NCBI GenBank assembly: GCA_900541695.1 | Contig: UQKL01000003.1 | Span: 62,001 to 126,000, forward strand | Source: an uncultured Collinsella sp. | Lineage (GTDB): Bacteria > Actinomycetota > Coriobacteriia > Coriobacteriales > Coriobacteriaceae | DNA length: 64,000 nucleotides | Direction: 5' to 3' | Shown here: one piece after another, positions 1 through 64,000 of the stretch | How the letters are laid out: each line of letters opens with the position of its first letter | Numbering within the stretch: the stretch's first letter is position 1 | Made by a program: the position numbers and the translations under genes | Notes under the pieces: generated by a model | The model's database searches: none | What the model was told of the DNA's origin: nothing | Seen by the model: only the letters and a program-made list of their open reading frames with translations

Positions 1-1094
1 AGATCGTGCTGGTGCAGATCGCGCCTGCCGTGCGCAGCGCCTGGGGCGAGGAGCTCGGCATTCCGCGCGAGGAAGCCACCGTTGAGCGCTTGGCCTGCGC
101 ACTGCGCCGCGTGGGCTTTGAGTACGTGTTCGACACCGACTTCTCGGCCGACCTCACCATTATGGAGGAGGGCTCCGAGCTGCTCGAGCGTCTGGGCGCT
201 GCCTCCGAGGGCGAGGGCGACAGCCGCGGCTGGCCCATGTTCACGAGTTGCTGCCCGGGCTGGGTGCGCTTTGTGAAGGCGCGCTATCCGGCGTTTGTCG
301 ACAGCCTGTCCACGTCCAAGTCGCCGCAGCAGATGTTCGGCGCCATTGCCAAGACGTACTACGCCAAGGTGCTGGGCGTGGAGCCCGAGCGCCTGTTTGT
401 GGTGTCCGTTATGCCGTGTACGGCCAAGAAGGCCGAGTGTGCGCTGCCGAGCATGGTGGGCGAGGGCGGTGCGCCCGACGTGGACGTTGCGCTGACGGTG
501 CGCGAGATGGTGCGCATGATCCGCGCGAGCCACGTGAGCGTGGACACGCTGGTTGAGGAGCCGCTCGATACGCCGCTGGGCTTTGGCACGGGCGCGGGCG
601 TGATCTTTGGTGCCACGGGCGGCGTGATGGAGGCTGCCGTGCGCTCGGGCTACTACCTGGTGACGGGCAAGAACCCCGATGCGGATTTCTTTACCGACGT
701 GCGTGGCCTGGATGGCTGGAAGGAAGCCGTCGCCGATATCGATGGCACCAAGGTGCGCGTCGCCGTGGCGCACGGGCTGGGCAACGCCGCCCGCCTGCTC
801 GACGCGATTCGCGACGGCCGCGTGAGCTATGACTTCGTTGAGGTCATGGCGTGCCCGGGCGGCTGCGTCGGTGGCGGCGGTCAGCCCATCCACGACGGCT
901 GCGAGCTGGCAGCCGAGCGCGGTCAGGTGCTGTGGGGCCTGGATGCCGCTGCGGACATTCGCTTCTCGCACGAGAATCCCGATGTCCAGGCGTGCTACCG
1001 CGAGTTCCTGGGCGCGCCGCTCTCGCCGCTGGCCGAGGAGCTGCTGCATACCGATCATCACGCCTGGTCGATGCCTAACGAAGGGACGTGCTAA
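1..1094 (+). CDS. [FeFe] hydrogenase catalytic subunit, C-terminal part (5' end outside window)
   Basis: This is the H-cluster domain of an iron-only hydrogenase, which interconverts protons and H2 using ferredoxin or another electron partner. All three H-cluster motifs are present: TSCCPGW near visible residue 80, MPCTAKKAE near 138, and EVMACPGGCVGGGGQP near 280. The reading frame is open from base 3, and the visible start (IVLVQIAPAVR) matches the middle of the family, so the N-terminal ferredoxin-like region lies upstream of the window. It ends 2 bp before the next gene, a lipoprotein, suggesting co-transcription. Whether it makes or consumes H2 cannot be told from this fragment. Confidence 0.95.
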   Translation, partial: IVLVQIAPAVRSAWGEELGIPREEATVERLACALRRVGFEYVFDTDFSADLTIMEEGSELLERLGAASEGEGDSRGWPMFTSCCPGWVRFVKARYPAFVDSLSTSKSPQQMFGAIAKTYYAKVLGVEPERLFVVSVMPCTAKKAECALPSMVGEGGAPDVDVALTVREMVRMIRASHVSVDTLVEEPLDTPLGFGTGAGVIFGATGGVMEAAVRSGYYLVTGKNPDADFFTDVRGLDGWKEAVADIDGTKVRVAVAHGLGNAARLLDAIRDGRVSYDFVEVMACPGGCVGGGGQPIHDGCELAAERGQVLWGLDAAADIRFSHENPDVQACYREFLGAPLSPLAEELLHTDHHAWSMPNEGTC

Positions 1095-1096
1095 CG

Positions 1097-2152
1097 ATGC
1101 GCGCGTTTGATTTTGAGATGTCGCGCCGGGGGTTTGCCTCGGCGCTTGCCGCGGGCGCGCTGTCGCTTGCGCTCGCGGGCTGTGGCGGCGGGGCTGCCGG
1201 TGCCGGGTCCGCCGCGGACTCGGCTGCCACGGACGGCGCCGGTGCTGCTGCAGAGCCGGTCGCGGTGCACGTCGCCTCGCTCAAGGGACCGACCTCGATT
1301 GGCCTGGTGCAGTTTATGGACCAGGCTGCCGATGGCGAGACGGACAATGAGTTCGACTTTGCGATCAACACTGCCGCCGACGAGATCGTGCCCAAGGTCA
1401 TTCAGGGCGATATCGACATTGCCCTGGTGCCCGCCAACGTGGCGAGCGTGCTCTACAACAAGACCGAGGGCGCGGTGCAGGTCATCGACATCAACACGCT
1501 GGGTGTGCTGAACGTGGTGACGGGCGACGCGAATGTGGCCTCGTTTGGCGATCTGGCGGGTCGCACCGTCTACATGACGGGCAAGGGCACCACGCCAGAG
1601 TATGTCATGAACTTCCTGCTGGAGCGCGCGGGCCTGACCGGCCAGGTGACGCTCGAGTTTAAGAGCGAGCCCACCGAGGTGCTGTCGGCCCTGCTTGCCG
1701 ATTCGTCTGCCGTGGGCGTGCTGCCGGAGCCGTTCAAGACCGCTGCTATCGCCAAGAGCGAGGGCAAGCTGTCGGCACCGGTGAGCCTGACCGATGTGTG
1801 GGACGAGCTGGCAGGAGACACGGGCTCGCGCCTGCTGACGGGCGTGACCGTGGTGCGCCGCGCGTTTGCCGAGGAACATCCCGAGGCCGTGGCGGAGTTC
1901 TTGAGCTGCCATGCGGCGAGCGTGAAGGCCGTCAATGCGGCGCCGGCGGACTGGGCTCAGGCCGTGGTCGATGCAGGCATCGTGGATTACGCCACGATTG
2001 CCGAAAAGGCGATTCCCGGGTGCATGCTCGTGTGTCAGACGGGGAAGGATATGAAGGCCGCGCTCGGTGGGTACCTGCAGGTGCTGGCCGATGCGGACCC
2101 GAGCGCCGTGGGCGGCAAGCTCCCGGCTAACGATTTCTACTACATGGAGTAG
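1097..2152 (+). CDS. ABC transporter substrate-binding lipoprotein (NMT1/SsuA-like)
   Basis: This 351-residue protein starts with a twin-arginine type lipoprotein signal: SRRGF at residues 9-13, a hydrophobic run, then a lipobox LALAGC. The mature part has the pattern of the NMT1/ThiY/SsuA substrate-binding family, including VKVIQGDIDIALVPAN-like and VLPEPF segments, so it probably captures a small ligand outside the membrane. I chose ATG 1097, 2 bp after the hydrogenase stop. A GTG at 1088 would overlap the hydrogenase gene. The next gene encodes permease plus ATPase, completing a transporter. The ligand is unknown: this family includes nitrate, taurine and thiamine-precursor binders. Confidence 0.85.
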   Translation: MRAFDFEMSRRGFASALAAGALSLALAGCGGGAAGAGSAADSAATDGAGAAAEPVAVHVASLKGPTSIGLVQFMDQAADGETDNEFDFAINTAADEIVPKVIQGDIDIALVPANVASVLYNKTEGAVQVIDINTLGVLNVVTGDANVASFGDLAGRTVYMTGKGTTPEYVMNFLLERAGLTGQVTLEFKSEPTEVLSALLADSSAVGVLPEPFKTAAIAKSEGKLSAPVSLTDVWDELAGDTGSRLLTGVTVVRRAFAEEHPEAVAEFLSCHAASVKAVNAAPADWAQAVVDAGIVDYATIAEKAIPGCMLVCQTGKDMKAALGGYLQVLADADPSAVGGKLPANDFYYME

Positions 2153-2155
2153 CCC

Positions 2156-3535
2156 GTGCGTGCGTTTGCTCGACAAATGATAGAGCGTATGAAGGCGGTG
2201 GCGGCAGCAGGTGCCGTTGCCGCCTTTTGGCTTGCCGCGTGGGTCTTCGCGGCGGCGCTGGTGGCGCAGCCGCTGATCTTGTCGGGGCCGGGTGCTGTTG
2301 CCTTGGCGCTGCTGCGCCTGGTGTGCGATGGCGGTACCTGGGCGATTTTGGTGGGCTCGGGCGCGCGGATACTGGGCGGGCTGGCGCTTGCCGCGGTGTG
2401 TGGTGGCGCGCTTGCCGGGATTTCATCACGGTCGCGGGCGTTCGCGCACCTGGTGGCTCCGGTGCTGTCGTTTGTAAAGGCGACACCGGTCGCCTGCATG
2501 GTAGTCCTGCTGCTCATTTGGCTGGGATCGGCGCGCGTGAGCATCGCCGCTGTTTTTTTGATGGCGCTGCCGGGCGTGTATTTTTCGTTGGTCGAGGGCT
2601 TGATGCAAGCGGATAAACCGCTGGAGCAGATGTTTCGTCTGCATGGCGTGCGGGGCTGGCGACTGTTTTGTGCCCACACCTGGCGCGAAGTCCTGCCGTT
2701 TGTGCTTTCGTGCGCCCGCGCTGTGATCGGCATGAGCTGGAAGGCTGGCGTGGCGGCGGAGCTGATCGGCATGGCGGTGGGCACCGTGGGTGAGCGCATC
2801 TATCAGGCGAAGCTGCTCATCGAGACGGCTGACCTGTTGGCTTGGACCGTGTTGGTCGTGGCGGCATCGTGGGCATGCGAGCGTGTGCTGGTGTGGCTGC
2901 TGCGGGCTTCGGGGCCCGCAGCATGGCGTGCTGCTGTGCGGGCGCATGGGCGTTGTCCTCGCGGACGTGCAGGCGGCTCTGCTGGCGGCAGGGCTGCTGC
3001 GGAGCTTGCGCTCGCCGTGGGCGATCGCGCTCCCTGGGCTCCGGCGCTCGACGGACTGGTGCTTCGTGTGCCCGCCGGTGGGCTCGCCTGCGTGATGGGC
3101 ACCTCGGGCGTGGGCAAGTCGACGCTGCTTGCGCTGGCGGCGGGGGAGTGCGCGCCGTGCTCCATGGTGTTTCAGGATGTGCGCCTGGTAGAGGGCGCCT
3201 CGGCTTTGGATAACGTGCTGGTGTGCGCCGACGCGCGCGTGGACGCCTCGAGTGCCGCGGCCCTGTTGCGCCTGCTGGTGCCGGGGGTCGATGTGCATGC
3301 TCGTGTGGCCGAGCTCTCGGGCGGGCAGCGCCGTCGCGTCGAGATTGCCCGAGCCCTGCTGTGTCCGGGCGGCGCAGTGATTCTGGACGAGCCCTTTACC
3401 GGCCTAGATACCGCTGCGCGCGACGCATGCGCCGAGGCTGTGCTCGACTTGCTCGACGGCCGCATGCTGTTGCTTGCTACGCACGATGCCGTCGACGCTC
3501 AGGCCCTCAATATCTCGGACATCATCACGCTCTAA
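2156..3535 (+). CDS. Fused ABC transporter permease and ATPase
   Basis: One 459-residue chain holds both parts of an importer. Residues about 15-250 are a hydrophobic permease with a BPD-type EAA-like loop (EQMFRLHGVRGWRLF) before the last helices. After an R/G/A-rich linker, residues about 290-459 form an ATPase with Walker A GTSGVGKST near 315, a Q-loop (VFQD), signature LSGGQRRR near 388 and Walker B VILDEPF near 408. The stretch between Walker A and the Q-loop is unusually short, so this ATPase is compact. The start is GTG 2156, 3 bp after the lipoprotein stop; ATG 2177 is an alternative. Separate permease and ATPase genes are usual in this family. A sequencing frameshift joining two genes is possible but would need to fall in the linker. 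Confidence 0.85.
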   Translation: MRAFARQMIERMKAVAAAGAVAAFWLAAWVFAAALVAQPLILSGPGAVALALLRLVCDGGTWAILVGSGARILGGLALAAVCGGALAGISSRSRAFAHLVAPVLSFVKATPVACMVVLLLIWLGSARVSIAAVFLMALPGVYFSLVEGLMQADKPLEQMFRLHGVRGWRLFCAHTWREVLPFVLSCARAVIGMSWKAGVAAELIGMAVGTVGERIYQAKLLIETADLLAWTVLVVAASWACERVLVWLLRASGPAAWRAAVRAHGRCPRGRAGGSAGGRAAAELALAVGDRAPWAPALDGLVLRVPAGGLACVMGTSGVGKSTLLALAAGECAPCSMVFQDVRLVEGASALDNVLVCADARVDASSAAALLRLLVPGVDVHARVAELSGGQRRRVEIARALLCPGGAVILDEPFTGLDTAARDACAEAVLDLLDGRMLLLATHDAVDAQALNISDIITL

Positions 3536-3608
3536 ATACTTACTCAGCAACAAAATGATCCGTTTTTTCTCCGTCCCCATAGGGTTGGGTATGGTATTCT
3601 ATCTGCGG

Positions 3609-3637
3609 GGTAATACTTAGGATTACCAAGTAATACC
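3609..3637. promoter_or_regulatory. Inverted repeat, candidate antitoxin operator
   Basis: Arms GGTAATACTT (3609-3618) and AAGTAATACC (3628-3637) are inverted with one mismatch around a 9-bp spacer. The site is AT-rich inside GC-rich DNA and lies about 115 bp before the RelB/DinJ-like gene. Antitoxins of this family commonly bind such repeats to autoregulate. The role here is inferred from position only. Confidence 0.4.
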
Positions 3638-3751
3638 AACACAGTAGAAACAAACTCCAGATGCGGGCCAATCGGGTTGCCTTCACAGCCCGTCGCCCAG
3701 CCGCGTGGCCCGCATCTATCCGCACCACCGTCGTTTCAAAAAGGAAGCGCC

Positions 3752-3973
3752 ATGGCAGAACACATGACCCCGGTTGTCGCGAAGGTCTTGCCCGAAGAAA
3801 AGGCAGCCTTCGCGGCGGCAACTCAGCTCGTGGGCACCACGCCGTCCAACGCCATTCGCATGTTTATCGCCGCGTTCAATCGTTGTGGCACCTTTCCGTT
3901 CGACATTTCGCCCAGCGGGGCCTTTGGCAAAGACTGTCCCCAACAGCTAGTCGTTGAAGAACGTCCCCAATGA
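3752..3973 (+). CDS. RelB/DinJ family antitoxin-like protein, without adjacent toxin
   Basis: This 73-residue protein carries the RelB/DinJ pattern TPSNAIRMFIAA followed by GTFPFDI, typical of ribbon-helix-helix antitoxins that neutralise RelE/YafQ-type RNases. ATG 3752 follows an AAGGAAG ribosome binding site. No toxin gene is next to it: the following gene is a membrane protease whose first possible ATG overlaps this stop (ATGA at 3970). The C-terminal 20 residues are encoded by an imperfect tandem repeat containing GTCCCCAA, so the original tail may have been replaced. It could be an orphan antitoxin or a regulator. Confidence 0.7.
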   Translation: MAEHMTPVVAKVLPEEKAAFAAATQLVGTTPSNAIRMFIAAFNRCGTFPFDISPSGAFGKDCPQQLVVEERPQ

Positions 3974-3985
3974 CTAGTCGTTGGG
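3938..3985. repeat. Imperfect tandem copies of a palindrome (CCCAA..GACTAGTC..TTGGG)
   Basis: A near-perfect 20-bp palindrome, CCCAATGACTAGTCGTTGGG, lies at 3966-3985 (one T/G pair). A degraded copy, CCCAACAGCTAGTCGTTG, starts at 3939. The repeat covers the end of the antitoxin gene and the start region of the next gene. Confidence 0.6.
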
Positions 3986-3996
3986 AGGAGGTCGGC

Positions 3997-4908
3997 ATGC
4001 TCAATGCGCTGGTTTGGGCGCTTGCCTGTTTTGGCGTCGTCGCTGCCGATATCGCCCTGAGCATGGTTTTGTTCTCAGCTCTGGGCGTCGCATCGGTGTT
4101 CATGGGCTTTTCGATTGACGACCTCGATATTCAATTGCTTCAGGCTGCCGCGCAGATGGCGTCGTTTTTGATGGCGCTGCTGTGGTGGCGTTATCTGTGG
4201 CCGCGCTCGTTTATGACGCGCTGGCAGGGCGAGCGCCCGCTTGGCGGGGGAGCAGGCAAAGCATGGAGGCGCATCGCCTGCGTTATCGTGATTGGCCTTG
4301 CCCTGCAGGTGGTCGTTGGCTACGTGACCGACGCCGTGCTGTCGCTGTTGCCGGAGGCCGCGGCCGACTACAGCGAACTTGTCGAGGAGACGGGCATGGG
4401 TGACACGAGCTATCTGGCCGTCCTGACCACGGTGCTCGGCGCTCCGTTTTGCGAGGAGTTGCTGGTGCGCGGCATCATTTTTGAGTTTTCGCTCCGAGCG
4501 TTTAATCCACAGTGCCGTCCGCTCTGGAAGCGCCGGCGCCGCGCGAACGCGCAAGACAGCGCCATAGTGCCCTGGGCGGCCCCGAGTACCTGGGGCATCG
4601 CCGCGGCGATTGTGCTGCAGGCGGCAATCTTCGGCTTTATGCACATGAACTGGGTGCAGGGCTGCTATGCGGGCGCTGCCGGCCTCATTTTTGGCTGGGT
4701 GCTCGTGACGACCGGAAAGCTCCGCTACACGATCCTGCTGCACTTTGCCTTTAATGCCGGGTCGTATCTCATGACGTTGCTCTGGTTTGTGAACACGCCG
4801 CTCGATGTGGCAATTACGGTCGCTATCGCCGGCGTCATCCTGGTGGAGGCAATGCGCTCGCTGCGCCACGCATGCGAGATGGGCATAGTGACAGCACCGC
4901 TGCCCTAG
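3997..4908 (+). CDS. CPBP family intramembrane metalloprotease
   Basis: This 303-residue polytopic membrane protein has the CPBP/Abi (type II CAAX-protease-like) motifs: EELLVRG near residue 152 (the EExxxR glutamate pair), FGFMHMN near 212 and LLHFAFN near 249, which carry the conserved metal ligands. Members cleave prenylated or other membrane substrates, and many act in bacteriocin immunity or sensing; the substrate here is unknown. The start at ATG 3997 is set by a strong GGGAGGAGG 5 bp upstream; ATG 3970 lacks this. The gene converges on ygiQ with a 4-bp overlap of stop codons. Confidence 0.9.
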   Translation: MLNALVWALACFGVVAADIALSMVLFSALGVASVFMGFSIDDLDIQLLQAAAQMASFLMALLWWRYLWPRSFMTRWQGERPLGGGAGKAWRRIACVIVIGLALQVVVGYVTDAVLSLLPEAAADYSELVEETGMGDTSYLAVLTTVLGAPFCEELLVRGIIFEFSLRAFNPQCRPLWKRRRRANAQDSAIVPWAAPSTWGIAAAIVLQAAIFGFMHMNWVQGCYAGAAGLIFGWVLVTTGKLRYTILLHFAFNAGSYLMTLLWFVNTPLDVAITVAIAGVILVEAMRSLRHACEMGIVTAPLP

Positions 4909-7037
4909 TTGCGGCGTCCGCCTCCGTTGGCGCCCTGACGCCCCTGAGCTGCACGGTTGCGGCCGGCGGTGTTCTGCGCACGCGACATGCCGCCGTGCCC
5001 CTTGCTGCCCTTGGGGCCCTTGCCGGCGCCACCGTGGGCCTTGCCGCCCTTCTTGCCGTTGCCATGCCCGCCGCCAGCAGACGTCTCGCCCGGGCGTGGC
5101 GGCACGGGGCGAATCAGGCAATGTTTGGTGTAGCCAATCAGATCGCGGCGGCCGGCTTTCTCCAGTGCCTCGCGCACGAGCTTGTAGTTCTCGGGCTTGC
5201 GATATTGGATGAGCGCGCGCTGCATGGCCTTCTCGTGCGGGTCGCGCGCCACATAGATCGGCTGCATGGTGCGCGGGTCAACGCCGGTGTAGTACATGCA
5301 GGTGCTCATCGTGGACGGGGTGGGGTAGAAGTCCTGCACCTGCTCGGGCATGTAGCCCATGTCGCGTACGGCCTCGGCAAGGTCCACGGCTTCCTTCATC
5401 GTTGAGCCGGGGTGGCTCGAGATCAGGTACGGAACCACGTACTGCTTGAGTCCGTATTCACGGTTCAAGCGCTCAAATTTGCGACAGAACGCGTCATAGA
5501 CGGCGCGGCTCGGCTTGCCCATCACGGACAGCACCGCGTCGCTCACGTGCTCGGGCGCTACGCGTAGCTGACCCGAGACATGGTGCTCCAGCAGCTCGCG
5601 CAAAAACTCGTCCGAGGCATCGGCCATGGTGTAGTCAAAGCGGATGCCGCTTCGTACAAAGACCTTCTTGACGCCCGGCAGCTGGCGCAAGTCGCGCAGC
5701 AGCTGCGTGTAGCCGCTCTCGTCGACCACCATGTTCTTGCACACGCTTGGCCATAGGCAGCGCTTGTTCTTGCACACGCCGTGTTTGAGCTGCTTGTCGC
5801 AGGCCGGGCGGCTAAAGTTGGCCGTCGGTCCGCCCACGTCGTTGATGTAGCCCTTAAACTCGGGGTCGTGTGTGAGCAGCTCGGCCTCGCGCATGATCGA
5901 GTCGTGGCTGCGCATCTGCAGCACGCGGCCCTGGTGGAAGGTGAGGGCGCAAAACGAGCACTCGCCAAAACAGCCGCGGTTGGAGCTAATGGAAAACTTG
6001 ATCTCGGCAAAGGCCGGCACGCCGCCCGCCGCGTCGTAGTCGGGATGCCAATCGCGTGCGTAGGGGAGCTCGGCCATCTCGTCCATCTCATCGGTGGTGA
6101 GTGTTGCCGACGGCGGGTTCTGTACCACATAGACGCTGTTGGGGTAGGGCTCTACCAGGCGATGTCCGGTGATGGGGTCCATATTCTGCTGCTGCACGTT
6201 AAAGCTGCGCGCGTAGTTGAGCTTGTCGGCGGCAAGGTCGTCCCAGCTGGGAAGCAGGTCGTAGTCATAGACCTCGTCGAGCGAGCTGGTGCGGTAGACG
6301 GTGCCGTTGATATAGGTGATCTGATCGACGGGCAGTCCGGCGTCGAGCGCGTCGGCGATCTCGACGATCGCGTGCTCGCCCATGCCGTAGATGAGGATGT
6401 CGGCGCCCGAGTCGAGCAGTACCGAGCGCTTGAGCTTGTCCTGCCAGTAGTCGTAGTGGGCCAGGCGGCGCAGGCTTGCCTCGATGCCGCCGATGATGAT
6501 GGGAGCGTCCTTGAACGTCTGGCGGATGAGGTTGCCGTAGACCGTGACGGCACGATTGGGGCGGTGCCCCTCCTCGCCACCGGGGGTATAGGCGTCGGTG
6601 TGGCGGCGGTGCTTGGTCACCGAATAGTGGTTGACCATGGAGTCCATGTTACCGGCACTGACGAGAAAGCCCAGGCGAGGCTCGCCGAGCACCGTGATGC
6701 TGGCGGGGTCGGTCCAGTCGGGCTGACAGATGATGCCCACTTTGTAGCCGTGCGCGTCGAGTACGCGGCTGATGATGGCCATACCAAAGCTGGGGTGGTC
6801 CACGTAGGCGTCGCCGCAGATGTAGACGAAGTCACACTGGTCCCAACCGCGCGCGTCCATATCGGCGCGGCTGACGGGGAGGAACTTATCGCGGCCCGGG
6901 CGCCAGGGACGGGCGGGCGCTGCCGGGGTATGAGCGGCGTGGCCGCCCTGGGCCTTGCCGCCGCGCTTTTGCTGCTGGCCCTGTTTGCCCTGCTGACTGC
7001 GCTGGTTATTCTGAGCGTGCTGAGGCTTTTTTGCCAC
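4905..7037 (-). CDS. ygiQ: YgiQ family radical SAM protein
   Basis: This 710-residue protein matches YgiQ, with the N-terminal block (CDFVYICGDAYVDHPSFG), a radical SAM cluster motif CFGECSFC near residue 352 and a C-terminal YgiQ-type block (GYTKHCLIRP). Its reaction is not established. Start: GTG 7037, preceded by GGGAGGG, giving VAKKPQ. Longer starts would run through a hairpin at 7075-7109. Both ends are low complexity: Q/G/K-rich residues 1-50 and a G/K-rich tail of about 60 residues after residue 650, which may bind nucleic acid (inference). Confidence 0.93.
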   Translation of the reverse strand: MAKKPQHAQNNQRSQQGKQGQQQKRGGKAQGGHAAHTPAAPARPWRPGRDKFLPVSRADMDARGWDQCDFVYICGDAYVDHPSFGMAIISRVLDAHGYKVGIICQPDWTDPASITVLGEPRLGFLVSAGNMDSMVNHYSVTKHRRHTDAYTPGGEEGHRPNRAVTVYGNLIRQTFKDAPIIIGGIEASLRRLAHYDYWQDKLKRSVLLDSGADILIYGMGEHAIVEIADALDAGLPVDQITYINGTVYRTSSLDEVYDYDLLPSWDDLAADKLNYARSFNVQQQNMDPITGHRLVEPYPNSVYVVQNPPSATLTTDEMDEMAELPYARDWHPDYDAAGGVPAFAEIKFSISSNRGCFGECSFCALTFHQGRVLQMRSHDSIMREAELLTHDPEFKGYINDVGGPTANFSRPACDKQLKHGVCKNKRCLWPSVCKNMVVDESGYTQLLRDLRQLPGVKKVFVRSGIRFDYTMADASDEFLRELLEHHVSGQLRVAPEHVSDAVLSVMGKPSRAVYDAFCRKFERLNREYGLKQYVVPYLISSHPGSTMKEAVDLAEAVRDMGYMPEQVQDFYPTPSTMSTCMYYTGVDPRTMQPIYVARDPHEKAMQRALIQYRKPENYKLVREALEKAGRRDLIGYTKHCLIRPVPPRPGETSAGGGHGNGKKGGKAHGGAGKGPKGSKGHGGMSRAQNTAGRNRAAQGRQGANGGGRRN

Positions 7038-7074
7038 GATCCCTCCCGGTGTTTGTATGCTGCACGTAATTGTA

Positions 7075-7109
7075 ACCAGTCTTTTTGGGACGGGGCTAAA
7101 AAGACTGGT
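7075..7109. repeat. Perfect 12-bp hairpin with GGGACGGGG loop
   Basis: ACCAGTCTTTTT (7075-7086) and AAAAAGACTGGT (7098-7109) are perfectly complementary around the loop GGGACGGGGCT. It sits just upstream of ygiQ on the minus strand and 180 bp before the YoaK-like gene. The loop core recurs in the hairpin at 15932-15962 with unrelated arms. Confidence 0.8.
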
Positions 7110-7290
7110 GGAGTACATGGGCTGGCGGATCGGCGTGTCGATGCGGATGCCGTTTGTTTCCAGACTGTGTATCCCCGTGTCGAAGGGGCCGTCTCGCGCG
7201 CACGCCATGTTGTCAATGGGTTACAGTATGAACGGCGTCTATGTTTCCGCCAACGCACGAGAGAGTCGTCAACAAGGAGGATGCACGACG

Positions 7291-8010
7291 ATGCAGCGTG
7301 CCAAACAGATATCGGAGTCCATCGAACTGGGCATTATCCTGGCGCTCGCCGGCGGCTTTATGGATGTGTATTCGTACATTGGGCGCGACCATGTTTTCGC
7401 AAACGCGCAGACGGGCAACATCCTGCTTGTGGGCGTGAGCATCTCGGAGGGCAATTGGGCACTTGCGGGGCGCTACTTCTTCCCCGTGGTGTCGTTTGCC
7501 GTGGGCATTATGCTTGCCGACCTGGTACACGAGCGGTTTGGCAGCGTGATTCACTGGCGCCAGGTGACGGTGTTCTTTGAAGCCGTCATCTTGCTGGGCG
7601 TGAGCTTTATCCCCGGTGGCGATTTCAACCTGCTCGCCAACTGCCTTACCTCGTTTGCTTGCGGTATGCAGGTCGAGAGCTTCCGCAAGATTCATGGACA
7701 CGGCATCGCTACGACCATGTGCATCGGCAACTTGCGCAACGCCCTGCAAAACGTGGACGACTATATCATCACCCACAAGCGCGGCTTTTTGGAAAACGGC
7801 GCACTGTACTTTGGCGTGATCTTCACCTTTGTGTTTGGCGCCGTGCTGGGCAACTGGTGCATTGAGCGCATGGGGCTGCACGCCATTGCGGTGGCGAGCA
7901 TGCTGCTGTTTATCGCGTTTGCCATCATGTTTATCGATCGCGAACGCGACTTGCACAGGAAATGGGCCCGCATCGTAGCTGACTGGCAGACCACGAGTCT
8001 TAAGCGCTAA
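7291..8010 (+). CDS. YoaK family (DUF1275) membrane protein
   Basis: This 239-residue protein has about six hydrophobic segments and the DUF1275 signatures GGFMDVYSYI near residue 21, ANAQTGNI near 36 and an internal CGMQVESFRK near 123. The family is of unknown function. ATG 7291 follows AAGGAGG (7274-7280). It is single-gene, bounded downstream by a 22-bp perfect stem-loop. Confidence 0.88.
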   Translation: MQRAKQISESIELGIILALAGGFMDVYSYIGRDHVFANAQTGNILLVGVSISEGNWALAGRYFFPVVSFAVGIMLADLVHERFGSVIHWRQVTVFFEAVILLGVSFIPGGDFNLLANCLTSFACGMQVESFRKIHGHGIATTMCIGNLRNALQNVDDYIITHKRGFLENGALYFGVIFTFVFGAVLGNWCIERMGLHAIAVASMLLFIAFAIMFIDRERDLHRKWARIVADWQTTSLKR

Positions 8011-8017
8011 GGTGCAT

Positions 8018-8084
8018 GTTCGTAACAACATTCAGGAGCCAGAAAAACTATCTAGCTCCTGAATGTTGTTACGAACTGCTTTTT
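8018..8084 (+). terminator. 22-bp perfect stem-loop terminator
   Basis: A perfect 22-bp stem pairs 8018-8039 with 8055-8076 around a 15-nt loop and is followed by CTTTTTGCG. It lies 8 bp after the YoaK-like stop. The stem is much longer than needed for termination. Confidence 0.85.
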
Positions 8085-8089
8085 GCGAT

Positions 8090-8626
8090 TTATTCGAGAT
8101 GCTCTTCAATCCGAGCCCTAAGAAGGGCAATGGCTGTAGGTATTCCAATTGCGGCGGCTAATTCGGCTTTATCCAAAACCTGTATGCTAAAGCACGATTG
8201 TTTATCACATTGAAGGACGATAACTGAAGATAGCTTCACTTCCTGTTGGCTGAATATATCGTAATCTCCAAATAGGAAGTTACCTTTTATTGCGTAATTC
8301 GGTATGTTCGTTACGCACTTCATCTCAAGTCTGTTTAGACCATAATCGAACACCGCAACTTCCTTGTGTTCGATGATGAGCGCAACCCTGGGCATGTTGC
8401 TAAAGCCACCGTCGACGACAGTGAAGAGTTTTTCATTCGCATCGTCATAAACGGTATATTTAAGACTCGATAGCTGTCCTAGTGGACCCGTGAACCCATG
8501 TCTTTTGATGTTGAGGTTGTCTCCCGCTGGGTTGATGAGAGCCAGAGTATGCGGATAAGGATTACCTTCAATTGAGATTCGATATTCGTTTGTAGCCGTC
8601 TTGCTCGATTTAGGACCAGTAGCCAT
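8090..8626 (-). CDS. Small AT-rich protein, possibly LURP-one/tubby-like fold
   Basis: This 178-residue protein has no signal peptide. The alternating short strand pattern (YTVYDDANEKLFTV, ALIIEHKEVAVFDYG) and the closing helix AAAIGIPTAIALLRARI resemble LURP-one-related (scramblase/tubby-like) proteins, but the match is weak and made by eye. GC content is clearly lower than in the neighbours, suggesting transfer. Start ATG 8626 (or GTG 8629) has only a distant GAGG. Its 3' end faces the terminator of the YoaK-like gene. No function can be assigned. Confidence 0.6.
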   Translation of the reverse strand: MATGPKSSKTATNEYRISIEGNPYPHTLALINPAGDNLNIKRHGFTGPLGQLSSLKYTVYDDANEKLFTVVDGGFSNMPRVALIIEHKEVAVFDYGLNRLEMKCVTNIPNYAIKGNFLFGDYDIFSQQEVKLSSVIVLQCDKQSCFSIQVLDKAELAAAIGIPTAIALLRARIEEHLE

Positions 8627-8810
8627 CACGCGTCATCGCCTCGATCGAATTGGAACCGTCTTCTACTTCGTGCGGAGAATTGCGCTGTACGTTGCGGTAT
8701 ATGCAGCTGCAATAACCGCATGGGCAATTTCTAACAAAATGAATGACGCTATTTGCTGCATGCATTTTATTTACTATAAAGTATCCTTTTATAAACGTAT
8801 TGTCAAACAT
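8610..8810 (-). CDS. Doubtful small Cys-rich ORF upstream of the LURP-like gene
   Basis: This 66-codon frame on the same strand overlaps the start of the LURP-like gene and contains a compact cysteine cluster, NCPCGYCSC. There is no clear ribosome binding site and the DNA is AT-rich. It may be a leader frame, a remnant, or chance. The rest of 8630-9041 holds no gene I can support except the fucO control region. Confidence 0.2.
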   Translation of the reverse strand: MFDNTFIKGYFIVNKMHAANSVIHFVRNCPCGYCSCIYRNVQRNSPHEVEDGSNSIEAMTRDGYWS

Positions 8811-8927
8811 ATATTGCTAAAACAGAAACAATTTATAGACTGAGTTGGTCGTATTCTTTGGGCGATTGCTCCTATAATCTAGCCTTCGCTGCTGTCGGGA
8901 GGGAAGGACTGGGGCTCCGTTATTATG

Positions 8928-8985
8928 TTGAAACGCTTTAACACTTTTGACGTTCTCATGCGTTTTTTGTTTCAAAAGCGTTAGG
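8928..8985 (+). promoter_or_regulatory. LacI-family-like operator pair upstream of fucO
   Basis: TTGAAACGCTTTAA at 8928-8941 fits the symmetric pattern TTRAAnCGnTTYAA of LacI/CcpA-type operators. A weaker half-matching site with AAAAGCGTTAGG lies at 8974-8985. Both are within 115 bp of the fucO start. The binding protein is not in this window. Confidence 0.4.
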
Positions 8986-9041
8986 ATGGGACTCATAGCG
9001 TGGGGCGTAATGGGCGCCCCGCACACGATGGGAGGCTATCA

Positions 9042-10208
9042 ATGGCTAATCGTTTCGTTCTCAACACCATTTCTTATCATGGTTCCGGCGCCATCAAGGA
9101 GATCCCCGGCGAGCTCCAGCGTCGTGGCTACAAGAAGATCTTCGTCTGCTCCGACCCCGATCTGGTCAAGTTTGGCGTTACCGCTAAGGTGACCGACGAG
9201 CTCGACGCCGCCGGTATTGCTTGGAGCCTCTACTCCGAGATCAAGCCCAACCCCACCATCCAGAACGTCAAGGACGGCGTCGAGGCCTTTAAGGCCGCCG
9301 AGGCTGACGCTATCGTGACCATCGGTGGTGGCTCCTCCATGGACACCGCCAAGGCTATCGGCATCATCATCAACAACCCCGAGTTCGCCGATGTCCGCAG
9401 CCTCGAGGGCGTTGCTCCGACTAAGAACCACGCTGTGTTCACCATCGCCGTGCCGACGACCGCCGGTACTGCCGCCGAGGTGACCATCAACTACGTTATC
9501 ACCGACCCCGAGAAGGTCCGCAAGTTCGTGTGCGTCGATACCAACGACGCCCCCGAGGTCGCCGTCGTCGACCCCGACATGATGGCTTCCATGCCCGCCG
9601 GCCTGACCGCTTCCACCGGCATGGACGCTCTGACCCACGCCATCGAGGGCTACACCACCAAGGGTGCTTGGGAGCTCTCCGACATGTTCCACTTTGAGGC
9701 TATTAAGCTGATCAGCGAGAACCTGCGCGACTCTGTCGCCGAGGCCAAGTCCGGTCAGCCCGGCTCCGGCCGCGAGGGTATGGCTCTTGGCCAGTATGTC
9801 GCCGGCATGGGCTTCTCCAACGTCGGCCTGGGCATCGACCATGCCATGGCTCACACCCTGTCCGCTCACTACGACACTCCGCACGGCGTCGCTTGCGCCA
9901 TGCTGCTGCCGATCGCCATGGAGTTCAACAAGCCGGTTTGCGCTGAGCGCCTGGCCAAGGTTGCCGTCGCCATGGGCGTTGACACCACGGGTATGAGCAC
10001 CGACGAGGCTGCTGACGCCGCCATCGCCGCCGTCAAGCAGCTTTCCGCCGACGTCAACATCCCGCACGTCTGCGAGGCCATGAAGGCTGACGAGATTGAG
10101 GTCCTGGCCAAGGACGCTATGGCCGACGCCTGCTTCCCGGGCAACCCGCGCGAGGCAACGCTCGACGACGTCATCGAGCTCTTCAAGAAGATCTGCCCGG
10201 CTGCTTAA
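9042..10208 (+). CDS. fucO: Iron-dependent lactaldehyde reductase / propanediol oxidoreductase
   Basis: This 388-residue group III (Fe-dependent) alcohol dehydrogenase is close in length to FucO (about 382). It has the NAD-binding GGGSSMDTAK near residue 96 and the metal-ligand region with conserved D/H residues (DALTHAIEGY, GIDHAMAHTLSAHYDTPHG). FucO reduces L-lactaldehyde to 1,2-propanediol with NADH during fucose or rhamnose fermentation; other short-chain aldehydes are possible. ATG 9042 follows GGGAGG. The codons are strongly biased to C-ending synonyms, typical of high expression. It is monocistronic, between an operator region and a large terminator structure. Confidence 0.85.
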   Translation: MANRFVLNTISYHGSGAIKEIPGELQRRGYKKIFVCSDPDLVKFGVTAKVTDELDAAGIAWSLYSEIKPNPTIQNVKDGVEAFKAAEADAIVTIGGGSSMDTAKAIGIIINNPEFADVRSLEGVAPTKNHAVFTIAVPTTAGTAAEVTINYVITDPEKVRKFVCVDTNDAPEVAVVDPDMMASMPAGLTASTGMDALTHAIEGYTTKGAWELSDMFHFEAIKLISENLRDSVAEAKSGQPGSGREGMALGQYVAGMGFSNVGLGIDHAMAHTLSAHYDTPHGVACAMLLPIAMEFNKPVCAERLAKVAVAMGVDTTGMSTDEAADAAIAAVKQLSADVNIPHVCEAMKADEIEVLAKDAMADACFPGNPREATLDDVIELFKKICPAA

Positions 10209-10215
10209 CCTGGTT

Positions 10216-10343
10216 CGGCGGGCCCCGCCCGTTAGCCCCAGAATCGTCCTCGGACATGTCGGAGGCCCCGCTGCGCACTACGTGCGGCGGGGCCTTCTTC
10301 TGTCCTGCGGAAAGATTCTGGGGCTAACGGGCGGGGCCCGCCG
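10216..10343 (+). terminator. Nested terminator: inner stem inside a perfect 30-bp stem
   Basis: Arms 10216-10245 and 10314-10343 are perfectly complementary over 30 bp. The 68-nt interior holds a second stem, AGGCCCCGC (10263-10271) with GCGGGGCCT (10287-10295), plus CGCAC/GTGCG, followed by TCTTCTGT. It directly follows fucO. Confidence 0.85.
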
Positions 10344-10470
10344 GCTCGTTGTCGTGGCGGGCGCTGTTCGGAAGAGCTCGATGGGTCATCTCGCTGGGTA
10401 AATATTTGTGCGTGATGGTATCGTTGTTGGGGCTTTTACTGATTACGGGATGTTGACTTTGGAGTTGTGG

Positions 10471-11502
10471 ATGGTGCCCCAAATGGATTCTACGCTTGGT
10501 TTTATTACTGACCAGCTTAAGACGCTGACTTCTATTGCCTCGCCTACGGGCTTTACTCGTGCGGCGACTGATTATTTGATGGAAACCCTGCGCGATATGG
10601 GCTTTGAGCCCGAGCGCTCCAATAAGGGCAATGTGCTGGTTGAGCTCGGCGGCGAGGGTGAGCCGCTCGTGTTGGCGAGCCATGTCGACACGCTTGGCGC
10701 CATGGTGCGCTCCATTAAGGACAATGGTCGCCTGCGTCCCACGACGCTCGGCGGGCATCAGTGGTCTACGGCCGATGGCGAGAACTGCACCGTCTTCACG
10801 CGTGACGGCAATGTGTACACGGGTGTGGTCCTCAATACCGAGCCTTCGGCGCACGTGGCCGACGAGCCGGTCAAGACCATCGAGAAAAACATGGAAATCC
10901 TGCTCGATGAGAATGTCGACAGCAAAGATGATGTGCTCGAGCTGGGCATTCAGACGGGCGATATCATCGCTATGGATCCGCGTACCACGGTGACGGAAAG
11001 CGGCTACATTAAGAGTCGCTTCCTGGATGACAAACTGTCGGCGTCGATTCTGCTGGGTCTGGCCCGCGCCGTTGCTGACGGCGAGGTGACGCTTTCGCGC
11101 AAGGTGTCGCTGCTCTTTACCGTGTATGAGGAGGTCGGCCACGGTGGTGCCTTCGTGCCGGCCGACACGCGCGAGATGATCAGCGTTGACATGGGCTGCG
11201 TGGGCGACGATCTGGGCTGCACCGAGCGCATGGTGTCGATTTGCGCCAAGGATTCGGGTGGCCCGTACAACTACGACCTGGTGACCACGCTGTCTAATAT
11301 CGCGCGCGAGCTGGAGCTCGATTACGCCATCGATGTGTACCCGCACTACGGTTCCGACGTCGAGGCCACGCTCTCGGCCGGCTACGACATTCGCCATGGT
11401 CTGATCGGCCCCGGCGTGTACGCGAGCCACAACTACGAGCGCAGCCACATCGACGGCGTGCGCAACACCTTTGAACTGGTTCGCGCCTACGTTCAGCGCT
11501 AG
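10471..11502 (+). CDS. M42 family metallopeptidase
   Basis: This 343-residue protein matches M42 aminopeptidases/endoglucanases, which are dinuclear metal peptidases. Visible active-site elements are LASHVDTLG near residue 69 (metal His and Asp), SRFLDDKLSA near 185, the catalytic pair in YEEVGHGG near 221 and a late ligand block GVYASHNYERSH near 314. ATG 10471 has GGAG 6 bp upstream. GTG 10408 and ATG 10483 are alternatives; the longer N-terminus looks unlike the family. A clean terminator follows. Confidence 0.87.
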   Translation: MVPQMDSTLGFITDQLKTLTSIASPTGFTRAATDYLMETLRDMGFEPERSNKGNVLVELGGEGEPLVLASHVDTLGAMVRSIKDNGRLRPTTLGGHQWSTADGENCTVFTRDGNVYTGVVLNTEPSAHVADEPVKTIEKNMEILLDENVDSKDDVLELGIQTGDIIAMDPRTTVTESGYIKSRFLDDKLSASILLGLARAVADGEVTLSRKVSLLFTVYEEVGHGGAFVPADTREMISVDMGCVGDDLGCTERMVSICAKDSGGPYNYDLVTTLSNIARELELDYAIDVYPHYGSDVEATLSAGYDIRHGLIGPGVYASHNYERSHIDGVRNTFELVRAYVQR

Positions 11503-11536
11503 GGGAGCAGCTTGCGACTCGGCTGACCAATCGCTA

Positions 11537-11561
11537 AGGCCCGATTTCTCGGGCCTTTTTT
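11537..11561 (+). terminator. Rho-independent terminator of the M42 peptidase gene
   Basis: AGGCCCGA (11537-11544), loop TTTC, TCGGGCCT (11549-11556) and then a T run to 11561. Confidence 0.92.
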
Positions 11562-11571
11562 CGTTTTTGGC

Positions 11572-11610
11572 CGTTTAGTATTATGATGTATATAATCTAT
11601 TAACTAAACG
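11572..11610 (+). promoter_or_regulatory. Promoter flanked by inverted repeats, upstream of the HipA-like gene
   Basis: A perfect -10 box TATAAT (11591-11596) has TTGGCC 18 bp upstream as a possible -35. CGTTTAGT (11572-11579) and ACTAAACG (11603-11610) are perfect inverted repeats on either side of the -10, suited to autorepression by the gene's own HTH domain (inference). Confidence 0.6.
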
Positions 11611-11640
11611 CGTAAATTACTTAACGAGGTGATGCGGCAT

Positions 11641-13014
11641 ATGAATACATCTGAGTACTTATCTATGGGTGATGCCGCCCGCCTGTTGGGCGTTACGAAA
11701 GCCCGCATATCGCAACTTGCCGCATCGGGGACGCTTGTGTGCGATATTGTGGGCGGCCGGAAGATGGTCGAGTACAATTCTGCGATCGCCTATCAAAAGG
11801 TCCGCAAGCGAGGACGCCGTCCTGCGGCCGATGTGGGACGCAAGTTTACGCTGATGTCGGCCGACCATGAGGTCGCGCATGTCTCATTTGATCCGACACG
11901 CGAGTTTTCCTTCGAAATCGCCGAGGTCCTCGATGCGCAACGAATGCCGTTTGGCACGTACTCGAGCTCTTCTCCAACAGTGAATAAGCGGGAGCTCAAC
12001 GCGTGGTGGGGGCATCGGTCGGTGCCCGATGTTCGCCCCGGGCTTATCTCGCGCTACCGCGAGCTGGGGATTGTCAACGGCGTTGAGGTGCCGGTTCAGT
12101 GTCTGGGCCTCTCGCTTTCGGATTGCTATTGGCTGCGGCCGGCAGAATGCGATGGGCTCGAATGGCGAAACCTCAATTACTTCGAGAATGATTTTGAGCG
12201 ATCGGCGCCCGAGGGGCGTTCGGGTTGGCTGGAAGGCATCGGTCTTAAAAATCCGGATAACACGTCCGAGGGCGAGCTCCCTAAATCGTGGATGATCCGG
12301 AACGGCATTCGCGTTTTGGCTAAAGGGTGCGGGATGGACGATCAGCGTCCCTTTAACGAGGCGGTTGCAACGGCTTTGCATCGTCGTTTGCTTTCCAAGG
12401 AGGAGTTTGTTCCTTACACGGTTGAGCGCATGTTCGATGGCCCCGTGTGCCTGTGCGACGACTTTCTTGGCGGCCGCGAGGAATACATTCCGGCCGTTTA
12501 CGTTAAGGGCGCACTTGGTAGCCAGCGGGGAAACTCGACGTACGACCGGTACTGCCGCTTTCTTGGTAAGCATAGAGCAGACGAGGCTGCCGTGAGAAGG
12601 TCTATGTCGCAGATGATCGTTTGCGATGCCCTTTTGGCCAACAGCGATCGCCATTGGCGAAACTTCGGCATCATCCGCAATGTTGACACCCTGGAGATAA
12701 AACCTGCACCGCTGTTCGATAGCGGCAACTGCCTGTGGTACAACGTGCCAACTGCCGTGCTCGCAGCTGGGGAGTTTGGGTTTTCCGCTAAGCCGTTTGG
12801 GCCCGACCCTTCCGTCCAGCTGGCGCTTGCGGACTCACTCGATTGGTTCGATTCATCGCGGCTCAACGGATTTGTTGATGAGACGATCGAGATTCTTTCG
12901 CAGAGCGAATGGGCGACGGCGGAGGGTCGACTCGAGGCCATTTGCCGCGGCCTCGAGCGTCGCGTAATCGAGGTTGGTGCCGCTGTTGAGGTACTTCGAC
13001 ACGTGCGGCGATAA
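11641..13014 (+). CDS. HTH plus HipA-like kinase fusion protein
   Basis: This 457-residue protein has an N-terminal excisionase/MerR-like helix-turn-helix (SMGDAARLLGVTKARISQLA, residues 8-27) and a C-terminal HipA-like kinase region. The catalytic segment DALLANSDRHWRNFG near residue 336 carries the D/N pair, and APLFDSGN near 360 carries the metal-binding Asp. HipA kinases phosphorylate glutamyl-tRNA synthetase and are normally restrained by a separate HipB HTH protein; here both functions seem to sit on one chain. ATG 11641 follows GAGG; ATG 11632 is too close to it. The promoter is flanked by inverted repeats. It could also be a transcription factor with a kinase-like domain. Its target is unknown. 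Confidence 0.75.
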   Translation: MNTSEYLSMGDAARLLGVTKARISQLAASGTLVCDIVGGRKMVEYNSAIAYQKVRKRGRRPAADVGRKFTLMSADHEVAHVSFDPTREFSFEIAEVLDAQRMPFGTYSSSSPTVNKRELNAWWGHRSVPDVRPGLISRYRELGIVNGVEVPVQCLGLSLSDCYWLRPAECDGLEWRNLNYFENDFERSAPEGRSGWLEGIGLKNPDNTSEGELPKSWMIRNGIRVLAKGCGMDDQRPFNEAVATALHRRLLSKEEFVPYTVERMFDGPVCLCDDFLGGREEYIPAVYVKGALGSQRGNSTYDRYCRFLGKHRADEAAVRRSMSQMIVCDALLANSDRHWRNFGIIRNVDTLEIKPAPLFDSGNCLWYNVPTAVLAAGEFGFSAKPFGPDPSVQLALADSLDWFDSSRLNGFVDETIEILSQSEWATAEGRLEAICRGLERRVIEVGAAVEVLRHVRR

Positions 13015-13022
13015 TCCCGCGG

Positions 13023-14123
13023 CTACTTAAGCGCGCCGGTCACGGTACCGCCGCCCAAGACGACGTCGCCGTGGTAGACGACGACGGCCTGGCCGGGGGC
13101 GATGGCTCGTTGCGGCTCGTCAAAGGTCAGCAACATTTGTCCGTCGGCGCCACGTGTAAGGGCTGCCGCCTGGTCCTTTTGACGGTAGCGGTACTTGGCG
13201 CCCACGTGAATGCCGCCGGCATCGAGCTCTGCCTCCATGCGGTCGGCAGGGGCGCTCCAGATCCAGTCGTTGGCCGTGAGCACTGTGGCCGTCAGGTCCT
13301 CGGCCTCGCCAAGATGCACAATGTTGTTGGCGGTATCGACGCCCGTCACATACACGGGGTGCGCCATTGCGACGCCCAGGCCCTTGCGCTGGCCGATGGT
13401 ATAGCGCAACGCGCCGTTGTGGCGCCCAACCACGCTGCCGTCGCGCCATACGATGTCGCCCGGTGTAGCGGGATGTCCGCACCGACGCTCGATATAGCCC
13501 GCATAGTCGCCATCCGCGATGAAGCAGATATCCTCGCTTTCGGCCTTCTTGGCGTTGATGAAGCCCTGTTCGGCGGCTATGCGGCGTACGTCGCGCTCCT
13601 TGTCCAGGCCTGCCAGCGGAAAGATCGTGCGCGACAGCCGCTCCTGCGTGAGCGAATACAAAAAGTAGCTTTGGTCCTTTTTGGGATCTTCGCCGCGATG
13701 TAGCTGCCAGGTGCCGTCTGTCGCCTGACTTGTTTTGGCGTAATGGCCCGTGGCGATGTAGTCGCAGCCCATGTCCAGCGCCGTATCGAGCAGCGCGCCA
13801 AACTTAATGTGGCGGTTGCAGATGATGCACGGATTGGGCGTCAGCCCCTCCTGGTAGGCGGTCACGAAGCGCTCGATAACATTGCGGTCGAAGGTCTGCT
13901 GCAGGTCGAGCACATGGTGGGGGATCCCCAGGCGCTCGGCGACGGCCTTTGCATCGGCGATGTCGCGGTCGACTTTGCTCATGCCCGTGGCGGGGTCGGG
14001 TGCGGGACGGGTGAGGCGCATGGTGGCGCCGACGCATTCGTAGCCCTGGCTTTTGAGCAGGTACGCGGTCACGCTGGAATCGACGCCGCCGCTCATGGCG
14101 ACGAGCACGCGCTTGTTGTGCAT
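13023..14123 (-). CDS. mnmA: tRNA-specific 2-thiouridylase MnmA
   Basis: This 366-residue protein thiolates U34 of Lys, Glu and Gln tRNAs. It shows the ATP pyrophosphatase loop SGGVDSS at residues 10-16, the catalytic Cys in NPCIICN near 100 and the second Cys in DICFIADGDY near 200, and it is full length. ATG 14123 has AAGGAGAA upstream. It is co-oriented with cysK, whose product makes cysteine, the usual sulfur source for this pathway, but a terminator separates them. Confidence 0.96.
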   Translation of the reverse strand: MHNKRVLVAMSGGVDSSVTAYLLKSQGYECVGATMRLTRPAPDPATGMSKVDRDIADAKAVAERLGIPHHVLDLQQTFDRNVIERFVTAYQEGLTPNPCIICNRHIKFGALLDTALDMGCDYIATGHYAKTSQATDGTWQLHRGEDPKKDQSYFLYSLTQERLSRTIFPLAGLDKERDVRRIAAEQGFINAKKAESEDICFIADGDYAGYIERRCGHPATPGDIVWRDGSVVGRHNGALRYTIGQRKGLGVAMAHPVYVTGVDTANNIVHLGEAEDLTATVLTANDWIWSAPADRMEAELDAGGIHVGAKYRYRQKDQAAALTRGADGQMLLTFDEPQRAIAPGQAVVVYHGDVVLGGGTVTGALK

Positions 14124-14150
14124 GGGAAGGTTCTCCTTGGTGGCATGTGG

Positions 14151-14191
14151 CCAAAAAAGAAAAGCGGCGCGGGAGGCTGGTTCCGCGCCGC
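14151..14191 (-). terminator. Terminator of cysK (minus strand)
   Basis: Stem GCGGCGCGG (14164-14172) / CCGCGCCGC (14183-14191), followed on the minus strand by TTTTCTTTTTTGG. It lies between the cysK stop and the mnmA start. Confidence 0.85.
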
Positions 14192-14303
14192 AGACATTGT
14201 AGCAAGTTCGGACGACTCGTGGGACGCCCTGATGGGATGGGCTCAGACTGCCGGGAGAGAGGAGACCGGCTCGTCCCTGGGCTCAACCTATGGGCGACGG
14301 GCC

Positions 14304-15242
14304 CTAGTCCTGGAAGAGCGCCGTGGACAGGTAGCGCTCGCCGGTGTCGGCGAGCAGCGCCACGATGGTCTTGCCCTCGTTCTCGGGGCGCTTGGCCAGC
14401 TGCAGTGCGGCCCACACGGCGGCGCCGGACGAAATGCCCACGAGCACGCCCTCCTTGTGGCCCACGGCGCGGCCGGTGGCAAAGGCGTCGTCGTTCTCGA
14501 CGGGGATGATCTCGTCATAGACCTGGGTGTCGAGGACGTCGGGCACAAAGCCGGCGCCGATACCCTGGATCTTGTGCGGGCCGGCCTGGCCCTTAGAGAG
14601 CACCGGGGAGGTGGCGGGCTCGACGGCGACAACCTGAATCTGTGGGTTCTGCTCCTTGAGGAACTCGCCCACGCCGGTCACGGTGCCGCCGGTGCCAACG
14701 CCGGCGACGAAGATGTCGACCTTGCCGTCGGTGTCATCCCAGATCTCGGGGCCGGTCGTGGCTTTGTGGATGGCGGGGTTGGCGGGGTTTATAAACTGGC
14801 CGGCGATAATGCTGTTGGGGGTCTCCTTCTGCAGCTCCTCGGCTTTCGCGATGGCGCCCTTCATGCCCTTGGATCCGTCAGTGAGCACGAGCTTTGCGCC
14901 ATATGCCTGCATAAGCTTGCGGCGCTCGACGGACATGGTCTCGGGCATGGTGATGATCACCTTGTAGCCGCGAGCCGCCGCCACCGAGGCGATACCGACG
15001 CCGGTGTTGCCGCTCGTGGGCTCGATGATGGTGTAGTCGCCGCCGCGCACGAGCTTGCCGGCCTTCTCGGCCTCGTCAATCATGTTTTTGGCGACGCGGT
15101 CTTTAACGGACCCCGCGGGGTTGAAGTATTCCAGCTTGACGAGCACGCGGGCCTTGAGGTCCTCGTCGGCCTCAAAGTGGATGAGCTCCAGGAGCGGGGT
15201 GTGGCCGATAAGCTGATCGATAGACGTGTAAACCTTGCTCAT
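14304..15242 (-). CDS. cysK: Cysteine synthase A
   Basis: This 312-residue PLP enzyme makes cysteine from O-acetylserine and sulfide. The PLP lysine lies in NPAGSVKDR near residue 46, the phosphate-binding loop TSGNTG near 75 and the substrate loop GTGGTVTG near 180. The length is normal for CysK. ATG 15242 follows an AGGTTC-type site. It is divergent from an Rrf2 regulator with 253 bp between the two starts, so regulation of cysK by that protein is likely. Confidence 0.95.
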
Positions 15243-15314
15243 GGTGAACCTCCAAAGTGTTCAAGTTGCTGGTTGCCGTGTGGTTTCACGGTGCGTGTAG
15301 CAGTTAAACCCATA

Positions 15315-15327
15315 AACCTTATAGGTT
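15315..15327. promoter_or_regulatory. Candidate Rrf2/CymR-type operator at cysK
   Basis: AACCTTATAGGTT is an inverted repeat (AACCT/AGGTT, 3-bp spacer) 73 bp before cysK. On the minus strand it overlaps a -10-like TATAAG, so a bound regulator would block cysK transcription. A possible -10 TAGAAT for the regulator gene lies near 15455. Confidence 0.45.
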
Positions 15328-15495
15328 GTTCGTTTAGCTGTTAGGAAGCATACTAGACATTAAAGCCTAGTAATGCAATAGGAAATAGAAGATTATTACG
15401 AGTCGATTAACCGTCTTGACCGGAACGGGTATTTTCAAAACCAATTTTTCGGCTAGAATTTCTACGGACTAAATGACCGAAAGGCAGCACTATAC

Positions 15496-15924
15496 ATGTT
15501 GGTTTCTACTAAGGGCAGATATGCCCTGCGCGTTATGGTCGATCTGGCCGAGCACCAGGCGGCCGGTCGCATCCCGCTCAAAGAGATCGCGGCGCGACAG
15601 GGGATTTCCGAGAAATATCTCGAGAACATCTTGGCGACGCTCGTACGTGCCAACATGCTCTCGGGCATGCGTGGCAAAGGCGGCGGCTACGTGCTCACGC
15701 GCCCGCCCGAGCAGTACACGGTGGGCGAGATCTTGCGCCTGACCGAGGGCAGCCTGGCACCGGTCGCATGCTTGGACGGCGACTGCAAGGGCTGTTCGCG
15801 TTCGGACGAGTGCCCCACGCTCGACGTGTGGAAGAACCTGGACAGGCTCATCAACGACTACCTCGACGGTGTGACGCTCGATCAACTTGTCGCTCCCAAC
15901 GAAGGCTACGACTACGTCATCTAA
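15496..15924 (+). CDS. Rrf2 family transcriptional regulator
   Basis: This 142-residue protein has the Rrf2 winged helix (STKGRYALRVMVDLA, ISEKYLENIL, RGKGGGYVLTR). It keeps three or four cysteines spaced as in IscR (ACLDGDCKGC...DECP, residues about 92-107), so it may carry an iron-sulfur cluster. It is divergent from cysK. In Firmicutes the Rrf2 member CymR represses cysteine synthesis genes and IscR controls Fe-S assembly; the neighbours favour a CymR-like role while the cysteines favour an IscR-like sensor. A bidirectional terminator follows. Confidence 0.88.
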   Translation: MLVSTKGRYALRVMVDLAEHQAAGRIPLKEIAARQGISEKYLENILATLVRANMLSGMRGKGGGYVLTRPPEQYTVGEILRLTEGSLAPVACLDGDCKGCSRSDECPTLDVWKNLDRLINDYLDGVTLDQLVAPNEGYDYVI

Positions 15925-15931
15925 CCCACAC

Positions 15932-15962
15932 CTGCCATTTGGGGACGGGGTAGAAATGGTAG
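15932..15962. repeat. Hairpin with GGGGACGGGG loop
   Basis: CTGCCATTT (15932-15940) pairs with AAATGGTAG (15954-15962), with one G-U, around a loop GGGGACGGGGTAG. It shares the loop core, but not the arms, with the hairpin at 7075. Confidence 0.6.
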
Positions 15963-15994
15963 ATTGTCTTGCCCTCTGCGACTTGACAAATAAG

Positions 15995-16030
15995 AAGGCC
16001 GCCCATTTTTGCGATGGGCGGCCTTCGTTT
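15995..16030. terminator. Bidirectional terminator between the Rrf2 and holin-like genes
   Basis: A 12-bp perfect stem pairs 15995-16006 with 16014-16025 around TTTTGCG. CGTTTT follows on the plus strand and CTTATTTG on the minus strand. The two genes converge here. Confidence 0.85.
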
Positions 16031-16062
16031 TGGGTCGATATGACGGTTCGTATCGAACGGCT

Positions 16063-16428
16063 CTAGCCCTCGGCGACGCCATCGAGGATGCTGCGCATGA
16101 TGGACACCAGGATGCTGCCCATAAAGGCCGAGCCAAAGCTTGCGATGGAGATGCCGACGCCCAGCAGGTTGACCGACAGGTAACTCGCGAGCTCGAGCAT
16201 AAAGCTGTTGACGACAAGCTGGAAAATGCCCAGCGTAATGATGGTGAGCGGCAGCGAGATTACCGTCAGGAACGGTTTGACGAGCGAATCGACGATGTTC
16301 AGGAACAGTCCCACGAAGGCGAAACAGACCCAGGCCTCGGCAAAACCGAAGGGCTGGATGCCGGGAACGAGGAACGTGGCGATCGCGATAGCGATCGAGG
16401 TGAAGAGCCAGTTAAGCATAAAGCGCAT
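16063..16428 (-). CDS. Phage holin family (YvlD-like) membrane protein
   Basis: This 121-residue protein has four hydrophobic segments and the PF04020 pattern: FLVPGIQ near residue 20, GLFLNIVDSLVKPFLTVIS near 40-58 and LPLTIITLGIFQLVVN near 59-74. Despite the family name there is no phage context; homologues are chromosomal and YvlD is linked to envelope stress. It is single-gene, with ATG 16428. Between 16429 and 16698 I see only promoter-like sequence (TTGTCG near 16617, TACACT near 16642) for the next gene. Confidence 0.85.
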   Translation of the reverse strand: MRFMLNWLFTSIAIAIATFLVPGIQPFGFAEAWVCFAFVGLFLNIVDSLVKPFLTVISLPLTIITLGIFQLVVNSFMLELASYLSVNLLGVGISIASFGSAFMGSILVSIMRSILDGVAEG

Positions 16429-16698
16429 GGCGTGAATCCTTTCTTGCGCCGGGGTTGCTGGCGTCGCGTGAAGCGGCTTGCGGCGGCGACCTGGATGGTT
16501 GCGCGGGTGCGCCGCGGTGTTTGGGCGCCCATTGTCTCAAATATTCGTGGAGCTTACGTGCGCATTCGGTTTCTAAACGGCGTTCGTCCTGAAAAACGCG
16601 CCGCTGACAGAGAGTCTTGTCGCTTTAGTTTGGTGGTGTGCTACACTGCTACGGGCAAAAGCCACAGGCGTTGCCCTATTGCATAGAACGGGCGAACG

Positions 16699-16749
16699 AT
16701 GCCCGATGTCAGTATCAACTTCGATGCCTTTTGGCGGGTTTGGCGGTGA
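16699..16749 (+). CDS. Possible 16-residue leader peptide with two Trp
   Basis: A 16-codon frame reads MPDVSINFDAFWRVWR and stops 3 bp before the TrpR-like yerC gene. There is no strong ribosome binding site. The two tryptophans next to the stop, and the position before a TrpR-superfamily gene, are suggestive of a leader but could be chance. Confidence 0.25.
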   Translation: MPDVSINFDAFWRVWR

Positions 16750-16752
16750 TCG

Positions 16753-17052
16753 ATGAATATCGAGAACATGTTTGACAAGCCTGATGTCAAGCAGCTAGTC
16801 CACGCATTTAGTCTTTTGGATGACGAGAAGGATATCCAGGCGTTTTTAACCGATATCTGCACGCCGCGCGAGATCTGCGATCTTTCGCAACGTCTGCAGG
16901 TTGCGCGTTATCTGGATGAGGGCGAGCCTTATGTTGAGGTTCAGGCCCGCACTGGCGCTTCGTCCACCACGGTGAGCCGCGTGTCCAAGGCGCTTAATGG
17001 CGAGTACGGTGGCTATCGCAAGATCCTCATCAAACTGGAGGATGGCGAGTAG
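16753..17052 (+). CDS. YerC/YecD family TrpR-related protein
   Basis: This 99-residue protein matches the YerC family: LTDICTPREICDLSQRLQVA and the HTH ASSTTVSRVSKALN (residues about 72-85). It is a Trp-repressor-superfamily DNA-binding protein of unclear target. The start has no classic ribosome binding site but directly follows a short upstream frame, so translation may be coupled. A perfect terminator follows. Confidence 0.88.
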   Translation: MNIENMFDKPDVKQLVHAFSLLDDEKDIQAFLTDICTPREICDLSQRLQVARYLDEGEPYVEVQARTGASSTTVSRVSKALNGEYGGYRKILIKLEDGE

Positions 17053-17080
17053 GCCATCGGCGACAAACGAATTGCGCAGA

Positions 17081-17106
17081 ACCGTCCCTTCGGGGGCGGT
17101 TTTTTG
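17081..17106 (+). terminator. Terminator of the yerC-like gene
   Basis: ACCGTCCC, TTCG tetraloop, GGGGCGGT and a run of T. Confidence 0.93.
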
Positions 17107-17209
17107 ATCCCTTGGGGACGGAGGAAATCTGTTGGCGTGGGGCAAATCTGTCCGCGTGGGCGGGTAGGATGGAAGTATTGATTATTGCGAACGGTTTGAG
17201 TGGAGGACC

Positions 17210-20200
17210 ATGCCTGTTCGAATCTATACCACCAACGCCGGCGCGGATTTGAGCGATGCCGAGGCGGCGCTGCTCGCAGACCTGGTTGCCCGCCACGGGC
17301 GTGCCGTTTTGCTGGTGCCTACGTTTGCCGAGCTCGATCTGTGCCGTCATGATGCGGCGGAAGCTGGGATTTCACTGGGTATCGATTACAAGACCCCTTC
17401 GTCGTGGCTCCGTTCGCTGTGGGAGCTTATGGGCGATGGCCGCAGCTTTGTGGATAACCTTCAGCGCCAGATGCTGTTCTCGGACATGATCGACCGCCGC
17501 GACGACGCCGCTCTGCAGCCGCTCTCGCGCAGCCAGGGCACGGTGCGCATGCTTGCGCGTATGGCCCGCGATGTGTTGCCGGGCGTGGCGGGGGCGGGCG
17601 ACGAACGCTGCCGCGGCGACGTTTGCCAGCCAAAGCCCAAAAGCGACGCCGAGGCCCGTGTGTTCGAGCTTCTGTGCGCCTATGCGAGCGGTTTGGACCG
17701 CCGAGGCATGGTCGAGCCTTGCGAGGCGGCTGACATGATGGCCGGTGCCCTGGCCGATAACCTGCCGGGGTGCACCCGTGCCGTTTGCGTGCGCGGCGTC
17801 ACGTCATTTACGTATAGCCTGCTCGAGCTGCTGTCCGCCGTGGCAAACAACGGGGGAGAGGTTGTCGTGCTGCTCGCCCGCGAGCAAGCGGCGATGCGTG
17901 AGGAGCTGGCCACGGCCCTTGATGCCTGCGGCGTGCTGTTTGAGGTTGCACCGCTGGATGAGGATGCCGGCGCTCCCGCGACTGCTCCAAAGTCCGTCGC
18001 ACGTCCTGCCTTTGTGGAAGTCGCCGGGCCCCATGCCCGTGCCCGTGTCTATGCGGACGTCATCGATAAGATGGTGAAAGCGCACGAGGAGTCCAAGGTC
18101 AACGATGCCGCCTCCGCACCCGCCGATCCCGTGCGCGTGCTCGTGGTGTCCGCCCGGGCGCCCCAGCTGTTCGGCGAACTCGCTGCCCGTTTGGCGGCGC
18201 GTCACATTGCGGCCGAGACGACTGAGTTCACGGCGTTTTCCCAGTCCATCGCAGGCAGGCAGTTTACGGCGCTCGCCAACCTGATCGAGCGTATGAAAGC
18301 CGCCGATGAGGGCATGGCGTCAAAGACCGAGTGGTGGCCCGCGCCGGAGCTTACCGACTGGATCTACAGTCCGCTTTCGGGCGCTGATGCCGTCAATGCC
18401 CGTACCTTCGATAAGAATATGCGTCTCTCGCGCAGCAAGACTACCGCGGGCGTTAAGAGCCTGCTGCAGAGCGTTCAGGGCCAGGTGAGGGGCGCGCGCA
18501 AGGCGGCGAGCGACGAAAACTGGTTTAAGAATGTGCCGTGTGTGGTCTCGGACGTGTTCCAGGCGCTGTGGCGTGACAAGCCCGTGACGGCGCTCAAGGC
18601 CATGCTTGCCGTTGCCGAGGCGTTGCCCGATCGCTCGCTGGGCAGCTTGGATGGCCAAGCCCGTCGCCAGGCGGAGGTGGCCCTGCTGCGCCATGTCATC
18701 GATATCCTTATGAACGATGCTCGCGCGCTCGACGTGTCGCAGGCCGCGACCGTGCCCGTGCTCGATGGCGTTCGCACCAAGGTGGACAAGCGTAGCACCG
18801 CCTACGATTACGAGACCTACGAGGTTGACCGTGCGCCACGTGCTCAGGTTCGTTTTGCTTCGCTTGCCGATGCGTCGGTTCTGCGTCCTGGCTGCTACGA
18901 TGCCGTGCTGTTTGCCGATGTCGATCTGGACAGCTATCCGCTCTCACACGAGGAGGGACCGCTGGCCACGCTGACGGCGAGCCTTGGTCGCGAGGGCGTG
19001 ACGCTTGAGCCCGCGGCCTTGCTGCGCGTGCGCTTTGGCCACGCGATGCAGGCGGCACGCGGCCCGGTTGCGCTTGCGCGCGTGACGCACGATCGCCAGG
19101 CGCGCGAGTGCTATCCGGCTGCCGTGTGGACCGAGTTGCGGGCGCATGCCGAGGCCGCTGGCGCCGCCAAGGTTGCGTGCGTGGGCGAGGGCGGTATCGT
19201 CGCCGATTTTGATCCAGCGGCCGGCGAGGGCATCGAGTGCAAGCGCGTCGCGTGCGAGGCCCCTCAGCATTTGAGTGAAGCGGCTGTGCCGTATCTGGTC
19301 CTGCGCCGTCGCGATGGCGAGGGCGAGGATGCGCCGCTGGTGCCGCGCCTGACGTCTGCCTCGCAGATCGAGGCCTATTCGACCTGCCCGCTATGCTGGT
19401 TCGTGTCGTATCGCGTGAAGCCCCAGTCCATTGATGCGGGCTTTGGAAACATGGAGAAGGGCAACTTTGTCCACGATGTGCTGGAGCACCTCCATGCCCG
19501 CCTGCCCCAGGAGGGCATGGAGCGCGTGACACCCATGAATCTGCCGCGCGCGAAGGAGCTGCTGCACGAGGTCTTTGCCGAGACCCTGGCCGAGCACGCC
19601 GGCAAGCGCGGTACCGAGGGCCCGCTGGTGCCGCTCTCCCCGGTGGAGGAGCGCCAGGTGGCCGAGATTTTGCCGCAGCTGGAGGGCGTGCTTGCCTACG
19701 AGTCCGAGGCGCTCGCGCCCTTCGCGCCGCGCTACCTGGAGTTTGCGTTCAACGAGCTCCGGGTCGAGTATGCCGGTTGGCCACTCGGTGGGCGCATCGA
19801 CCGCGTTGACGTGGATGCCGAGAATCGCGCCGTGGTAATCGACTACAAGCATCGTTCGGGTGTCGAGGAGTTTAAACTCGCCGACCCCACGGTGCGCGAC
19901 GAGGAGTCGGGCGAGGCCCCCATCGACGACCCGCGCTGGCTGCCGCCCCATACCCAGACACTCATCTACGCGCAGGCCATGCGTCGGGCGCTGGATCTGG
20001 ATACCCGCGCCGCGCTCTATTTTTCGACCAAGGGCGGCAAGCCCGCGCTGCGCGGTGCGGCGAGCGCCGAGTTGCTTGAGGAAGAGCGCGGCGACGGCCG
20101 CATCCCAGGCCTTAAGAAGGGCTTTCCCGGCGAGGGCGGCAACATGGACTTCGATGCGCTGCTCGATCGCGTGGAGACCGGTATCGCCGAGCGCCTGCGC

Positions 20201-20308
20201 GAACTCGAGGCGGGCAACGTGGCTGCTGTCGACCCGGCGTCGACGCAGGCCGCGCATGCGCGCTGCTCGTATAACCATGAAGGAACGTTTGTAAGGAGGG
20301 ACGTGTAG
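17210..20308 (+). CDS. AddB-like subunit of a helicase-nuclease (PD-(D/E)XK nuclease)
   Basis: This 1032-residue protein pairs with the next gene. The C-terminal third has a RecB-type nuclease: TSASQIEAYSTCPLCWF near residue 722, then GGRIDRVD and AVVIDYKHRSG near 862-884, with the Asp and DYK catalytic residues. The N-terminal two thirds resemble a degenerate superfamily 1 helicase; I see no Walker A P-loop. AddB normally has four Fe-S cysteines. Here I see CPLC near 731 and one late Cys (ARCSYNHEG), so the cluster seems incomplete. The next gene starts 3 bp downstream with its own AAGGAGG. Role: end-resection for recombination repair, with AddA. Confidence 0.85.
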   Translation: MPVRIYTTNAGADLSDAEAALLADLVARHGRAVLLVPTFAELDLCRHDAAEAGISLGIDYKTPSSWLRSLWELMGDGRSFVDNLQRQMLFSDMIDRRDDAALQPLSRSQGTVRMLARMARDVLPGVAGAGDERCRGDVCQPKPKSDAEARVFELLCAYASGLDRRGMVEPCEAADMMAGALADNLPGCTRAVCVRGVTSFTYSLLELLSAVANNGGEVVVLLAREQAAMREELATALDACGVLFEVAPLDEDAGAPATAPKSVARPAFVEVAGPHARARVYADVIDKMVKAHEESKVNDAASAPADPVRVLVVSARAPQLFGELAARLAARHIAAETTEFTAFSQSIAGRQFTALANLIERMKAADEGMASKTEWWPAPELTDWIYSPLSGADAVNARTFDKNMRLSRSKTTAGVKSLLQSVQGQVRGARKAASDENWFKNVPCVVSDVFQALWRDKPVTALKAMLAVAEALPDRSLGSLDGQARRQAEVALLRHVIDILMNDARALDVSQAATVPVLDGVRTKVDKRSTAYDYETYEVDRAPRAQVRFASLADASVLRPGCYDAVLFADVDLDSYPLSHEEGPLATLTASLGREGVTLEPAALLRVRFGHAMQAARGPVALARVTHDRQARECYPAAVWTELRAHAEAAGAAKVACVGEGGIVADFDPAAGEGIECKRVACEAPQHLSEAAVPYLVLRRRDGEGEDAPLVPRLTSASQIEAYSTCPLCWFVSYRVKPQSIDAGFGNMEKGNFVHDVLEHLHARLPQEGMERVTPMNLPRAKELLHEVFAETLAEHAGKRGTEGPLVPLSPVEERQVAEILPQLEGVLAYESEALAPFAPRYLEFAFNELRVEYAGWPLGGRIDRVDVDAENRAVVIDYKHRSGVEEFKLADPTVRDEESGEAPIDDPRWLPPHTQTLIYAQAMRRALDLDTRAALYFSTKGGKPALRGAASAELLEEERGDGRIPGLKKGFPGEGGNMDFDALLDRVETGIAERLRELEAGNVAAVDPASTQAAHARCSYNHEGTFVRRDV

Positions 20309-20311
20309 ACC

Positions 20312-23300
20312 ATGGATCTTTCGACCTTGATGCCGCAACAGCTGCAGATCGTCAAGACGCTCGACCGTCCGCTGTTTGTCTCGGCGGGCGCCGGCTCGGG
20401 CAAGACCTTTACCCTCACGCGCCGCATCGTCTACGCGCTCTCGCCCGAATCCGGTCCGTTCGTTGAGCATTTGGACCAGGTGCTCGCCATTACCTTTACC
20501 AAAGATGCCGCGGCCGAGATCCGTGACCGCGTGCGCCGCGCGCTCATCGACGAGGGCATGGACGAGGAGGCCCTGACCGTCGACGACGCATGGATCTCGA
20601 CCATTCACGGCATGTGCTCGCGTATCCTGCGCGCGCACGCGTTGGAGCTGGGCATCGATCCCGAGTTCACGGTGCTCATCGATACCGACGAGCTTATGGA
20701 CCAGGCTGTTGAGCATGTGCTGGGTCGCGCGACGGCACCCGATGCCGCCCCCGAGCTCGCGGCATCGCTCAAGGCCCTCTACGCCTGGTATCCCATGGCG
20801 GGCGAGGGCGGCCCCTTTGGCGCCGGCACGACCATCAAGGGTCTGGTACGCGACCTGCTGGAGCTCTCGAGCCAGTTGCCGGGCGGCATGGACGATGTGT
20901 GCGTGGCGCGCGGCCAAGCTGACACTTCGGCGCTTGCCGACGCCTATCGCGCGGCGTTGGGTGCGAGCAAGGCCGCGACCGAGAAGGCACAAGTGGCACT
21001 CGACGCCATCGACGCGTTTGAGGCGAGCGGTAAAACCATGGAGGATGCGGCGCGGCTCATGATGTCGTGCACCATGCCGCGGGCGAGCAAGGCGTTCCCC
21101 AAGGAGCAGGTCGAGCTGCTCAAGGCCGAGGCCGCCGATGCATTTATCAATATCGTGCTTGCCTGCGGTGGCCCGGCGCTCGATGCACTGGTGGACTTGG
21201 CCCGCTCTGTAGAGGCTGAGTACCGCGCACTGAAGGCCGGCCAGTCTGCCCTCGACAACAACGACCTGCTGCGCATGGCCTACGAGGCGCTGCGCGACTA
21301 CCCGGCCATTCGAGCGGCATATGAGGGCCGCTTTAAGATGGTCATGATCGACGAGTTCCAGGATACCGACCAGATGCAGGTCGATTTGATTCGCTATCTG
21401 ACGGGTGCGGGGGAGCGTGCGCTGTGTACCGTGGGCGATGCGCAGCAGTCGATCTATCGCTTCCGCGGCGCCGAGGTCGAGGTGTTCCGTCGCCAGGAGC
21501 GCAAGGTGGGCTCGTCTGCTGCGCCCGAGGCGACTGCCGTCGCCGACGCCCCTGCTGGCGAGCTCGTTAAGCTCGTGCGCAACTTCCGCAGCCACGACGA
21601 GGTGCTGCGCTATGTGGCACGCGTCTTCGACGGCGATGACGGCGGCCTGATGCAGGGCTTTTTGGATCTTGAGGCGAGCGACGGCCGCAAGGACACGCTG
21701 GTGGCAGACGCCTCGCGTCGCCAGGCCCTCTTTGTTGCCGGCGGCAGTACGCAGGAACGTACACAGGCCAAGGCCCGTGCGATCGCCGAGCGATTCCGCG
21801 CGCTTGCCGATGCCGGCCAGCCCCAGGGCGGCATGGTGCTGCTACTGGGCCGCATGACCAACGCAGACGTCTACGCACAGGCTTTCCGCGATCAGGGGCT
21901 CGACTGCGTGATCGCGGGTGGCTCTGTCTTTGCCCAGGCAGCCGAGGTGCAGACGGTGCGTGCTCTGGTGTGCGCGCTTGCCAATCCGGCCGATACGGCG
22001 CAGGGCCTCATGCCGCTGCTGGCATCGCCGATGTTTGCGCTGGGCGCCCAGGAGTTTTTGGCGCTGGCGACCAAGCTGGACGACCAGACGGGGGAGACCT
22101 CGCGCCGCAACATCGACGCGGGCATCATGAGCGATTGTGACGTGCCGGGGCTGCGGGACCTGCCGCTGCTGACGCGCGCCCGCGAGGTGTTGCGCCATGC
22201 GCTTCGTCGGGTGGGGCGCGATTCGTTCGCCGTCATCGCGCGCGATGCCGTCAATGCCTCGGGCTGGTTTGTACGCCTGACAAAGCGCGGCCCCGAGGGC
22301 AAGGCGATTGCCGCCAACGTGCTCAAGGCGCTCGATGCCGTTGCCGAGGCGGAGGCCGAGCTCGGCAACTCGCCGCGCTCCATTGCGCTCGCTTTCGACC
22401 GCTTCTTGGCGGGCAAGGAGGCGCCGGGCGCGCTTAACGAGGAAGGCGGCGGCGCGGTGCGCATCATGACGGTGCATGCGTCCAAGGGTCTGGAGTATCC
22501 GGTCGTAGCGGTTGCCGAGTGTTTTGGCGTTCGTAAGTCCTCGGGTGCGGCACAGATGGGTCGCGTCGAGGGCGGAGCGCAGATCGTGGCGCTGCCGGCA
22601 CGCTTCGACGGCGTTAAGCTCGCCGACGGAACCTTTGTGAAGGGCGACGACGTCAAAAAGCAGTTTGAGCATGCGTTTAAGGGCAAGGGCACGTCGTTGT
22701 GGCTGCCGCCAGAGCTCATGGAGGACGTCTGTGCGACGGGCTCTCCCGCCGAGGCATTTGCCCGCCTGCGCGACGACGACCTGCAGCTTTCGCTCGAGGA
22801 GCGGGCCCGCTTGCTCTATGTTGCCATGACGCGTGCGCGAGAGCTGGTGATCTTGGCGATGGATGCCGGCGTGAGCCGTGGCAAGGTGTGTGCGCCGACC
22901 TTCGACGTTGAGACCGATCTGACCTACGACGTTCTGCGCCGTATTTTGCCGACCGACGCTCTGGACATGCCGCAGCTCGATGCCGACCGCCTGGTGTTCG
23001 ACAACTCCCGGCCGGGCGACTACGAGCTTATCTCGCTCGCGAACTTTACCTTTGGCGAGCAGGCGTTTGAGGCCAACGCTTCACTGGATGCCGAGGGCAG
23101 GCTTGTCCGCGGCGATGCGGAGCCGGAGAGTGCCGATGCAGATGCCCGCGCCGCCGTTCCCGGTCCTGCCGACCCCGAGCCCGATGCGTTTGAGCTCGTG
23201 TATCCCCAGGCGGTGGGCGTGCGCATGGGCACCTGCCCGTATCCGGAGCGCGATTCGTACAGCTACTCGTCAATTGCCGCGGCGCTTCATGCCGAGTCCG

Positions 23301-23935
23301 AGGACCGTGCCGCCGAGGCACACGTGCCCATGGACGAGGCCGGCGATGATGCGGAGTCGGATGGTTCCGAGATGACGGATGCAGACGTGGCCGCCGTCGA
23401 GCCTGCCGGCAACCCCATGGCGCTGGGCTCGGCGTTCCATGCCGCCTGCCAGTGGCTGATCGAGATGGGTGCCGATGCGCTGCCCGCCGAGCGTGCCGAC
23501 GCCCTGGCTCGCCTGTGGCGCCTGACGCTGGAACAGCGCGAACGCTTCGACGTTGCCCTGGATCGCTGGCTCAAGTCGGCGGTCCGTGCCGAGCTGCTTG
23601 CCTGGCCGTGCGTTCGCGCCGAGGTGCCGTTCTTTTCGCTGGGCTGCGAGGATGAGGACATCGCTCGCTACGGTGCCTATGCCGAGGGCGCCATCGATGC
23701 ACTGGCCACCGACCCGGCCGATCCGTCACGCGCACTGGTCATCGATTACAAGACAGGCGGCACACCGGACGAGACGTCGGAACAGCTGCAGGAGAAGCAC
23801 GCCCTGCAGGCGCGTGTCTACGCCGATGTTCTGCACAAGACGGGCTTTGAGGCCGTGACCGTCAAGTTCGTCCGCGTGGAGCAAGTCGACCTCGCCAACC
23901 CGTGCGAGCCTCAGGTGGTCACCTACAGCCTCTAG
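20312..23935 (+). CDS. addA: AddA-like UvrD-family helicase with RecB nuclease domain
   Basis: This 1207-residue superfamily 1A helicase shows Walker A SAGAGSGKTFTLT near residue 27, motif II MIDEFQDTDQMQ near 347, motif III GDAQQSIYRFRGAE near 372, motif V MTVHASKGLEYPVV near 720, motif VI LLYVAMTRARELV near 834 and a C-terminal nuclease domain (ALVIDYKTGG near 1143, then EKHALQARVYA). It is the motor/nuclease partner of the preceding AddB-like protein; together they degrade double-strand ends and load RecA. AAGGAGGG precedes ATG 20312. Both subunits carry nuclease domains, as in AddAB and AdnAB but not RecBCD. Confidence 0.92.
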   Translation: MDLSTLMPQQLQIVKTLDRPLFVSAGAGSGKTFTLTRRIVYALSPESGPFVEHLDQVLAITFTKDAAAEIRDRVRRALIDEGMDEEALTVDDAWISTIHGMCSRILRAHALELGIDPEFTVLIDTDELMDQAVEHVLGRATAPDAAPELAASLKALYAWYPMAGEGGPFGAGTTIKGLVRDLLELSSQLPGGMDDVCVARGQADTSALADAYRAALGASKAATEKAQVALDAIDAFEASGKTMEDAARLMMSCTMPRASKAFPKEQVELLKAEAADAFINIVLACGGPALDALVDLARSVEAEYRALKAGQSALDNNDLLRMAYEALRDYPAIRAAYEGRFKMVMIDEFQDTDQMQVDLIRYLTGAGERALCTVGDAQQSIYRFRGAEVEVFRRQERKVGSSAAPEATAVADAPAGELVKLVRNFRSHDEVLRYVARVFDGDDGGLMQGFLDLEASDGRKDTLVADASRRQALFVAGGSTQERTQAKARAIAERFRALADAGQPQGGMVLLLGRMTNADVYAQAFRDQGLDCVIAGGSVFAQAAEVQTVRALVCALANPADTAQGLMPLLASPMFALGAQEFLALATKLDDQTGETSRRNIDAGIMSDCDVPGLRDLPLLTRAREVLRHALRRVGRDSFAVIARDAVNASGWFVRLTKRGPEGKAIAANVLKALDAVAEAEAELGNSPRSIALAFDRFLAGKEAPGALNEEGGGAVRIMTVHASKGLEYPVVAVAECFGVRKSSGAAQMGRVEGGAQIVALPARFDGVKLADGTFVKGDDVKKQFEHAFKGKGTSLWLPPELMEDVCATGSPAEAFARLRDDDLQLSLEERARLLYVAMTRARELVILAMDAGVSRGKVCAPTFDVETDLTYDVLRRILPTDALDMPQLDADRLVFDNSRPGDYELISLANFTFGEQAFEANASLDAEGRLVRGDAEPESADADARAAVPGPADPEPDAFELVYPQAVGVRMGTCPYPERDSYSYSSIAAALHAESEDRAAEAHVPMDEAGDDAESDGSEMTDADVAAVEPAGNPMALGSAFHAACQWLIEMGADALPAERADALARLWRLTLEQRERFDVALDRWLKSAVRAELLAWPCVRAEVPFFSLGCEDEDIARYGAYAEGAIDALATDPADPSRALVIDYKTGGTPDETSEQLQEKHALQARVYADVLHKTGFEAVTVKFVRVEQVDLANPCEPQVVTYSL

Positions 23936-23946
23936 CCCTCAATAAC

Positions 23947-24009
23947 TTGCGGTGGAATACGGACTGTTTTGGCCAAAAAAGCCGCCAAACAGTCCGCATT
24001 TCACCGCAA
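23947..24009. repeat. 23-bp near-perfect inverted repeat after addA
   Basis: Arms 23947-23969 and 23987-24009 match at 21 of 23 positions, plus one G-U pair. The interior has GGCC, an A run and GCC. There is no T run after the stem on the plus strand, so simple termination is not obvious. It occupies most of the space between addA and the DUF3284 gene. Confidence 0.8.
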
Positions 24010-24070
24010 CGCATGGGAGAGCCTGGGGCGGTACAATGGCTCGAACGGTTCAAACGAATAAGGAGCCATC

Positions 24071-24580
24071 ATGCAGCTCGCCAAAACGCTTAAGGTGACG
24101 CCGGAGGAGCTTTTTGACGCTCTGGCGGGGTCCATCATGCAGGATATCGAGAACGCCACGGGCAAGCGTCCCAGCCGCAACAAGCTCAACGGCTATAAGT
24201 ACGAGAAGCGCGCCCAGTCCGCAAAAGGCAAGGCCAAGGGCATGGCGATCAAGGTTAAAATCAAGCACTTTGACTACCCGTGTCTCTATGAGGTCCGTTT
24301 TCAGTATGCGGCGGGCATCAATACTATGCGCTATGAGGTTGCACCTGCTGGCGATGGTGCCTGCGAGCTCACCTATACCGAGGATTTTCAGGGTGTGGGT
24401 GGCAACACGTCTGGCACGCGCGGCAAGCTCGGCCTCTTCTTCTATGAGCGCAAGCTCAAGAGCCACGCCAACCAGACGATTGATCAAATCGTCAAATACA
24501 TCGAGGGTGAGCGCCGCGTAAAGGCTAATCCCGCCTTCGCCGATGATGCTGCCGAAAACGCTTCGGATGTATTCCATTGA
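24071..24580 (+). CDS. DUF3284 domain protein
   Basis: This 169-residue soluble protein matches DUF3284: a START-like beginning (AKTLKVTPEELFDAL...IMQDI), GYKYEKRA, a central strand region (NTMRYEVAP, ELTYTEDF) and a C-terminal helix with FFYERKLKSHANQ. No function is known; the family often occurs near sugar uptake genes, which is not the case here. ATG 24071 follows AAGGAGC. Confidence 0.8.
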   Translation: MQLAKTLKVTPEELFDALAGSIMQDIENATGKRPSRNKLNGYKYEKRAQSAKGKAKGMAIKVKIKHFDYPCLYEVRFQYAAGINTMRYEVAPAGDGACELTYTEDFQGVGGNTSGTRGKLGLFFYERKLKSHANQTIDQIVKYIEGERRVKANPAFADDAAENASDVFH

Positions 24581-24683
24581 TACCCTGTGCAAAAGCTTTA
24601 CCGCTCTTCACATCAACTGTGAACACTTCAGGCTTCGAGTCAGTAGCGAGCGGCCCGACAAAAGTAGTTGATGGAAGTGCCAA

Positions 24684-25883
24684 ATGAATAAGAATGCCGC
24701 TACGCAACTGCACATCTATTCCGCCTTTTTCGTTCTCGCGGGATTTGTTTTAAATCGGGGAGTGTTTCTACTTTTCCTTGCGGAGAAAGGAATGTCTGTC
24801 ACGGAAATCGCGCTTTATCAAGCCCTGTTTAACATTACAACGGTCGTCCTCGAGCTGCCAACAGGGCTGATAGGCGATTTCTTTGGAAAGAAGTTTTCGA
24901 TTCAAGTGGGCGTGCTGCTGCTTTTCTTCCATACGGCTGGCATGCTGTTGCTCTCAGGTCCCTTTCTTGTCGTGCTTTCCCTTGTTGAGGCACTCGCCTA
25001 CTCCCTTCAATCGGGATCCGAACAAGCACTTTTATATGAAATTGCCCGGAATGCCGGTCAAGGAGAGCGCTTCCTCACTATCAATGCTCGGCTGCTTGCC
25101 GCACAATCAATCGCTACGGGAATGGCAATTGTGCTCGGATCTTTCATTGCCCAAGTATCTTGGAGCGCCCTCTACGTATGTGTCTCCGTTTTCTATCTCC
25201 TGCAGCTTTTCCTTCTGTATCCCATTGAGAGGACGGAAGCGACCCGTTCTGAAAGCTCTGAAAAGGGAAGGTTTGACGTAGCCAAGATCTTCAGACGCGA
25301 AACCTGGTGCATTGGAGAATCCGCTTTTGCGGTGTTGCTTCTTCTAATCGGCACAAGCATGCTCGATGGATTCTATGGGAGTTATTACAACTTGAATCAG
25401 TTGGTATTCGACGCATTTGATGCTCCCGTCTCCATAATAGGAATCTTTTTCGGTGCATCCTATGCAGTAAATGCGACGGCCTACATTGCAGCAGATTTCT
25501 TCTCATTGCGTTTCGGGAAAAGAAATACCATGCTCGGCTCGATGCTAATCGAGGCTGGCCTTTTCATGATTCTTCCGTGGTTCGCTTCAAATCCGCTGTG
25601 TTTGTTTGGCCTTAGCATGGTGCTTTGTTTTCTCCCAGAAGTGGTGTACATCACTTCGGAAAACTTAATCCAAGACGCGATAGCGGACGATCTCCGCGCG
25701 ACGATCCTTTCCGTCGCGTCTCTGGTAAGGGCTCTCTTTTCTGCAGTGTTTTTCTCCATATTTGGACATGTGTTGGGGTTATATCCCATTCAGATAGCGC
25801 TCGGTATTATTGGTGCAATCGCGATAGCAATTACCGCCGTTGTTTCATTAAAAATGGTTGGAATACAGGTCTCCAAGAATTGA
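24684..25883 (+). CDS. MFS transporter in a low-GC segment
   Basis: This 399-residue protein has about twelve transmembrane segments and an MFS loop pattern (LPTGLIGDFFGKK near residue 61, followed by VQVGVL). It most resembles multidrug-efflux type MFS members by eye; the substrate is unknown. GC and codon use are clearly lower than in flanking genes and the first intergenic bases are also atypical, so recent transfer is likely. The 24581-24683 gap shows only a GGAAG site before ATG 24684. Confidence 0.8.
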   Translation: MNKNAATQLHIYSAFFVLAGFVLNRGVFLLFLAEKGMSVTEIALYQALFNITTVVLELPTGLIGDFFGKKFSIQVGVLLLFFHTAGMLLLSGPFLVVLSLVEALAYSLQSGSEQALLYEIARNAGQGERFLTINARLLAAQSIATGMAIVLGSFIAQVSWSALYVCVSVFYLLQLFLLYPIERTEATRSESSEKGRFDVAKIFRRETWCIGESAFAVLLLLIGTSMLDGFYGSYYNLNQLVFDAFDAPVSIIGIFFGASYAVNATAYIAADFFSLRFGKRNTMLGSMLIEAGLFMILPWFASNPLCLFGLSMVLCFLPEVVYITSENLIQDAIADDLRATILSVASLVRALFSAVFFSIFGHVLGLYPIQIALGIIGAIAIAITAVVSLKMVGIQVSKN

Positions 25884-26122
25884 TATATCGATTGACGAGC
25901 TATCCGAAGCGTCGAGCCTTCTTGATGGACATGACTATTCGTCACAAATCATTCCGCGCATCGCCGGGGTTCCAGTAATACTCGATGCATCGGGATGCCC
26001 TCATTCCCTTTTTGAAGGTCCCAAATTGACTACCCGTGTGGGTTTGGCTAGGTTCGGGTGCCGTCCGCGCCGTGCGGTAAAATCGTTCAGTCAGAACACG
26101 AACCCGCATCGGAGCTCATCAC

Positions 26123-29100
26123 ATGGCATTCGTCCATCTGCACAATCACACTGTTTTCTCCATGCTCGACGGCGCAACCCGTATCCAGGATATGGTCAAC
26201 CGCGCCGTAGAGCTGGGCATGCCCGCCGTCGCCATTACCGACCACGGCTACATGTATGGCGTGCCCGACCTGGCGCTGGCCTGCGACGCCGTCAACCACA
26301 ACACGCCTGAGTACAAAACCTGGAGTCACGACAAGGCCTTTTTGGAAAAGGATCGCCGCGACGAGCTGGTGGAGCCCGATCCCGAGGAAAACCCGCGCGA
26401 GCATGCCCAGTATGTGAAGGACATGGCCATGTGGGACGAGAAGGGCAACATCGACGAGCTCAAGCCGCCTCTGGTCATCAAGCCCATCTTTGGCTGCGAG
26501 GTCTACTTTACGCCGGACGAGACCCTTGCTCGCGACCATAAGCCCGAGCTCTACCACATGATCCTTCTGGCCAAGGACCAGGAGGGCTACGTCAACCTGA
26601 TGCAGACGGTCTCCGAGGCAGCCGTGCAGGGCTTTTACTACAAGCCCCGCGTGACGCTCGACAACCTACGCCGCCACGCCAAGGGCATGATCTGCACCAG
26701 CGCCTGCATCGCCGGCATCATTCCCAAATACATCGACCGCGGTGACATGGAGGGCGCCATCAAGTGGGCCGAGACCTTCCGTGATACCTTCGAACCTGGC
26801 GACTTTTATATCGAGATCCAGGAACACGGCATCACCACCGACAACGGCCTGACCGATGAGCAGATGGACCGCACGCTCATCGACATCGCCAAGCAGGTAG
26901 GCGTCAAGGTCATCGCCACCAACGACTTCCACTACCTGCGCCGCGAGGACGCTCCCGTGCAGGACGTCATCATGTGCATCGGCATGAACGCCAAGGTCGA
27001 CGACCCCAATCGCATGCGCATGACTGGCTCGGAGTTTTACATGAAGACCGAGGAGGAGATGCGGGCGATGTTCCCGTATTGCCCCGAGGCCTGCGACAAC
27101 ACGCTCGAGATCGCCGACAAGTGCTACGTCGAGCTGGACTGGGACTCCATCATCCTGCCGCGCTTCCCGTTGCTCGACCCCGGCGAGACGCACGAGAGTC
27201 AGTTTCGCCGCGAGTGCGAGAAGGGCCTGCGCCAGCACTACGGTGACGACTGGGCCACGCGCGAGATCGGTGGCGTCAACATCAAAGAGCGCTTTGAGTA
27301 CGAATACAAAGTCATCTGCGACAAGGGCTTTGCCGCCTACTTTTTGATTGTTGCCGAGTACGTGCAATGGGCCAAGGACAACGGCATCGGCGTCGGCCCC
27401 GGCCGTGGCTCGGCTGCCGGCGCTATCGTCGCCTACGCCATGAACATCACCGCGTTCGATCCGCTCGAGAACGGCCTGATGTTCGAGAGGTTCCTGTCCC
27501 CGCAGCGTACCGAGATGCCCGATATCGATATGGACTTCGACGATGAGCGGCGCCTCGAGGTCGTGGAGCACGTTCGCCAGCTCTACGGCCCCGAGAAGGT
27601 CACCCACGTCATCACCTACTCGACCATTAAGGCCAAGCAGGCCATCAACGACGCCGCTCGCGTCCTGGACTACCCGGTCTACATGGGCCAGCGTCTGTCC
27701 AAGATGGTCTCGAGCGACCCCAAGGTCAAGCTCAAGCAGGTGCTCGAAAAGCAACCCGGCAAAGAGGACCTGTTTAACCCCGATTTTGCCGAGGCATATA
27801 AAAAGGACGACGACGCCCGCCGCATCATCGACACGGCGCTCTCAATCGAGGGCCTCACCCGTGGCGAGGGCGTGCACGCGTGCGCCGTTCTGATCTGTCG
27901 CGACCCCGTCAACGAGCACGTGCCCACCAAGCTCGACACCAAGGGCGGCGTCGAGATTACCCAGTACGAGGGCCATACCGTTGCCGATATGGGCCTGCTC
28001 AAGATGGACTTCTTGGGCCTACGCACGCTGACGGTTATCTCCAAGGCCAAGGCCAACATCAAGAAGAACTTCGGCATCGACATCAAAGAGGAAGAGATTC
28101 CCTTTGACGACCCCGAGATCTTTAAGCTCATGGGCTCCGGCCACACCGCCGGCGTCTTCCAGGTCGAGTCCGCCGGCATGACGGCCACGATCAAGAACAT
28201 GAAGCCCACCGAGTACAAGCACGTCGTGGCATTGATCGCCCTGTACCGCCCGGGCCCGCTGGGCGCCGGCATGGTTTCGTCCTACATCAACCGTATGAAC
28301 GGCAAGGAGCCGGCGGTCTCCTATGACGACCGCCTGGACGACATCCTAGGCGAAACCTACGGCACCATGGTCTACCAGGAGCAGGTTATGCTCATCTCCG
28401 TCGAGATGTGCGGCTTCTCCAAGGGCGAATCGGACTCGCGTATCCGTAAGCCCGTGGCTAAGAAAAAGATCAAGCTGCTCACGTCGACGGTGCTGCACTG
28501 GGAGGATGGCTCGGACGAGACCACCTACGACCACTGGATGAACGGCGCTATCAAGAACAACTACACGCGCGAGGTCGCCCAGAAGATTTGGGACGATGTT
28601 CTCGAGTTCGCATCTTACGCCTTCAACAAGTCGCACTCCGCCGGCTACGCCATTCTGGTTATGCAGACGGCGTGGCTCAAGGCGCACTATCCGCACGAGT
28701 ACATGGCGGCCGTTTTGACGTCCTATACGGGCAAGACCGACAAGATCGTGCACTACGTCTCGGCATGCCGTCACGACGGCATCCCCGTGCTGTCGCCAGA
28801 TGTCAACGAGTCCGGTACCGAGTTCACGGCTACCAAGGAGGGCGTACGCTTTGGTCTGGCCGGCATCCGCGGCGTGGGCACCGGCGTGGCGCAGGCGATT
28901 ATCGCCGAGCGCGAGGCGGGCGGCCCGTTCAAGACGCTGCACGATTTTGTCGAGCGCGTGGACTCCAGCCAGGCGAACCGTCGCGTGATTGAATCGCTCA
29001 TCAAGGCAGGCGCCTTCGACTCCACGGGGTATCCGCGCCGCCAGATGATGCACTTTGTGGATAAGAACAACCCCGAGAACATCATCGATGCCGCCGTGAA

Positions 29101-29926
29101 GCGCCAAAAGGATCGTGCGAGCGGCCAGACGTCCTTCTTCGACATGTTCGGCGATGTCGAGGGCTCGGGCTTTGAGGTGAGCGTGCCCGATCCGGACGGC
29201 CAGGAGTGGGACCGCCACCTTAAGCTGAGCCAGGAGAAGGAGGTTCTGGGCATCTACGTCTCGGACCACCCGCTGCGCCCGTTTGAGTATGCGCTCAGCA
29301 AAGCGCGCGACTTCTCGTTCTCGCAGATCGACACCGGCTACGAGGTGCAAAACCCCACGGGCGGTACCATCAACCAGGAGATTCCCGAGGGCAAGGCGCT
29401 GTGGTGGGCCGGTATGGTCTCGAGCGTATCCAAGCGCGTGACCAAAAACGGCGACCCCATGGGTATTGTGCAGCTCGAGGACATGGAAGGCGAGGCCACG
29501 GTCGTGGTGTTCCCCAAGACCTACAAGGAGGCCGAGGGGTACCTGTACGGCGAGGTCGATCCCGAGACCGGTGCGCAGCTGTCTGATGCGTTTGTTCGCA
29601 TTAAGGGCAAGCTCGAGCGTTCGGACCGCGGCGACCAGATCATCGCGCAGGAGATCGTGCCGCTTGAGCTTAACGAGGAGAACAACAAGCCCAAGGTGTT
29701 TGAGGTCATGGTGCCCAACAGCCGCTTTAGCCAGGGCAATATGGCGCGTCTTGCCACGGTGCTTACCGCCAACCCGGGCGGCGACCGCGTGGAGATCTTT
29801 ATCGAGCAGGTGGACGGGCGCGTACTGCGTGCCGAGGTGCCGGCCAAGGTCAACGCACGCTCGATTCCGCTGCTGGCAGAGGCCAAGGCCATCGTCGGCA
29901 ACCAAGGCCGCGTGACGGTGATCTAG
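26123..29926 (+). CDS. dnaE: DNA polymerase III alpha subunit
   Basis: This 1267-residue replicative polymerase has an N-terminal PHP domain (FVHLHNHTVFSMLDGA, metal-binding His), polymerase active-site aspartates in PDIDMDFDDERR near residue 466, ARGEGVHACA near 580, a helix-hairpin-helix region (RFGLAGIRGVGTG) and a C-terminal OB domain near 1090-1200. This is the DnaE1 type, not PolC. ATG 26123 is preceded by GGAG. In 25884-26122 I see a short foreign-looking frame remnant and a likely promoter (GGTAAAATC). Confidence 0.96.
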   Translation: MAFVHLHNHTVFSMLDGATRIQDMVNRAVELGMPAVAITDHGYMYGVPDLALACDAVNHNTPEYKTWSHDKAFLEKDRRDELVEPDPEENPREHAQYVKDMAMWDEKGNIDELKPPLVIKPIFGCEVYFTPDETLARDHKPELYHMILLAKDQEGYVNLMQTVSEAAVQGFYYKPRVTLDNLRRHAKGMICTSACIAGIIPKYIDRGDMEGAIKWAETFRDTFEPGDFYIEIQEHGITTDNGLTDEQMDRTLIDIAKQVGVKVIATNDFHYLRREDAPVQDVIMCIGMNAKVDDPNRMRMTGSEFYMKTEEEMRAMFPYCPEACDNTLEIADKCYVELDWDSIILPRFPLLDPGETHESQFRRECEKGLRQHYGDDWATREIGGVNIKERFEYEYKVICDKGFAAYFLIVAEYVQWAKDNGIGVGPGRGSAAGAIVAYAMNITAFDPLENGLMFERFLSPQRTEMPDIDMDFDDERRLEVVEHVRQLYGPEKVTHVITYSTIKAKQAINDAARVLDYPVYMGQRLSKMVSSDPKVKLKQVLEKQPGKEDLFNPDFAEAYKKDDDARRIIDTALSIEGLTRGEGVHACAVLICRDPVNEHVPTKLDTKGGVEITQYEGHTVADMGLLKMDFLGLRTLTVISKAKANIKKNFGIDIKEEEIPFDDPEIFKLMGSGHTAGVFQVESAGMTATIKNMKPTEYKHVVALIALYRPGPLGAGMVSSYINRMNGKEPAVSYDDRLDDILGETYGTMVYQEQVMLISVEMCGFSKGESDSRIRKPVAKKKIKLLTSTVLHWEDGSDETTYDHWMNGAIKNNYTREVAQKIWDDVLEFASYAFNKSHSAGYAILVMQTAWLKAHYPHEYMAAVLTSYTGKTDKIVHYVSACRHDGIPVLSPDVNESGTEFTATKEGVRFGLAGIRGVGTGVAQAIIAEREAGGPFKTLHDFVERVDSSQANRRVIESLIKAGAFDSTGYPRRQMMHFVDKNNPENIIDAAVKRQKDRASGQTSFFDMFGDVEGSGFEVSVPDPDGQEWDRHLKLSQEKEVLGIYVSDHPLRPFEYALSKARDFSFSQIDTGYEVQNPTGGTINQEIPEGKALWWAGMVSSVSKRVTKNGDPMGIVQLEDMEGEATVVVFPKTYKEAEGYLYGEVDPETGAQLSDAFVRIKGKLERSDRGDQIIAQEIVPLELNEENNKPKVFEVMVPNSRFSQGNMARLATVLTANPGGDRVEIFIEQVDGRVLRAEVPAKVNARSIPLLAEAKAIVGNQGRVTVI

Positions 29927-29964
29927 GGACGGCGTTGCTGGTCCGCGCGAGATTGGAGGAAGTG

Positions 29965-32900
29965 ATGGAGCAGGGGACGTTTGCGCAGGCGCTTCGTAAG
30001 GAGGCGGCGCTCAGCAGTACCTTTATGAAGGGGCGCTCGCTCATGCTCAACGGCGCCGTGCTGTCGTTTGAGGACTCCGGCTCGCGCTTCTCCAAAAATG
30101 TGACTATTGAGGGCACGGTGCGCGGCTCGCGCGGCGACCTGTACAAGACGCACGTGGCGCTCGACATGGACGAGCACGAGGTTGTCGACTACGACTGCGA
30201 TTGCCCCGCCGCCTTCCGCTATTCCGGCATGTGCAAGCACGCTATCGCCACGGCGCTGGCGTATCTGGATGCCAGTGGCGCCGAGCCCGTCGAGGGCTTG
30301 CGTACGCCGGTCCGCACGTTTACGGCACCGCCCGCACAGTCAAAGCAGCCCACACACCCCGCGCCCACCGCATCTGCGGTCAACCCCAATTTTCCCTTCC
30401 CGGCACCCGTCCCCACGAGCCCGAGCCTTGTGGCGGCGCTTTCCGATCTTTCGGACGCGCGCATGGACGAGCTCGTGGCTATGCGTCGCAAGTTCGCCGG
30501 CACCATTGACCCCGATGCGCCCAAGGCAGTGCTGGAGCCCTCGCTGGTGCCGTACTACAATCCGCTGTTTGCCGATCGTTTTAACTGGGCACTCGAGTTT
30601 CGCATTCGCTGCGGTTCGGTGTCCTACGTGGTTAAGGATATCGACGGCATGGCCGATGCCTATGTGCGCGGCGGTACGTTCTCCTATGGCAAGAAGCTTA
30701 CGTTTGTCCATGTGCCCGAGGCATTCGATGACGTGTCGACAAAGCTGCTTGACTTTGTTGCAATGACGGTCGCCTACCTAGGTGATATTACGAGCTCGCG
30801 CTCGGCATCGTACGACTTTGCCCGCAGCGGCTTTGTCGCCGAGCGTCAGTTGCCGGTATCCGAGTATTCCGTCGTGTCCGTGCTGGACCTGCTGCGTGGC
30901 AGGACCCTGTCCTTTGAGCCTGCTTGGTCGCGGGGGACGACGACGCATCGCGCCTACGAGGTGGCGGTCGAGCCGTCGCCGCAGGGGGAGGGCGAAGTCC
31001 CGGCCAAGCGCCCGCCGCTCCTTGCCGCCAAGATTGCACCGGCGGCGGGAGGCAGCTACGACTTGCGTCTGCCGGCCGATACGTATTGCTTTGTCGCTGG
31101 TGACGCAGCCTATCTGGTCGATACGCGCCGCGCACGCCGTAGCGACACGGCGTTTGCCCAGCATGCGGCACCGTTCCTATCGCACTTGTTGCCCTGCCGC
31201 ACGCCGGTCCATATCGCCGCCGACCAGGTGGGCGAGTTCTGCCGCATGGCGCTGCCTATCTTGCGCGACTACACCGACCTGACCGCTCCCGCCGCGCTCG
31301 ACGCCGTGGCGCCCGAGCCGAGCTTTGCCATGGCGATCGGCGTCGACGATGGTCTTGTGACCTGCAAGATTACGGTGACCTACGGCGATTGGTCGGCAGA
31401 TCTCTTTAGTCTTGGTGCTCCGGGCAGTCCCTTCGAAGAACAACGCCCCGGCGTTCCGCCCCGCGATACGGTGGCGGAGTTTCGCGTTATGGACACGGCT
31501 GCCCTGTACTTCGATTTCTACGAGGGCGGCCTGGCATTTGAGGAGCGCGATGACGCCCGCCTGTTCCACTTGCTGACCGAGGGCCTGTCTGCCCTGTCCG
31601 AACTGGGCGAGATCATGCTCAGCGATCGCCTGCGCCAGATCTCGGTCCGTCCTGCGCCCAAGCTTTCGGTGCGTGCGACCGTCAAGAGCAACTTGCTCGA
31701 CGTCGAGCTGGGTGCGAGCGGGCTTTCAGCGGCTGACCTTGCCATCTATCTCGATTCGTATAAGCGCCACCAGACGTTTGCGCGCCTTACGTCCGGTGAC
31801 ATCGTTCGCCTGGACGAGGGCGCTCGTGCCGCGTTTGGTCTTGCCGAGGACCTGGGCGTCGATGCCGTCGACCTGCTCGACGGCGTGTCGCTTCCCGCCT
31901 CGAGCACCCTTTTTGTCGACAGCATGCTCGCGCGCACGCCGGCGCTCGAGGCCGATCGCGACGCCGCGTTCCGCCGCACCGTCGAGCGTCTGGACACGCT
32001 CGGCAAGATGGACTTTACGGTGCCCGCCTCGCTCAAGGCTACGCTGCGTGGCTACCAGGTCGACGGCTATCAGTGGCTCGGCTCGCTTGAGCACTTGGGC
32101 CTCGGCGGCATCTTGGCCGACGATATGGGCTTGGGCAAAACGCTGCAGATGATCGCACATATCCTGGCGCGCGTGGAGGCGGGGGATACCAAGCCCACGC
32201 TCGTGGTATGCCCCGCGTCGCTCGTGTACAACTGGGCTGCCGAGTTGGAGCGCTTTGCCCCCTCGCTTGATGTGTGCGCCATCGTGGGCGCCAAAGCCCA
32301 GCGTCGCGTGCAAATTGCCGGCGCAGCCGAGCACAACGTGGTCGTGACGTCGTATGACCTCATGCGCCGCGACATCGACGAATACATCGAGCAGGACTTT
32401 ACCCGCGTGGTGCTCGACGAGGCCCAGTACATTAAAAACCCGCTCACCCAGGTGGCGCGCGCCGCCAAGCGCCTGCCGGCCGGCGTGCGCTTTGCCTTGA
32501 CGGGAACGCCCATCGAAAACCGCCTGTCCGAGCTCTGGAGTATCTTCGACTTTTTGATGCCGGGTCTTCTGGGCACGCGCGACTCATTTGCCAAGCGCTT
32601 TGAGAGTCCCGTCGAGCATGCTGAGGGCGATAGTGCCGCTCGTCTGCAGGCGCTCGTATCGCCGTTTGTGCTGCGTCGCGTCAAGGAAGAGGTGGTGGCC
32701 GATCTGCCCGAGAAGATCGAGGATACGGTGATGGCGCAGCTTACCGGCGAGCAGCGCAAGCTCTACCTGGCCAACCAGGACCGCATTGCCCAGCAAGTGC
32801 AGCACCGCGAGGCCGGGGAGTTTAAGAAAGACAAGCTCAAGGTACTTGCCGAGCTCACCAAGCTGCGTCAGATCTGCTGCGACCCGCATCTGCACTATGC

Positions 32901-33438
32901 GGACTACAAGGCGGGAAGCGCCAAGCTCGATACGTGCATGGAGCTCGTTCACGGCGCGCTTGACGGCGGTCACCGCATCTTGCTGTTCAGCCAGTTTACG
33001 GGCATGCTCGATATCATTGGCAAGCGCCTGGTCAAGGAGGATATCGCCTTTCTTAAGCTTACGGGCGCATCGTCTAAGGAGAGTCGCGCCAAGATGGTTG
33101 CGCAGTTCCAAGCGGGCGAGGTGCCGGTGTTCTTGATTTCGCTCAAGGCGGGCGGCGTGGGCCTTAATTTGACGGCTGCCGACGTGGTCATCCACTACGA
33201 CCCGTGGTGGAACGTGGCGGCGCAGGACCAGGCGACCGACCGCGCCCACCGCATTGGCCAGCAGCACACCGTGACCGTGTACAAGCTCATCGCCAAGGAC
33301 ACGATCGAGGAACGCATCATGCAGATGCAGGAGTCCAAACGCGACCTGGTCAACAGCGTGCTCGGCGGCGACGGCATCTCCTCGGCGCTTTTTACCCGCG
33401 AAGATGTTCTGGCGCTGCTGGGCGGCGACGGGCGCTAA
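29965..33438 (+). CDS. SNF2-family helicase with SWIM zinc finger
   Basis: This 1157-residue protein has an N-terminal SWIM finger (DCDCPAAFRYSGMCKHA, CxC...CxH, near residue 77), a long middle region of unknown function, then a Swi2/Snf2 ATPase: Walker A DDMGLGKTLQ near 718, DEAQ box LDEAQYIKN near 815, TGTPIENRLSELWSI near 848, and helicase C with SLKAGGVGLNLTAAD near 1057 and DRAHRIGQ near 1092. Such proteins remodel protein-DNA complexes by translocation. ATG 29965 follows TTGGAGGAAG. It lies 39 bp after dnaE, so co-transcription is possible. Confidence 0.93.
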   Translation: MEQGTFAQALRKEAALSSTFMKGRSLMLNGAVLSFEDSGSRFSKNVTIEGTVRGSRGDLYKTHVALDMDEHEVVDYDCDCPAAFRYSGMCKHAIATALAYLDASGAEPVEGLRTPVRTFTAPPAQSKQPTHPAPTASAVNPNFPFPAPVPTSPSLVAALSDLSDARMDELVAMRRKFAGTIDPDAPKAVLEPSLVPYYNPLFADRFNWALEFRIRCGSVSYVVKDIDGMADAYVRGGTFSYGKKLTFVHVPEAFDDVSTKLLDFVAMTVAYLGDITSSRSASYDFARSGFVAERQLPVSEYSVVSVLDLLRGRTLSFEPAWSRGTTTHRAYEVAVEPSPQGEGEVPAKRPPLLAAKIAPAAGGSYDLRLPADTYCFVAGDAAYLVDTRRARRSDTAFAQHAAPFLSHLLPCRTPVHIAADQVGEFCRMALPILRDYTDLTAPAALDAVAPEPSFAMAIGVDDGLVTCKITVTYGDWSADLFSLGAPGSPFEEQRPGVPPRDTVAEFRVMDTAALYFDFYEGGLAFEERDDARLFHLLTEGLSALSELGEIMLSDRLRQISVRPAPKLSVRATVKSNLLDVELGASGLSAADLAIYLDSYKRHQTFARLTSGDIVRLDEGARAAFGLAEDLGVDAVDLLDGVSLPASSTLFVDSMLARTPALEADRDAAFRRTVERLDTLGKMDFTVPASLKATLRGYQVDGYQWLGSLEHLGLGGILADDMGLGKTLQMIAHILARVEAGDTKPTLVVCPASLVYNWAAELERFAPSLDVCAIVGAKAQRRVQIAGAAEHNVVVTSYDLMRRDIDEYIEQDFTRVVLDEAQYIKNPLTQVARAAKRLPAGVRFALTGTPIENRLSELWSIFDFLMPGLLGTRDSFAKRFESPVEHAEGDSAARLQALVSPFVLRRVKEEVVADLPEKIEDTVMAQLTGEQRKLYLANQDRIAQQVQHREAGEFKKDKLKVLAELTKLRQICCDPHLHYADYKAGSAKLDTCMELVHGALDGGHRILLFSQFTGMLDIIGKRLVKEDIAFLKLTGASSKESRAKMVAQFQAGEVPVFLISLKAGGVGLNLTAADVVIHYDPWWNVAAQDQATDRAHRIGQQHTVTVYKLIAKDTIEERIMQMQESKRDLVNSVLGGDGISSALFTREDVLALLGGDGR

Positions 33439-33588
33439 CCCGCTCGGGTGGGGCCGCCAGGACGGATGGCACACGCTGCCCCATCGTCCCCGCCCGTTAT
33501 GTGTTCATTTGCAATGTCGTGGATGGTTTGTCTGCCTTTGGGCATAAGAACCGTCAAGAACATTGGCACATCAGCAAAGGAGAACATC

Positions 33589-33951
33589 ATGGCGAAATTC
33601 TTTAAGGACTCCGATGGCAAGCTTGTTGCTGCCCTTGGCGACGACGTTGCGACCCCTGCCGGCTGCACGGAGTTGACGGCGAACACCGAGGACGCGGCGC
33701 ACGAGAAGCATGTGCCCGTTGTCGAGATCGAGCGCGACGGCCACGTCATTCGCGCGCGCGTGGGCTCGACGGAGCACCCCATGCTGCCCGAGCACTACAT
33801 CGAGTGGATCGCGCTTGAGGCCGAGGGCCGCCTGGAGGTCCATTACCTTGAGCCCGGCATGAAGCCCACGACGTTTTTCGCTGGCGGCTCCAAGACTGGT
33901 ACCGTCTATGCCTACTGCAACCTGCATGGGCTGTGGTCCGCGACGTTCTAG
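33589..33951 (+). CDS. Superoxide reductase (neelaredoxin/desulfoferrodoxin type)
   Basis: This 120-residue protein reduces superoxide to H2O2 at a non-haem iron. The iron ligands are visible: His in HEKHVP (residues 38-43), EHPMLPEHYIEW, and CNLHGLW near the end. The N-terminal desulforedoxin iron domain (four Cys) is absent; a short substitute of about 35 residues precedes the catalytic domain. ATG 33589 follows AAAGGAG. It is monocistronic, with a terminator downstream. It suits an anaerobe exposed to oxygen. Confidence 0.93.
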   Translation: MAKFFKDSDGKLVAALGDDVATPAGCTELTANTEDAAHEKHVPVVEIERDGHVIRARVGSTEHPMLPEHYIEWIALEAEGRLEVHYLEPGMKPTTFFAGGSKTGTVYAYCNLHGLWSATF

Positions 33952-33997
33952 GAGCGCGCCCCCGCTCGGGGTATCATAGCTAGCATATGCACATGCG

Positions 33998-34030
33998 AGC
34001 GCCGGCTGCATTATGCGGCCGGCGCTTTTA
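33998..34030 (+). terminator. Terminator after the superoxide reductase gene
   Basis: AGCGCCGGC (33998-34006) / GCCGGCGCT (34018-34026), followed by TTTTA. Confidence 0.8.
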
Positions 34031-34067
34031 CTACGGCAACGACGATTTACGACGGAAAGGCTGGGCC

Positions 34068-36053
34068 ATGAAGCTCGCACTTGCACAGATCGATATGCGC
34101 CTGGGTGACATCGAGGGCATTTGCGGCCGCATCGAGGACCAGGCTCGCCTGGCTCATGAGCGCGGCGCGCGCGTGCTGTGCGTTCCGGCCCCGCTCTTTA
34201 TGGGCGCCATGCCGGGCAGCCTGGTGGGCGCTGCCGATTTTGAGCACGATATGCTGACGGGCTTGACGGGCGTTGCCGAGCGCATCCAAGAGCTCGACAT
34301 GATCTGCATCGTGCCCTCTGCGGTTTCGTTTGAGGGCCAGCCTCTGCTCGACTACATGATGCTTAAGGATGGTCGCGTGGTGCCCGCGCGCGCAAGCATC
34401 GCCCTGCAGCGTGGCGAGAGCAACGACGCGCGTTGGGCACCGCCGGTGTTTGACGTGGACGGCGTGCGCATCGCCGTGGTGTTTGACCTAGATCGCGAGC
34501 TCGAGATGCTGCCGACCGGCGTCGACCTCATCGCCTATTTCCAGTTCAACGCGTTTGACATGACCGATCGCGAGACAGCCGCCATTGCCGCCGTGCGCAG
34601 CGGTGTCTACCGCAAGATCGCGTCCAAGCGCAGCGTATGGTTTGCCTGCATGGCGCCGATTGGTGCCTATGACGAGTCGGTGTATACCGGCGGATCGTTT
34701 GTGCTCGACGATTGCGGCCGCGTGGTGGCCCAGGCGCCGTGCTTTGAGGAGAGCCTGCTGGTTCAGGAGATTCAGCGCGGCGTGATGCTCGATGCCCTGG
34801 AGGACCACGAGCTGCCCGAGTTTCGTTCCGAGGAGTGGCTGTGGCAGGCGCTGGTGCTTGCCGTACGCGACAATGCCCGCGCTCGCGGCGCCTCGCGTGC
34901 CGTGGTGGCGCTCGAGGGCGATTTGCCGTCGTCCCTGTTGGCGGCGCTTGCCGTCGATGCCTTGGGTCCGCGTAATGTGATTGGCCTGGTGCTGGGGCGC
35001 AATCGCATCTTTACGCCGGCGCAGGAGGAGGCCGAAGCCGCCCGTTGTTCTGCTGTGCGCTCAATCGCCGAGCGCTTGCACATTCGCACCGTCGAGCGCG
35101 ATGCGCCAGATGCGGCGCGCGTGTTCGACCGCGACGTGTCGGCGGGCGATGCCGAACGCCTGCGTTCGCGTGCGCTGGGCCTGATGCTCGAGGATACGGC
35201 GCTCGAGCTGGGCGCCATGGCGTTGAGCCCGCTTTCCAAGACCGAGTACGCGCTGGCGGCGCCCGCGCTGTCCGGCGGCTACCAGGGCGACTTTGCGCCC
35301 TTTGGGGATGTGTATCTGTCGACGCTCGAGTTTGTGGCACGCGTGCGCAACCGTGCTTCGGCCGTGGTGCCCCAAGAGCTCGTGACGCTCAACGCGGTAG
35401 AGGATTGCATGGATCGCGTGCTGGCGCAGGCACTCTCGATGCTCGCCGGCCCGGTTGATATGCTCGATCGCGCGGCGCAGCTGCTGGGCGGGCTTGAGCC
35501 GGGCGAGGTCGATGGTGCGCTCGAGTCGCACGTGGACCGCAGCCGTCCCTTTGACGACATCCCGATGGCCGCCGCCAAGCCCGAGGCCTGCTCGCTGCTG
35601 CTGATGCTTGTGCGCCAGGGTGAGGCTGCCCGTCGCATGCTACCGACGGCGCCGATCGTTTCGGCCCGTTCGTTTGTCGAGCGCGCCTGGCCGTACATGC
35701 TTGCGTGGTCCGATCTGGGGCTCAACGGTAAGGAGCGCATGACGGTTGATTCTCTGGCACGCGCCGAGGTGCGCCGCTTTGCCGACGACGATACGAGTGA
35801 CCGTATGCGCGGCGAGATGATGGGCATATTGGGCGAGCTGTTGGGTATTTCGCCCGAGCAGATGGAAGAGCTGCGCTCCGAGGACGGTCAGCGTCGTCTG
35901 CATGAGGGCATGAAAAAGTTTGAGGGTGAGGTCCAGGACGCCATCGACAAGATGATGGGCGGCCAGGGCGGACCGCAGGGTGGGCCCCAGGGAGGTCCGA
36001 TGCCGCATCCGCCGGTGGATCCCCGACAGTTCCCGTTCTTCTCGCAGAACTAA
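34068..36053 (+). CDS. NadE-like protein lacking catalytic residues
   Basis: This 661-residue protein follows the layout of glutamine-dependent NAD synthetase: nitrilase-like domain (MKLALAQIDMRLGDI start) then NAD-synthetase-like domain. The key sites are altered. The nitrilase Glu position reads VPAPLFMG instead of PE; the Cys position reads VVFDLDRE instead of CED; the synthetase P-loop SGGxDS reads LEGDLPSS at about residue 285. The hydrophobic framework after the P-loop (LLAALAVDALGPRNVIGLVLG) is kept. An extra tail of about 60 residues ends in a G/P/Q-rich repeat. ATG 34068 follows GGAAAGG. It is probably a non-catalytic or repurposed homologue. Confidence 0.8.
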   Translation: MKLALAQIDMRLGDIEGICGRIEDQARLAHERGARVLCVPAPLFMGAMPGSLVGAADFEHDMLTGLTGVAERIQELDMICIVPSAVSFEGQPLLDYMMLKDGRVVPARASIALQRGESNDARWAPPVFDVDGVRIAVVFDLDRELEMLPTGVDLIAYFQFNAFDMTDRETAAIAAVRSGVYRKIASKRSVWFACMAPIGAYDESVYTGGSFVLDDCGRVVAQAPCFEESLLVQEIQRGVMLDALEDHELPEFRSEEWLWQALVLAVRDNARARGASRAVVALEGDLPSSLLAALAVDALGPRNVIGLVLGRNRIFTPAQEEAEAARCSAVRSIAERLHIRTVERDAPDAARVFDRDVSAGDAERLRSRALGLMLEDTALELGAMALSPLSKTEYALAAPALSGGYQGDFAPFGDVYLSTLEFVARVRNRASAVVPQELVTLNAVEDCMDRVLAQALSMLAGPVDMLDRAAQLLGGLEPGEVDGALESHVDRSRPFDDIPMAAAKPEACSLLLMLVRQGEAARRMLPTAPIVSARSFVERAWPYMLAWSDLGLNGKERMTVDSLARAEVRRFADDDTSDRMRGEMMGILGELLGISPEQMEELRSEDGQRRLHEGMKKFEGEVQDAIDKMMGGQGGPQGGPQGGPMPHPPVDPRQFPFFSQN

Positions 36054-36106
36054 CTATGGGATGGGATTCGCTCCCAACCCCGATACTTCAACTAAGCGTC
36101 TTGGCC

Positions 36107-36135
36107 CCGTTGTGTTATTCTAGAACAGACGTTCG
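36107..36135 (+). promoter_or_regulatory. ruvCAB promoter with LexA (SOS) box
   Basis: AGAACAGACGTTCG at 36122-36135 matches the Gram-positive/actinobacterial LexA box GAAC-N4-GTTC. It directly follows a -10-like TATTCT (36116-36121), so bound LexA would block the promoter. This makes ruvCAB damage-inducible. Confidence 0.85.
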
Positions 36136-36190
36136 TGAATAGTGCGCGGGGCCTTGCCTTGTGCTTGGCAAAAGACGAGGGGAGGTCGGC

Positions 36191-36712
36191 TTGGTTATCT
36201 TGGGTATCGACCCCGGTTTGGCCCATACGGGCTGGGGGATTATCGAGGAGCGACGTGGCGAGGTTCGCTGCCGTGCCTACGGTTGTATCGAGACCAGCGC
36301 GGGCAGCCCGCTCGCGGTGCGCCTGTCGCATATCGCCCACGACCTCAAGGGCGTCGTCGAACGCTACCGTCCCGATACCGCGGCTATCGAGAGCATCTAC
36401 TTTGGCGCTAACGTCCGCTCGGCCATCCCCACGGCGCATGCCCGCGGTGCCGCGCTCGTGGCGCTTTCGGAATGCGCGCTCGAGATTGGCGAATACACGC
36501 CCATGCAGATTAAGCAGGCCGTGGTGGGCACGGGTGCCGCAGACAAGCGGCAGGTTGCCTACATGGTGCGCACGCTCACGCAGCTCGATCACGACCCTCA
36601 CCCAGACCATGCCGCCGATGCCCTAGCTTGCGCCATCTGTCACGTTAACCTAAGCCGCACCCGGGCGCTTACCGGCGGCGAGTTCTATCAACAGAGAGGA
36701 ACCGGATACTGA
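36191..36712 (+). CDS. ruvC: Holliday junction resolvase RuvC
   Basis: This 173-residue endonuclease cleaves Holliday junctions. The catalytic acids are present: Asp in ILGIDPGLA (residues 3-11), Glu in AAIESIYFG near 64, and Asp in HPDHAADALACAI near 140. Start: TTG 36191, set by GGGGAGG (36179-36185) 5 bp upstream and by the family N-terminus; upstream GTG 36161 would include the ribosome binding site. The stop overlaps the ruvA start. Confidence 0.95.
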   Translation: MVILGIDPGLAHTGWGIIEERRGEVRCRAYGCIETSAGSPLAVRLSHIAHDLKGVVERYRPDTAAIESIYFGANVRSAIPTAHARGAALVALSECALEIGEYTPMQIKQAVVGTGAADKRQVAYMVRTLTQLDHDPHPDHAADALACAICHVNLSRTRALTGGEFYQQRGTGY

Positions 36713-37332
36713 TGATCTCCCAGCTCCATGGAACGCTTATCGAGGCCACGATGAGCTCGGCCGTCGTCGATGTGTCGGGCGTGGGCTTTGAGCTCGGTAT
36801 TTCGGGCAGCACTGCCGCCACGCTGCCTACGCCCGGCGGTGAGGTTCGCCTCTATACCCGCATGCAGGTGCGCGAGGACGCCATGACGCTTTTTGGCTTT
36901 GCTTCCAAGGACGAGCGCACGATGTTCGATCGGCTCGTTTCTGTCTCGGGCGTCGGTCCACGCCTGGCGCTTGCCGTGCTTTCCACCTATACCGTGGGAC
37001 AGCTGTATTCCCTGGTAATGGCCGAGGATGACAAGGGCATGGCCAAGGTGCCCGGTGTGGGCAAAAAGACCGCCCAACGCCTCATCTTGGAGCTCAAGAG
37101 TACCTTTGCCAAGGACAAGGGCTTTGTTCCGGTCGACGTAATTCCCGGTCAGGTTGCGATGCCGGTTCCCGCCGCCGCTCCCTCGGCGATCGATGACGCC
37201 CGCGCGGCGCTCCTTTCCATGGGCTTTAGCCCTCAGGAGACCGAGGTTGCCCTGAGCGGGTATGATGGGCAGGATATGCGTGTCGAGGATCTGCTCGGCG
37301 CGGCGCTTAAGCGACTCGGAATGGATGCGTGA
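36712..37332 (+). CDS. ruvA: Holliday junction DNA helicase subunit RuvA
   Basis: This 206-residue protein binds the four-way junction. It has an N-terminal OB domain ([12 protein letters not shown]), two helix-hairpin-helix motifs ([12 protein letters not shown] near 81, [16 protein letters not shown] near 116) and a C-terminal RuvB-contact domain. Start ATG 36712 shares one base with the ruvC stop, and its stop overlaps ruvB, so the three are translationally coupled. Confidence 0.96.
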
Positions 37333-38399
37333 TGTGGGAAGCCGATGACTCTCAGGACCTGTGGGCGACGCCCGGCAACTCGCCGGCGGCATCCATGGCG
37401 CACGGTGAGCGCATGGTGGGCTCGGAGCTGACGCCCGAAGACCTCGATGTCGACCGTACCCTGCGTCCCCAGCGCCTGGACGACTACTGCGGTCAGGAGC
37501 ATATCAAGCAGAGCCTTCGCGTGCTGATCGAGGCGGCGCAGAGCCGTGGCGAGACGCTCGACCACGTGATCTTCTCGGGTCCTCCGGGCCTGGGCAAGAC
37601 CACGCTGGCTACCGTTATCGCCAACGAGCTGGGCGCTCAGATCAAGACGACGAGTGGCCCGGCCATTGCGCGTACCGGCGACCTCGCGGCTATCCTGACT
37701 AACTTGCAGCCGGGTGACGTACTGTTTATCGACGAGATCCACCGACTCAACCGTTCGGTCGAGGAAGTTCTGTATCCCGCGATGGAGGACTTTGCGCTCG
37801 ATATCGTTATCGGTAAGGGTCCGGCGGCGCGCTCGATTCGCCTGGATATCCCTAAGTTCACGCTGGTGGCGGCAACGACTCGCTCGGGCATGCTGACCGG
37901 CCCGCTGCGCGACCGCTTTGGCATTTCGTATCGCCTGGATTACTACACGGTCGAGGAGCTTGCCCAGATCGTGACCCGCTCGGCGACCATCTTGGGCGTG
38001 ACGATAGACCATCCGAGTGCGCTCGAGATCGGCTCGCGTTCGCGTGGCACGCCGCGCCTGGCCAACCGTCTGCTCAAACGCGTGCGCGACTATGCGCAGG
38101 TGCGCGGCAACGGTCCTATTGAGCTTGATATTTGCCGTCAGGCACTCGAGTTCTTCGAGATTGATGAGCTTGGTCTGGACTGGATGGATATTCGCATCTT
38201 GGAGACGCTCGCCAAGACGTTCTCCGGCCGTGCCGTGGGCCTGACGACCCTTGCCAGCGCGGTGGGCGAGGACCCGGGTACGCTCGAGGATGTCTATGAG
38301 CCCTATCTGCTGCAGTGCGGCTTGATGATTCGCACGCCCCAGGGCCGTCAGGCAACGCTTCGCACCTTTGAGCACTTGGGGATTGAACCTACCATTTAG
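37332..38399 (+). CDS. ruvB: Holliday junction DNA helicase RuvB
   Basis: This 355-residue AAA+ motor has Walker [12 protein letters not shown] near residue 86, Walker [11 protein letters not shown] near 132, sensor [18 protein letters not shown] near 180, and a C-terminal winged helix with [12 protein letters not shown] near 302. ATG 37332 overlaps the ruvA stop (TGATG). An N-terminal extension of about 40 acidic residues is a little longer than usual. Confidence 0.96.
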
Positions 38400-38543
38400 G
38401 GCGCTTTGTTTTGGCGGGCTGTTAAGCTATCGCTGAGCATTGGATAAACATATCGCCATTCATCGGTTACGGGTGTTTTACTATTGCGCGCCCGTGCTAT
38501 GCTGAATTGGTCTTTTTCTCATTCGGTAACGAAAGGACCGCCC

Positions 38544-40211
38544 ATGCCTACTGACATCGAAATCGCACGTTCTGTCACGCCGCTGCCTATTACCGAGGTG
38601 GCCAAGAACGCCGGCGTCGACGTTAAGCACCTGATTCCGTACGGCTTCGACAAGGCTAAGGTCGATTATTCACTGCTCAACGAGCCGACTGATCACCAGG
38701 CCAAGCTCGTCCTCGTGACCGCTATCAACCCAACGCCTGCGGGCGAGGGCAAGACCACCACGACCATCGGTCTGGCCGACGGCCTGCGCCGTCGCGGCGT
38801 CAAGAGCGCCGTGGCCCTGCGCGAGCCTTCGCTTGGCCCCGTCTTTGGCGTTAAGGGCGGCGCTGCCGGCGGCGGCTGGGCTCAGGTCATCCCCATGGAG
38901 GATATCAACCTGCACTTTACCGGCGACTTCCATGCCATCGGTGCTGCCAACAACCTGCTGGCCGCCATGCTCGACAACCATATTCAGCAGGGCAACCAGC
39001 TTGGCATCGACGTTAAACGCATCACTTGGAAGCGCGTCGTCGATATGAACGACCGTCAGCTGCGCCACGTCATCGACGGTATTGGCGGTAAGGCCCAGGG
39101 CGTGCCGCGCGAGGACGGCTTCGATATCACCGTCGCCTCCGAGGTCATGGCAATCCTGTGCCTGTCTACGAGCATTAACGACCTCAAGGAGCGCCTGGGC
39201 GAGATCGTCGTCGGCTACAGCTTTGCCGGCGAGCCTGTCCGTGCCCGCGACCTTAAGGCCCAGGGTGCCATGGCCGCGTTGCTTAAGGACGCGCTCAAGC
39301 CCAACCTGGTGCAAACGCTCGAGGGCACGCCCGCGTTTGTCCACGGCGGCCCCTTCGCCAACATCGCCCACGGCTGCAACTCTATCATGGCCACGCGTAT
39401 GGCGATGCGCTTTGGCGATGTTGCCATTACCGAGGCCGGCTTCGGTGCCGATCTGGGTGCCGAGAAGTTCCTCGACATCAAGTGCCGTATGACGGGCGTT
39501 CGCCCCAGCGCCGTCGTGGTCGTCGCGACCGCTCGTGCGCTGAAGTACAACGGTGGCGTCGCCAAGGCCGACCTCAACGAGGAGAACCTCGAGGCACTCA
39601 AGGCCGGCATGCCCAACCTGCTGCGTCACGTCGACAACATCCAGAACGTTTATGGTCTGCCCTGCGTGGTCGCCATCAACCGCTTCCCGACGGACACCGA
39701 GGCCGAGCTTGCGCTCATCGAGTCCGAGTGTCAGAAGCTCGGCGTCAACGTTAAGCTTTCCGAGGTCTGGGCCAAGGGCGGCGAGGGCGCGCTCGAGCTT
39801 GCCGATGAGGTCATGCGTCTGATTGAGCAGCCGAGCGAGCTCAAGTTTGCCTATGAGGACGGCGCCGATGTGGCCGACGCTCTTGAGGCCATTGCCATCA
39901 AGGTCTACCGCGCCGACGGCGTCGACTTTACGCCGGCCGCCAAGCGCCAGCTCGCCGAGCTGCGCGAGAACGGCTTTGGCAACCTGCCGGTGTGCGTGGC
40001 CAAGACGCAGTACAGCTTTAGCGACAACGCCAAGGCCCTGGGCGCTCCCGAGAACTTCCGCATCACGGTGCGCGAGCTCAAGGTTTCCGCCGGTGCCCAC
40101 TTTGTGGTCGCATTGACTGGCAGTGTTCTGACCATGCCGGGCTTGCCCAAGGTCCCCGCGGCTGAGAACATCGACGTCGACAGCGACGGCAACATCACCG
40201 GCCTGTTCTAA
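38544..40211 (+). CDS. fhs: Formate-tetrahydrofolate ligase
   Basis: This 555-residue enzyme makes 10-formyl-THF from formate, ATP and THF. It has the N-terminal [14 protein letters not shown]-loop [14 protein letters not shown] near residue 64, [19 protein letters not shown] near 93 and [13 protein letters not shown] near 297. ATG 38544 follows GAAAGGA; a -10-like TATGCT lies near 38498. It works with fchA-folD about 10 kb downstream. A strong terminator follows. Confidence 0.97.
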
Positions 40212-40236
40212 GCCTGTTGCCCCTAGCTGCCTGCCC

Positions 40237-40273
40237 GCCCCGCCGTGCCCCCAAGGCCCGGCGGGGCTTTTTT
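40237..40273 (+). terminator. Terminator of fhs
   Basis: GCCCCGCCG (40237-40245) / CGGCGGGGC (40259-40267), followed by six T. Confidence 0.93.
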
Positions 40274-40390
40274 ATCCTTAGGCCCGCGCATGTCTTGTAG
40301 ATACCGACGGGCTCTGCCCATCATAGGCTTTTGCGCGGGTAGAATGCATGGATAACTTGATGCTCACGCGCGACGGAAAGGAATCGTTGC

Positions 40391-41380
40391 ATGGATCAGG
40401 ACAAGACAACCGTGATGGGCGGCTACGGTTCCGCGCAGGCTGGCGATAGCGCCGATGCGACCCGCGTTGTTCCCAACCTCGGTTATACCGACCCCGCCGC
40501 GACGCAGCCTTCTGCCGAGCCCACCCGGGTTATGGGCTATGGCGACACGGCGCAGGATTCTTACGCTACATCTTCGCAAGGCCCCTATGGCAACGCAGCT
40601 CCGGATCCGTTTGATTACGCGCCGCAGGATTCTTATGCTGCCTCGACGCCGAATCCCTATGACAACCTGCCGCAGAATCCCATTCCGCAGCCTCAGCAGA
40701 CGACGTATATGCCTCGCACGGCGCAGCCTCGCTACGAGTCGCGCGAGCCGTATCGCGAGTACCCCAAGTCGATTCCGCAATATGGCGAGGACGAGGAGAA
40801 GAAGCCGTCGCGTTCGTCGAGCGTGATCAAGAAGATCCTCATCGTACTGGCGATCTTCTTTGCGCTGTCGGTTGTGTTTGCCATTGTGTCGGGCATGCTC
40901 AACAAGCGAGGGAGTTCAACGGCCGATACCGCTGCCGAGCAAACCGAGTCCGCCTCGTCTAGCACCGTCGATCTGAGCGATATCCCGGGGCAGTACTGGT
41001 CCAACGCCAAGAAGCTCCTTAAGTCGCGCGGCGCCGATCTTTCGAATGCCGTGGTCCTGACTGATGATGGCTCAACGCCCGTCGTCGATGCCAACTGGAT
41101 CGTTACTTCTGCTTACTATAACGACAGCGGCAACCTCGAAATTCAGCTCACGCACAAGAACAGCTCGGGCAACTCGTCCGACGGCCAAAGCGGTACCGAC
41201 GGCTCGAGCTCCAATACGCTGGAGGACTTGAGCAACAAGGCACAGGAGCTTGGGGATAAGGCCCAAGAGCTGGGTGATACGGCCCAGAACCTGGGCGACA
41301 CCGCTCAGAACTTGGGCGACATGGCGACGGATGCCTGGAACGCCCTACAAAACGGCATCTCGGGCGCGCAGGGAAACTAG
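40391..41380 (+). CDS. Single-TM protein with disordered cytoplasmic head and heptad-like tail
   Basis: I do not recognise this 329-residue protein. Residues 1-140 are P/Q/Y/T-rich and probably disordered, with three similar blocks DKTTVMGGYG, DATRVVPNLGY and EPTRVMGYGD. A basic stretch leads into one hydrophobic segment (about 146-166). The outer part has a small folded-looking region (PGQYWSNAKKLLKSRGAD) and a tail of seven-residue repeats AQELGDK/AQNLGDT. The repeated Thr-x-Val blocks recall phosphothreonine sites read by FHA proteins in Actinobacteria, but that is speculative. It lies between fhs and a convergent CDF gene. Confidence 0.75.
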   Translation: MDQDKTTVMGGYGSAQAGDSADATRVVPNLGYTDPAATQPSAEPTRVMGYGDTAQDSYATSSQGPYGNAAPDPFDYAPQDSYAASTPNPYDNLPQNPIPQPQQTTYMPRTAQPRYESREPYREYPKSIPQYGEDEEKKPSRSSSVIKKILIVLAIFFALSVVFAIVSGMLNKRGSSTADTAAEQTESASSSTVDLSDIPGQYWSNAKKLLKSRGADLSNAVVLTDDGSTPVVDANWIVTSAYYNDSGNLEIQLTHKNSSGNSSDGQSGTDGSSSNTLEDLSNKAQELGDKAQELGDTAQNLGDTAQNLGDMATDAWNALQNGISGAQGN

Positions 41381-41392
41381 CTGTTAAGCGGG

Positions 41393-42574
41393 CTACAGCT
41401 GCTCGGCCGGACGCTCGGGCGAGCTGAAGCCCGAATCAAATGTGACGACGCACGAGACGTTGGGCCGGCGCTCGTGCACGATGCGCGTGACGAGCTCCAG
41501 CAGCTCCTCGTCGGATATATTAAAGCCGTCGGGACGCACCAGGTCAAACGAAACGAACCCGTCGTGCTCGTGCAGGTCGTGGATGGAGAGTGCGGGGTCG
41601 ATCTGCATGATGCCGCGCTTGACCCAGCCGCGCAGGTCGTCGCCGGTGGTGGCGATGGGGTCGCAGTGCAGCGTGATACCAATGCCCATCTGGCGCTTGA
41701 TGTCGTGCTCGATGGTGTCCAGAATCTCGTGGTGCTCAAACGCGTCGCCCTCGCCGGGCATCTCCACGTGGGCGCTGGCAAACTGACGACCGGGGCCATA
41801 GTCATGCACCATCAGGTCGTGTGTGCCCAAGACCTGCGGATAGGACATGATCTTGTCGCGGATTGCCTGGACGAGCTTGGGGTCGGGCGCTTGCCCCAGC
41901 AACGGGCTGATGGCGTCGCGCACCAGGCCCATGCCGCTGATGCAAATGAAGATGCCCACGCCCAGGCCCGCCCAGCCGTCGAGGTCAAAGCCGGTCGTCT
42001 GCGAAACAAGCGCCGCCACCAAGACCGAGCCCGAGGTAATGACGTCGTTTTTGGAGTCCTGCGCTGTGGCGATGAGCGTCTCCGAGTCGATGCGATCGCC
42101 CAGCGTGCGGTTGAACGCTGCCATCCAGAATTTGACGAGCATGGACAAGACGAGGGCGGCTAAGGAGAGCGCCGAATATGCAGTGGGGGAAGGTTTGATG
42201 ATTTTGGTGACCGACTCGAGGATCAGATTGATGCCGACGGCGCAAACCAGGACGGCGACGAACAGGCCGGCTAGGTACTCGTAGCGGCCGTGACCATAGG
42301 GGTGGCCTTCGTCTGCCGGGCGGCTGGCAAGGCGGAAACCGAGCAGGCTCACAATGTTGCTCGAGGCATCGGAGAGGTTGTTGAAAGCGTCGGCGATGAG
42401 CGAGACAGAGCCGGCGAGCAGGCCCGCGATGCCCTTGGCTAGGCACAGGGTGATGTTGAGGCCAATGCAGATGAGGCTTGCGGCAAAGCCCGCGTTGGTG
42501 CGGCAGGAGGTATCGACCGGCTCGCCCTCGCCGCCGGGAACAAGCGTATGTACCAGCCGATTTACAAATAGCAT
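41393..42574 (-). CDS. Cation diffusion facilitator (CDF) transporter
   Basis: This 393-residue efflux transporter for divalent metals has six membrane segments. Metal-site residues are visible in SLIADAFNNLSDASSN near residue 60 and the partner segment ATAQDSKNDVITSGS near 172. The C-terminal region (QVLGTHDLMVHDYGPG) is the cytoplasmic dimer domain, followed by an extra domain of about 90 residues. GHPYGHGRYEYLAGL is the family loop. Start ATG 42574 has GAGG 9 bp upstream. Metal identity (Zn, Mn, Fe) cannot be decided by eye. Confidence 0.92.
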   Translation of the reverse strand: MLFVNRLVHTLVPGGEGEPVDTSCRTNAGFAASLICIGLNITLCLAKGIAGLLAGSVSLIADAFNNLSDASSNIVSLLGFRLASRPADEGHPYGHGRYEYLAGLFVAVLVCAVGINLILESVTKIIKPSPTAYSALSLAALVLSMLVKFWMAAFNRTLGDRIDSETLIATAQDSKNDVITSGSVLVAALVSQTTGFDLDGWAGLGVGIFICISGMGLVRDAISPLLGQAPDPKLVQAIRDKIMSYPQVLGTHDLMVHDYGPGRQFASAHVEMPGEGDAFEHHEILDTIEHDIKRQMGIGITLHCDPIATTGDDLRGWVKRGIMQIDPALSIHDLHEHDGFVSFDLVRPDGFNISDEELLELVTRIVHERRPNVSCVVTFDSGFSSPERPAEQL

Positions 42575-42745
42575 AGCGGTCGTCCTCACAATCATGTTTA
42601 AGGGGATAGTGTAGCTCGCGCGGGGGCGTCGTGCACCGATGCTCAGAAAATGCAGTAATAGTCTGCCTGTGCTAACGAGCGAGCCTTCTCGTCTGCCTGA
42701 GTGGTCCATTTTGGGCCACATGGGTATGGGCATGTGCCTGTTTGC

Positions 42746-42764
42746 TCGACATACTTAATGTCGA
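42746..42764. promoter_or_regulatory. Inverted repeat in the CDF / zinc-ribbon divergent region
   Basis: TCGACAT (42746-42752) and ATGTCGA (42758-42764) are perfect inverted repeats with a 5-bp spacer, 28 bp before the zinc-ribbon gene. It may be an operator or a leader hairpin. Confidence 0.4.
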
Positions 42765-42792
42765 CAGCCCCTGTGCAAAGGAGGACGTTTCC

Positions 42793-44130
42793 ATGGACGA
42801 GATGTTTGCCATTAAATGTCAAAACTGCGGCGGCCCTATGTACTCGCACCAGGCTAAGCGCAGCTTTGAGTGCGCCTATTGCGGCACGGTGGTTCCGTGG
42901 CAGGCTGATGCGGGGGAGCCCAAGAGCGCCCTGGGCATTCGCCATACGCCGTTGACGGTGGTGGATGGACTGCTCAAGCTCACGCATGTGTCGCAACTCG
43001 AGCGCCCGGAGGACCCGGACTGGTATTTCTTCAATTCGCACTGGCGCAATCAGTCGGTCCTGGAACATCTGCTGTGGGAGGATCGCGGCACGGCGCAGGA
43101 GTTCCAAGAGGCCACGCATGTGAGCATTCCTTGCCCCTTCTGTGGTGCGTCCTTTGAGGGCGAGTCGACCCAGCGCGTGTTTGAGTGCCCGTCCTGCGGC
43201 AACAAGATCGGCATTGCCGACCTGCTCAAGCCGGGGACGTTTAGCAAGCGCCTGACCATGGGCGTAGGTGCGGAGTATGTGCCTGAGCAGGGTATTCCTT
43301 GCGAAATCTCGCCGCAGCAGGCACGTGCCAACGCGCTGCAGCTGGTGCGTCAGTATCCGGATGCCTTTGCCGGGCACGATGTAGAAGATGCGATCCAAAA
43401 CGACATGATGCTCTTCTACTTCCCCATGGCGCTGGCGGACCTGCGCATGATGGCGAGCTTCCCGGGCAAGGGCCTGAGCAAGGAGACCCTGGTGTACTAC
43501 GAGGTGCTCGACTGGGCATATCCCAGGGCAAACTACCTGGACGTTCGCCTCATGGGCATTTTGGAGCCATGGGACTTTGCCAAGGTCGGCCCGTTCGATC
43601 CCGCCATGCAGGAAGGCGACTTCCGCGTTGTCTCTGTCGGTGCGTCTACCAAGGACCAGGTGGTCATTGATAAGTTGGCACTCGACGTTGCGGGCAACGA
43701 TGCCGAGGCGGTACTGGGGCTCAATAAAAAGAGTATCCGCACGTGGGCATGCAAGGCCCGCAAGCACAAGGACGGCCTAGTTATGGTGCCGGTGTACTTT
43801 GTCGACCGTCCGGCAACGGACGGCCGCGACGGCGAGCAGGTGCGCATTGCCGTAAACGGCCAGACGGGCCGCGCGGCCGCGGTGGTGTTTAGCGACAAGC
43901 GCGAGACGCATATCGTGGCGCCGCTCAACCCGAGCCTGCATCTGTCCGGCGAAAGTACCGTGCATGCCACGCCCATCGAGGTCAAATACGTTAAGTCGCC
44001 GTTTCTGTACCAGATCGTGCGCCGTGGAGGCGGCGAGCAACCGCGTCAGGTGGCAGCGGTTGCCGAGGGTTCCTACCGAGAAGAAAAGCCCAAACGTCGC
44101 GGCCTGCTGGGTGCGCTATTTGGTAAGTAG
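42793..44130 (+). CDS. Protein with two TFIIB-type zinc ribbons
   Basis: This 445-residue protein has two zinc-ribbon motifs: IKCQNCGG with FECAYCG (residues 9-32), and IPCPFCGA with FECPSCGNK (about 112-136). The rest is soluble, ending in a basic GLLGALFGK. This resembles Gram-positive 'TFIIB-type zinc ribbon-containing protein' families of unknown function. ATG 42793 follows AAAGGAGG. It is divergent from a metal efflux gene, which may be coincidence. Confidence 0.8.
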   Translation: MDEMFAIKCQNCGGPMYSHQAKRSFECAYCGTVVPWQADAGEPKSALGIRHTPLTVVDGLLKLTHVSQLERPEDPDWYFFNSHWRNQSVLEHLLWEDRGTAQEFQEATHVSIPCPFCGASFEGESTQRVFECPSCGNKIGIADLLKPGTFSKRLTMGVGAEYVPEQGIPCEISPQQARANALQLVRQYPDAFAGHDVEDAIQNDMMLFYFPMALADLRMMASFPGKGLSKETLVYYEVLDWAYPRANYLDVRLMGILEPWDFAKVGPFDPAMQEGDFRVVSVGASTKDQVVIDKLALDVAGNDAEAVLGLNKKSIRTWACKARKHKDGLVMVPVYFVDRPATDGRDGEQVRIAVNGQTGRAAAVVFSDKRETHIVAPLNPSLHLSGESTVHATPIEVKYVKSPFLYQIVRRGGGEQPRQVAAVAEGSYREEKPKRRGLLGALFGK

Positions 44131-44350
44131 GGGAGTGGTGTCAGTTGGCGCTGCGATCCGATAGCTAGAGGAACGGGGCAGCTCGCAGGAGTGCGGACTG
44201 TCGTCTGATTGTTTGAGGGTGCCAGATGTAAATAATCGGTGGAGCGGCTGCAAAAGAGCCGTCTCGCTGGGTAAAATCAGGATGTGCCGCGGAACCCGCT
44301 CCTCAGCTAGTCACACTTCGGAAGCGCGGGCAACGCAGGTATTATCGTCT

Positions 44351-44378
44351 AAAGGGCCGGCTGCAACCGGCCCTTTTT
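44351..44378. terminator. Terminator-like hairpin in the 44.1-44.6 kb gap
   Basis: AAAGGGCCGG (44351-44360) / CCGGCCCTTT (44367-44376), loop CTGCAA, with five T at 44374-44378. The stem can act in either direction. The stretch 44131-44350 upstream has no gene I can support; it could be an untranslated transcript ending here. Confidence 0.8.
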
Positions 44379-44398
44379 ATGACTCCCTTCGCTATCCG

Positions 44399-44491
44399 TT
44401 ACTGCTTATATTCCCGCCAGATCGAGTAGAGGTTCCGGGCAATGCCGGTCACATACATCGAGAGGCGCAGGATTTCAAGAAACAAGTTCAT
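44399..44491 (-). CDS. Possible 30-residue hydrophobic peptide
   Basis: The frame reads MNLFLEILRLSMYVTGIARN followed by LYSIWREYKQ: a short amphipathic or membrane-active helix with a charged end. It is preceded by GGGGTGAAG and followed 20 bp later by the hairpin at 44351. The size and composition resemble small membrane peptides or type I toxins. There is no other support. The rest of 44492-44634 shows nothing recognisable. Confidence 0.35.
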   Translation of the reverse strand: MNLFLEILRLSMYVTGIARNLYSIWREYKQ

Positions 44492-44634
44492 AGGCTTCAC
44501 CCCAATCGGAGATCGGAGCGTTGCCCGCAGGCGGATTCCGCGGCAGTCAAGATTTTACCTCACAGGCCGCGGTGGGAGACATCCTGCCCATTCCATGGTT
44601 TGGAACAGTGTCGATCTAACGGGCAATCAAACCC

Positions 44635-44856
44635 CTAGCACTCTTTGAATTGAGCAAGCATCTGCCCGAAGAAGCTGAGCCCGGATGGCTCATAAATGAG
44701 TGAGCCGCCATCTTCGGTTCGGTAGACCCCGCAGGGGAGGTAACGCCCGTCGGGGAGAACATAGAGGTTGGCTTCTTCCTTCAGTCCTGCTGGAAATAGC
44801 GGAATCCCGTTTTCGTCCACTTGGAACTCGTCTATATTTGCGATCTTTCTTTCCGT
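44635..44856 (-). CDS. Small protein, apparent ACG start after a perfect ribosome binding site
   Basis: This 73-residue frame of unknown function has a distinctive core, NLYVLPDGRYLPCGVYR and GGSLIYEPSGLSFFGQML. The only conventional start, GTG 44820, lacks a ribosome binding site. A perfect AGGAGG (minus strand, plus 44861-44866) is followed 4 nt later by ACG (44854-44856), in frame and open through to the core, giving (M)ERKIANIDEFQ. An ATG to ACG change would explain this. It sits 35 bp after the ADP-ribosylglycohydrolase, as the last gene of a minus-strand cluster. Confidence 0.6.
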   Translation of the reverse strand, partial: TERKIANIDEFQVDENGIPLFPAGLKEEANLYVLPDGRYLPCGVYRTEDGGSLIYEPSGLSFFGQMLAQFKEC

Positions 44857-44891
44857 GGTGCCTCCTGGTCAGTTTCTATCGTAAGTGCGCC

Positions 44892-45680
44892 CTAAAACAA
44901 ACACTGCTCTATCAGCTCTTTACCGCGCAAGGCGTCGGTCCACTCCTGCGGAATTGCGTCGATGCCGTATACCGTGCCGGCGAGGGCGCCGGCAACGGCT
45001 GCGGTGGTATCGGTGTCGTCGCCTAGGTTGACGGCGGCAAGCACGCAATCTTCGTAGCTGTTAGTGTTGACGAAGCACCAGGTGGCTGCCTTAAGCGTGT
45101 CGCGCACGAAGCCACCTGACTTGATCTCCTGCTCAGGCATGCCTTTCAGATGGAGTGCCCACGAGGGGAGCGCGTCGTTCATCACATTCCTCATCAGCTC
45201 AACAAATATGATGCATGCATCGGTTGATGTTCTGTGGGCGTGCGTGATTGCCGAGACCTCGCGGATCTCGTTGTCCGTCGCATCGGTGAACGCTAGGGGA
45301 GCGATGCGCATGAGCGATCCGTTGCCGTTGTCGCGCTCGCCGGAGCCTCCTTTGCCGGTGTGCAAAGCGCGGGCGGTCGTGCCGCCGTAATCGAAAACGC
45401 CGTCGATCGTATACTCGCCACGGGCAATCCAACTTACGAACTTGTCGCGCATGTCCGCGGTGTCGATGTGCCCAAGCTCCCTAATCGAGTCGCAGGTAGC
45501 AAGCGTCATGGACGTGTCATCGCTCCAGGTGCCGGCGGGCTGCCCATGCGTGCCGTAGCCGATCATGTCGGTGCATTCGAACGTGCCGCGGGGCCTGAAC
45601 TCGTAGGGAACGCCCAGTGCGTCGCCGACGGCGAGCCCATAGATGCAGTCGCGCAGTGTTGTTTTCGGTCTGTCTGTCAT
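44892..45680 (-). CDS. ADP-ribosylglycohydrolase family protein (DraG-like)
   Basis: This 262-residue protein keeps the DraG metal motifs: GLAVGDALGVPYEF at residues 15-28, WSDDTSMTL near 52 and NLGDDTDTTAAVAGALAG near 220. The family removes ADP-ribose from proteins, nucleic acids or small molecules. ATG 45680 follows AGAGGAGC. It lies 63 bp after a YhcG-type nuclease gene and just before a small unknown protein on the same strand. All metal-binding acids appear intact, so activity is likely; the substrate is unknown. Confidence 0.9.
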   Translation of the reverse strand: MTDRPKTTLRDCIYGLAVGDALGVPYEFRPRGTFECTDMIGYGTHGQPAGTWSDDTSMTLATCDSIRELGHIDTADMRDKFVSWIARGEYTIDGVFDYGGTTARALHTGKGGSGERDNGNGSLMRIAPLAFTDATDNEIREVSAITHAHRTSTDACIIFVELMRNVMNDALPSWALHLKGMPEQEIKSGGFVRDTLKAATWCFVNTNSYEDCVLAAVNLGDDTDTTAAVAGALAGTVYGIDAIPQEWTDALRGKELIEQCLF

Positions 45681-45743
45681 GGAAAGCTCCTCTTATCCCA
45701 GGTGATGTGGAGCGCCATCGGTGGTGTCGGTCGCAACGTATTG

Positions 45744-46793
45744 CTATCCTTGTGCTTCGCCATTAGTCGCTTCGTTGATGGCGCGGTACTCGGCACTCAG
45801 CTCGCGCGCCAGCTCTTCCTTACTTGGAAGATACGGCAGGTATTTGGCGGCAAACACTTGGTCGTTGTCTTCGGGCAGCGTGTACTCGACAATCGAATCG
45901 CTTTTGTCCGCGCAGAGCACGATGCCTATGGGCGGATTGTCGCCTTCGTTCATGAGCTCGCGCGTGTAGTAGTTCACATACATTTGCATCTGGCCCAAGT
46001 CCTGGTGCGTAAGATCGTCCGTCTTAAGGTCGATAAGCACGAAGCAGCGCATCAGATAGTTGTAAAACACAAGGTCAATATAGAAATGGCGCCCATCAAA
46101 GGTGATGCGCTTTTGGCGCGCCTCGAAAGCGAAGCCACGGCCAAGCTCCAGTAGGAACTTCTGAAGATGTGTGATGAGCGCCTGCTCTAGATCGCTCTCG
46201 CGAAACGCAGTATCGTCCGAGAAACCTAAAAACTCCAGTACATATGGGTCGCGGATGATATCCTCGGGGCGACGAGCCGGGGCGCTCTTCTGGATTTCTT
46301 GGGCGGCGGCCTCCTTGTCCTTGCTGGCAAGCAGGCGCTCGCGGAACATGGTGTTGATCTGGCGCTCGAGCTGACGCGTGCTCCAGCGAGAGTCAGCGCA
46401 TTCGTTCATGTACCAGGCGCGAGCTTCGGGGTCGGGAATGCGCATCAGCCTGCGGTAATGAGTCCAGCTCAATTCGCTACGCAGTGCGTCGCGAATTGGA
46501 AACGCAAGAAAGAACTGACGCATATTGCGAAGGTTTGCGATGCCAAAGCCTCTTCCGAAATCCGCTGTAAGCCTTCTGGAGAGGCCCGCAATCAATGCCT
46601 CTCCATATGCTGCGCGCTCCTCTCCACCCTGTTCATCAACAATACTCTTGCCGATTTCCCAATATGCCTCAACCATCGCAAAGTTAACGGCGGTATAGGC
46701 CTTGTCGCGAGCGGCGTTGAGAATCGAGGAAACCTGCTTGTAAAAACCTTCGGGCACGATTGCCGATTCTCCACGGTTTACCAGTTCGCCCAT
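45744..46793 (-). CDS. YhcG/DUF1016 family PDDEXK nuclease
   Basis: This 349-residue protein has an N-terminal DUF1016 domain (VNFAMVEAYWEIGKSIVDEQ, GFGIANLRNMRQFF, LSWTHYRRLMRI) and a C-terminal PD-(D/E)XK domain (FYIDLVFYNYLMRCFVLIDLK near residue 235, with D...DLK). The family is common in defence and restriction neighbourhoods but has no settled function. ATG 46793 (GTG 46796 also possible) has GGGG upstream. It is first gene of the minus-strand cluster with the ADP-ribosylglycohydrolase. Confidence 0.9.
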   Translation of the reverse strand: MGELVNRGESAIVPEGFYKQVSSILNAARDKAYTAVNFAMVEAYWEIGKSIVDEQGGEERAAYGEALIAGLSRRLTADFGRGFGIANLRNMRQFFLAFPIRDALRSELSWTHYRRLMRIPDPEARAWYMNECADSRWSTRQLERQINTMFRERLLASKDKEAAAQEIQKSAPARRPEDIIRDPYVLEFLGFSDDTAFRESDLEQALITHLQKFLLELGRGFAFEARQKRITFDGRHFYIDLVFYNYLMRCFVLIDLKTDDLTHQDLGQMQMYVNYYTRELMNEGDNPPIGIVLCADKSDSIVEYTLPEDNDQVFAAKYLPYLPSKEELARELSAEYRAINEATNGEAQG

Positions 46794-46915
46794 CACTGTC
46801 GCCCCACTTTCCTCTTGTGGAATGCATCTTTATCGCATTTAGTTTAAAGCCTCGCGCGGACACGAATTGCTGTGCTGTCTGACATCTTCGCATGGGGCCT
46901 TGAGGTGGTTAAAAT

Positions 46916-47230
46916 GTGGCCATAGAGACAGTTTTAACGAACCCCATGGGGGTGACGCGCATGGACAACAACACCTTGCTGTTCCAGGACAAAGGTTCGG
47001 GCGGGTTTAAAGACGTCAGGATCTACCCCAACCGCATCGAGGTGCTCAAGAAGGGCACTTTCGGCGGCAAGCATATCGAGATTGTCTACCTTAAGGACAT
47101 CACGGGCGTTAACAGGATCAAGGGCCGCAATGTTTTTCTGCGCAACAGGTTGTTGACTGCCTGTGTCTTTTGCCTGAGCAGCCGCTCCCGGGCTCAGGAA
47201 TTCGTCAACGTGCTCAATATGGTGATGTGA
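46916..47230 (+). CDS. Small PH-like domain protein of unknown function
   Basis: In this 104-residue protein the strand pattern (NTLLFQDKGSGGFKDVRIYP, RIEVLKKGTFGGKHIEIVYL, DITGVNRIKG) resembles small bacterial PH or SHOCT-associated domains. Start: GTG 46916 with GAGGTGG 7 bp upstream; ATG 46961 is possible and would give a protein beginning MDNNTLLF. It is single-gene. Function is unknown. Confidence 0.65.
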   Translation: MAIETVLTNPMGVTRMDNNTLLFQDKGSGGFKDVRIYPNRIEVLKKGTFGGKHIEIVYLKDITGVNRIKGRNVFLRNRLLTACVFCLSSRSRAQEFVNVLNMVM

Positions 47231-47252
47231 CCGGGCGCTTTCGAACACAAAA

Positions 47253-47289
47253 AGCCGGGATGCAAGGAGTCACACCTTGCATCCCGGCT
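47253..47289. terminator. 15-bp perfect terminator between convergent genes
   Basis: A perfect 15-bp stem pairs 47253-47267 with 47275-47289. On the minus strand it is followed by TTTTTGTG, so it mainly serves the lipoprotein gene; it may also stop the plus-strand gene. Confidence 0.88.
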
Positions 47290-47324
47290 GAGCTAAAACG
47301 GCGCTGCTGCATGCCGTTGGAGCT

Positions 47325-47918
47325 TTAGCGCTTGATCTCGATATCCTCGAGCTTAACGTCCATGGCCTCGGTCTTGGCTTTGGCGATGTCGTCGGCAAAT
47401 TCCAGAGACTCCATCATGGTCTCGACGGCGTCCTTGTGTTCCTCGACGTTGTCGATGCGCACGTACACGCTGCCGCCGTCAACGTCGGTGAAGTACTCGG
47501 TCGTCACGCCGCCCGAGTGCGTAAAGTAGGCGCTGCGCCAGGTCTTGCCGTTGTACTTAACGGGATCGCTCTCGGTCCATCCGGAGTTGGCCTTCCACTT
47601 TGCCTCGTAGTCAAACAGTTCATCGGCCTTCTTGTCAGGATCGAAGACGGGGATGAAGCGGTCGCTGGCGTGTTCGCTCTCGGTGAACTTAAACTGGGCC
47701 CTGTCGGCCGTGTCGCCGGCAACGTCGGTAATCTCGACGCCCTCGGGAACCTCGACCTTAAACCAAATGAAGTCGGTCCTCATATCCACGGCTGGCTTTT
47801 CAGCTCCGCCGCCACCGCCACTTCCGGTAGCGCCGCCGCTGCCACCGCAGCCCACCAGGGCAACTGCGGCAAAGAGGCTGATGCAGAGGGTGAGAATCGC
47901 AAAGGCCTTCTTTTTCAT
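47325..47918 (-). CDS. Lipoprotein of unknown function
   Basis: This 197-residue protein has a signal peptide and lipobox LVGC at residues 21-24, followed by a G/S-rich linker. The mature part is a small alpha/beta domain with an aromatic core (FIWFKVEVPEGVEI, TWRSAYFTHSGG). I do not recognise the family. It is transcribed away from fchA, with a 460-bp region between them. Confidence 0.8.
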   Translation of the reverse strand: MKKKAFAILTLCISLFAAVALVGCGGSGGATGSGGGGGAEKPAVDMRTDFIWFKVEVPEGVEITDVAGDTADRAQFKFTESEHASDRFIPVFDPDKKADELFDYEAKWKANSGWTESDPVKYNGKTWRSAYFTHSGGVTTEYFTDVDGGSVYVRIDNVEEHKDAVETMMESLEFADDIAKAKTEAMDVKLEDIEIKR

Positions 47919-47992
47919 GGTCGTGTCCTCCTCGATCTGTAACCGCCCATGGATTACCTGCTTTTACTGTACGCGTTGACGGCTCGCTAGGG

Positions 47993-48216
47993 TGGGCCAT
48001 GTGTCCCATTCTGAGGGCCGGATTTGCGCCGTTAAGTGGCAATATGTTCGGGCGCAAAAGAGGGGAGGGCCGATGTTGTCGGCCCTCCCCGGGGTTGGGT
48101 GCCCGTTGTTTTAATGGGGCGCGCGTACGTGGGCGTTGCCCCAACAGATTCCTTGTTTATAGATATGCCCCAGTTTGTGACGTCCGGAAGTCCCGAAAGG
48201 TGGGCCATGTGTCCCA
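47993..48216. promoter_or_regulatory. Two identical copies of a palindromic 19-bp motif
   Basis: GGTGGGCCATGTGTCCCAT occurs exactly at 47991-48009 and 48199-48217. Its core TGGGCCATGTGTCCCA (47993-48008, 48201-48216) is symmetric as TGGGnCAnnTGnCCCA, like a dimer-binding site. The copies lie in the divergent region between the lipoprotein gene and fchA. The rest of 47919-48378 holds the hairpin at 48062 and no gene I can support. Confidence 0.5.
48062..48090. terminator. 12-bp perfect hairpin in the lipoprotein/fchA gap
   Basis: GGGGAGGGCCGA (48062-48073) / TCGGCCCTCCCC (48079-48090), loop TGTTG. TCTTTTG follows on the minus strand only, so if it is a terminator it would stop a minus-strand transcript starting near 48.1-48.4 kb. 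Confidence 0.6.
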
Positions 48217-48378
48217 TGTTTGCGTTGGCATGGCCTATCGTGTGCCATAGAAATCCGCGATGGCCAGGTGTACTGACGCTAATGTGCTTATGGGCTAGAC
48301 TTAGCATCATTACGTGTTTGATGCGGTTGGCCGGCGGTTGCCGCCCGACCGATCTATATGACTTGAAGGTGCATGCGT

Positions 48379-49011
48379 ATGAGCCAAGAGATGATGGACA
48401 AGACCTGTCGCGGGTTTGCCGAGGCGCTGGCCGCGCGCGAGCCGGTTCCTGGCGGTGGCAGCGCGAGCGCCTTTGTGGGCGCGCTGGGCGCCTCGCTGTG
48501 TGGAATGGTTGCCCGCTACGGTGCGACCAATCCCGCGCTTGCTGATCGTGCGGATGACCTGACGCGCGCGTTTGCCCAGGCTGATGAGCTGGCGCAGGAA
48601 CTAGTGGGTCTGGTTGCCGAGGATGTGCGCGCGTACGGCCAGGTGTCTGCGGCATACGGTATTCCTTGTGATGACCCGGCTCGACCCGTGGCGATTCAGG
48701 ACGCGTTGCGCGTGGCGGCCATGCCACCGTATCGGATCATGGATGCCTGCGCCCGCGCGCTGGCGCTGCTCGAGGACATGGCCGACAAGGGTTCGCGCCA
48801 GTTGCTGTCCGACGTGGCATGCGGCGCCGTGTTCTGCCGCGCCGCCATGCAAGGCGCGAGCCTGACGCTCTTTGCCAACACCACATCTATGAAAGACCGG
48901 GCGCGCGCCGAGGAACTCGAGGCGGCGTGCGATGAACTACTAGATACGTGGCTGCCGCGCGCCGATGCACTGGCGCGCCGCGCTGCCGACGCCGCAAGGA
49001 AGAGGAGATAG
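48379..49011 (+). CDS. fchA: Methenyl-THF cyclohydrolase FchA / cyclodeaminase family
   Basis: This 210-residue helical protein of the formiminotransferase-cyclodeaminase family has EPVPGGGSASAFVGALGASLCGMVA (in two parts, residues about 21-45), the folate-binding loop. In fermentative anaerobes FchA converts methenyl-THF to 10-formyl-THF. It lies 2 bp before folD, whose product here seems unable to do that step. Start ATG 48379 has AAGG 9 bp upstream; ATG 48373 is too close. Confidence 0.88.
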   Translation: MSQEMMDKTCRGFAEALAAREPVPGGGSASAFVGALGASLCGMVARYGATNPALADRADDLTRAFAQADELAQELVGLVAEDVRAYGQVSAAYGIPCDDPARPVAIQDALRVAAMPPYRIMDACARALALLEDMADKGSRQLLSDVACGAVFCRAAMQGASLTLFANTTSMKDRARAEELEAACDELLDTWLPRADALARRAADAARKRR

Positions 49012-49013
49012 CC

Positions 49014-49868
49014 ATGGCCGAGCTGCTCAAGGGTGCTCCCGTTGCCCGTGCTTTGACCGAGGAACTTGCCGCTCGTTGCGTCGCCCTGCGCGAACAGGGC
49101 ATCGTGCCGACGCTGGCCATCGTTCGCGTGGGCGAGCGCGAGGACGATCTATCCTACGAGCGCGGCGCCCTCAAGCGCTGTGAGAAGGTTGGCGTTGAGG
49201 CTCGCCGCGTTTTACTCCCTGTCGATGTTTCGCAGGATGAGCTACTGGCGGCTATTAAGGACATCAATGCCGACCCCGCTGTTCATGGCTGCCTGATGTT
49301 TCGTCCGTTGCCCGCTGGGCTTGACGAGGATGCGGTTGCCGCGGCACTCGATCCCGCCAAGGATGTTGACTCCATGACACCGGCCTCGCTGCTCACCACG
49401 CTTTCGGGTCGTGGCGAGGGCTTTGCTCCCTGCACGGCCGAGGCCGTGTTTGCGTTGCTGGACCATTACGGTGTTGAGCTGGATGGGGCAAAGGTCACGG
49501 TTGTTGGTCGGTCGCTGGTAATTGGTCGTCCCGTTGCCGCCATGCTTACGGCTCGCAATGCCACGGTGACGATGTGCCATACGCATACGCGCGACTTGGC
49601 TGCCGAGTGCCGTGCGGCTGATATTGTGGTTGCGGCCGTTGGACGCGCACGCACGATTGGCGCGGATGCGGTTCGCGAGGGCCAGACGATCATCGATGTC
49701 GGCATTAACTGGGACGAGGCCGCTGGCAAGCTGGTCGGCGATGTCGATTTTGATGCTGCGGAACCGATCGCTGGCGCAATTACTCCGGTGCCGGGCGGCG
49801 TGGGGGCTGTGACCACCGCGATTCTCGCCAAGCACGTGATCGAGGCGGCGGAGCGCGCATCGAAATAG
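49014..49868 (+). CDS. folD: Methylene-THF dehydrogenase (FolD family), cyclohydrolase residues lost
   Basis: This 284-residue protein has the FolD two-domain layout and an intact Rossmann motif VVGRSLVIGRPVAAML near residue 165. The catalytic YxxxK motif reads Y48-ERG-A52, so the essential Lys is Ala; the VQLPLP motif reads MFRPLP, replacing the active-site Gln by Phe96; the Asp in KDVD is kept. The alignment with E. coli FolD needs no gap here. It is therefore probably a dehydrogenase without cyclohydrolase activity, paired with FchA. ATG 49014 follows AGAGGAG. Confidence 0.9.
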   Translation: MAELLKGAPVARALTEELAARCVALREQGIVPTLAIVRVGEREDDLSYERGALKRCEKVGVEARRVLLPVDVSQDELLAAIKDINADPAVHGCLMFRPLPAGLDEDAVAAALDPAKDVDSMTPASLLTTLSGRGEGFAPCTAEAVFALLDHYGVELDGAKVTVVGRSLVIGRPVAAMLTARNATVTMCHTHTRDLAAECRAADIVVAAVGRARTIGADAVREGQTIIDVGINWDEAAGKLVGDVDFDAAEPIAGAITPVPGGVGAVTTAILAKHVIEAAERASK

Positions 49869-49969
49869 TCGTTTTTGACCACAGGGGTTGCCGGGGCGGC
49901 TGTTTCGCCCTTTTTGCGCCGAAGCGATACACTGTTGCCGTTTGATTTCTTCGCTCAAGGAGGATGCGC

Positions 49970-51493
49970 ATGCCGTGCACAACGATTTTGGTTGGTAAGA
50001 ACGCGAGCTACGACGGGTCGACGCTGGTTGCCCGCAACGAGGACTCGTCCAACGGGGTGTTTGAGCCCAAGCGCATGCGTGTTGTGCACCCCGACGAGCA
50101 GCCGCGTGTCTACACGAGCGTTTTGAGCCACCTGACCGTTGAGCTGCCCGATAATCCCATGCGTTATACAAGCGTCCCCGACGTTGTCCCGGGTCATGGC
50201 ATTTGGGCCGAGGCCGGCTTCAACGAGCTCAACGTTGGCATGTCCGCAACCGAGACGCTTACCACCAACGAGCGCGTCCGCGGCGCCGATCCGCTCGTGG
50301 ACTACGTGCCCGCCAAGGGTAACGAGGGCGAGGACGGCTATGTTCCGGCGCAGCCCGGTGGCCTGGGCGAGGAGGATATGGTGACCCTGGTGCTGCCGTA
50401 CGCCAAGTCTGCCCGCGATGGCGTGCGTATCCTGGGTGACCTGCTCGAGCGCTACGGCACCTACGAGAACAACGGCATCGCCTTTAGTGACGTGGACGAG
50501 ATCTGGTGGCTCGAGACCATCGGCGGCCACCACTGGATCGCCAAGCGCGTGCCCGATGACGCCTATGTGACCATGCCTAACCAGCTGGGTATCGATAGCT
50601 TTGACCTGGACGATGCCGAGGGCGCCCAGGTCGACCATATGTGCTCCGCCGACCTGCGCTCCTGGATGGCCGAGTGGCATCTGGACCTGACGCTGGGCGT
50701 CGAGGGCGACGGTCCCGCTGCGGTCTTTAACCCGCGCGAGGCCTTTGGCTCGCACAGCGACAGCGACCACGTCTACAACACGCCGCGCGCCTGGTATATG
50801 CAGCGCTGCCTCAACCCCAGCGATGTGTGGGACGGTCCCGAGGCCGACTACACGCCCGAGAGCGACGATATCCCCTGGAGCCGCGTGCCCGAGCGCAAGG
50901 TGACCATCGAGGATATCAAGTACGTGCTTTCGAGCCACTACCAGGGTACGGAGTACGACTGCTACGGCAGCAAGGGCACGCCCGCCACGCGCGGCGCCTA
51001 TCGTCCCATCGGCATCAACCGCAACGGTCAGCTCGCCGTGCTGCAACTGCGCCCCTATGCACAGCCGGCGTATCGCGCCGTACAGTGGATGGCCTTTGGC
51101 TCTAACTCGTTTAACGCGCTCGTGCCGCTGTACGCCAATGTCGAGACCATGCCCGAGTACTATGCCGACACGCAGGCCCGCGTGACGTCGGAGAATTTCT
51201 ATTGGGCAAATCGCCTGATCGGTGCCTTGGCCGATGTTCGCTTCCACGAGTGTGGTCGCGCGGTCGAGGATTATCAGGAGAAGGTCGGCGGCATGGGCCA
51301 CAAGCAGATTCACGACGTTGACGCTGTCGTAGCCGCACTGCCCGAGACTGAGGTGCCTGCCGAGCTCGCCCGCGCCAACGAGGCCTTTGCCGAGCTCGTG
51401 CGCGTGGAGACCGATGCTCTGTTGGGCAAGGTGCTCTACACCACGAGCTGTGCCATGAAGAATTCCTTCGCGATGAACGATAACGTAAGGTAA
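49970..51493 (+). CDS. C69 family dipeptidase
   Basis: This 507-residue Ntn-hydrolase has MPCTTILVGK as N-terminus: Cys3 becomes the nucleophile after removal of the first two residues, and ARNEDSS follows as in dipeptidase A (PepD). Start ATG 49970 has AAGGAGG 6 bp upstream; ATG 49964 is too close. No signal peptide, so it is cytoplasmic and likely degrades dipeptides with broad specificity. Confidence 0.9.
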   Translation: MPCTTILVGKNASYDGSTLVARNEDSSNGVFEPKRMRVVHPDEQPRVYTSVLSHLTVELPDNPMRYTSVPDVVPGHGIWAEAGFNELNVGMSATETLTTNERVRGADPLVDYVPAKGNEGEDGYVPAQPGGLGEEDMVTLVLPYAKSARDGVRILGDLLERYGTYENNGIAFSDVDEIWWLETIGGHHWIAKRVPDDAYVTMPNQLGIDSFDLDDAEGAQVDHMCSADLRSWMAEWHLDLTLGVEGDGPAAVFNPREAFGSHSDSDHVYNTPRAWYMQRCLNPSDVWDGPEADYTPESDDIPWSRVPERKVTIEDIKYVLSSHYQGTEYDCYGSKGTPATRGAYRPIGINRNGQLAVLQLRPYAQPAYRAVQWMAFGSNSFNALVPLYANVETMPEYYADTQARVTSENFYWANRLIGALADVRFHECGRAVEDYQEKVGGMGHKQIHDVDAVVAALPETEVPAELARANEAFAELVRVETDALLGKVLYTTSCAMKNSFAMNDNVR

Positions 51494-51511
51494 AGACGGC
51501 CTTGCAGCGAG

Positions 51512-51550
51512 CGAGCGGGGCAAACGCCGTCAAAGGCTTTGCCCCGCTCG
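51512..51550 (+). terminator. Terminator after the C69 dipeptidase gene
   Basis: CGAGCGGGGCAAA (51512-51524) / TTTGCCCCGCTCG (51538-51550), extended inward by GCC/GGC past a bulged C, followed by ATTTCTATCTT. Confidence 0.75.
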
Positions 51551-51641
51551 ATTTCTATCTTGGCGGCAAAACGATTTTGTGTCGTTCGCTCAATCTTGGG
51601 TACAAGAAGGCCAATGCAGTTGTTCACGATTGGAGCCAACC

Positions 51642-52058
51642 ATGGTTATGAAATTCGATCAGCTTGTTAACGGTGCCATCAACGTGGGCTTCGGCGCCGC
51701 CGCCGTTGCCGTCGAGGGCGGCAAGAAGGTCCTCGACGACCTCAATACCAAAGGCGAGCAGGTTCGCAAGGACGCCGGCACTCCCGATATCGCCCGCAGC
51801 GTGTCCGACATGTTCGAGCAGGCCGGTGGCACCATTTCCGACCTGACCGAGCGTCTGGGCATGCAGGGTGAGACTGCGGCGCAGCGCGTGCTCGACGAGC
51901 TCATCCTGGCCCGCGTCCGCGTTATGACCGCCCCCGAGCGCACGGCCTTTTTGGCCCATGTGCGCGACATCGTCGATTCGGTCGAGGACAACGTGACTTC
52001 GGTGCCCGTCGAGTCCGTTGAGCCCGACGATGCAGAGGACACCGAAGAGGCCGAGTAG
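51642..52058 (+). CDS. Phasin-like helical protein upstream of AarF
   Basis: This 138-residue protein is alpha-helical with a small A/G-rich N-terminal stretch (VNGAINVGFGAAAVAVEGG), coiled-coil-like middle and acidic tail. The pattern resembles phasin-like proteins that often precede AarF/UbiB genes; the function is unknown. ATG 51642 follows TGGAG. It ends 8 bp before the kinase gene, so the two form an operon. Confidence 0.7.
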   Translation: MVMKFDQLVNGAINVGFGAAAVAVEGGKKVLDDLNTKGEQVRKDAGTPDIARSVSDMFEQAGGTISDLTERLGMQGETAAQRVLDELILARVRVMTAPERTAFLAHVRDIVDSVEDNVTSVPVESVEPDDAEDTEEAE

Positions 52059-52066
52059 CAGCGCAG

Positions 52067-53830
52067 ATGGCAGATTCCACCACCGATTACAACAATCTAG
52101 ATCCCTTGGGTGACGAGGCGGCGGTTGTCGATGAGGTCGATGCCGCCGTCTCGGGCGCTCGCAAGAAGCCGCGTGCTGTCGATATGGTTCCCGAAGAGCC
52201 CGACGCGATGGCGCCGGACGAGGAATACCAGCTCACGCCGGCAGGCCGCCGCGAACGCATTGGGCAGATCGTTCGCCTGATCAAAAAGTACCGCGTATGG
52301 GATAACCTCACGCCGGTGCGCCTGCGTCGTCTGCTCGAAGAGCTCGGCCCCATGTTCGTCAAGATGGGGCAGATCCTGGCCAACCGGTCCGAGATTTTGC
52401 CGCAGCGGTTTTGCGACGAGCTGCGCCGCCTGCGCTCCGACGTAGACCCGGTGCCGTATGAGGTAGTGCTCCGCTGTCTGGAAGAGGAGTACGGCCAGCG
52501 CCTGGGGCAGATGTTCGACGCGATCGACCCCAACCCGCTCGGAAGCGCGTCGCTCGCGCAGGTACACCGTGCCCGCCTGGTGACGGGCGAGGACGTGGCC
52601 GTTAAGGTGCAGCGCCCCGGCGCGCAACAGGTCATGGCACAGGACATCGACATCATCCGTTCGGTGGTGCGCATCGTTTCCAAGTTCGTCAACACCGACC
52701 AGTTTGTTGACTTACACGGCGTGGTCGAAGAGCTGTGGACCTCGTTTCGCGAGGAGACCAACTTTTTGGCCGAGGCAAAAAATCTCAACGATTTCTATGA
52801 CTTCCACAAAAGCGTGCATGGCGTTTCGTGTCCCAAATCCTACCTGGACCTTTGCACCGAACACGTCGTGGTCATGGACTACATCGACGGCATCTCCATT
52901 GCCGATCCCGAGCGCCTGGTGGCCGAGGGCTATGACCTGGAAAAGATCGGCTCGGCGATCGTCGAGGACTATTCGACGCAGGTGCTCGACGACGGCTTTT
53001 TCCATGCCGACCCGCATGCGGGAAACATCATCCTCAAGGACGGCATTGTCTACTTTATTGACCTGGGCATGGTCGGGCGCATGTCGAGCCACGACCGCGG
53101 TATCGTCAAGGATATGATCTTTGCCGTGGCCGAGGGCGATGTGCCCAAGCTCAAGGATTCGCTCATGCGTTTTGCCGTGACGCGCGGTGATTCGGCCGAG
53201 CTCGACCATTCGGCCTTTTTGTCCGATTTGGACTTTATCGTAGCCGACTTTGCAGGACTCGATCTTAAGGACCTGGATATCGGCGAGTTTTTGACCTCGC
53301 TGTTAAACCTCGCGCGTAAGAATGACGTTGAGCTGCCGAGCGTGGTGACGATGTTCGCCCGCGGCATGGTGACGCTCGAGGGTCTGCTGACCGAGTACAT
53401 GCCCAACGTCAACATGATCCAGATCATCCAAGCGCACATCAAAAACGAGAAGAGCGCCTATGCGCGCGTCCGCGAAATGGGGCGCGACTTTGCGGCGAGC
53501 AGCTATCGCGCGGCAAAAGGCTCGCTCGAGGCGGCCGAGTATCTGGGCTTGGCGTCGCGTATGCTCACGCGCGGCCAGCTCAAGCTGAACTTGCAGCTCA
53601 TGAGTAGCGACAAGGCGCTGCGTCAGATAGGCGGCATCGTCGACCGCATGTCAATGGCCATTGTCATTGCCGGCCTGTTTATCGGTTCCTCGGTGGTCTA
53701 CTATGCGCGCATCGAGCCTGTTGTGCTCGGTATTCCGATCATCGGCTTTGTTGGCTATGTGAGCGCGCTGGTTTTGGCGCTCATGCTGGGCCGCAATATC
53801 TGGCGCAACAGTCACGGCGGCAAGCACTAG
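52067..53830 (+). CDS. AarF/UbiB (ABC1) family atypical kinase
   Basis: This 587-residue protein has the family-specific KxGQ motif (FVKMGQILANRSEILP near residue 102), nucleotide-site loop NPLGSASLAQVHRA with the A-rich loop near 160, VAVKVQRPG near 178, HADPHAGNI near 315 (catalytic Asp/Asn) and FIDLGMVGRM near 330. Two transmembrane segments end the protein (about 530-580). UbiB members support isoprenoid-lipid metabolism through ATPase activity; in a quinone-poor anaerobe the lipid partner is unclear. It is in an operon with a phasin-like gene. Confidence 0.92.
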   Translation: MADSTTDYNNLDPLGDEAAVVDEVDAAVSGARKKPRAVDMVPEEPDAMAPDEEYQLTPAGRRERIGQIVRLIKKYRVWDNLTPVRLRRLLEELGPMFVKMGQILANRSEILPQRFCDELRRLRSDVDPVPYEVVLRCLEEEYGQRLGQMFDAIDPNPLGSASLAQVHRARLVTGEDVAVKVQRPGAQQVMAQDIDIIRSVVRIVSKFVNTDQFVDLHGVVEELWTSFREETNFLAEAKNLNDFYDFHKSVHGVSCPKSYLDLCTEHVVVMDYIDGISIADPERLVAEGYDLEKIGSAIVEDYSTQVLDDGFFHADPHAGNIILKDGIVYFIDLGMVGRMSSHDRGIVKDMIFAVAEGDVPKLKDSLMRFAVTRGDSAELDHSAFLSDLDFIVADFAGLDLKDLDIGEFLTSLLNLARKNDVELPSVVTMFARGMVTLEGLLTEYMPNVNMIQIIQAHIKNEKSAYARVREMGRDFAASSYRAAKGSLEAAEYLGLASRMLTRGQLKLNLQLMSSDKALRQIGGIVDRMSMAIVIAGLFIGSSVVYYARIEPVVLGIPIIGFVGYVSALVLALMLGRNIWRNSHGGKH

Positions 53831-53934
53831 CGTAGCTGCACGGTGTCTTGTCCCACGGCGCCCTTCCATACCCAACTCTTTCCTATCGCAAACAATAGCT
53901 TTTACCTTGGGCTTCGCCTGCGTACGGGGCCCTT

Positions 53935-53963
53935 TTGCGTGATACCATACTGACAGTAATAAT
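53935..53963 (+). promoter_or_regulatory. Promoter for the riboswitch transcript
   Basis: TTGCGT (53935-53940), 17-bp spacer, AATAAT (53958-53963). The transcript would start near 53970, at the beginning of the riboswitch. Confidence 0.5.
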
Positions 53964-53965
53964 CA

Positions 53966-54160
53966 ATGGCCTAGATGGTGGTGCGGAGACGCACGAATGC
54001 GTGGTTTTCCTGCGCATTTGGGAGAATCGGGGTGCAAGTCCCCGGCTGTACCAGTAACCGTAATTCCTCTTGGCTCGGGATGCTCGCGTCGCAGATCGGA
54101 CGACGTACCCGAGCCGTTAAGGTTAAGTCGGATCGCCTCCCATCTTGCATGCGGCTGCGG
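53966..54160 (+). promoter_or_regulatory. Cobalamin riboswitch
   Basis: The conserved core is visible: TGGGAGAATC, GGGGTGCAAGTCCCC (the GGTGnAAnTCC box), CTGTACCAGTAACCGTAA (54045-54062; compare CnGnCCCGCnACnGT), a long paired arm with TCGGGATG and ACCCGAG, and the closing AAGTCGGATCGCCTCCC (54123-54139), the counterpart of AGYCAGGAGACC. Downstream, ATGCGGC/GCCGC pairing just before the ribosome binding site (GGAGGGAAGGGGG) suggests translational control. The RNA precedes two DUF4430 surface-protein genes. Exact ends are estimated. Confidence 0.85.
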
Positions 54161-54207
54161 CGTATGCCGCCGGTGTGCATAGGGCTCTGGAGGGAAGGGG
54201 GACCCCG

Positions 54208-57200
54208 ATGGGGGAACTCGAGCGCAGCATGCGCGATGACGTGGGGCAGCCTCAGGGCAACGCTCCAAGTACAGACAATGGGGGACAAATGGATATGTTT
54301 GAGGACGAGCGCAAGCGCGCCTCGTTGCGTCGCCATGGGGCGATCGCGCGCGGCGTAGCCAAGCGCGGCCTGGTGGCATTCCTGGCCTTCGCGATGGCCT
54401 TTGGCACCACACCGGCCCAGCTGTGGGCCGATGGCGCCGAGGGCATTGCCGAGGCCGTGGCTCAGGCCACAATGCCGAGCGAGGGCGCGCAGGCCACGGA
54501 CGGTACTGCAGATACTACCGCGGCTGCTGCCGACGCAAACGATTCGGCTGCAGGTGGCTCCTCCGAAACTGGGGATACGGGTTCGGCCGCGCCTGACAAC
54601 GTGAGCGATGATGCATCGGACGACCCCGCTGCGTCAGACCCTGCTTCGGCCACCCCGGCGAGCGAGGCGTCTGACACCACCGCCGAGACCGGCGACGCGA
54701 CTGCGGTGGCCAGCGAGCCCAGTGTTGCCAAGGCCGCGTCTCGTGCCGCTGATACGTTTTCCTCGAATAATGGTGTCAGCGTCGGAAAAAGCCAGTCGCC
54801 TTCTCGTTGGGCTGGCTCTAACTTCACCGCTTTTATCCAGAGCAATACTACGCTCTATGCGAATGTTTGGACTTCGTCCAGCAAGCGCGCCAGCGCTTCG
54901 GGCTGCACCTATCAGTGGCTTGCTGCCGACATCAGCAACAAGAGCGATGCGGACAATTCCGCATTTGTTCCTGTCGAGGGCCAGACGGGCGCATCGATCG
55001 TTTTGGACGATGCCCTGCGTACTCAGCTTAACGGCAAGTGCCTGCGCGTACGCATTACCGATGCAAGCGGTAACGTCATCTACGGCCCGACCAAGGGCGC
55101 CAACAACCAAAAGCTGACGGCGACGAACACCATCAAGGCACCCGTTCCTACCAAGACGGCCCTGGATGCAAAGTCTTATGTCCTCATCCAGTCTTCGGCA
55201 GACGATTCGAGCTCGTATTCGTCCGTCAAGGCCGAGATACTGAACCCTGGCACTACACTTTGGGCGAATGCCTACGACGGCGAAGCGGTCCCCAATAAGC
55301 GTATTGCGGCGCAGGGTGGCTGGACCTATCAGTGGCTTGCGTCCGATACGCGCGATGCCGAGGACTCTGCCTATCAGGTGATTCCCGGTCAGACCGGCCA
55401 GTCGCTAACGATTACGGACGAACTCGCCTCGCAGCTTGCGGGCAAGTACATTCGCGTTAAGGTTGTCGGCGATGGCCAGGAGCTGTACGGTCCGAGCAGC
55501 TCTTTCGGGACGCCCGCGTCTGTTGGCTACAATACGCCGGGTCCTGTTGCCGCGAGTGACCAGATCGCGTTAGGCCACATCGTTCTCGCCTATAACGGCG
55601 CCGAATTTGGCGACGATTATGAGAACGTCCCCAACGCTAACGTCGGTGACACGATTAAGGCTGCCGCCTACTACCTTAACTACGACACGCCGACTGACCT
55701 CTATGGCTCCGACAAGGTCGATTTTTCTTGGTGGGTGGCCGATTCTGCTGACGGCACGTTCGAGCAGGTTGCAACTGGTGATACCTTCACGGTTACCAAG
55801 GAGTGCGCGAACCGCTACCTCAAGGTGGTCGCAAAGGCCAAGAAGGGTATCCCCGGCTCCGATAGCTGTGAGACCAAGGCGGGCCGCATTCTGCCCAAGG
55901 GCGCGACGACGCTCGATTCAGTTGCATTTACCAATGCGAGCAAGGGCGCCAAGGACACTGGCTCTACGATTGAGGCGTGCGCCTACAAGGCGGTCGATTA
56001 CTCGTCTGAGCCGGTTACCGAGGGCGTTACCTACACGTGGCGTTGGTCCTCTGTCGACCCGTCTTCCTCTGCGTTTGATGCGAAGACCGACTGGCATGTG
56101 GTCGAGGGCAAAACCGACAGCAGCTTTACGATTCCCGATGACTACGCCAAGCGCTGGGTGAGCGTGTCGGCCACTGCGGGCGATAACACCGTAGAGGCGA
56201 CTACTGCTGTGGCCGTTAAGGCCGCAGGCTCGCACGAGCTGTTCCTGGCGTATCTCAAAAAGATCGTCGGCGATCAGAGCGATGACGCCAAGTTTGTCTA
56301 CAAGAGTGGCGAAAAGATCGGTGTTACTGCATTCGAGAAGACGTCTGCAGGAACAAAGGGTGCCGAGCTTACATCTGATCAACTGACGTATACGTGGCAG
56401 ATTGCCGATAGCGCCCAGGGTCCGTTCACGACGCTGACGGATGAGAACGCGCACAGGCCGTCGTTCGTAATTTCGCAAAAGTACGTCGGCAAGTACCTCA
56501 AGTGCATCGTCGACGGTGGCTACAACACCGACTATGCCTCCACGCGTTATGCCATCGTCAAGGGCGAAGATGCCAAGGCGTATACCCTGACATCGGTTAA
56601 TGTCGCTTCGAGCGGCAACCTTGCACAGGTCGGCGGAACGCTTACCCCTACTGCCAATTACATGGCAACGGGCGATTGGGGCGATTACGAGACGGCACTC
56701 CCCGAGGGCTCCCTCGTCGATTACCGCTGGTATCTCGCCGATGACGCTGAGGGCACAAATGCCCACGAGCTGTTTGGCGCCGACGAAACGACCGGCGCGA
56801 TCACGCTTCCCGCCTCGGCTGAGGGCAAATACGCCTATGTCGTGGCAAACGCCGGCAACAACGATGTCAAGAGCACCGCTTGGCTCGTTAATTCTTCCGA
56901 CGAAAAGTCTCTTTCCGTTAACGTCAGGGTTGTAGGCGTAAGCAAGCACGATGTCGGTCAGTCCTATGACCTTGTGGACTGGGTGCCGACGGCCTCGTTT
57001 GAGTGGTCGAGTACCCAAAAAATGTCTGCCTGGGACATCTTTGCCAAGGTGCTTGACGACGCCGGCTATAGCTATAGCACGGACGGCGGCGTTCCCTATT
57101 CGGTTACGAACCCCGATAAGTCCCAGACGCTCGCGATGGAAAACACGGCGTCCGGCTATAAGTACTGGCGTTTTGATATTAATGGCAAGGCTGCCAACTC

Positions 57201-60200
57201 TTATGCCACGGGCTACTACCCGAGCGATGGCGACACGCTCGAGCTCGTGTACGAGGATCCCACGGGCACGGTTTCCACGCAGGTTTCCGCGACGTGTTCG
57301 GTCGTCGGCACCGACGCCAAGGGTGCTCAGCAGACCTGGGCCGCCGCTCAGAGCATTACGCTGAAGAAGGGCTCGACCGCGGCCGACCTCTCCGAGCAGC
57401 TCTTCAAGCAGACCGGCCTCAAGGCGGACTACGACCCCAACGGCTCCTGGGGCTGGGCGCTCAATTCGATCACGTCGCCCTTCGACTCCGGCCGCACGCT
57501 CGCCTACGACCCGACGACCGAAGCGTACTGGCAGCTGTTCATCAACGGCAAGTCCTCCATGGTCGGCGCCGGCGGCTACACGCTCAAGGCCGGCGACTCC
57601 GTCGTCTGGTACTACTCGAAGTACAACGACCCCGCTCCTGCCGATCAGCTTTCGGTAAGCTGCACCGTTATCGGCCAGGATGCTTCGGGCGCCCGGCAGA
57701 CGTGGGCACAGCCTACGACAGCTCTCGTGGACGAGGGAACAACCGCTGCTGACCTTTCCGAGCAGATCTTTAAAAAGTCTGGCATTGGCGCCAAAACGGG
57801 GGAGAGCTCGTTTGGCTGGTATCTCGAGTCGCTGACCTCGCCGTTCGAAAAGAACGTGACCCTCTCGAGCGAGAAGGTTGACGAAAACACCTGGAAATAT
57901 TGGCAGTTCTTTGTCAATGGCAAGCCTGTTGATGTTGGTGCGGGCGCCTATACGCTTAAGGCAAGCGACGAGATTGCTTGGGTCTATGGCTCCGACGGCA
58001 CCATGCCTGGTCAGGTCTCCGTTTCGATGGAGATCATCGGCAAGAAGGACGATAAGGCTCAGCGCTGGACTGATCCTTCGATGCAGGTGTTTGTCGAGGG
58101 CACGACGATCAAGGATGCCTCTGCTGCCTACTTCGATGCCGTTGGCGTCAAGTCCAAGATGTACGACCAATTTGGTTATTGGGGCGTTCACACTCTTGTC
58201 TCTCCGCTTGATGGCACCGAGCTGTCGGGTGCTTGGTCGTTCTTTGTCAACGGCGTTCCTGGGTCTCAGCTCGATAGCGACTATGTGCTCAAGTCGGGTG
58301 ACAAGATCGTCTGGGCTTATGCTGCTGGCGATACCGTTCCTAATCCCGATGAAGTCGTAGTTGATCCGAGCGCTTCGCGCCCGACCGATTGGAAAGCCGA
58401 CTGGAGCGGCAATTCCAATGCGGTGGTCGAGAACGTGTCCACGCCTACGGGCGCGCTGGCAAGCTCTTGGACGTTTGATTGGAAGGCCTATTCGGGCGCC
58501 ACGTACCCCAACGCGAGCGAGCCGATTGTCGTAAACGGCAATGTGTATCTCGCCGTCAACAAGCGCCTGCTTAAGATCGATGCCGAGTCGGGCAAGGTGC
58601 TGGCCGAGTCGAATCTTAAGACTGCGATTGGCTACACGACGCGTCCGATTTATACGAACGGCTTGGTCATCGTCCCGCTCGATGGCGGTGCGGTCCAGGC
58701 TCTGACGGCCGATACGCTCACGACGGTTTGGGTTACCGACCCTGTGAGCAAAACTGCTCAGTCGAATTCTCAGCTGACGGTCGATGGCAACTATCTCTAT
58801 GTCGGCACCGTTGATGTCGACTATGGTAAGGGCGTGTATAACAACGGCCATCTGACGCGCATCAATATCCTGACCGGTGCCGTTTCCTGGCAGCACGTCA
58901 ACGCCGATGAGGGTTATTACTGGACGGGCGCTACCGTGGGTGACGGCTTTATTCTGGTTCCCACCAGCGCCGGTACCGTTGAGATGCTCAGCAAGTCTTC
59001 GGGCGCTGTGCTTGGAAGCGTTTCCGTTGGGGCTATCGTTAACTCCTCCTGTGTGCTCTCCGCCGACGGTAGCCATGCTTATCTGATTTCGCGCGATGGC
59101 AAGCTGCACGTTTTGGCGATTTCTGACGGTAGTTCGCGTGATGCGGATGCCGCTTCGCGCATTTCCGAAGAGCGCGTCGTCGACCTGGGTCTTACGGGAT
59201 GCGCCTGCATGCCTACGCTGTATGGCAACAAGCTGATTGTCGGCGGCGAGGTTTCCGGTGGCTCTGCGCTGGCGATTGTCGACCTTGATAATGACTTTGC
59301 TACGACGTTGGTTTCGTCTGCTGATGGCTCCGCGCTTCCCATCGGCGGCATCAAGGGCGCACCGCTCGTGAGCGCCCAGGCAGATGGCACGTATGTCTAC
59401 TTCACGGTTAACTACGGTGCGACTTCCGACTATGTGAACTACACCTCGGGCGGCGGTGTCTATCGCTACAAGCTGGGTGACGCGCAGGCGACCGGTGCGT
59501 TTAGCGCAACGGGACACAACAACTACTGCGACTCGCCGATTGCCTGCGACGCCAAGGGCAACCTCTACTACATCAACGATTCCGGCACGTTGTTCAAGCT
59601 GAATGGTGGCGTTAAGGTCTCGTTCGAGACTGGCGAGGGTTCCAAGGTCGATTTCCAGACTACGGCCGACGGCAAGCTGGTTAAGCCTGCCGATCCGACG
59701 CGTGAGGGCTACACCTTCGGTGGCTGGTACACCGATGAGGCTTGCACGGAGGCGTATGACTTCAGCACGCCGGTGACGGCCGATATGACGCTGTATGCCA
59801 AGTGGACCAAGAACGCCGTTAACCCTGACGGCAATGGCGGTTCTGGCTCTAACGGTGGCAGCGGCTCCGGCACTGGTGCTGGTACCGGCGCGGGCACTGG
59901 CTCCGGCTCGAAGGGTGGCGCTGTCGCCCCGGGTCAGAAGCCGGTGACCAAGACGACGGTGTCGACCAAGAGCGGGACCAAGGACAACAAGTCCGACAAG
60001 AAGGACTCCGACAAGTCCGACAAGAAGGACGAGAAGAAGTCTGACAAGAAGGACGGCAAGTCCGACAAGGCATCCGCTTCCACGACCACTGCCAAGAAGT
60101 CCACTGAGGCTTCCGCGCAGGAGTCTGGCCTCAACCCGCTCGCTATTGTCGGCATCGCGGCCGGCGTGATCGGCCTCGCGCTCATCGCCGTCTTCATGCT

Positions 60201-60237
60201 GACCAAGCGCGGCAAGGGTGACGGTAATGCCCGATAA
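54208..60237 (+). CDS. Giant surface protein: Ig-like repeats, four DUF4430 domains, PQQ-like propeller, InlB repeat
   Basis: This 2009-residue protein shows, in order: basic N-terminus and signal segment (GLVAFLAFAMAFGTTPAQLWA, residues about 54-74); a D/S/A/T-rich spacer to about 190; six Ig-like repeats of about 110 residues with YQWLA/YTWRW cores (about 200-900); four DUF4430 (transcobalamin C-terminal-like) domains at about 902-1017, 1025-1137, 1147-1261 and 1271-1374, each ending in a VVWYY or VWAYA strand; a PQQ-like beta-propeller (about 1391-1798); an InlB-type repeat (GYTFGGWYTDEACTEAYDFS); a G/S then K/D/S-rich stalk; and a C-terminal TM with basic end. There is no LPxTG. The start follows the riboswitch; ATG 54289 is a possible shorter start. 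Likely role: binding corrinoids or other ligands at the cell surface (inference). Confidence 0.88.
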   Translation: MGELERSMRDDVGQPQGNAPSTDNGGQMDMFEDERKRASLRRHGAIARGVAKRGLVAFLAFAMAFGTTPAQLWADGAEGIAEAVAQATMPSEGAQATDGTADTTAAAADANDSAAGGSSETGDTGSAAPDNVSDDASDDPAASDPASATPASEASDTTAETGDATAVASEPSVAKAASRAADTFSSNNGVSVGKSQSPSRWAGSNFTAFIQSNTTLYANVWTSSSKRASASGCTYQWLAADISNKSDADNSAFVPVEGQTGASIVLDDALRTQLNGKCLRVRITDASGNVIYGPTKGANNQKLTATNTIKAPVPTKTALDAKSYVLIQSSADDSSSYSSVKAEILNPGTTLWANAYDGEAVPNKRIAAQGGWTYQWLASDTRDAEDSAYQVIPGQTGQSLTITDELASQLAGKYIRVKVVGDGQELYGPSSSFGTPASVGYNTPGPVAASDQIALGHIVLAYNGAEFGDDYENVPNANVGDTIKAAAYYLNYDTPTDLYGSDKVDFSWWVADSADGTFEQVATGDTFTVTKECANRYLKVVAKAKKGIPGSDSCETKAGRILPKGATTLDSVAFTNASKGAKDTGSTIEACAYKAVDYSSEPVTEGVTYTWRWSSVDPSSSAFDAKTDWHVVEGKTDSSFTIPDDYAKRWVSVSATAGDNTVEATTAVAVKAAGSHELFLAYLKKIVGDQSDDAKFVYKSGEKIGVTAFEKTSAGTKGAELTSDQLTYTWQIADSAQGPFTTLTDENAHRPSFVISQKYVGKYLKCIVDGGYNTDYASTRYAIVKGEDAKAYTLTSVNVASSGNLAQVGGTLTPTANYMATGDWGDYETALPEGSLVDYRWYLADDAEGTNAHELFGADETTGAITLPASAEGKYAYVVANAGNNDVKSTAWLVNSSDEKSLSVNVRVVGVSKHDVGQSYDLVDWVPTASFEWSSTQKMSAWDIFAKVLDDAGYSYSTDGGVPYSVTNPDKSQTLAMENTASGYKYWRFDINGKAANSYATGYYPSDGDTLELVYEDPTGTVSTQVSATCSVVGTDAKGAQQTWAAAQSITLKKGSTAADLSEQLFKQTGLKADYDPNGSWGWALNSITSPFDSGRTLAYDPTTEAYWQLFINGKSSMVGAGGYTLKAGDSVVWYYSKYNDPAPADQLSVSCTVIGQDASGARQTWAQPTTALVDEGTTAADLSEQIFKKSGIGAKTGESSFGWYLESLTSPFEKNVTLSSEKVDENTWKYWQFFVNGKPVDVGAGAYTLKASDEIAWVYGSDGTMPGQVSVSMEIIGKKDDKAQRWTDPSMQVFVEGTTIKDASAAYFDAVGVKSKMYDQFGYWGVHTLVSPLDGTELSGAWSFFVNGVPGSQLDSDYVLKSGDKIVWAYAAGDTVPNPDEVVVDPSASRPTDWKADWSGNSNAVVENVSTPTGALASSWTFDWKAYSGATYPNASEPIVVNGNVYLAVNKRLLKIDAESGKVLAESNLKTAIGYTTRPIYTNGLVIVPLDGGAVQALTADTLTTVWVTDPVSKTAQSNSQLTVDGNYLYVGTVDVDYGKGVYNNGHLTRINILTGAVSWQHVNADEGYYWTGATVGDGFILVPTSAGTVEMLSKSSGAVLGSVSVGAIVNSSCVLSADGSHAYLISRDGKLHVLAISDGSSRDADAASRISEERVVDLGLTGCACMPTLYGNKLIVGGEVSGGSALAIVDLDNDFATTLVSSADGSALPIGGIKGAPLVSAQADGTYVYFTVNYGATSDYVNYTSGGGVYRYKLGDAQATGAFSATGHNNYCDSPIACDAKGNLYYINDSGTLFKLNGGVKVSFETGEGSKVDFQTTADGKLVKPADPTREGYTFGGWYTDEACTEAYDFSTPVTADMTLYAKWTKNAVNPDGNGGSGSNGGSGSGTGAGTGAGTGSGSKGGAVAPGQKPVTKTTVSTKSGTKDNKSDKKDSDKSDKKDEKKSDKKDGKSDKASASTTTAKKSTEASAQESGLNPLAIVGIAAGVIGLALIAVFMLTKRGKGDGNAR

Positions 60238-61129
60238 GCCCAAGGGGACCAACGGGCAGCAGCCCGACTCCTCGTTTATCCAGCTCGACGATGCAAAGCA
60301 AAAGGGCGCCGCTTCGGCGGCGTCCGCCCCGCGGCGCAAGGCGATGCTTGGCGCTCTGACCGCGGTTTGTATCGCGTTGATCGTCGTATCGCTGGGCTTT
60401 GTCCACCCCTCCGAGAGCGGCGCCTGGTCCATTGATTGGATCGTCCAGACCGTGACGGGGGAGAGCGTCGTCGCCAATGATGCCAAGGTGCCTGGTTCGG
60501 CTGCTGCTTCTAGCAAGGCCGACTCCAAGAATTCCAAGGTTTCGGGCGATGCGAAAGATAAGTCCAAGGACTCGGGTGACGCCAAGGGCGATTCCGAGTC
60601 TTCGAACAAGAGCTCGGATAAAAACTCGGAAGGCAAAAAGTCCGAAGAGCAGGATGGCAAGAAGTCTGGCGAAGCATCGGTTTCTCAGAATACCGGAGCT
60701 GCCGATACGACCAACACGTCTGGCGGTGCCTCTTCGGGCGGTGGCCAGTCGTCTGGCGGGGCCACGGCCTCTAACGGCGGAGGCGCTTCCACGGGCGGCC
60801 AGGGTGGCTCGCAGGAGTCTGGATACGTTACTGTGTCGGTCTCGGTTACGTCGAGTGCCGTGGGCAATCCTGTGTCCGCCGGCGGCACCTATACCTTTAA
60901 CGAAGGTGCCACCGTCTACGACGCCCTATGCGCGCTCGGGCTTTCCGTCAACGCACACGGCTCATCGTACGGCACGTATGTCGCCGCGATCGGCGGTTTG
61001 GCCGAGAAGCAGTATGGCGGCACGAGCGGTTGGATGTACTCTGTCAACGGCTCGACGCCCATGACGGCCTGCAGCAACTACGTTCTCTCCAACGGCGACA
61101 ACGTCGTCTGGTATTACGTAACAGGCTAG
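60227..61129 (+). CDS. Membrane-anchored DUF4430 (transcobalamin-like) protein
   Basis: This 300-residue protein has a short cytoplasmic head, one TM (about 40-60, AMLGALTAVCIALIVVSLGF), a K/S/D-rich stalk (about 80-160), a G/S-rich linker, and a C-terminal DUF4430 domain (about 200-300: EGATVYDALCALGL, GGTSGWMYSVNG, NGDNVVWYYV). It overlaps the preceding gene by 11 bp, so the two are co-translated under the cobalamin riboswitch. It looks like a membrane-proximal partner that could receive ligand from the larger protein (inference). GTG 60218 is an alternative start. Confidence 0.88.
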   Translation: MPDKPKGTNGQQPDSSFIQLDDAKQKGAASAASAPRRKAMLGALTAVCIALIVVSLGFVHPSESGAWSIDWIVQTVTGESVVANDAKVPGSAAASSKADSKNSKVSGDAKDKSKDSGDAKGDSESSNKSSDKNSEGKKSEEQDGKKSGEASVSQNTGAADTTNTSGGASSGGGQSSGGATASNGGGASTGGQGGSQESGYVTVSVSVTSSAVGNPVSAGGTYTFNEGATVYDALCALGLSVNAHGSSYGTYVAAIGGLAEKQYGGTSGWMYSVNGSTPMTACSNYVLSNGDNVVWYYVTG

Positions 61130-61150
61130 GGATCTCAACATAACGCACGG

Positions 61151-61190
61151 AACGGGCAGCTCGGACAAACATCCAGGCCGCCCGTTTTTT
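61151..61190 (+). terminator. Terminator after the DUF4430 operon
   Basis: AACGGGC (61151-61157) / GCCCGTT (61180-61186), followed by TTTT. Confidence 0.85.
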
Positions 61191-61199
61191 GATGCGAAT

Positions 61200-61440
61200 G
61201 GGACGGAGTTTCCCAATCGAGGCTCAACCGGAAAGCGCGTCCCACTCTGGAGGCGGATTCCGGGATGCAGTTTCCGCTTCGATGGCCATTGGGAAACCGC
61301 ATCCCGTTCCGAGGTCGGATTCCGGGATGCACTTTCCGCTTGAGTGGCGTTGCGGAAACTGTGTCCCGCTTTGAGGCCTCAATCTGGGACGCGCTTTCCG
61401 GAACGGCGCCCATGGGGAAGGCGCGTCCCATTTCGGCACC
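61200..61440. repeat. Four tandem palindromic units with exact 62-bp period
   Basis: Units begin at 61200, 61262, 61324 and 61386. Each starts GGGAYGS..TTTCC and has a complementary GGAAA..GYRTCCC arm about 30 bp later, so each can fold into a stem with a 2-3 nt internal loop; unit 4 pairs continuously over 15 bp. Changes in one arm are usually matched in the other (GGGACG/CGTCCC in units 1 and 4, GGGATGC/GCATCCC in unit 2). Units 1 and 2 also share CGGATTCC at their end. No protein frame explains the array. Confidence 0.85.
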
Positions 61441-61486
61441 GTGGCCCGTCCCGTACGTCTTCCTCGACAGCCTCGTCAAACAAAAA

Positions 61487-61516
61487 AACCGGCTGGAACG
61501 TGAATTCCAACCGGTT
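61487..61516 (-). terminator. Terminator of the first GtrA-family gene
   Basis: AACCGGCTGGAA (61487-61498) / TTCCAACCGGTT (61505-61516), with one mismatch. On the minus strand it is followed by a run of seven T. Confidence 0.85.
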
Positions 61517-61542
61517 ATATATTCAAGCAAATGTCGAATCGA

Positions 61543-61950
61543 CTATGACTGCGCGCCTTCGAGGAAGAAGCGGCGGCTGAAGTAGTTGTACCAGGTGACC
61601 AGGAACGTGGCGATGGCCTTCATGGCCTGGTAGCCGATGCTCAAAAACGTGACGCCCACAAACATGTACAGATCGTTAAGGCCCAAACCAATCACCGACA
61701 GGATGGTGAAGATCGTAAACTCGCGCTTGCGGCTCATGCCCTCGCGATGGTCGAACACGTACTTCATGCTGAGCCAGTAGTTGACCACGACGGACGTGAT
61801 AAACGAGATCGTGGTGCTCATCAAAAAGTCGAGGTGGAACAGCTCGACGAGTGCAATGAGCATGCCCCAGTCGATGCCAAAGGAGATAAGACCCACGACA
61901 GCGAACTTGAGGAACTGCTTGGTATGAGGTTGTGCCAGTGCCTTGCGCAC
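61543..61950 (-). CDS. GtrA family membrane protein (copy 1)
   Basis: This 135-residue protein has four transmembrane segments: QFLKFAVVGLISFGIDWGML, a second pair around VVVNYWLSMKYVFDHREG, and a C-terminal SRRFFLEG. GtrA proteins are thought to help move undecaprenyl-linked sugars for cell-wall glycosylation. Start GTG 61950 is chosen by alignment with the neighbouring paralogue; ATG 62031 would add 27 residues with no family match. It lies beside a second GtrA gene. Confidence 0.82.
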   Translation of the reverse strand: MRKALAQPHTKQFLKFAVVGLISFGIDWGMLIALVELFHLDFLMSTTISFITSVVVNYWLSMKYVFDHREGMSRKREFTIFTILSVIGLGLNDLYMFVGVTFLSIGYQAMKAIATFLVTWYNYFSRRFFLEGAQS

Positions 61951-62101
61951 GTAATCACATCCAATGCGTTGACGAATCGAGCAACGAGATACTTTAGAGC
62001 TTTTGCAAGGGAAACGTAAGGTCTTTGGCAAGAACTATACGAACTCGCCAAATATTCAAGAGGTAATCCGCAAACGTTGCAAATCTTCCCGCAAACGAGC
62101 A

Positions 62102-62147
62102 GGGCCCACGAACAACGCAGCACTCGATGCGCATCGTCCGTGGGCCC
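62102..62147. repeat. Nested palindromes between the GtrA genes
   Basis: GGGCCCACG (62102-62110) pairs with CGTGGGCCC (62139-62147). Inside is a perfect 12-bp palindrome, CGATGCGCATCG (62125-62136). There is no T run on either side. Confidence 0.65.
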
Positions 62148-62170
62148 CGTAGTGCAACGAGGAGGTCGAG

Positions 62171-62566
62171 CTACTTGGTCTCGTCGCCCTCCAGGAAGAT
62201 CTTTCGGGTCACAAAGTTGTAGACCATGACCAGCGCGGTGGCGCAAATCTTGGCGATATTGGCCTCGAGCCCCAGGCCGGCGTTGAGCGCCAGCACGATG
62301 CCGTCGTTGAGCGCCAAGCCGATCACGGACAGCACGACAAAGATGATGAACTCGCGGTGGCGGCTCATGCCCTCCTTGTGCGCAAACACGTACTTCATGC
62401 TCGCGACGTAGTTAAAGATGAGCGAGACGATAAAGCCGCTGGTGTTGGCGATCAGGATGTTGAGGCCCAGACCGTAGTGGAGCAGATTCATGATGCCAAA
62501 GTCGATGACGGTGGCAATGACGCCGACGACGCCAAACTTCATGATCTGCGCAAGGAGCTTTTGCAT
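62171..62566 (-). CDS. GtrA family membrane protein (copy 2)
   Basis: This 131-residue paralogue of the previous gene starts MQKLLAQIMKFGVVGVIATV, has SLIFNYVASMKYVFAHKEGM near residue 65 and ends in TRKIFLEG. It shares the SMKYVF..EGMSR block with copy 1. ATG 62566 follows GCAGGT; ATG 62629 is a weaker longer start. It is probably transcribed with copy 1 as part of a cell-wall glycan set, but no glycosyltransferase is adjacent in the window. Confidence 0.85.
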   Translation of the reverse strand: MQKLLAQIMKFGVVGVIATVIDFGIMNLLHYGLGLNILIANTSGFIVSLIFNYVASMKYVFAHKEGMSRHREFIIFVVLSVIGLALNDGIVLALNAGLGLEANIAKICATALVMVYNFVTRKIFLEGDETK

Positions 62567-62644
62567 GGTACCTGCCTTAGAGTGGCGCCGGAGCGCCGCG
62601 GGGATGACAAACTCAGCAAGTTTAGCCAATCCCCGCGGGTGGAG

Positions 62645-64000
62645 CTAGGCGCGCTCCTCGATAGCACCGTTTCTATATGCATCGAGCAGCTGGCGTAGGT
62701 CCTGGATTTGGCTGCGGATCTTGGCGCCAGTGTCGGTATCGCTTACCATGCGGCGGCGGTCGGCCTCGTCAAAGCGGTTGGTCTCGCTTTCGATGTCCAC
62801 GTTGCGGGTGAGCGCCTCGGCAACGGTGGTAAAGGCCCGGTGCGACTTAAGACGGCATCCGCGCGAGCTCGAGATAAGCGTGTAGCCGGCGATGCCCGTT
62901 TTGGGGTGGTAGGCGCGGCAGAAGCCGCCATCGATGACCAGCAGCTTGCCTTCGGCGCGGATGGGCTGCTCGCCCTTGGTGGTTTTAACGGGTGTGTGGC
63001 CGTTGATGATGTGGCCGGTCGGCGAACATGCCATGGGTGCGACGCCGAACTCGCGCATGATGTCGTCGCAGACCGAGGGCGACTTGGTAAGCGTAAAGTA
63101 TGGGTCCATCGGCTCGGCCCAGGTGCTCTTATCGGCGATATAGGCGCGCTCAAAGGTACGCACCAGGCGTCCGCTGGCGGGTGAGTTAAAGCCGATCCAC
63201 AGGTACCACATCCAGTCGAGGGCGTCGCGGTCGCCTACGCGCCAGGCGCGGCGGGCGATGTGGTCGCAAAAATCGAGATAATCACGGCCGGCGTGCCAGG
63301 TACCCAGGCAGTTCATGCTGCTAAAGGTGCCGTCTTCGTTGAGCGGCACGCAGCCATGGAACAGCAGGTTGCCGTTGGTGACCTTGTACATCGAGCCGTG
63401 GGTGTAGAGAAAATCGATATGGCGATGCAGGTGATCGGCGGTGACAAATTCGGACACGAGCTTGTCGATGATGTGTTGCTCCTGGGGCGTGAGCGTGTAA
63501 GGGTCCGTCGGGTCGACGGTGGGGAAGTCGTTGGTCGCGAGCGGCCACACGCTGCCGTCGGCGAGCGTGACCGTGCCGGTGTCGTGGTCGATCTTGTCGA
63601 GCAGCAGGCGGTCGGTCATGTCGAACTCGGGGTGACGCTGGATAATCTGGCCCTCGAGTTTAAAGAGCAGCACGTTGATGGCCTTGATCAGCGGGGTGAT
63701 GGACTCGCCGGCGGTATAGGTGGCGTCGGCGAAGGCGACAAGCTCGCGCAGCGAGATGCCGTAATCGTTCTCGAGGATCTCGTAATTGTCGTAGCGCAGG
63801 TTGTTGCGCAGCACCGTGGCGATGCAGGCGGGCTCACCGGCCGCAGCGCCCATCCACAGCAGATCGTGGTTACCCCACTGAATATCGAGCGAATGATAGG
63901 TGAGCAGGCGGTCCATAATCTTGGCCGCACCGCCGCCGCGGTCGAAGATGTCGCCCACCAAGTGCAGGTGGTCGACGGCGAGCCGCTTGATGAGCGAGGC
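62645..64000 (-). CDS. fbp: Fructose-1,6-bisphosphatase class III (N-terminus outside window)
   Basis: The frame is open through the window end. It shows the metallophosphatase motifs VGDIFDRGG and IQWGNHDLLWMGAAAG, later LLFHGCVPLN, GHTPVKTTKGEQP and VIDGGFCRAYHPKTGIAGYTL, all typical of the large Mn-dependent class III enzyme of Firmicutes and related anaerobes. It hydrolyses fructose-1,6-bisphosphate in gluconeogenesis. About 450 residues are visible of the usual 640 or so. Confidence 0.94.
   Translation of the reverse strand, partial: ASLIKRLAVDHLHLVGDIFDRGGGAAKIMDRLLTYHSLDIQWGNHDLLWMGAAAGEPACIATVLRNNLRYDNYEILENDYGISLRELVAFADATYTAGESITPLIKAINVLLFKLEGQIIQRHPEFDMTDRLLLDKIDHDTGTVTLADGSVWPLATNDFPTVDPTDPYTLTPQEQHIIDKLVSEFVTADHLHRHIDFLYTHGSMYKVTNGNLLFHGCVPLNEDGTFSSMNCLGTWHAGRDYLDFCDHIARRAWRVGDRDALDWMWYLWIGFNSPASGRLVRTFERAYIADKSTWAEPMDPYFTLTKSPSVCDDIMREFGVAPMACSPTGHIINGHTPVKTTKGEQPIRAEGKLLVIDGGFCRAYHPKTGIAGYTLISSSRGCRLKSHRAFTTVAEALTRNVDIESETNRFDEADRRRMVSDTDTGAKIRSQIQDLRQLLDAYRNGAIEERA

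Follow-up and report, generated by a model that had tools for sequence, protein, structure and literature searches.

The window, that is, the whole 64,000-nucleotide stretch of Collinsella DNA that was analysed, carries two overlapping genes for predicted surface proteins, A and B, behind a cobalamin riboswitch, all on the + strand. A terminator-like hairpin at 53909..53932, 3' of the upstream ABC1-kinase gene, was picked up by a consensus scan that found two such hairpins against 0.3 expected (the second lies within the aptamer), so the leader of gene A probably starts a new unit. No promoter was found by consensus scan in 53800-54300, and the one claimed in the sequence-only reading was dropped. 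The aptamer (53973..54145), delimited with Rfam, a core model of our own (R1) and comparison of its P1 helix, is closed by pairing of AGATGG (53973-53978) with CCATCT (54140-54145). The sequence GGAGG at 54189..54193 is the likely Shine-Dalgarno element of gene A (54208..60237), which starts with ATG at 54208 and encodes 2009 amino acids. Gene B (60218..61129; 303 amino acids) starts within the 3' end of A, the two overlapping by 20 nt. Its product has its best named relatives in Collinsella, and together with a Collinsella-1 RNA elsewhere in the window this points to a Collinsella-like genome.

Protein A begins with a hydrophobic stretch, detected by hydropathy, that is likely to be a signal peptide (residues 54-72; 54367..54423). 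Six YxWxxAD-type repeats follow at residues 235, 374, 506, 609, 728 and 839 (54760..56892, outer limits approximate). The six repeats had been called Ig-like from the sequence; their number stood, but Pfam gave them no Ig name, and the label is kept here as a probable one. Among the 15 repeat pairs z ranges from -0.8 to 22, the first repeat being clearly like the second only, and the repeat region of one relative matches aBig_2. Four DUF4430 domains come next, as had been proposed: residues 900-1018 (56905..57261), 1024-1140 (57277..57627), 1146-1264 (57643..57999) and 1268-1375 (58009..58332). Pfam PF14478 matches these four stretches with 112.9 bits (cut-off 23.8) and an overall E of 1e-32. 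The beta-propeller (58387..59610) was described earlier as PQQ-like; a PQQ/ACSF4-like match exists (E 8e-7), but it falls far under the family's own cut-off. A single InlB-type (Listeria-Bacteroides) repeat at 59614..59802 agrees with the earlier description (Pfam, E 5e-19). The protein also has a low-complexity stretch and is predicted to be anchored by a C-terminal hydrophobic segment (60145..60201, from hydropathy), again as anticipated, and it contains no LPXTG-like motif. Protein B fits the second, membrane-anchored protein that had been expected to overlap A: an N-terminal hydrophobic segment (60347..60403), the predicted anchor, is followed by a long low-complexity linker and one DUF4430 domain (60821..61126; PF14478, 67.4 bits against a cut-off of 23.8, E 2e-18), which was also modelled.

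The modelled DUF4430 domain of B is a beta-grasp with a beta-hairpin after the helix. It resembles transcobalamin, haptocorrin and intrinsic factor far more closely than it does other beta-grasp folds, which bears out the proposed kinship, and it shares with these human carriers the fold of the beta domain, including that hairpin. Unlike the human proteins, A and B have no alpha/alpha toroid family (Pfam up to E 1) and are membrane-anchored, and A has several beta domains per chain. Profile searches were less uniform. A profile of the four A domains of the window misses transcobalamin (haptocorrin, with E 0.14, comes after a thiol-disulphide protein with 0.11), as does a profile of 33 B-type domains (3u7z, E 0.41). 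A mixed 15-row profile alone reaches transcobalamin (E 2e-5); among its matches an antibody chain (0.019) ranks above intrinsic factor (0.027). The bacterial structure 3u7z shares the DUF4430 fold, and its title says putative metal binding.

In structure comparison the nearest folds of the propeller, among the matches listed, include BamB, YxaL and Rv3035, with YxaL and BamB nearest. BtuG is a propeller too; it is absent among the matches listed for that of A, kinship nonetheless being conceivable. A weak DUF5074 match, under the cut-off (E 3e-4), occurs in one relative; we guess DUF5074 to be the family of BtuG, and no paper was found that joins both names. The repeats, the propeller and the InlB repeat would suit surface adhesion, so that A and B could be adhesins or a wall scaffold whose DUF4430 domains bind protein or glycan, and which are B12-regulated only, for example because B12 reports the gut niche. 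The kinds of propeller named above fit such a role, as does the length of A, which differs between strains (homologues of 1111-2452 aa among those seen, part of the search admitting 0.55-1.75 times the query length). That its nearest fold is that of B12 carriers speaks against DUF4430 being an adhesive domain, and the gene neighbourhoods described below help to make this explanation unlikely.

Within the aptamer, the Rfam AdoCbl-II model (RF01689) matches 54010..54091 with 32.4 bits. The E value of 8e-6, computed for the 501 bases searched, is in favour of the riboswitch core that had been claimed, but the score is under the curated gathering cut-off of 36.5 bits. Accordingly, a scan of the whole window at gathering scores returned no cobalamin riboswitch; it returned Collinsella-1 RNA (RF01700; 44177-44373, 215 bits) alone. 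R1 is a core model of 44 positions built from 20 rows, the window included; the rows came from RF01689 matches and were picked blind to the neighbouring genes. It has a single match in the 64-kb window, at 54020-54063 (65.7 bits, E 4e-13, the window being among its training rows), which covers the conserved core including P5. The fold of the single leader is no better than that of shuffles (z -0.86), and the riboswitch call therefore rests on comparison. Indeed, the conserved core, the paired P5 and the closing P1 are kept through two-sided changes, the pairs being read by eye. P1 is AGATGG/CCATCT in the window and takes other paired forms in other genera, such as GGCTGGC/GCCAGCC (L110), TCGAGAG/CTCTCGA (L120) and GAAGACGA/TCGTCTTT (L116); it was read by eye in the AGATGG/CCATCT register, since the automatic search often took longer chance helices, in the window as well. 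In the window UGCAAG (54033) is complementary to CUUGCA (54144), as an L5-L13 kissing interaction would require; the interaction is not claimed, because the pair is not seen in all other leaders.

Comparison across the genus supports the core. A genome-wide RF01689 search of 29 relatives gave a match with E of at most 0.1 in 24 and a match over the cut-off in five; the 18 same-genus genomes had one match apiece. Over-cut-off matches lie directly upstream of DUF4430, on the same contig, in G014, G016 and G019. They also occur at three of seven named DUF4430 loci scanned (L105, L106, L117), the contig of L105 being equal in length to that of G016. One 20-bit match in G019 reads by eye as an FMN riboswitch and was kept out of R1. 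R1 itself was run on 43 genomes of the genus, presumably Collinsella, one per species; in each genome the best 147 out of 418-836 initial candidates were scored. It gives a single strong match (at least 58 bits) in 41 of them and weak matches only in G045 and G051; G007, G046 and G048 have one additional match apiece, of about 32 bits. The sub-threshold Rfam score in the window might indicate a chance match, but with a strong core at this position in 41 of the 43 species, paired variants in P1 and P5 and some orthologues that exceed the cut-off, this is extremely improbable.

DUF4430 is found in 42 of the 43 genomes. Of the 41 strong cores, 40 share contig and strand with DUF4430 and lie upstream of it, the closest domain being 350-5359 nt away; the link is not confined to the window. 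This count set every one of the 131 DUF4430 rows against the 41 cores, and a subset of the rows also gave 40 of 41. The remaining core, that of G007, is on a different contig from the DUF4430 of that genome, the locus being broken by a contig end. Seen from the other side, 125 of the 131 rows are downstream of a core; the six others belong to G007 (two) and G011 (three), both at contig ends, and to G045 (one), which has DUF4430 without a strong core. G051 has neither. A minimal version, in which a riboswitch is followed by a DUF4430 frame of 202-286 aa at a core-to-domain distance of 350-400 nt, occurs in G009, G017, G018, G038, G039 and G052; the frame of G009 has a lipoprotein-like start (LGGC).

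Beyond the genus, named genomes were scanned with B-type DUF4430, and the best 80 of 134 loci (53 non-Collinsella, 27 Collinsella) were taken further. A cobalamin riboswitch is upstream in 54 of these best 80. The R1 core accounts for 50 loci, always upstream and on the + strand (52 matches in all, counting the window and one tandem pair). For the remaining 30 loci the full Rfam collection was run at gathering scores, and four of them (L119, L123, L139 and L155) have RF00174 cobalamin riboswitches of 74-108 bits. L139 comes from Faecalicatena contorta (Lachnospiraceae) and L155 from a Clostridia MAG, and in both genomes the match at the locus is the sole RF00174 match. DUF4430 loci thus stand behind RF00174 or RF01689-type switches, genes of one kind being served by two switch families. 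In the same scan 26 of the 30 loci showed no cobalamin riboswitch. In eleven of them the contig extends for less than 5 kb ahead of the match and may not include the leader; the other 15, mostly from Olsenella, Atopobium and Tractidigestivibacter, offer at least 6.9 kb of upstream sequence and count as true negatives within the sensitivity of the scan.

Other leaders were met in these searches. In Gordonibacter sp. 28C (L133), tandem cobalamin cores (2292-2335 and 2564-2607) lie 272 nt apart before a DUF4430 operon. Guanidine-III riboswitches occur 3-10 kb before the DUF4430-ECF loci L145, L146, L149, L152, L153 and L159, from Olsenella and its kin, none of which has a cobalamin riboswitch; guanidine-III was rejected as the DUF4430 switch of Olsenella-type loci, since it is several kb off with other frames between. 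Within the taxonomic order to which the window belongs, BtuF/BtuC-like genes (L074) and cbi genes (L078) also have RF01689 matches upstream, of 25 and 29 bits and so under the cut-off, which fits cobalamin as the ligand.

Genes for an ECF importer accompany most of the loci outside Collinsella. Among the best 80 of 134, the 53 non-Collinsella loci have ECF T within 3 kb downstream in 46 cases and ECF S within 8 kb in 42; nine (T) and five (S) of these loci were rows in the search profiles. At the same distances neither follows in the 27 Collinsella loci of that set. The S profile, taken from kin, finds 6fnp as the best of the solved structures (E 6e-13; the next has 0.004), and T matches solved EcfT proteins (E 2e-11). 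The structure 6FNP is that of ECF-CbrT, for which import of both cobalamin and cobinamide has been demonstrated (PMC5997447). By the similarity of its S component to CbrT, the linked ECF would carry cobalamin. Like ECF-CbrT, it has an S nearest CbrT and an EcfT-type T; unlike it, the linked importer has its own double ATPase, its own T and surface DUF4430 proteins in front. A frame of L139 first taken as S proved a poor fit and was removed from A8, which gave A10; a different frame at that locus matches the S profile.

The same T is present in all of 18 Collinsella genomes, with more than 300 bits. It adjoins the small DUF4430 gene behind the riboswitch in G009, G017 and G018 and is on another contig or far off in the other 15. 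In two aerofaciens-like genomes (L172, L173), T, the double ATPase and S lie together beside other genes. With T elsewhere, the riboswitch on the surface pair and no strong core elsewhere, the operon appears to have been split in the aerofaciens line; by analogy, the genome of the window may likewise have a split operon with its importer elsewhere. These neighbourhoods weigh against adhesins, since ECF T follows at 46 of 53 non-Collinsella loci and the smallest versions, 202-286 aa with ECF T next in G009, G017 and G018, are too short for the adhesin parts. A further alternative makes A and B surface sensors of B12 that signal instead of feeding uptake. Intracellular SLBB domains fused to DNA-binding domains were put forward as possible sensors in the relevant section of Burroughs et al. 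2007 (PMC1796856), but Pfam shows no signalling domain in A or B and importer genes adjoin most of the non-Collinsella loci, so a sensory role is very unlikely.

Does Collinsella need B12? The B12-binding domain PF02310 was found in 16 of the 18 genomes; in the one genome looked at it lies inside a MetH-like frame, read in part. NrdJ scores over the cut-off in four of the 18. Eight of the 18 have cbiD, which was counted against a B12-capture reading; in one survey C. aerofaciens is listed as B12-requiring despite B12 synthesis genes (PMC6593275, as far as its listing of this species goes). In two Collinsella loci (L182, L175) cbi genes lie beside BtuC-like ABC transporter genes; RF00174 has no match in G001, the genome of one of the two. 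G006 and G016 show neither a PF02310 domain nor QueG, nor an NrdJ match over the cut-off, and their reductase is of the NrdE/NrdA type; they keep the core, DUF4430 and ECF T. Two genomes thus lacking the B12 enzymes tested are in keeping with the idea that DUF4430 binds cobalt, another metal or a different cofactor, carried by the ECF. The title of 3u7z points the same way, the substrate of the ECF is itself deduced, and the older CbiO/CbiQ names pointed to cobalt (PMC1796856, in the section concerned). Such a ligand is nevertheless quite improbable, given that S is nearest CbrT among solved structures, that the leaders match two cobalamin riboswitch families and that, in kin, the sub-cut-off RF01689 matches of 25 and 29 bits precede BtuF/BtuC-like and cbi genes.

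A B12-carrier fold joined to a B12-sensing RNA switch makes it very likely that A and B catch B12 outside the cell. Our preferred reading, to which we give a probability of roughly 0.78, is a B12-repressed surface system that captures corrinoids and feeds a CbrT-type ECF importer, corrinoid binding being predicted. Against it count the sub-cut-off Rfam score of the window, the 15 loci with ample upstream sequence and no cobalamin riboswitch, G045 with its DUF4430 lacking a strong core, G006 and G016, the cbiD genes of eight Collinsella genomes and the profile searches that miss transcobalamin. When cellular cobalamin is low, the riboswitch would leave gene A open to translation; control is presumably at this level because the consensus scan shows no terminator-like hairpin from the aptamer to the start codon of A. 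B would be translated after A, probably by coupling. To judge from their hydrophobic segments, both proteins would be exported and then held at the membrane, where the five DUF4430 domains, by their fold, regulation and gene context, probably bind corrinoids on the outside. The captured corrinoids would be handed to a CbrT-type ECF importer such as that seen in kin, and the propeller, the repeats and the InlB repeat most likely serve as a scaffold and span the wall. A bolder and rather doubtful version is that the locus encodes a working bacterial counterpart of transcobalamin in Coriobacteria, with a corrinoid clamped between DUF4430 and a propeller that replaces the toroid, in a four-domain sponge that B12 switches off.

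Burroughs et al. 2007 predicted, in the section on these proteins, that surface SLBB proteins of Gram-positives scavenge B12, and reported Ig and propeller fusions, CbiO/CbiQ genes and operons holding a second SLBB paralogue (PMC1796856). This kind of system is therefore already known as a prediction, and the present locus resembles it in its surface SLBB/DUF4430 proteins, Ig-fold or propeller fusions, paralogue and CbiO/CbiQ-type transporter genes. It differs from that account in the riboswitch link, the four DUF4430 domains per chain, the CbrT-like S and, for most Collinsella, the relocated importer. The word riboswitch is absent from the main text of that paper, and the section covered describes no experimental test of B12 scavenging by SLBB. 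The riboswitch link, a CbrT-type S beside DUF4430 and the split operon were not found in print, most subscription papers and all preprints lying outside the search. BtuG and BtuH of Bacteroides are described as surface proteins that capture B12; A and B resemble them in location and predicted capture, and unlike A and B they are Gram-negative lipoproteins that work with BtuB.

B12 capture by Gram-positive gut bacteria is little known, and the survey cited above regards it as an open problem to identify the B12 transporters encoded in numerous gut genomes (PMC6593275, in the part concerned). If the bolder version were true, the four tandem DUF4430 domains would form a multi-site sponge rivalling host intrinsic factor and Bacteroides for B12. 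The locus makes the 2007 prediction directly testable, since it offers a defined riboswitch, two proteins and one small domain.
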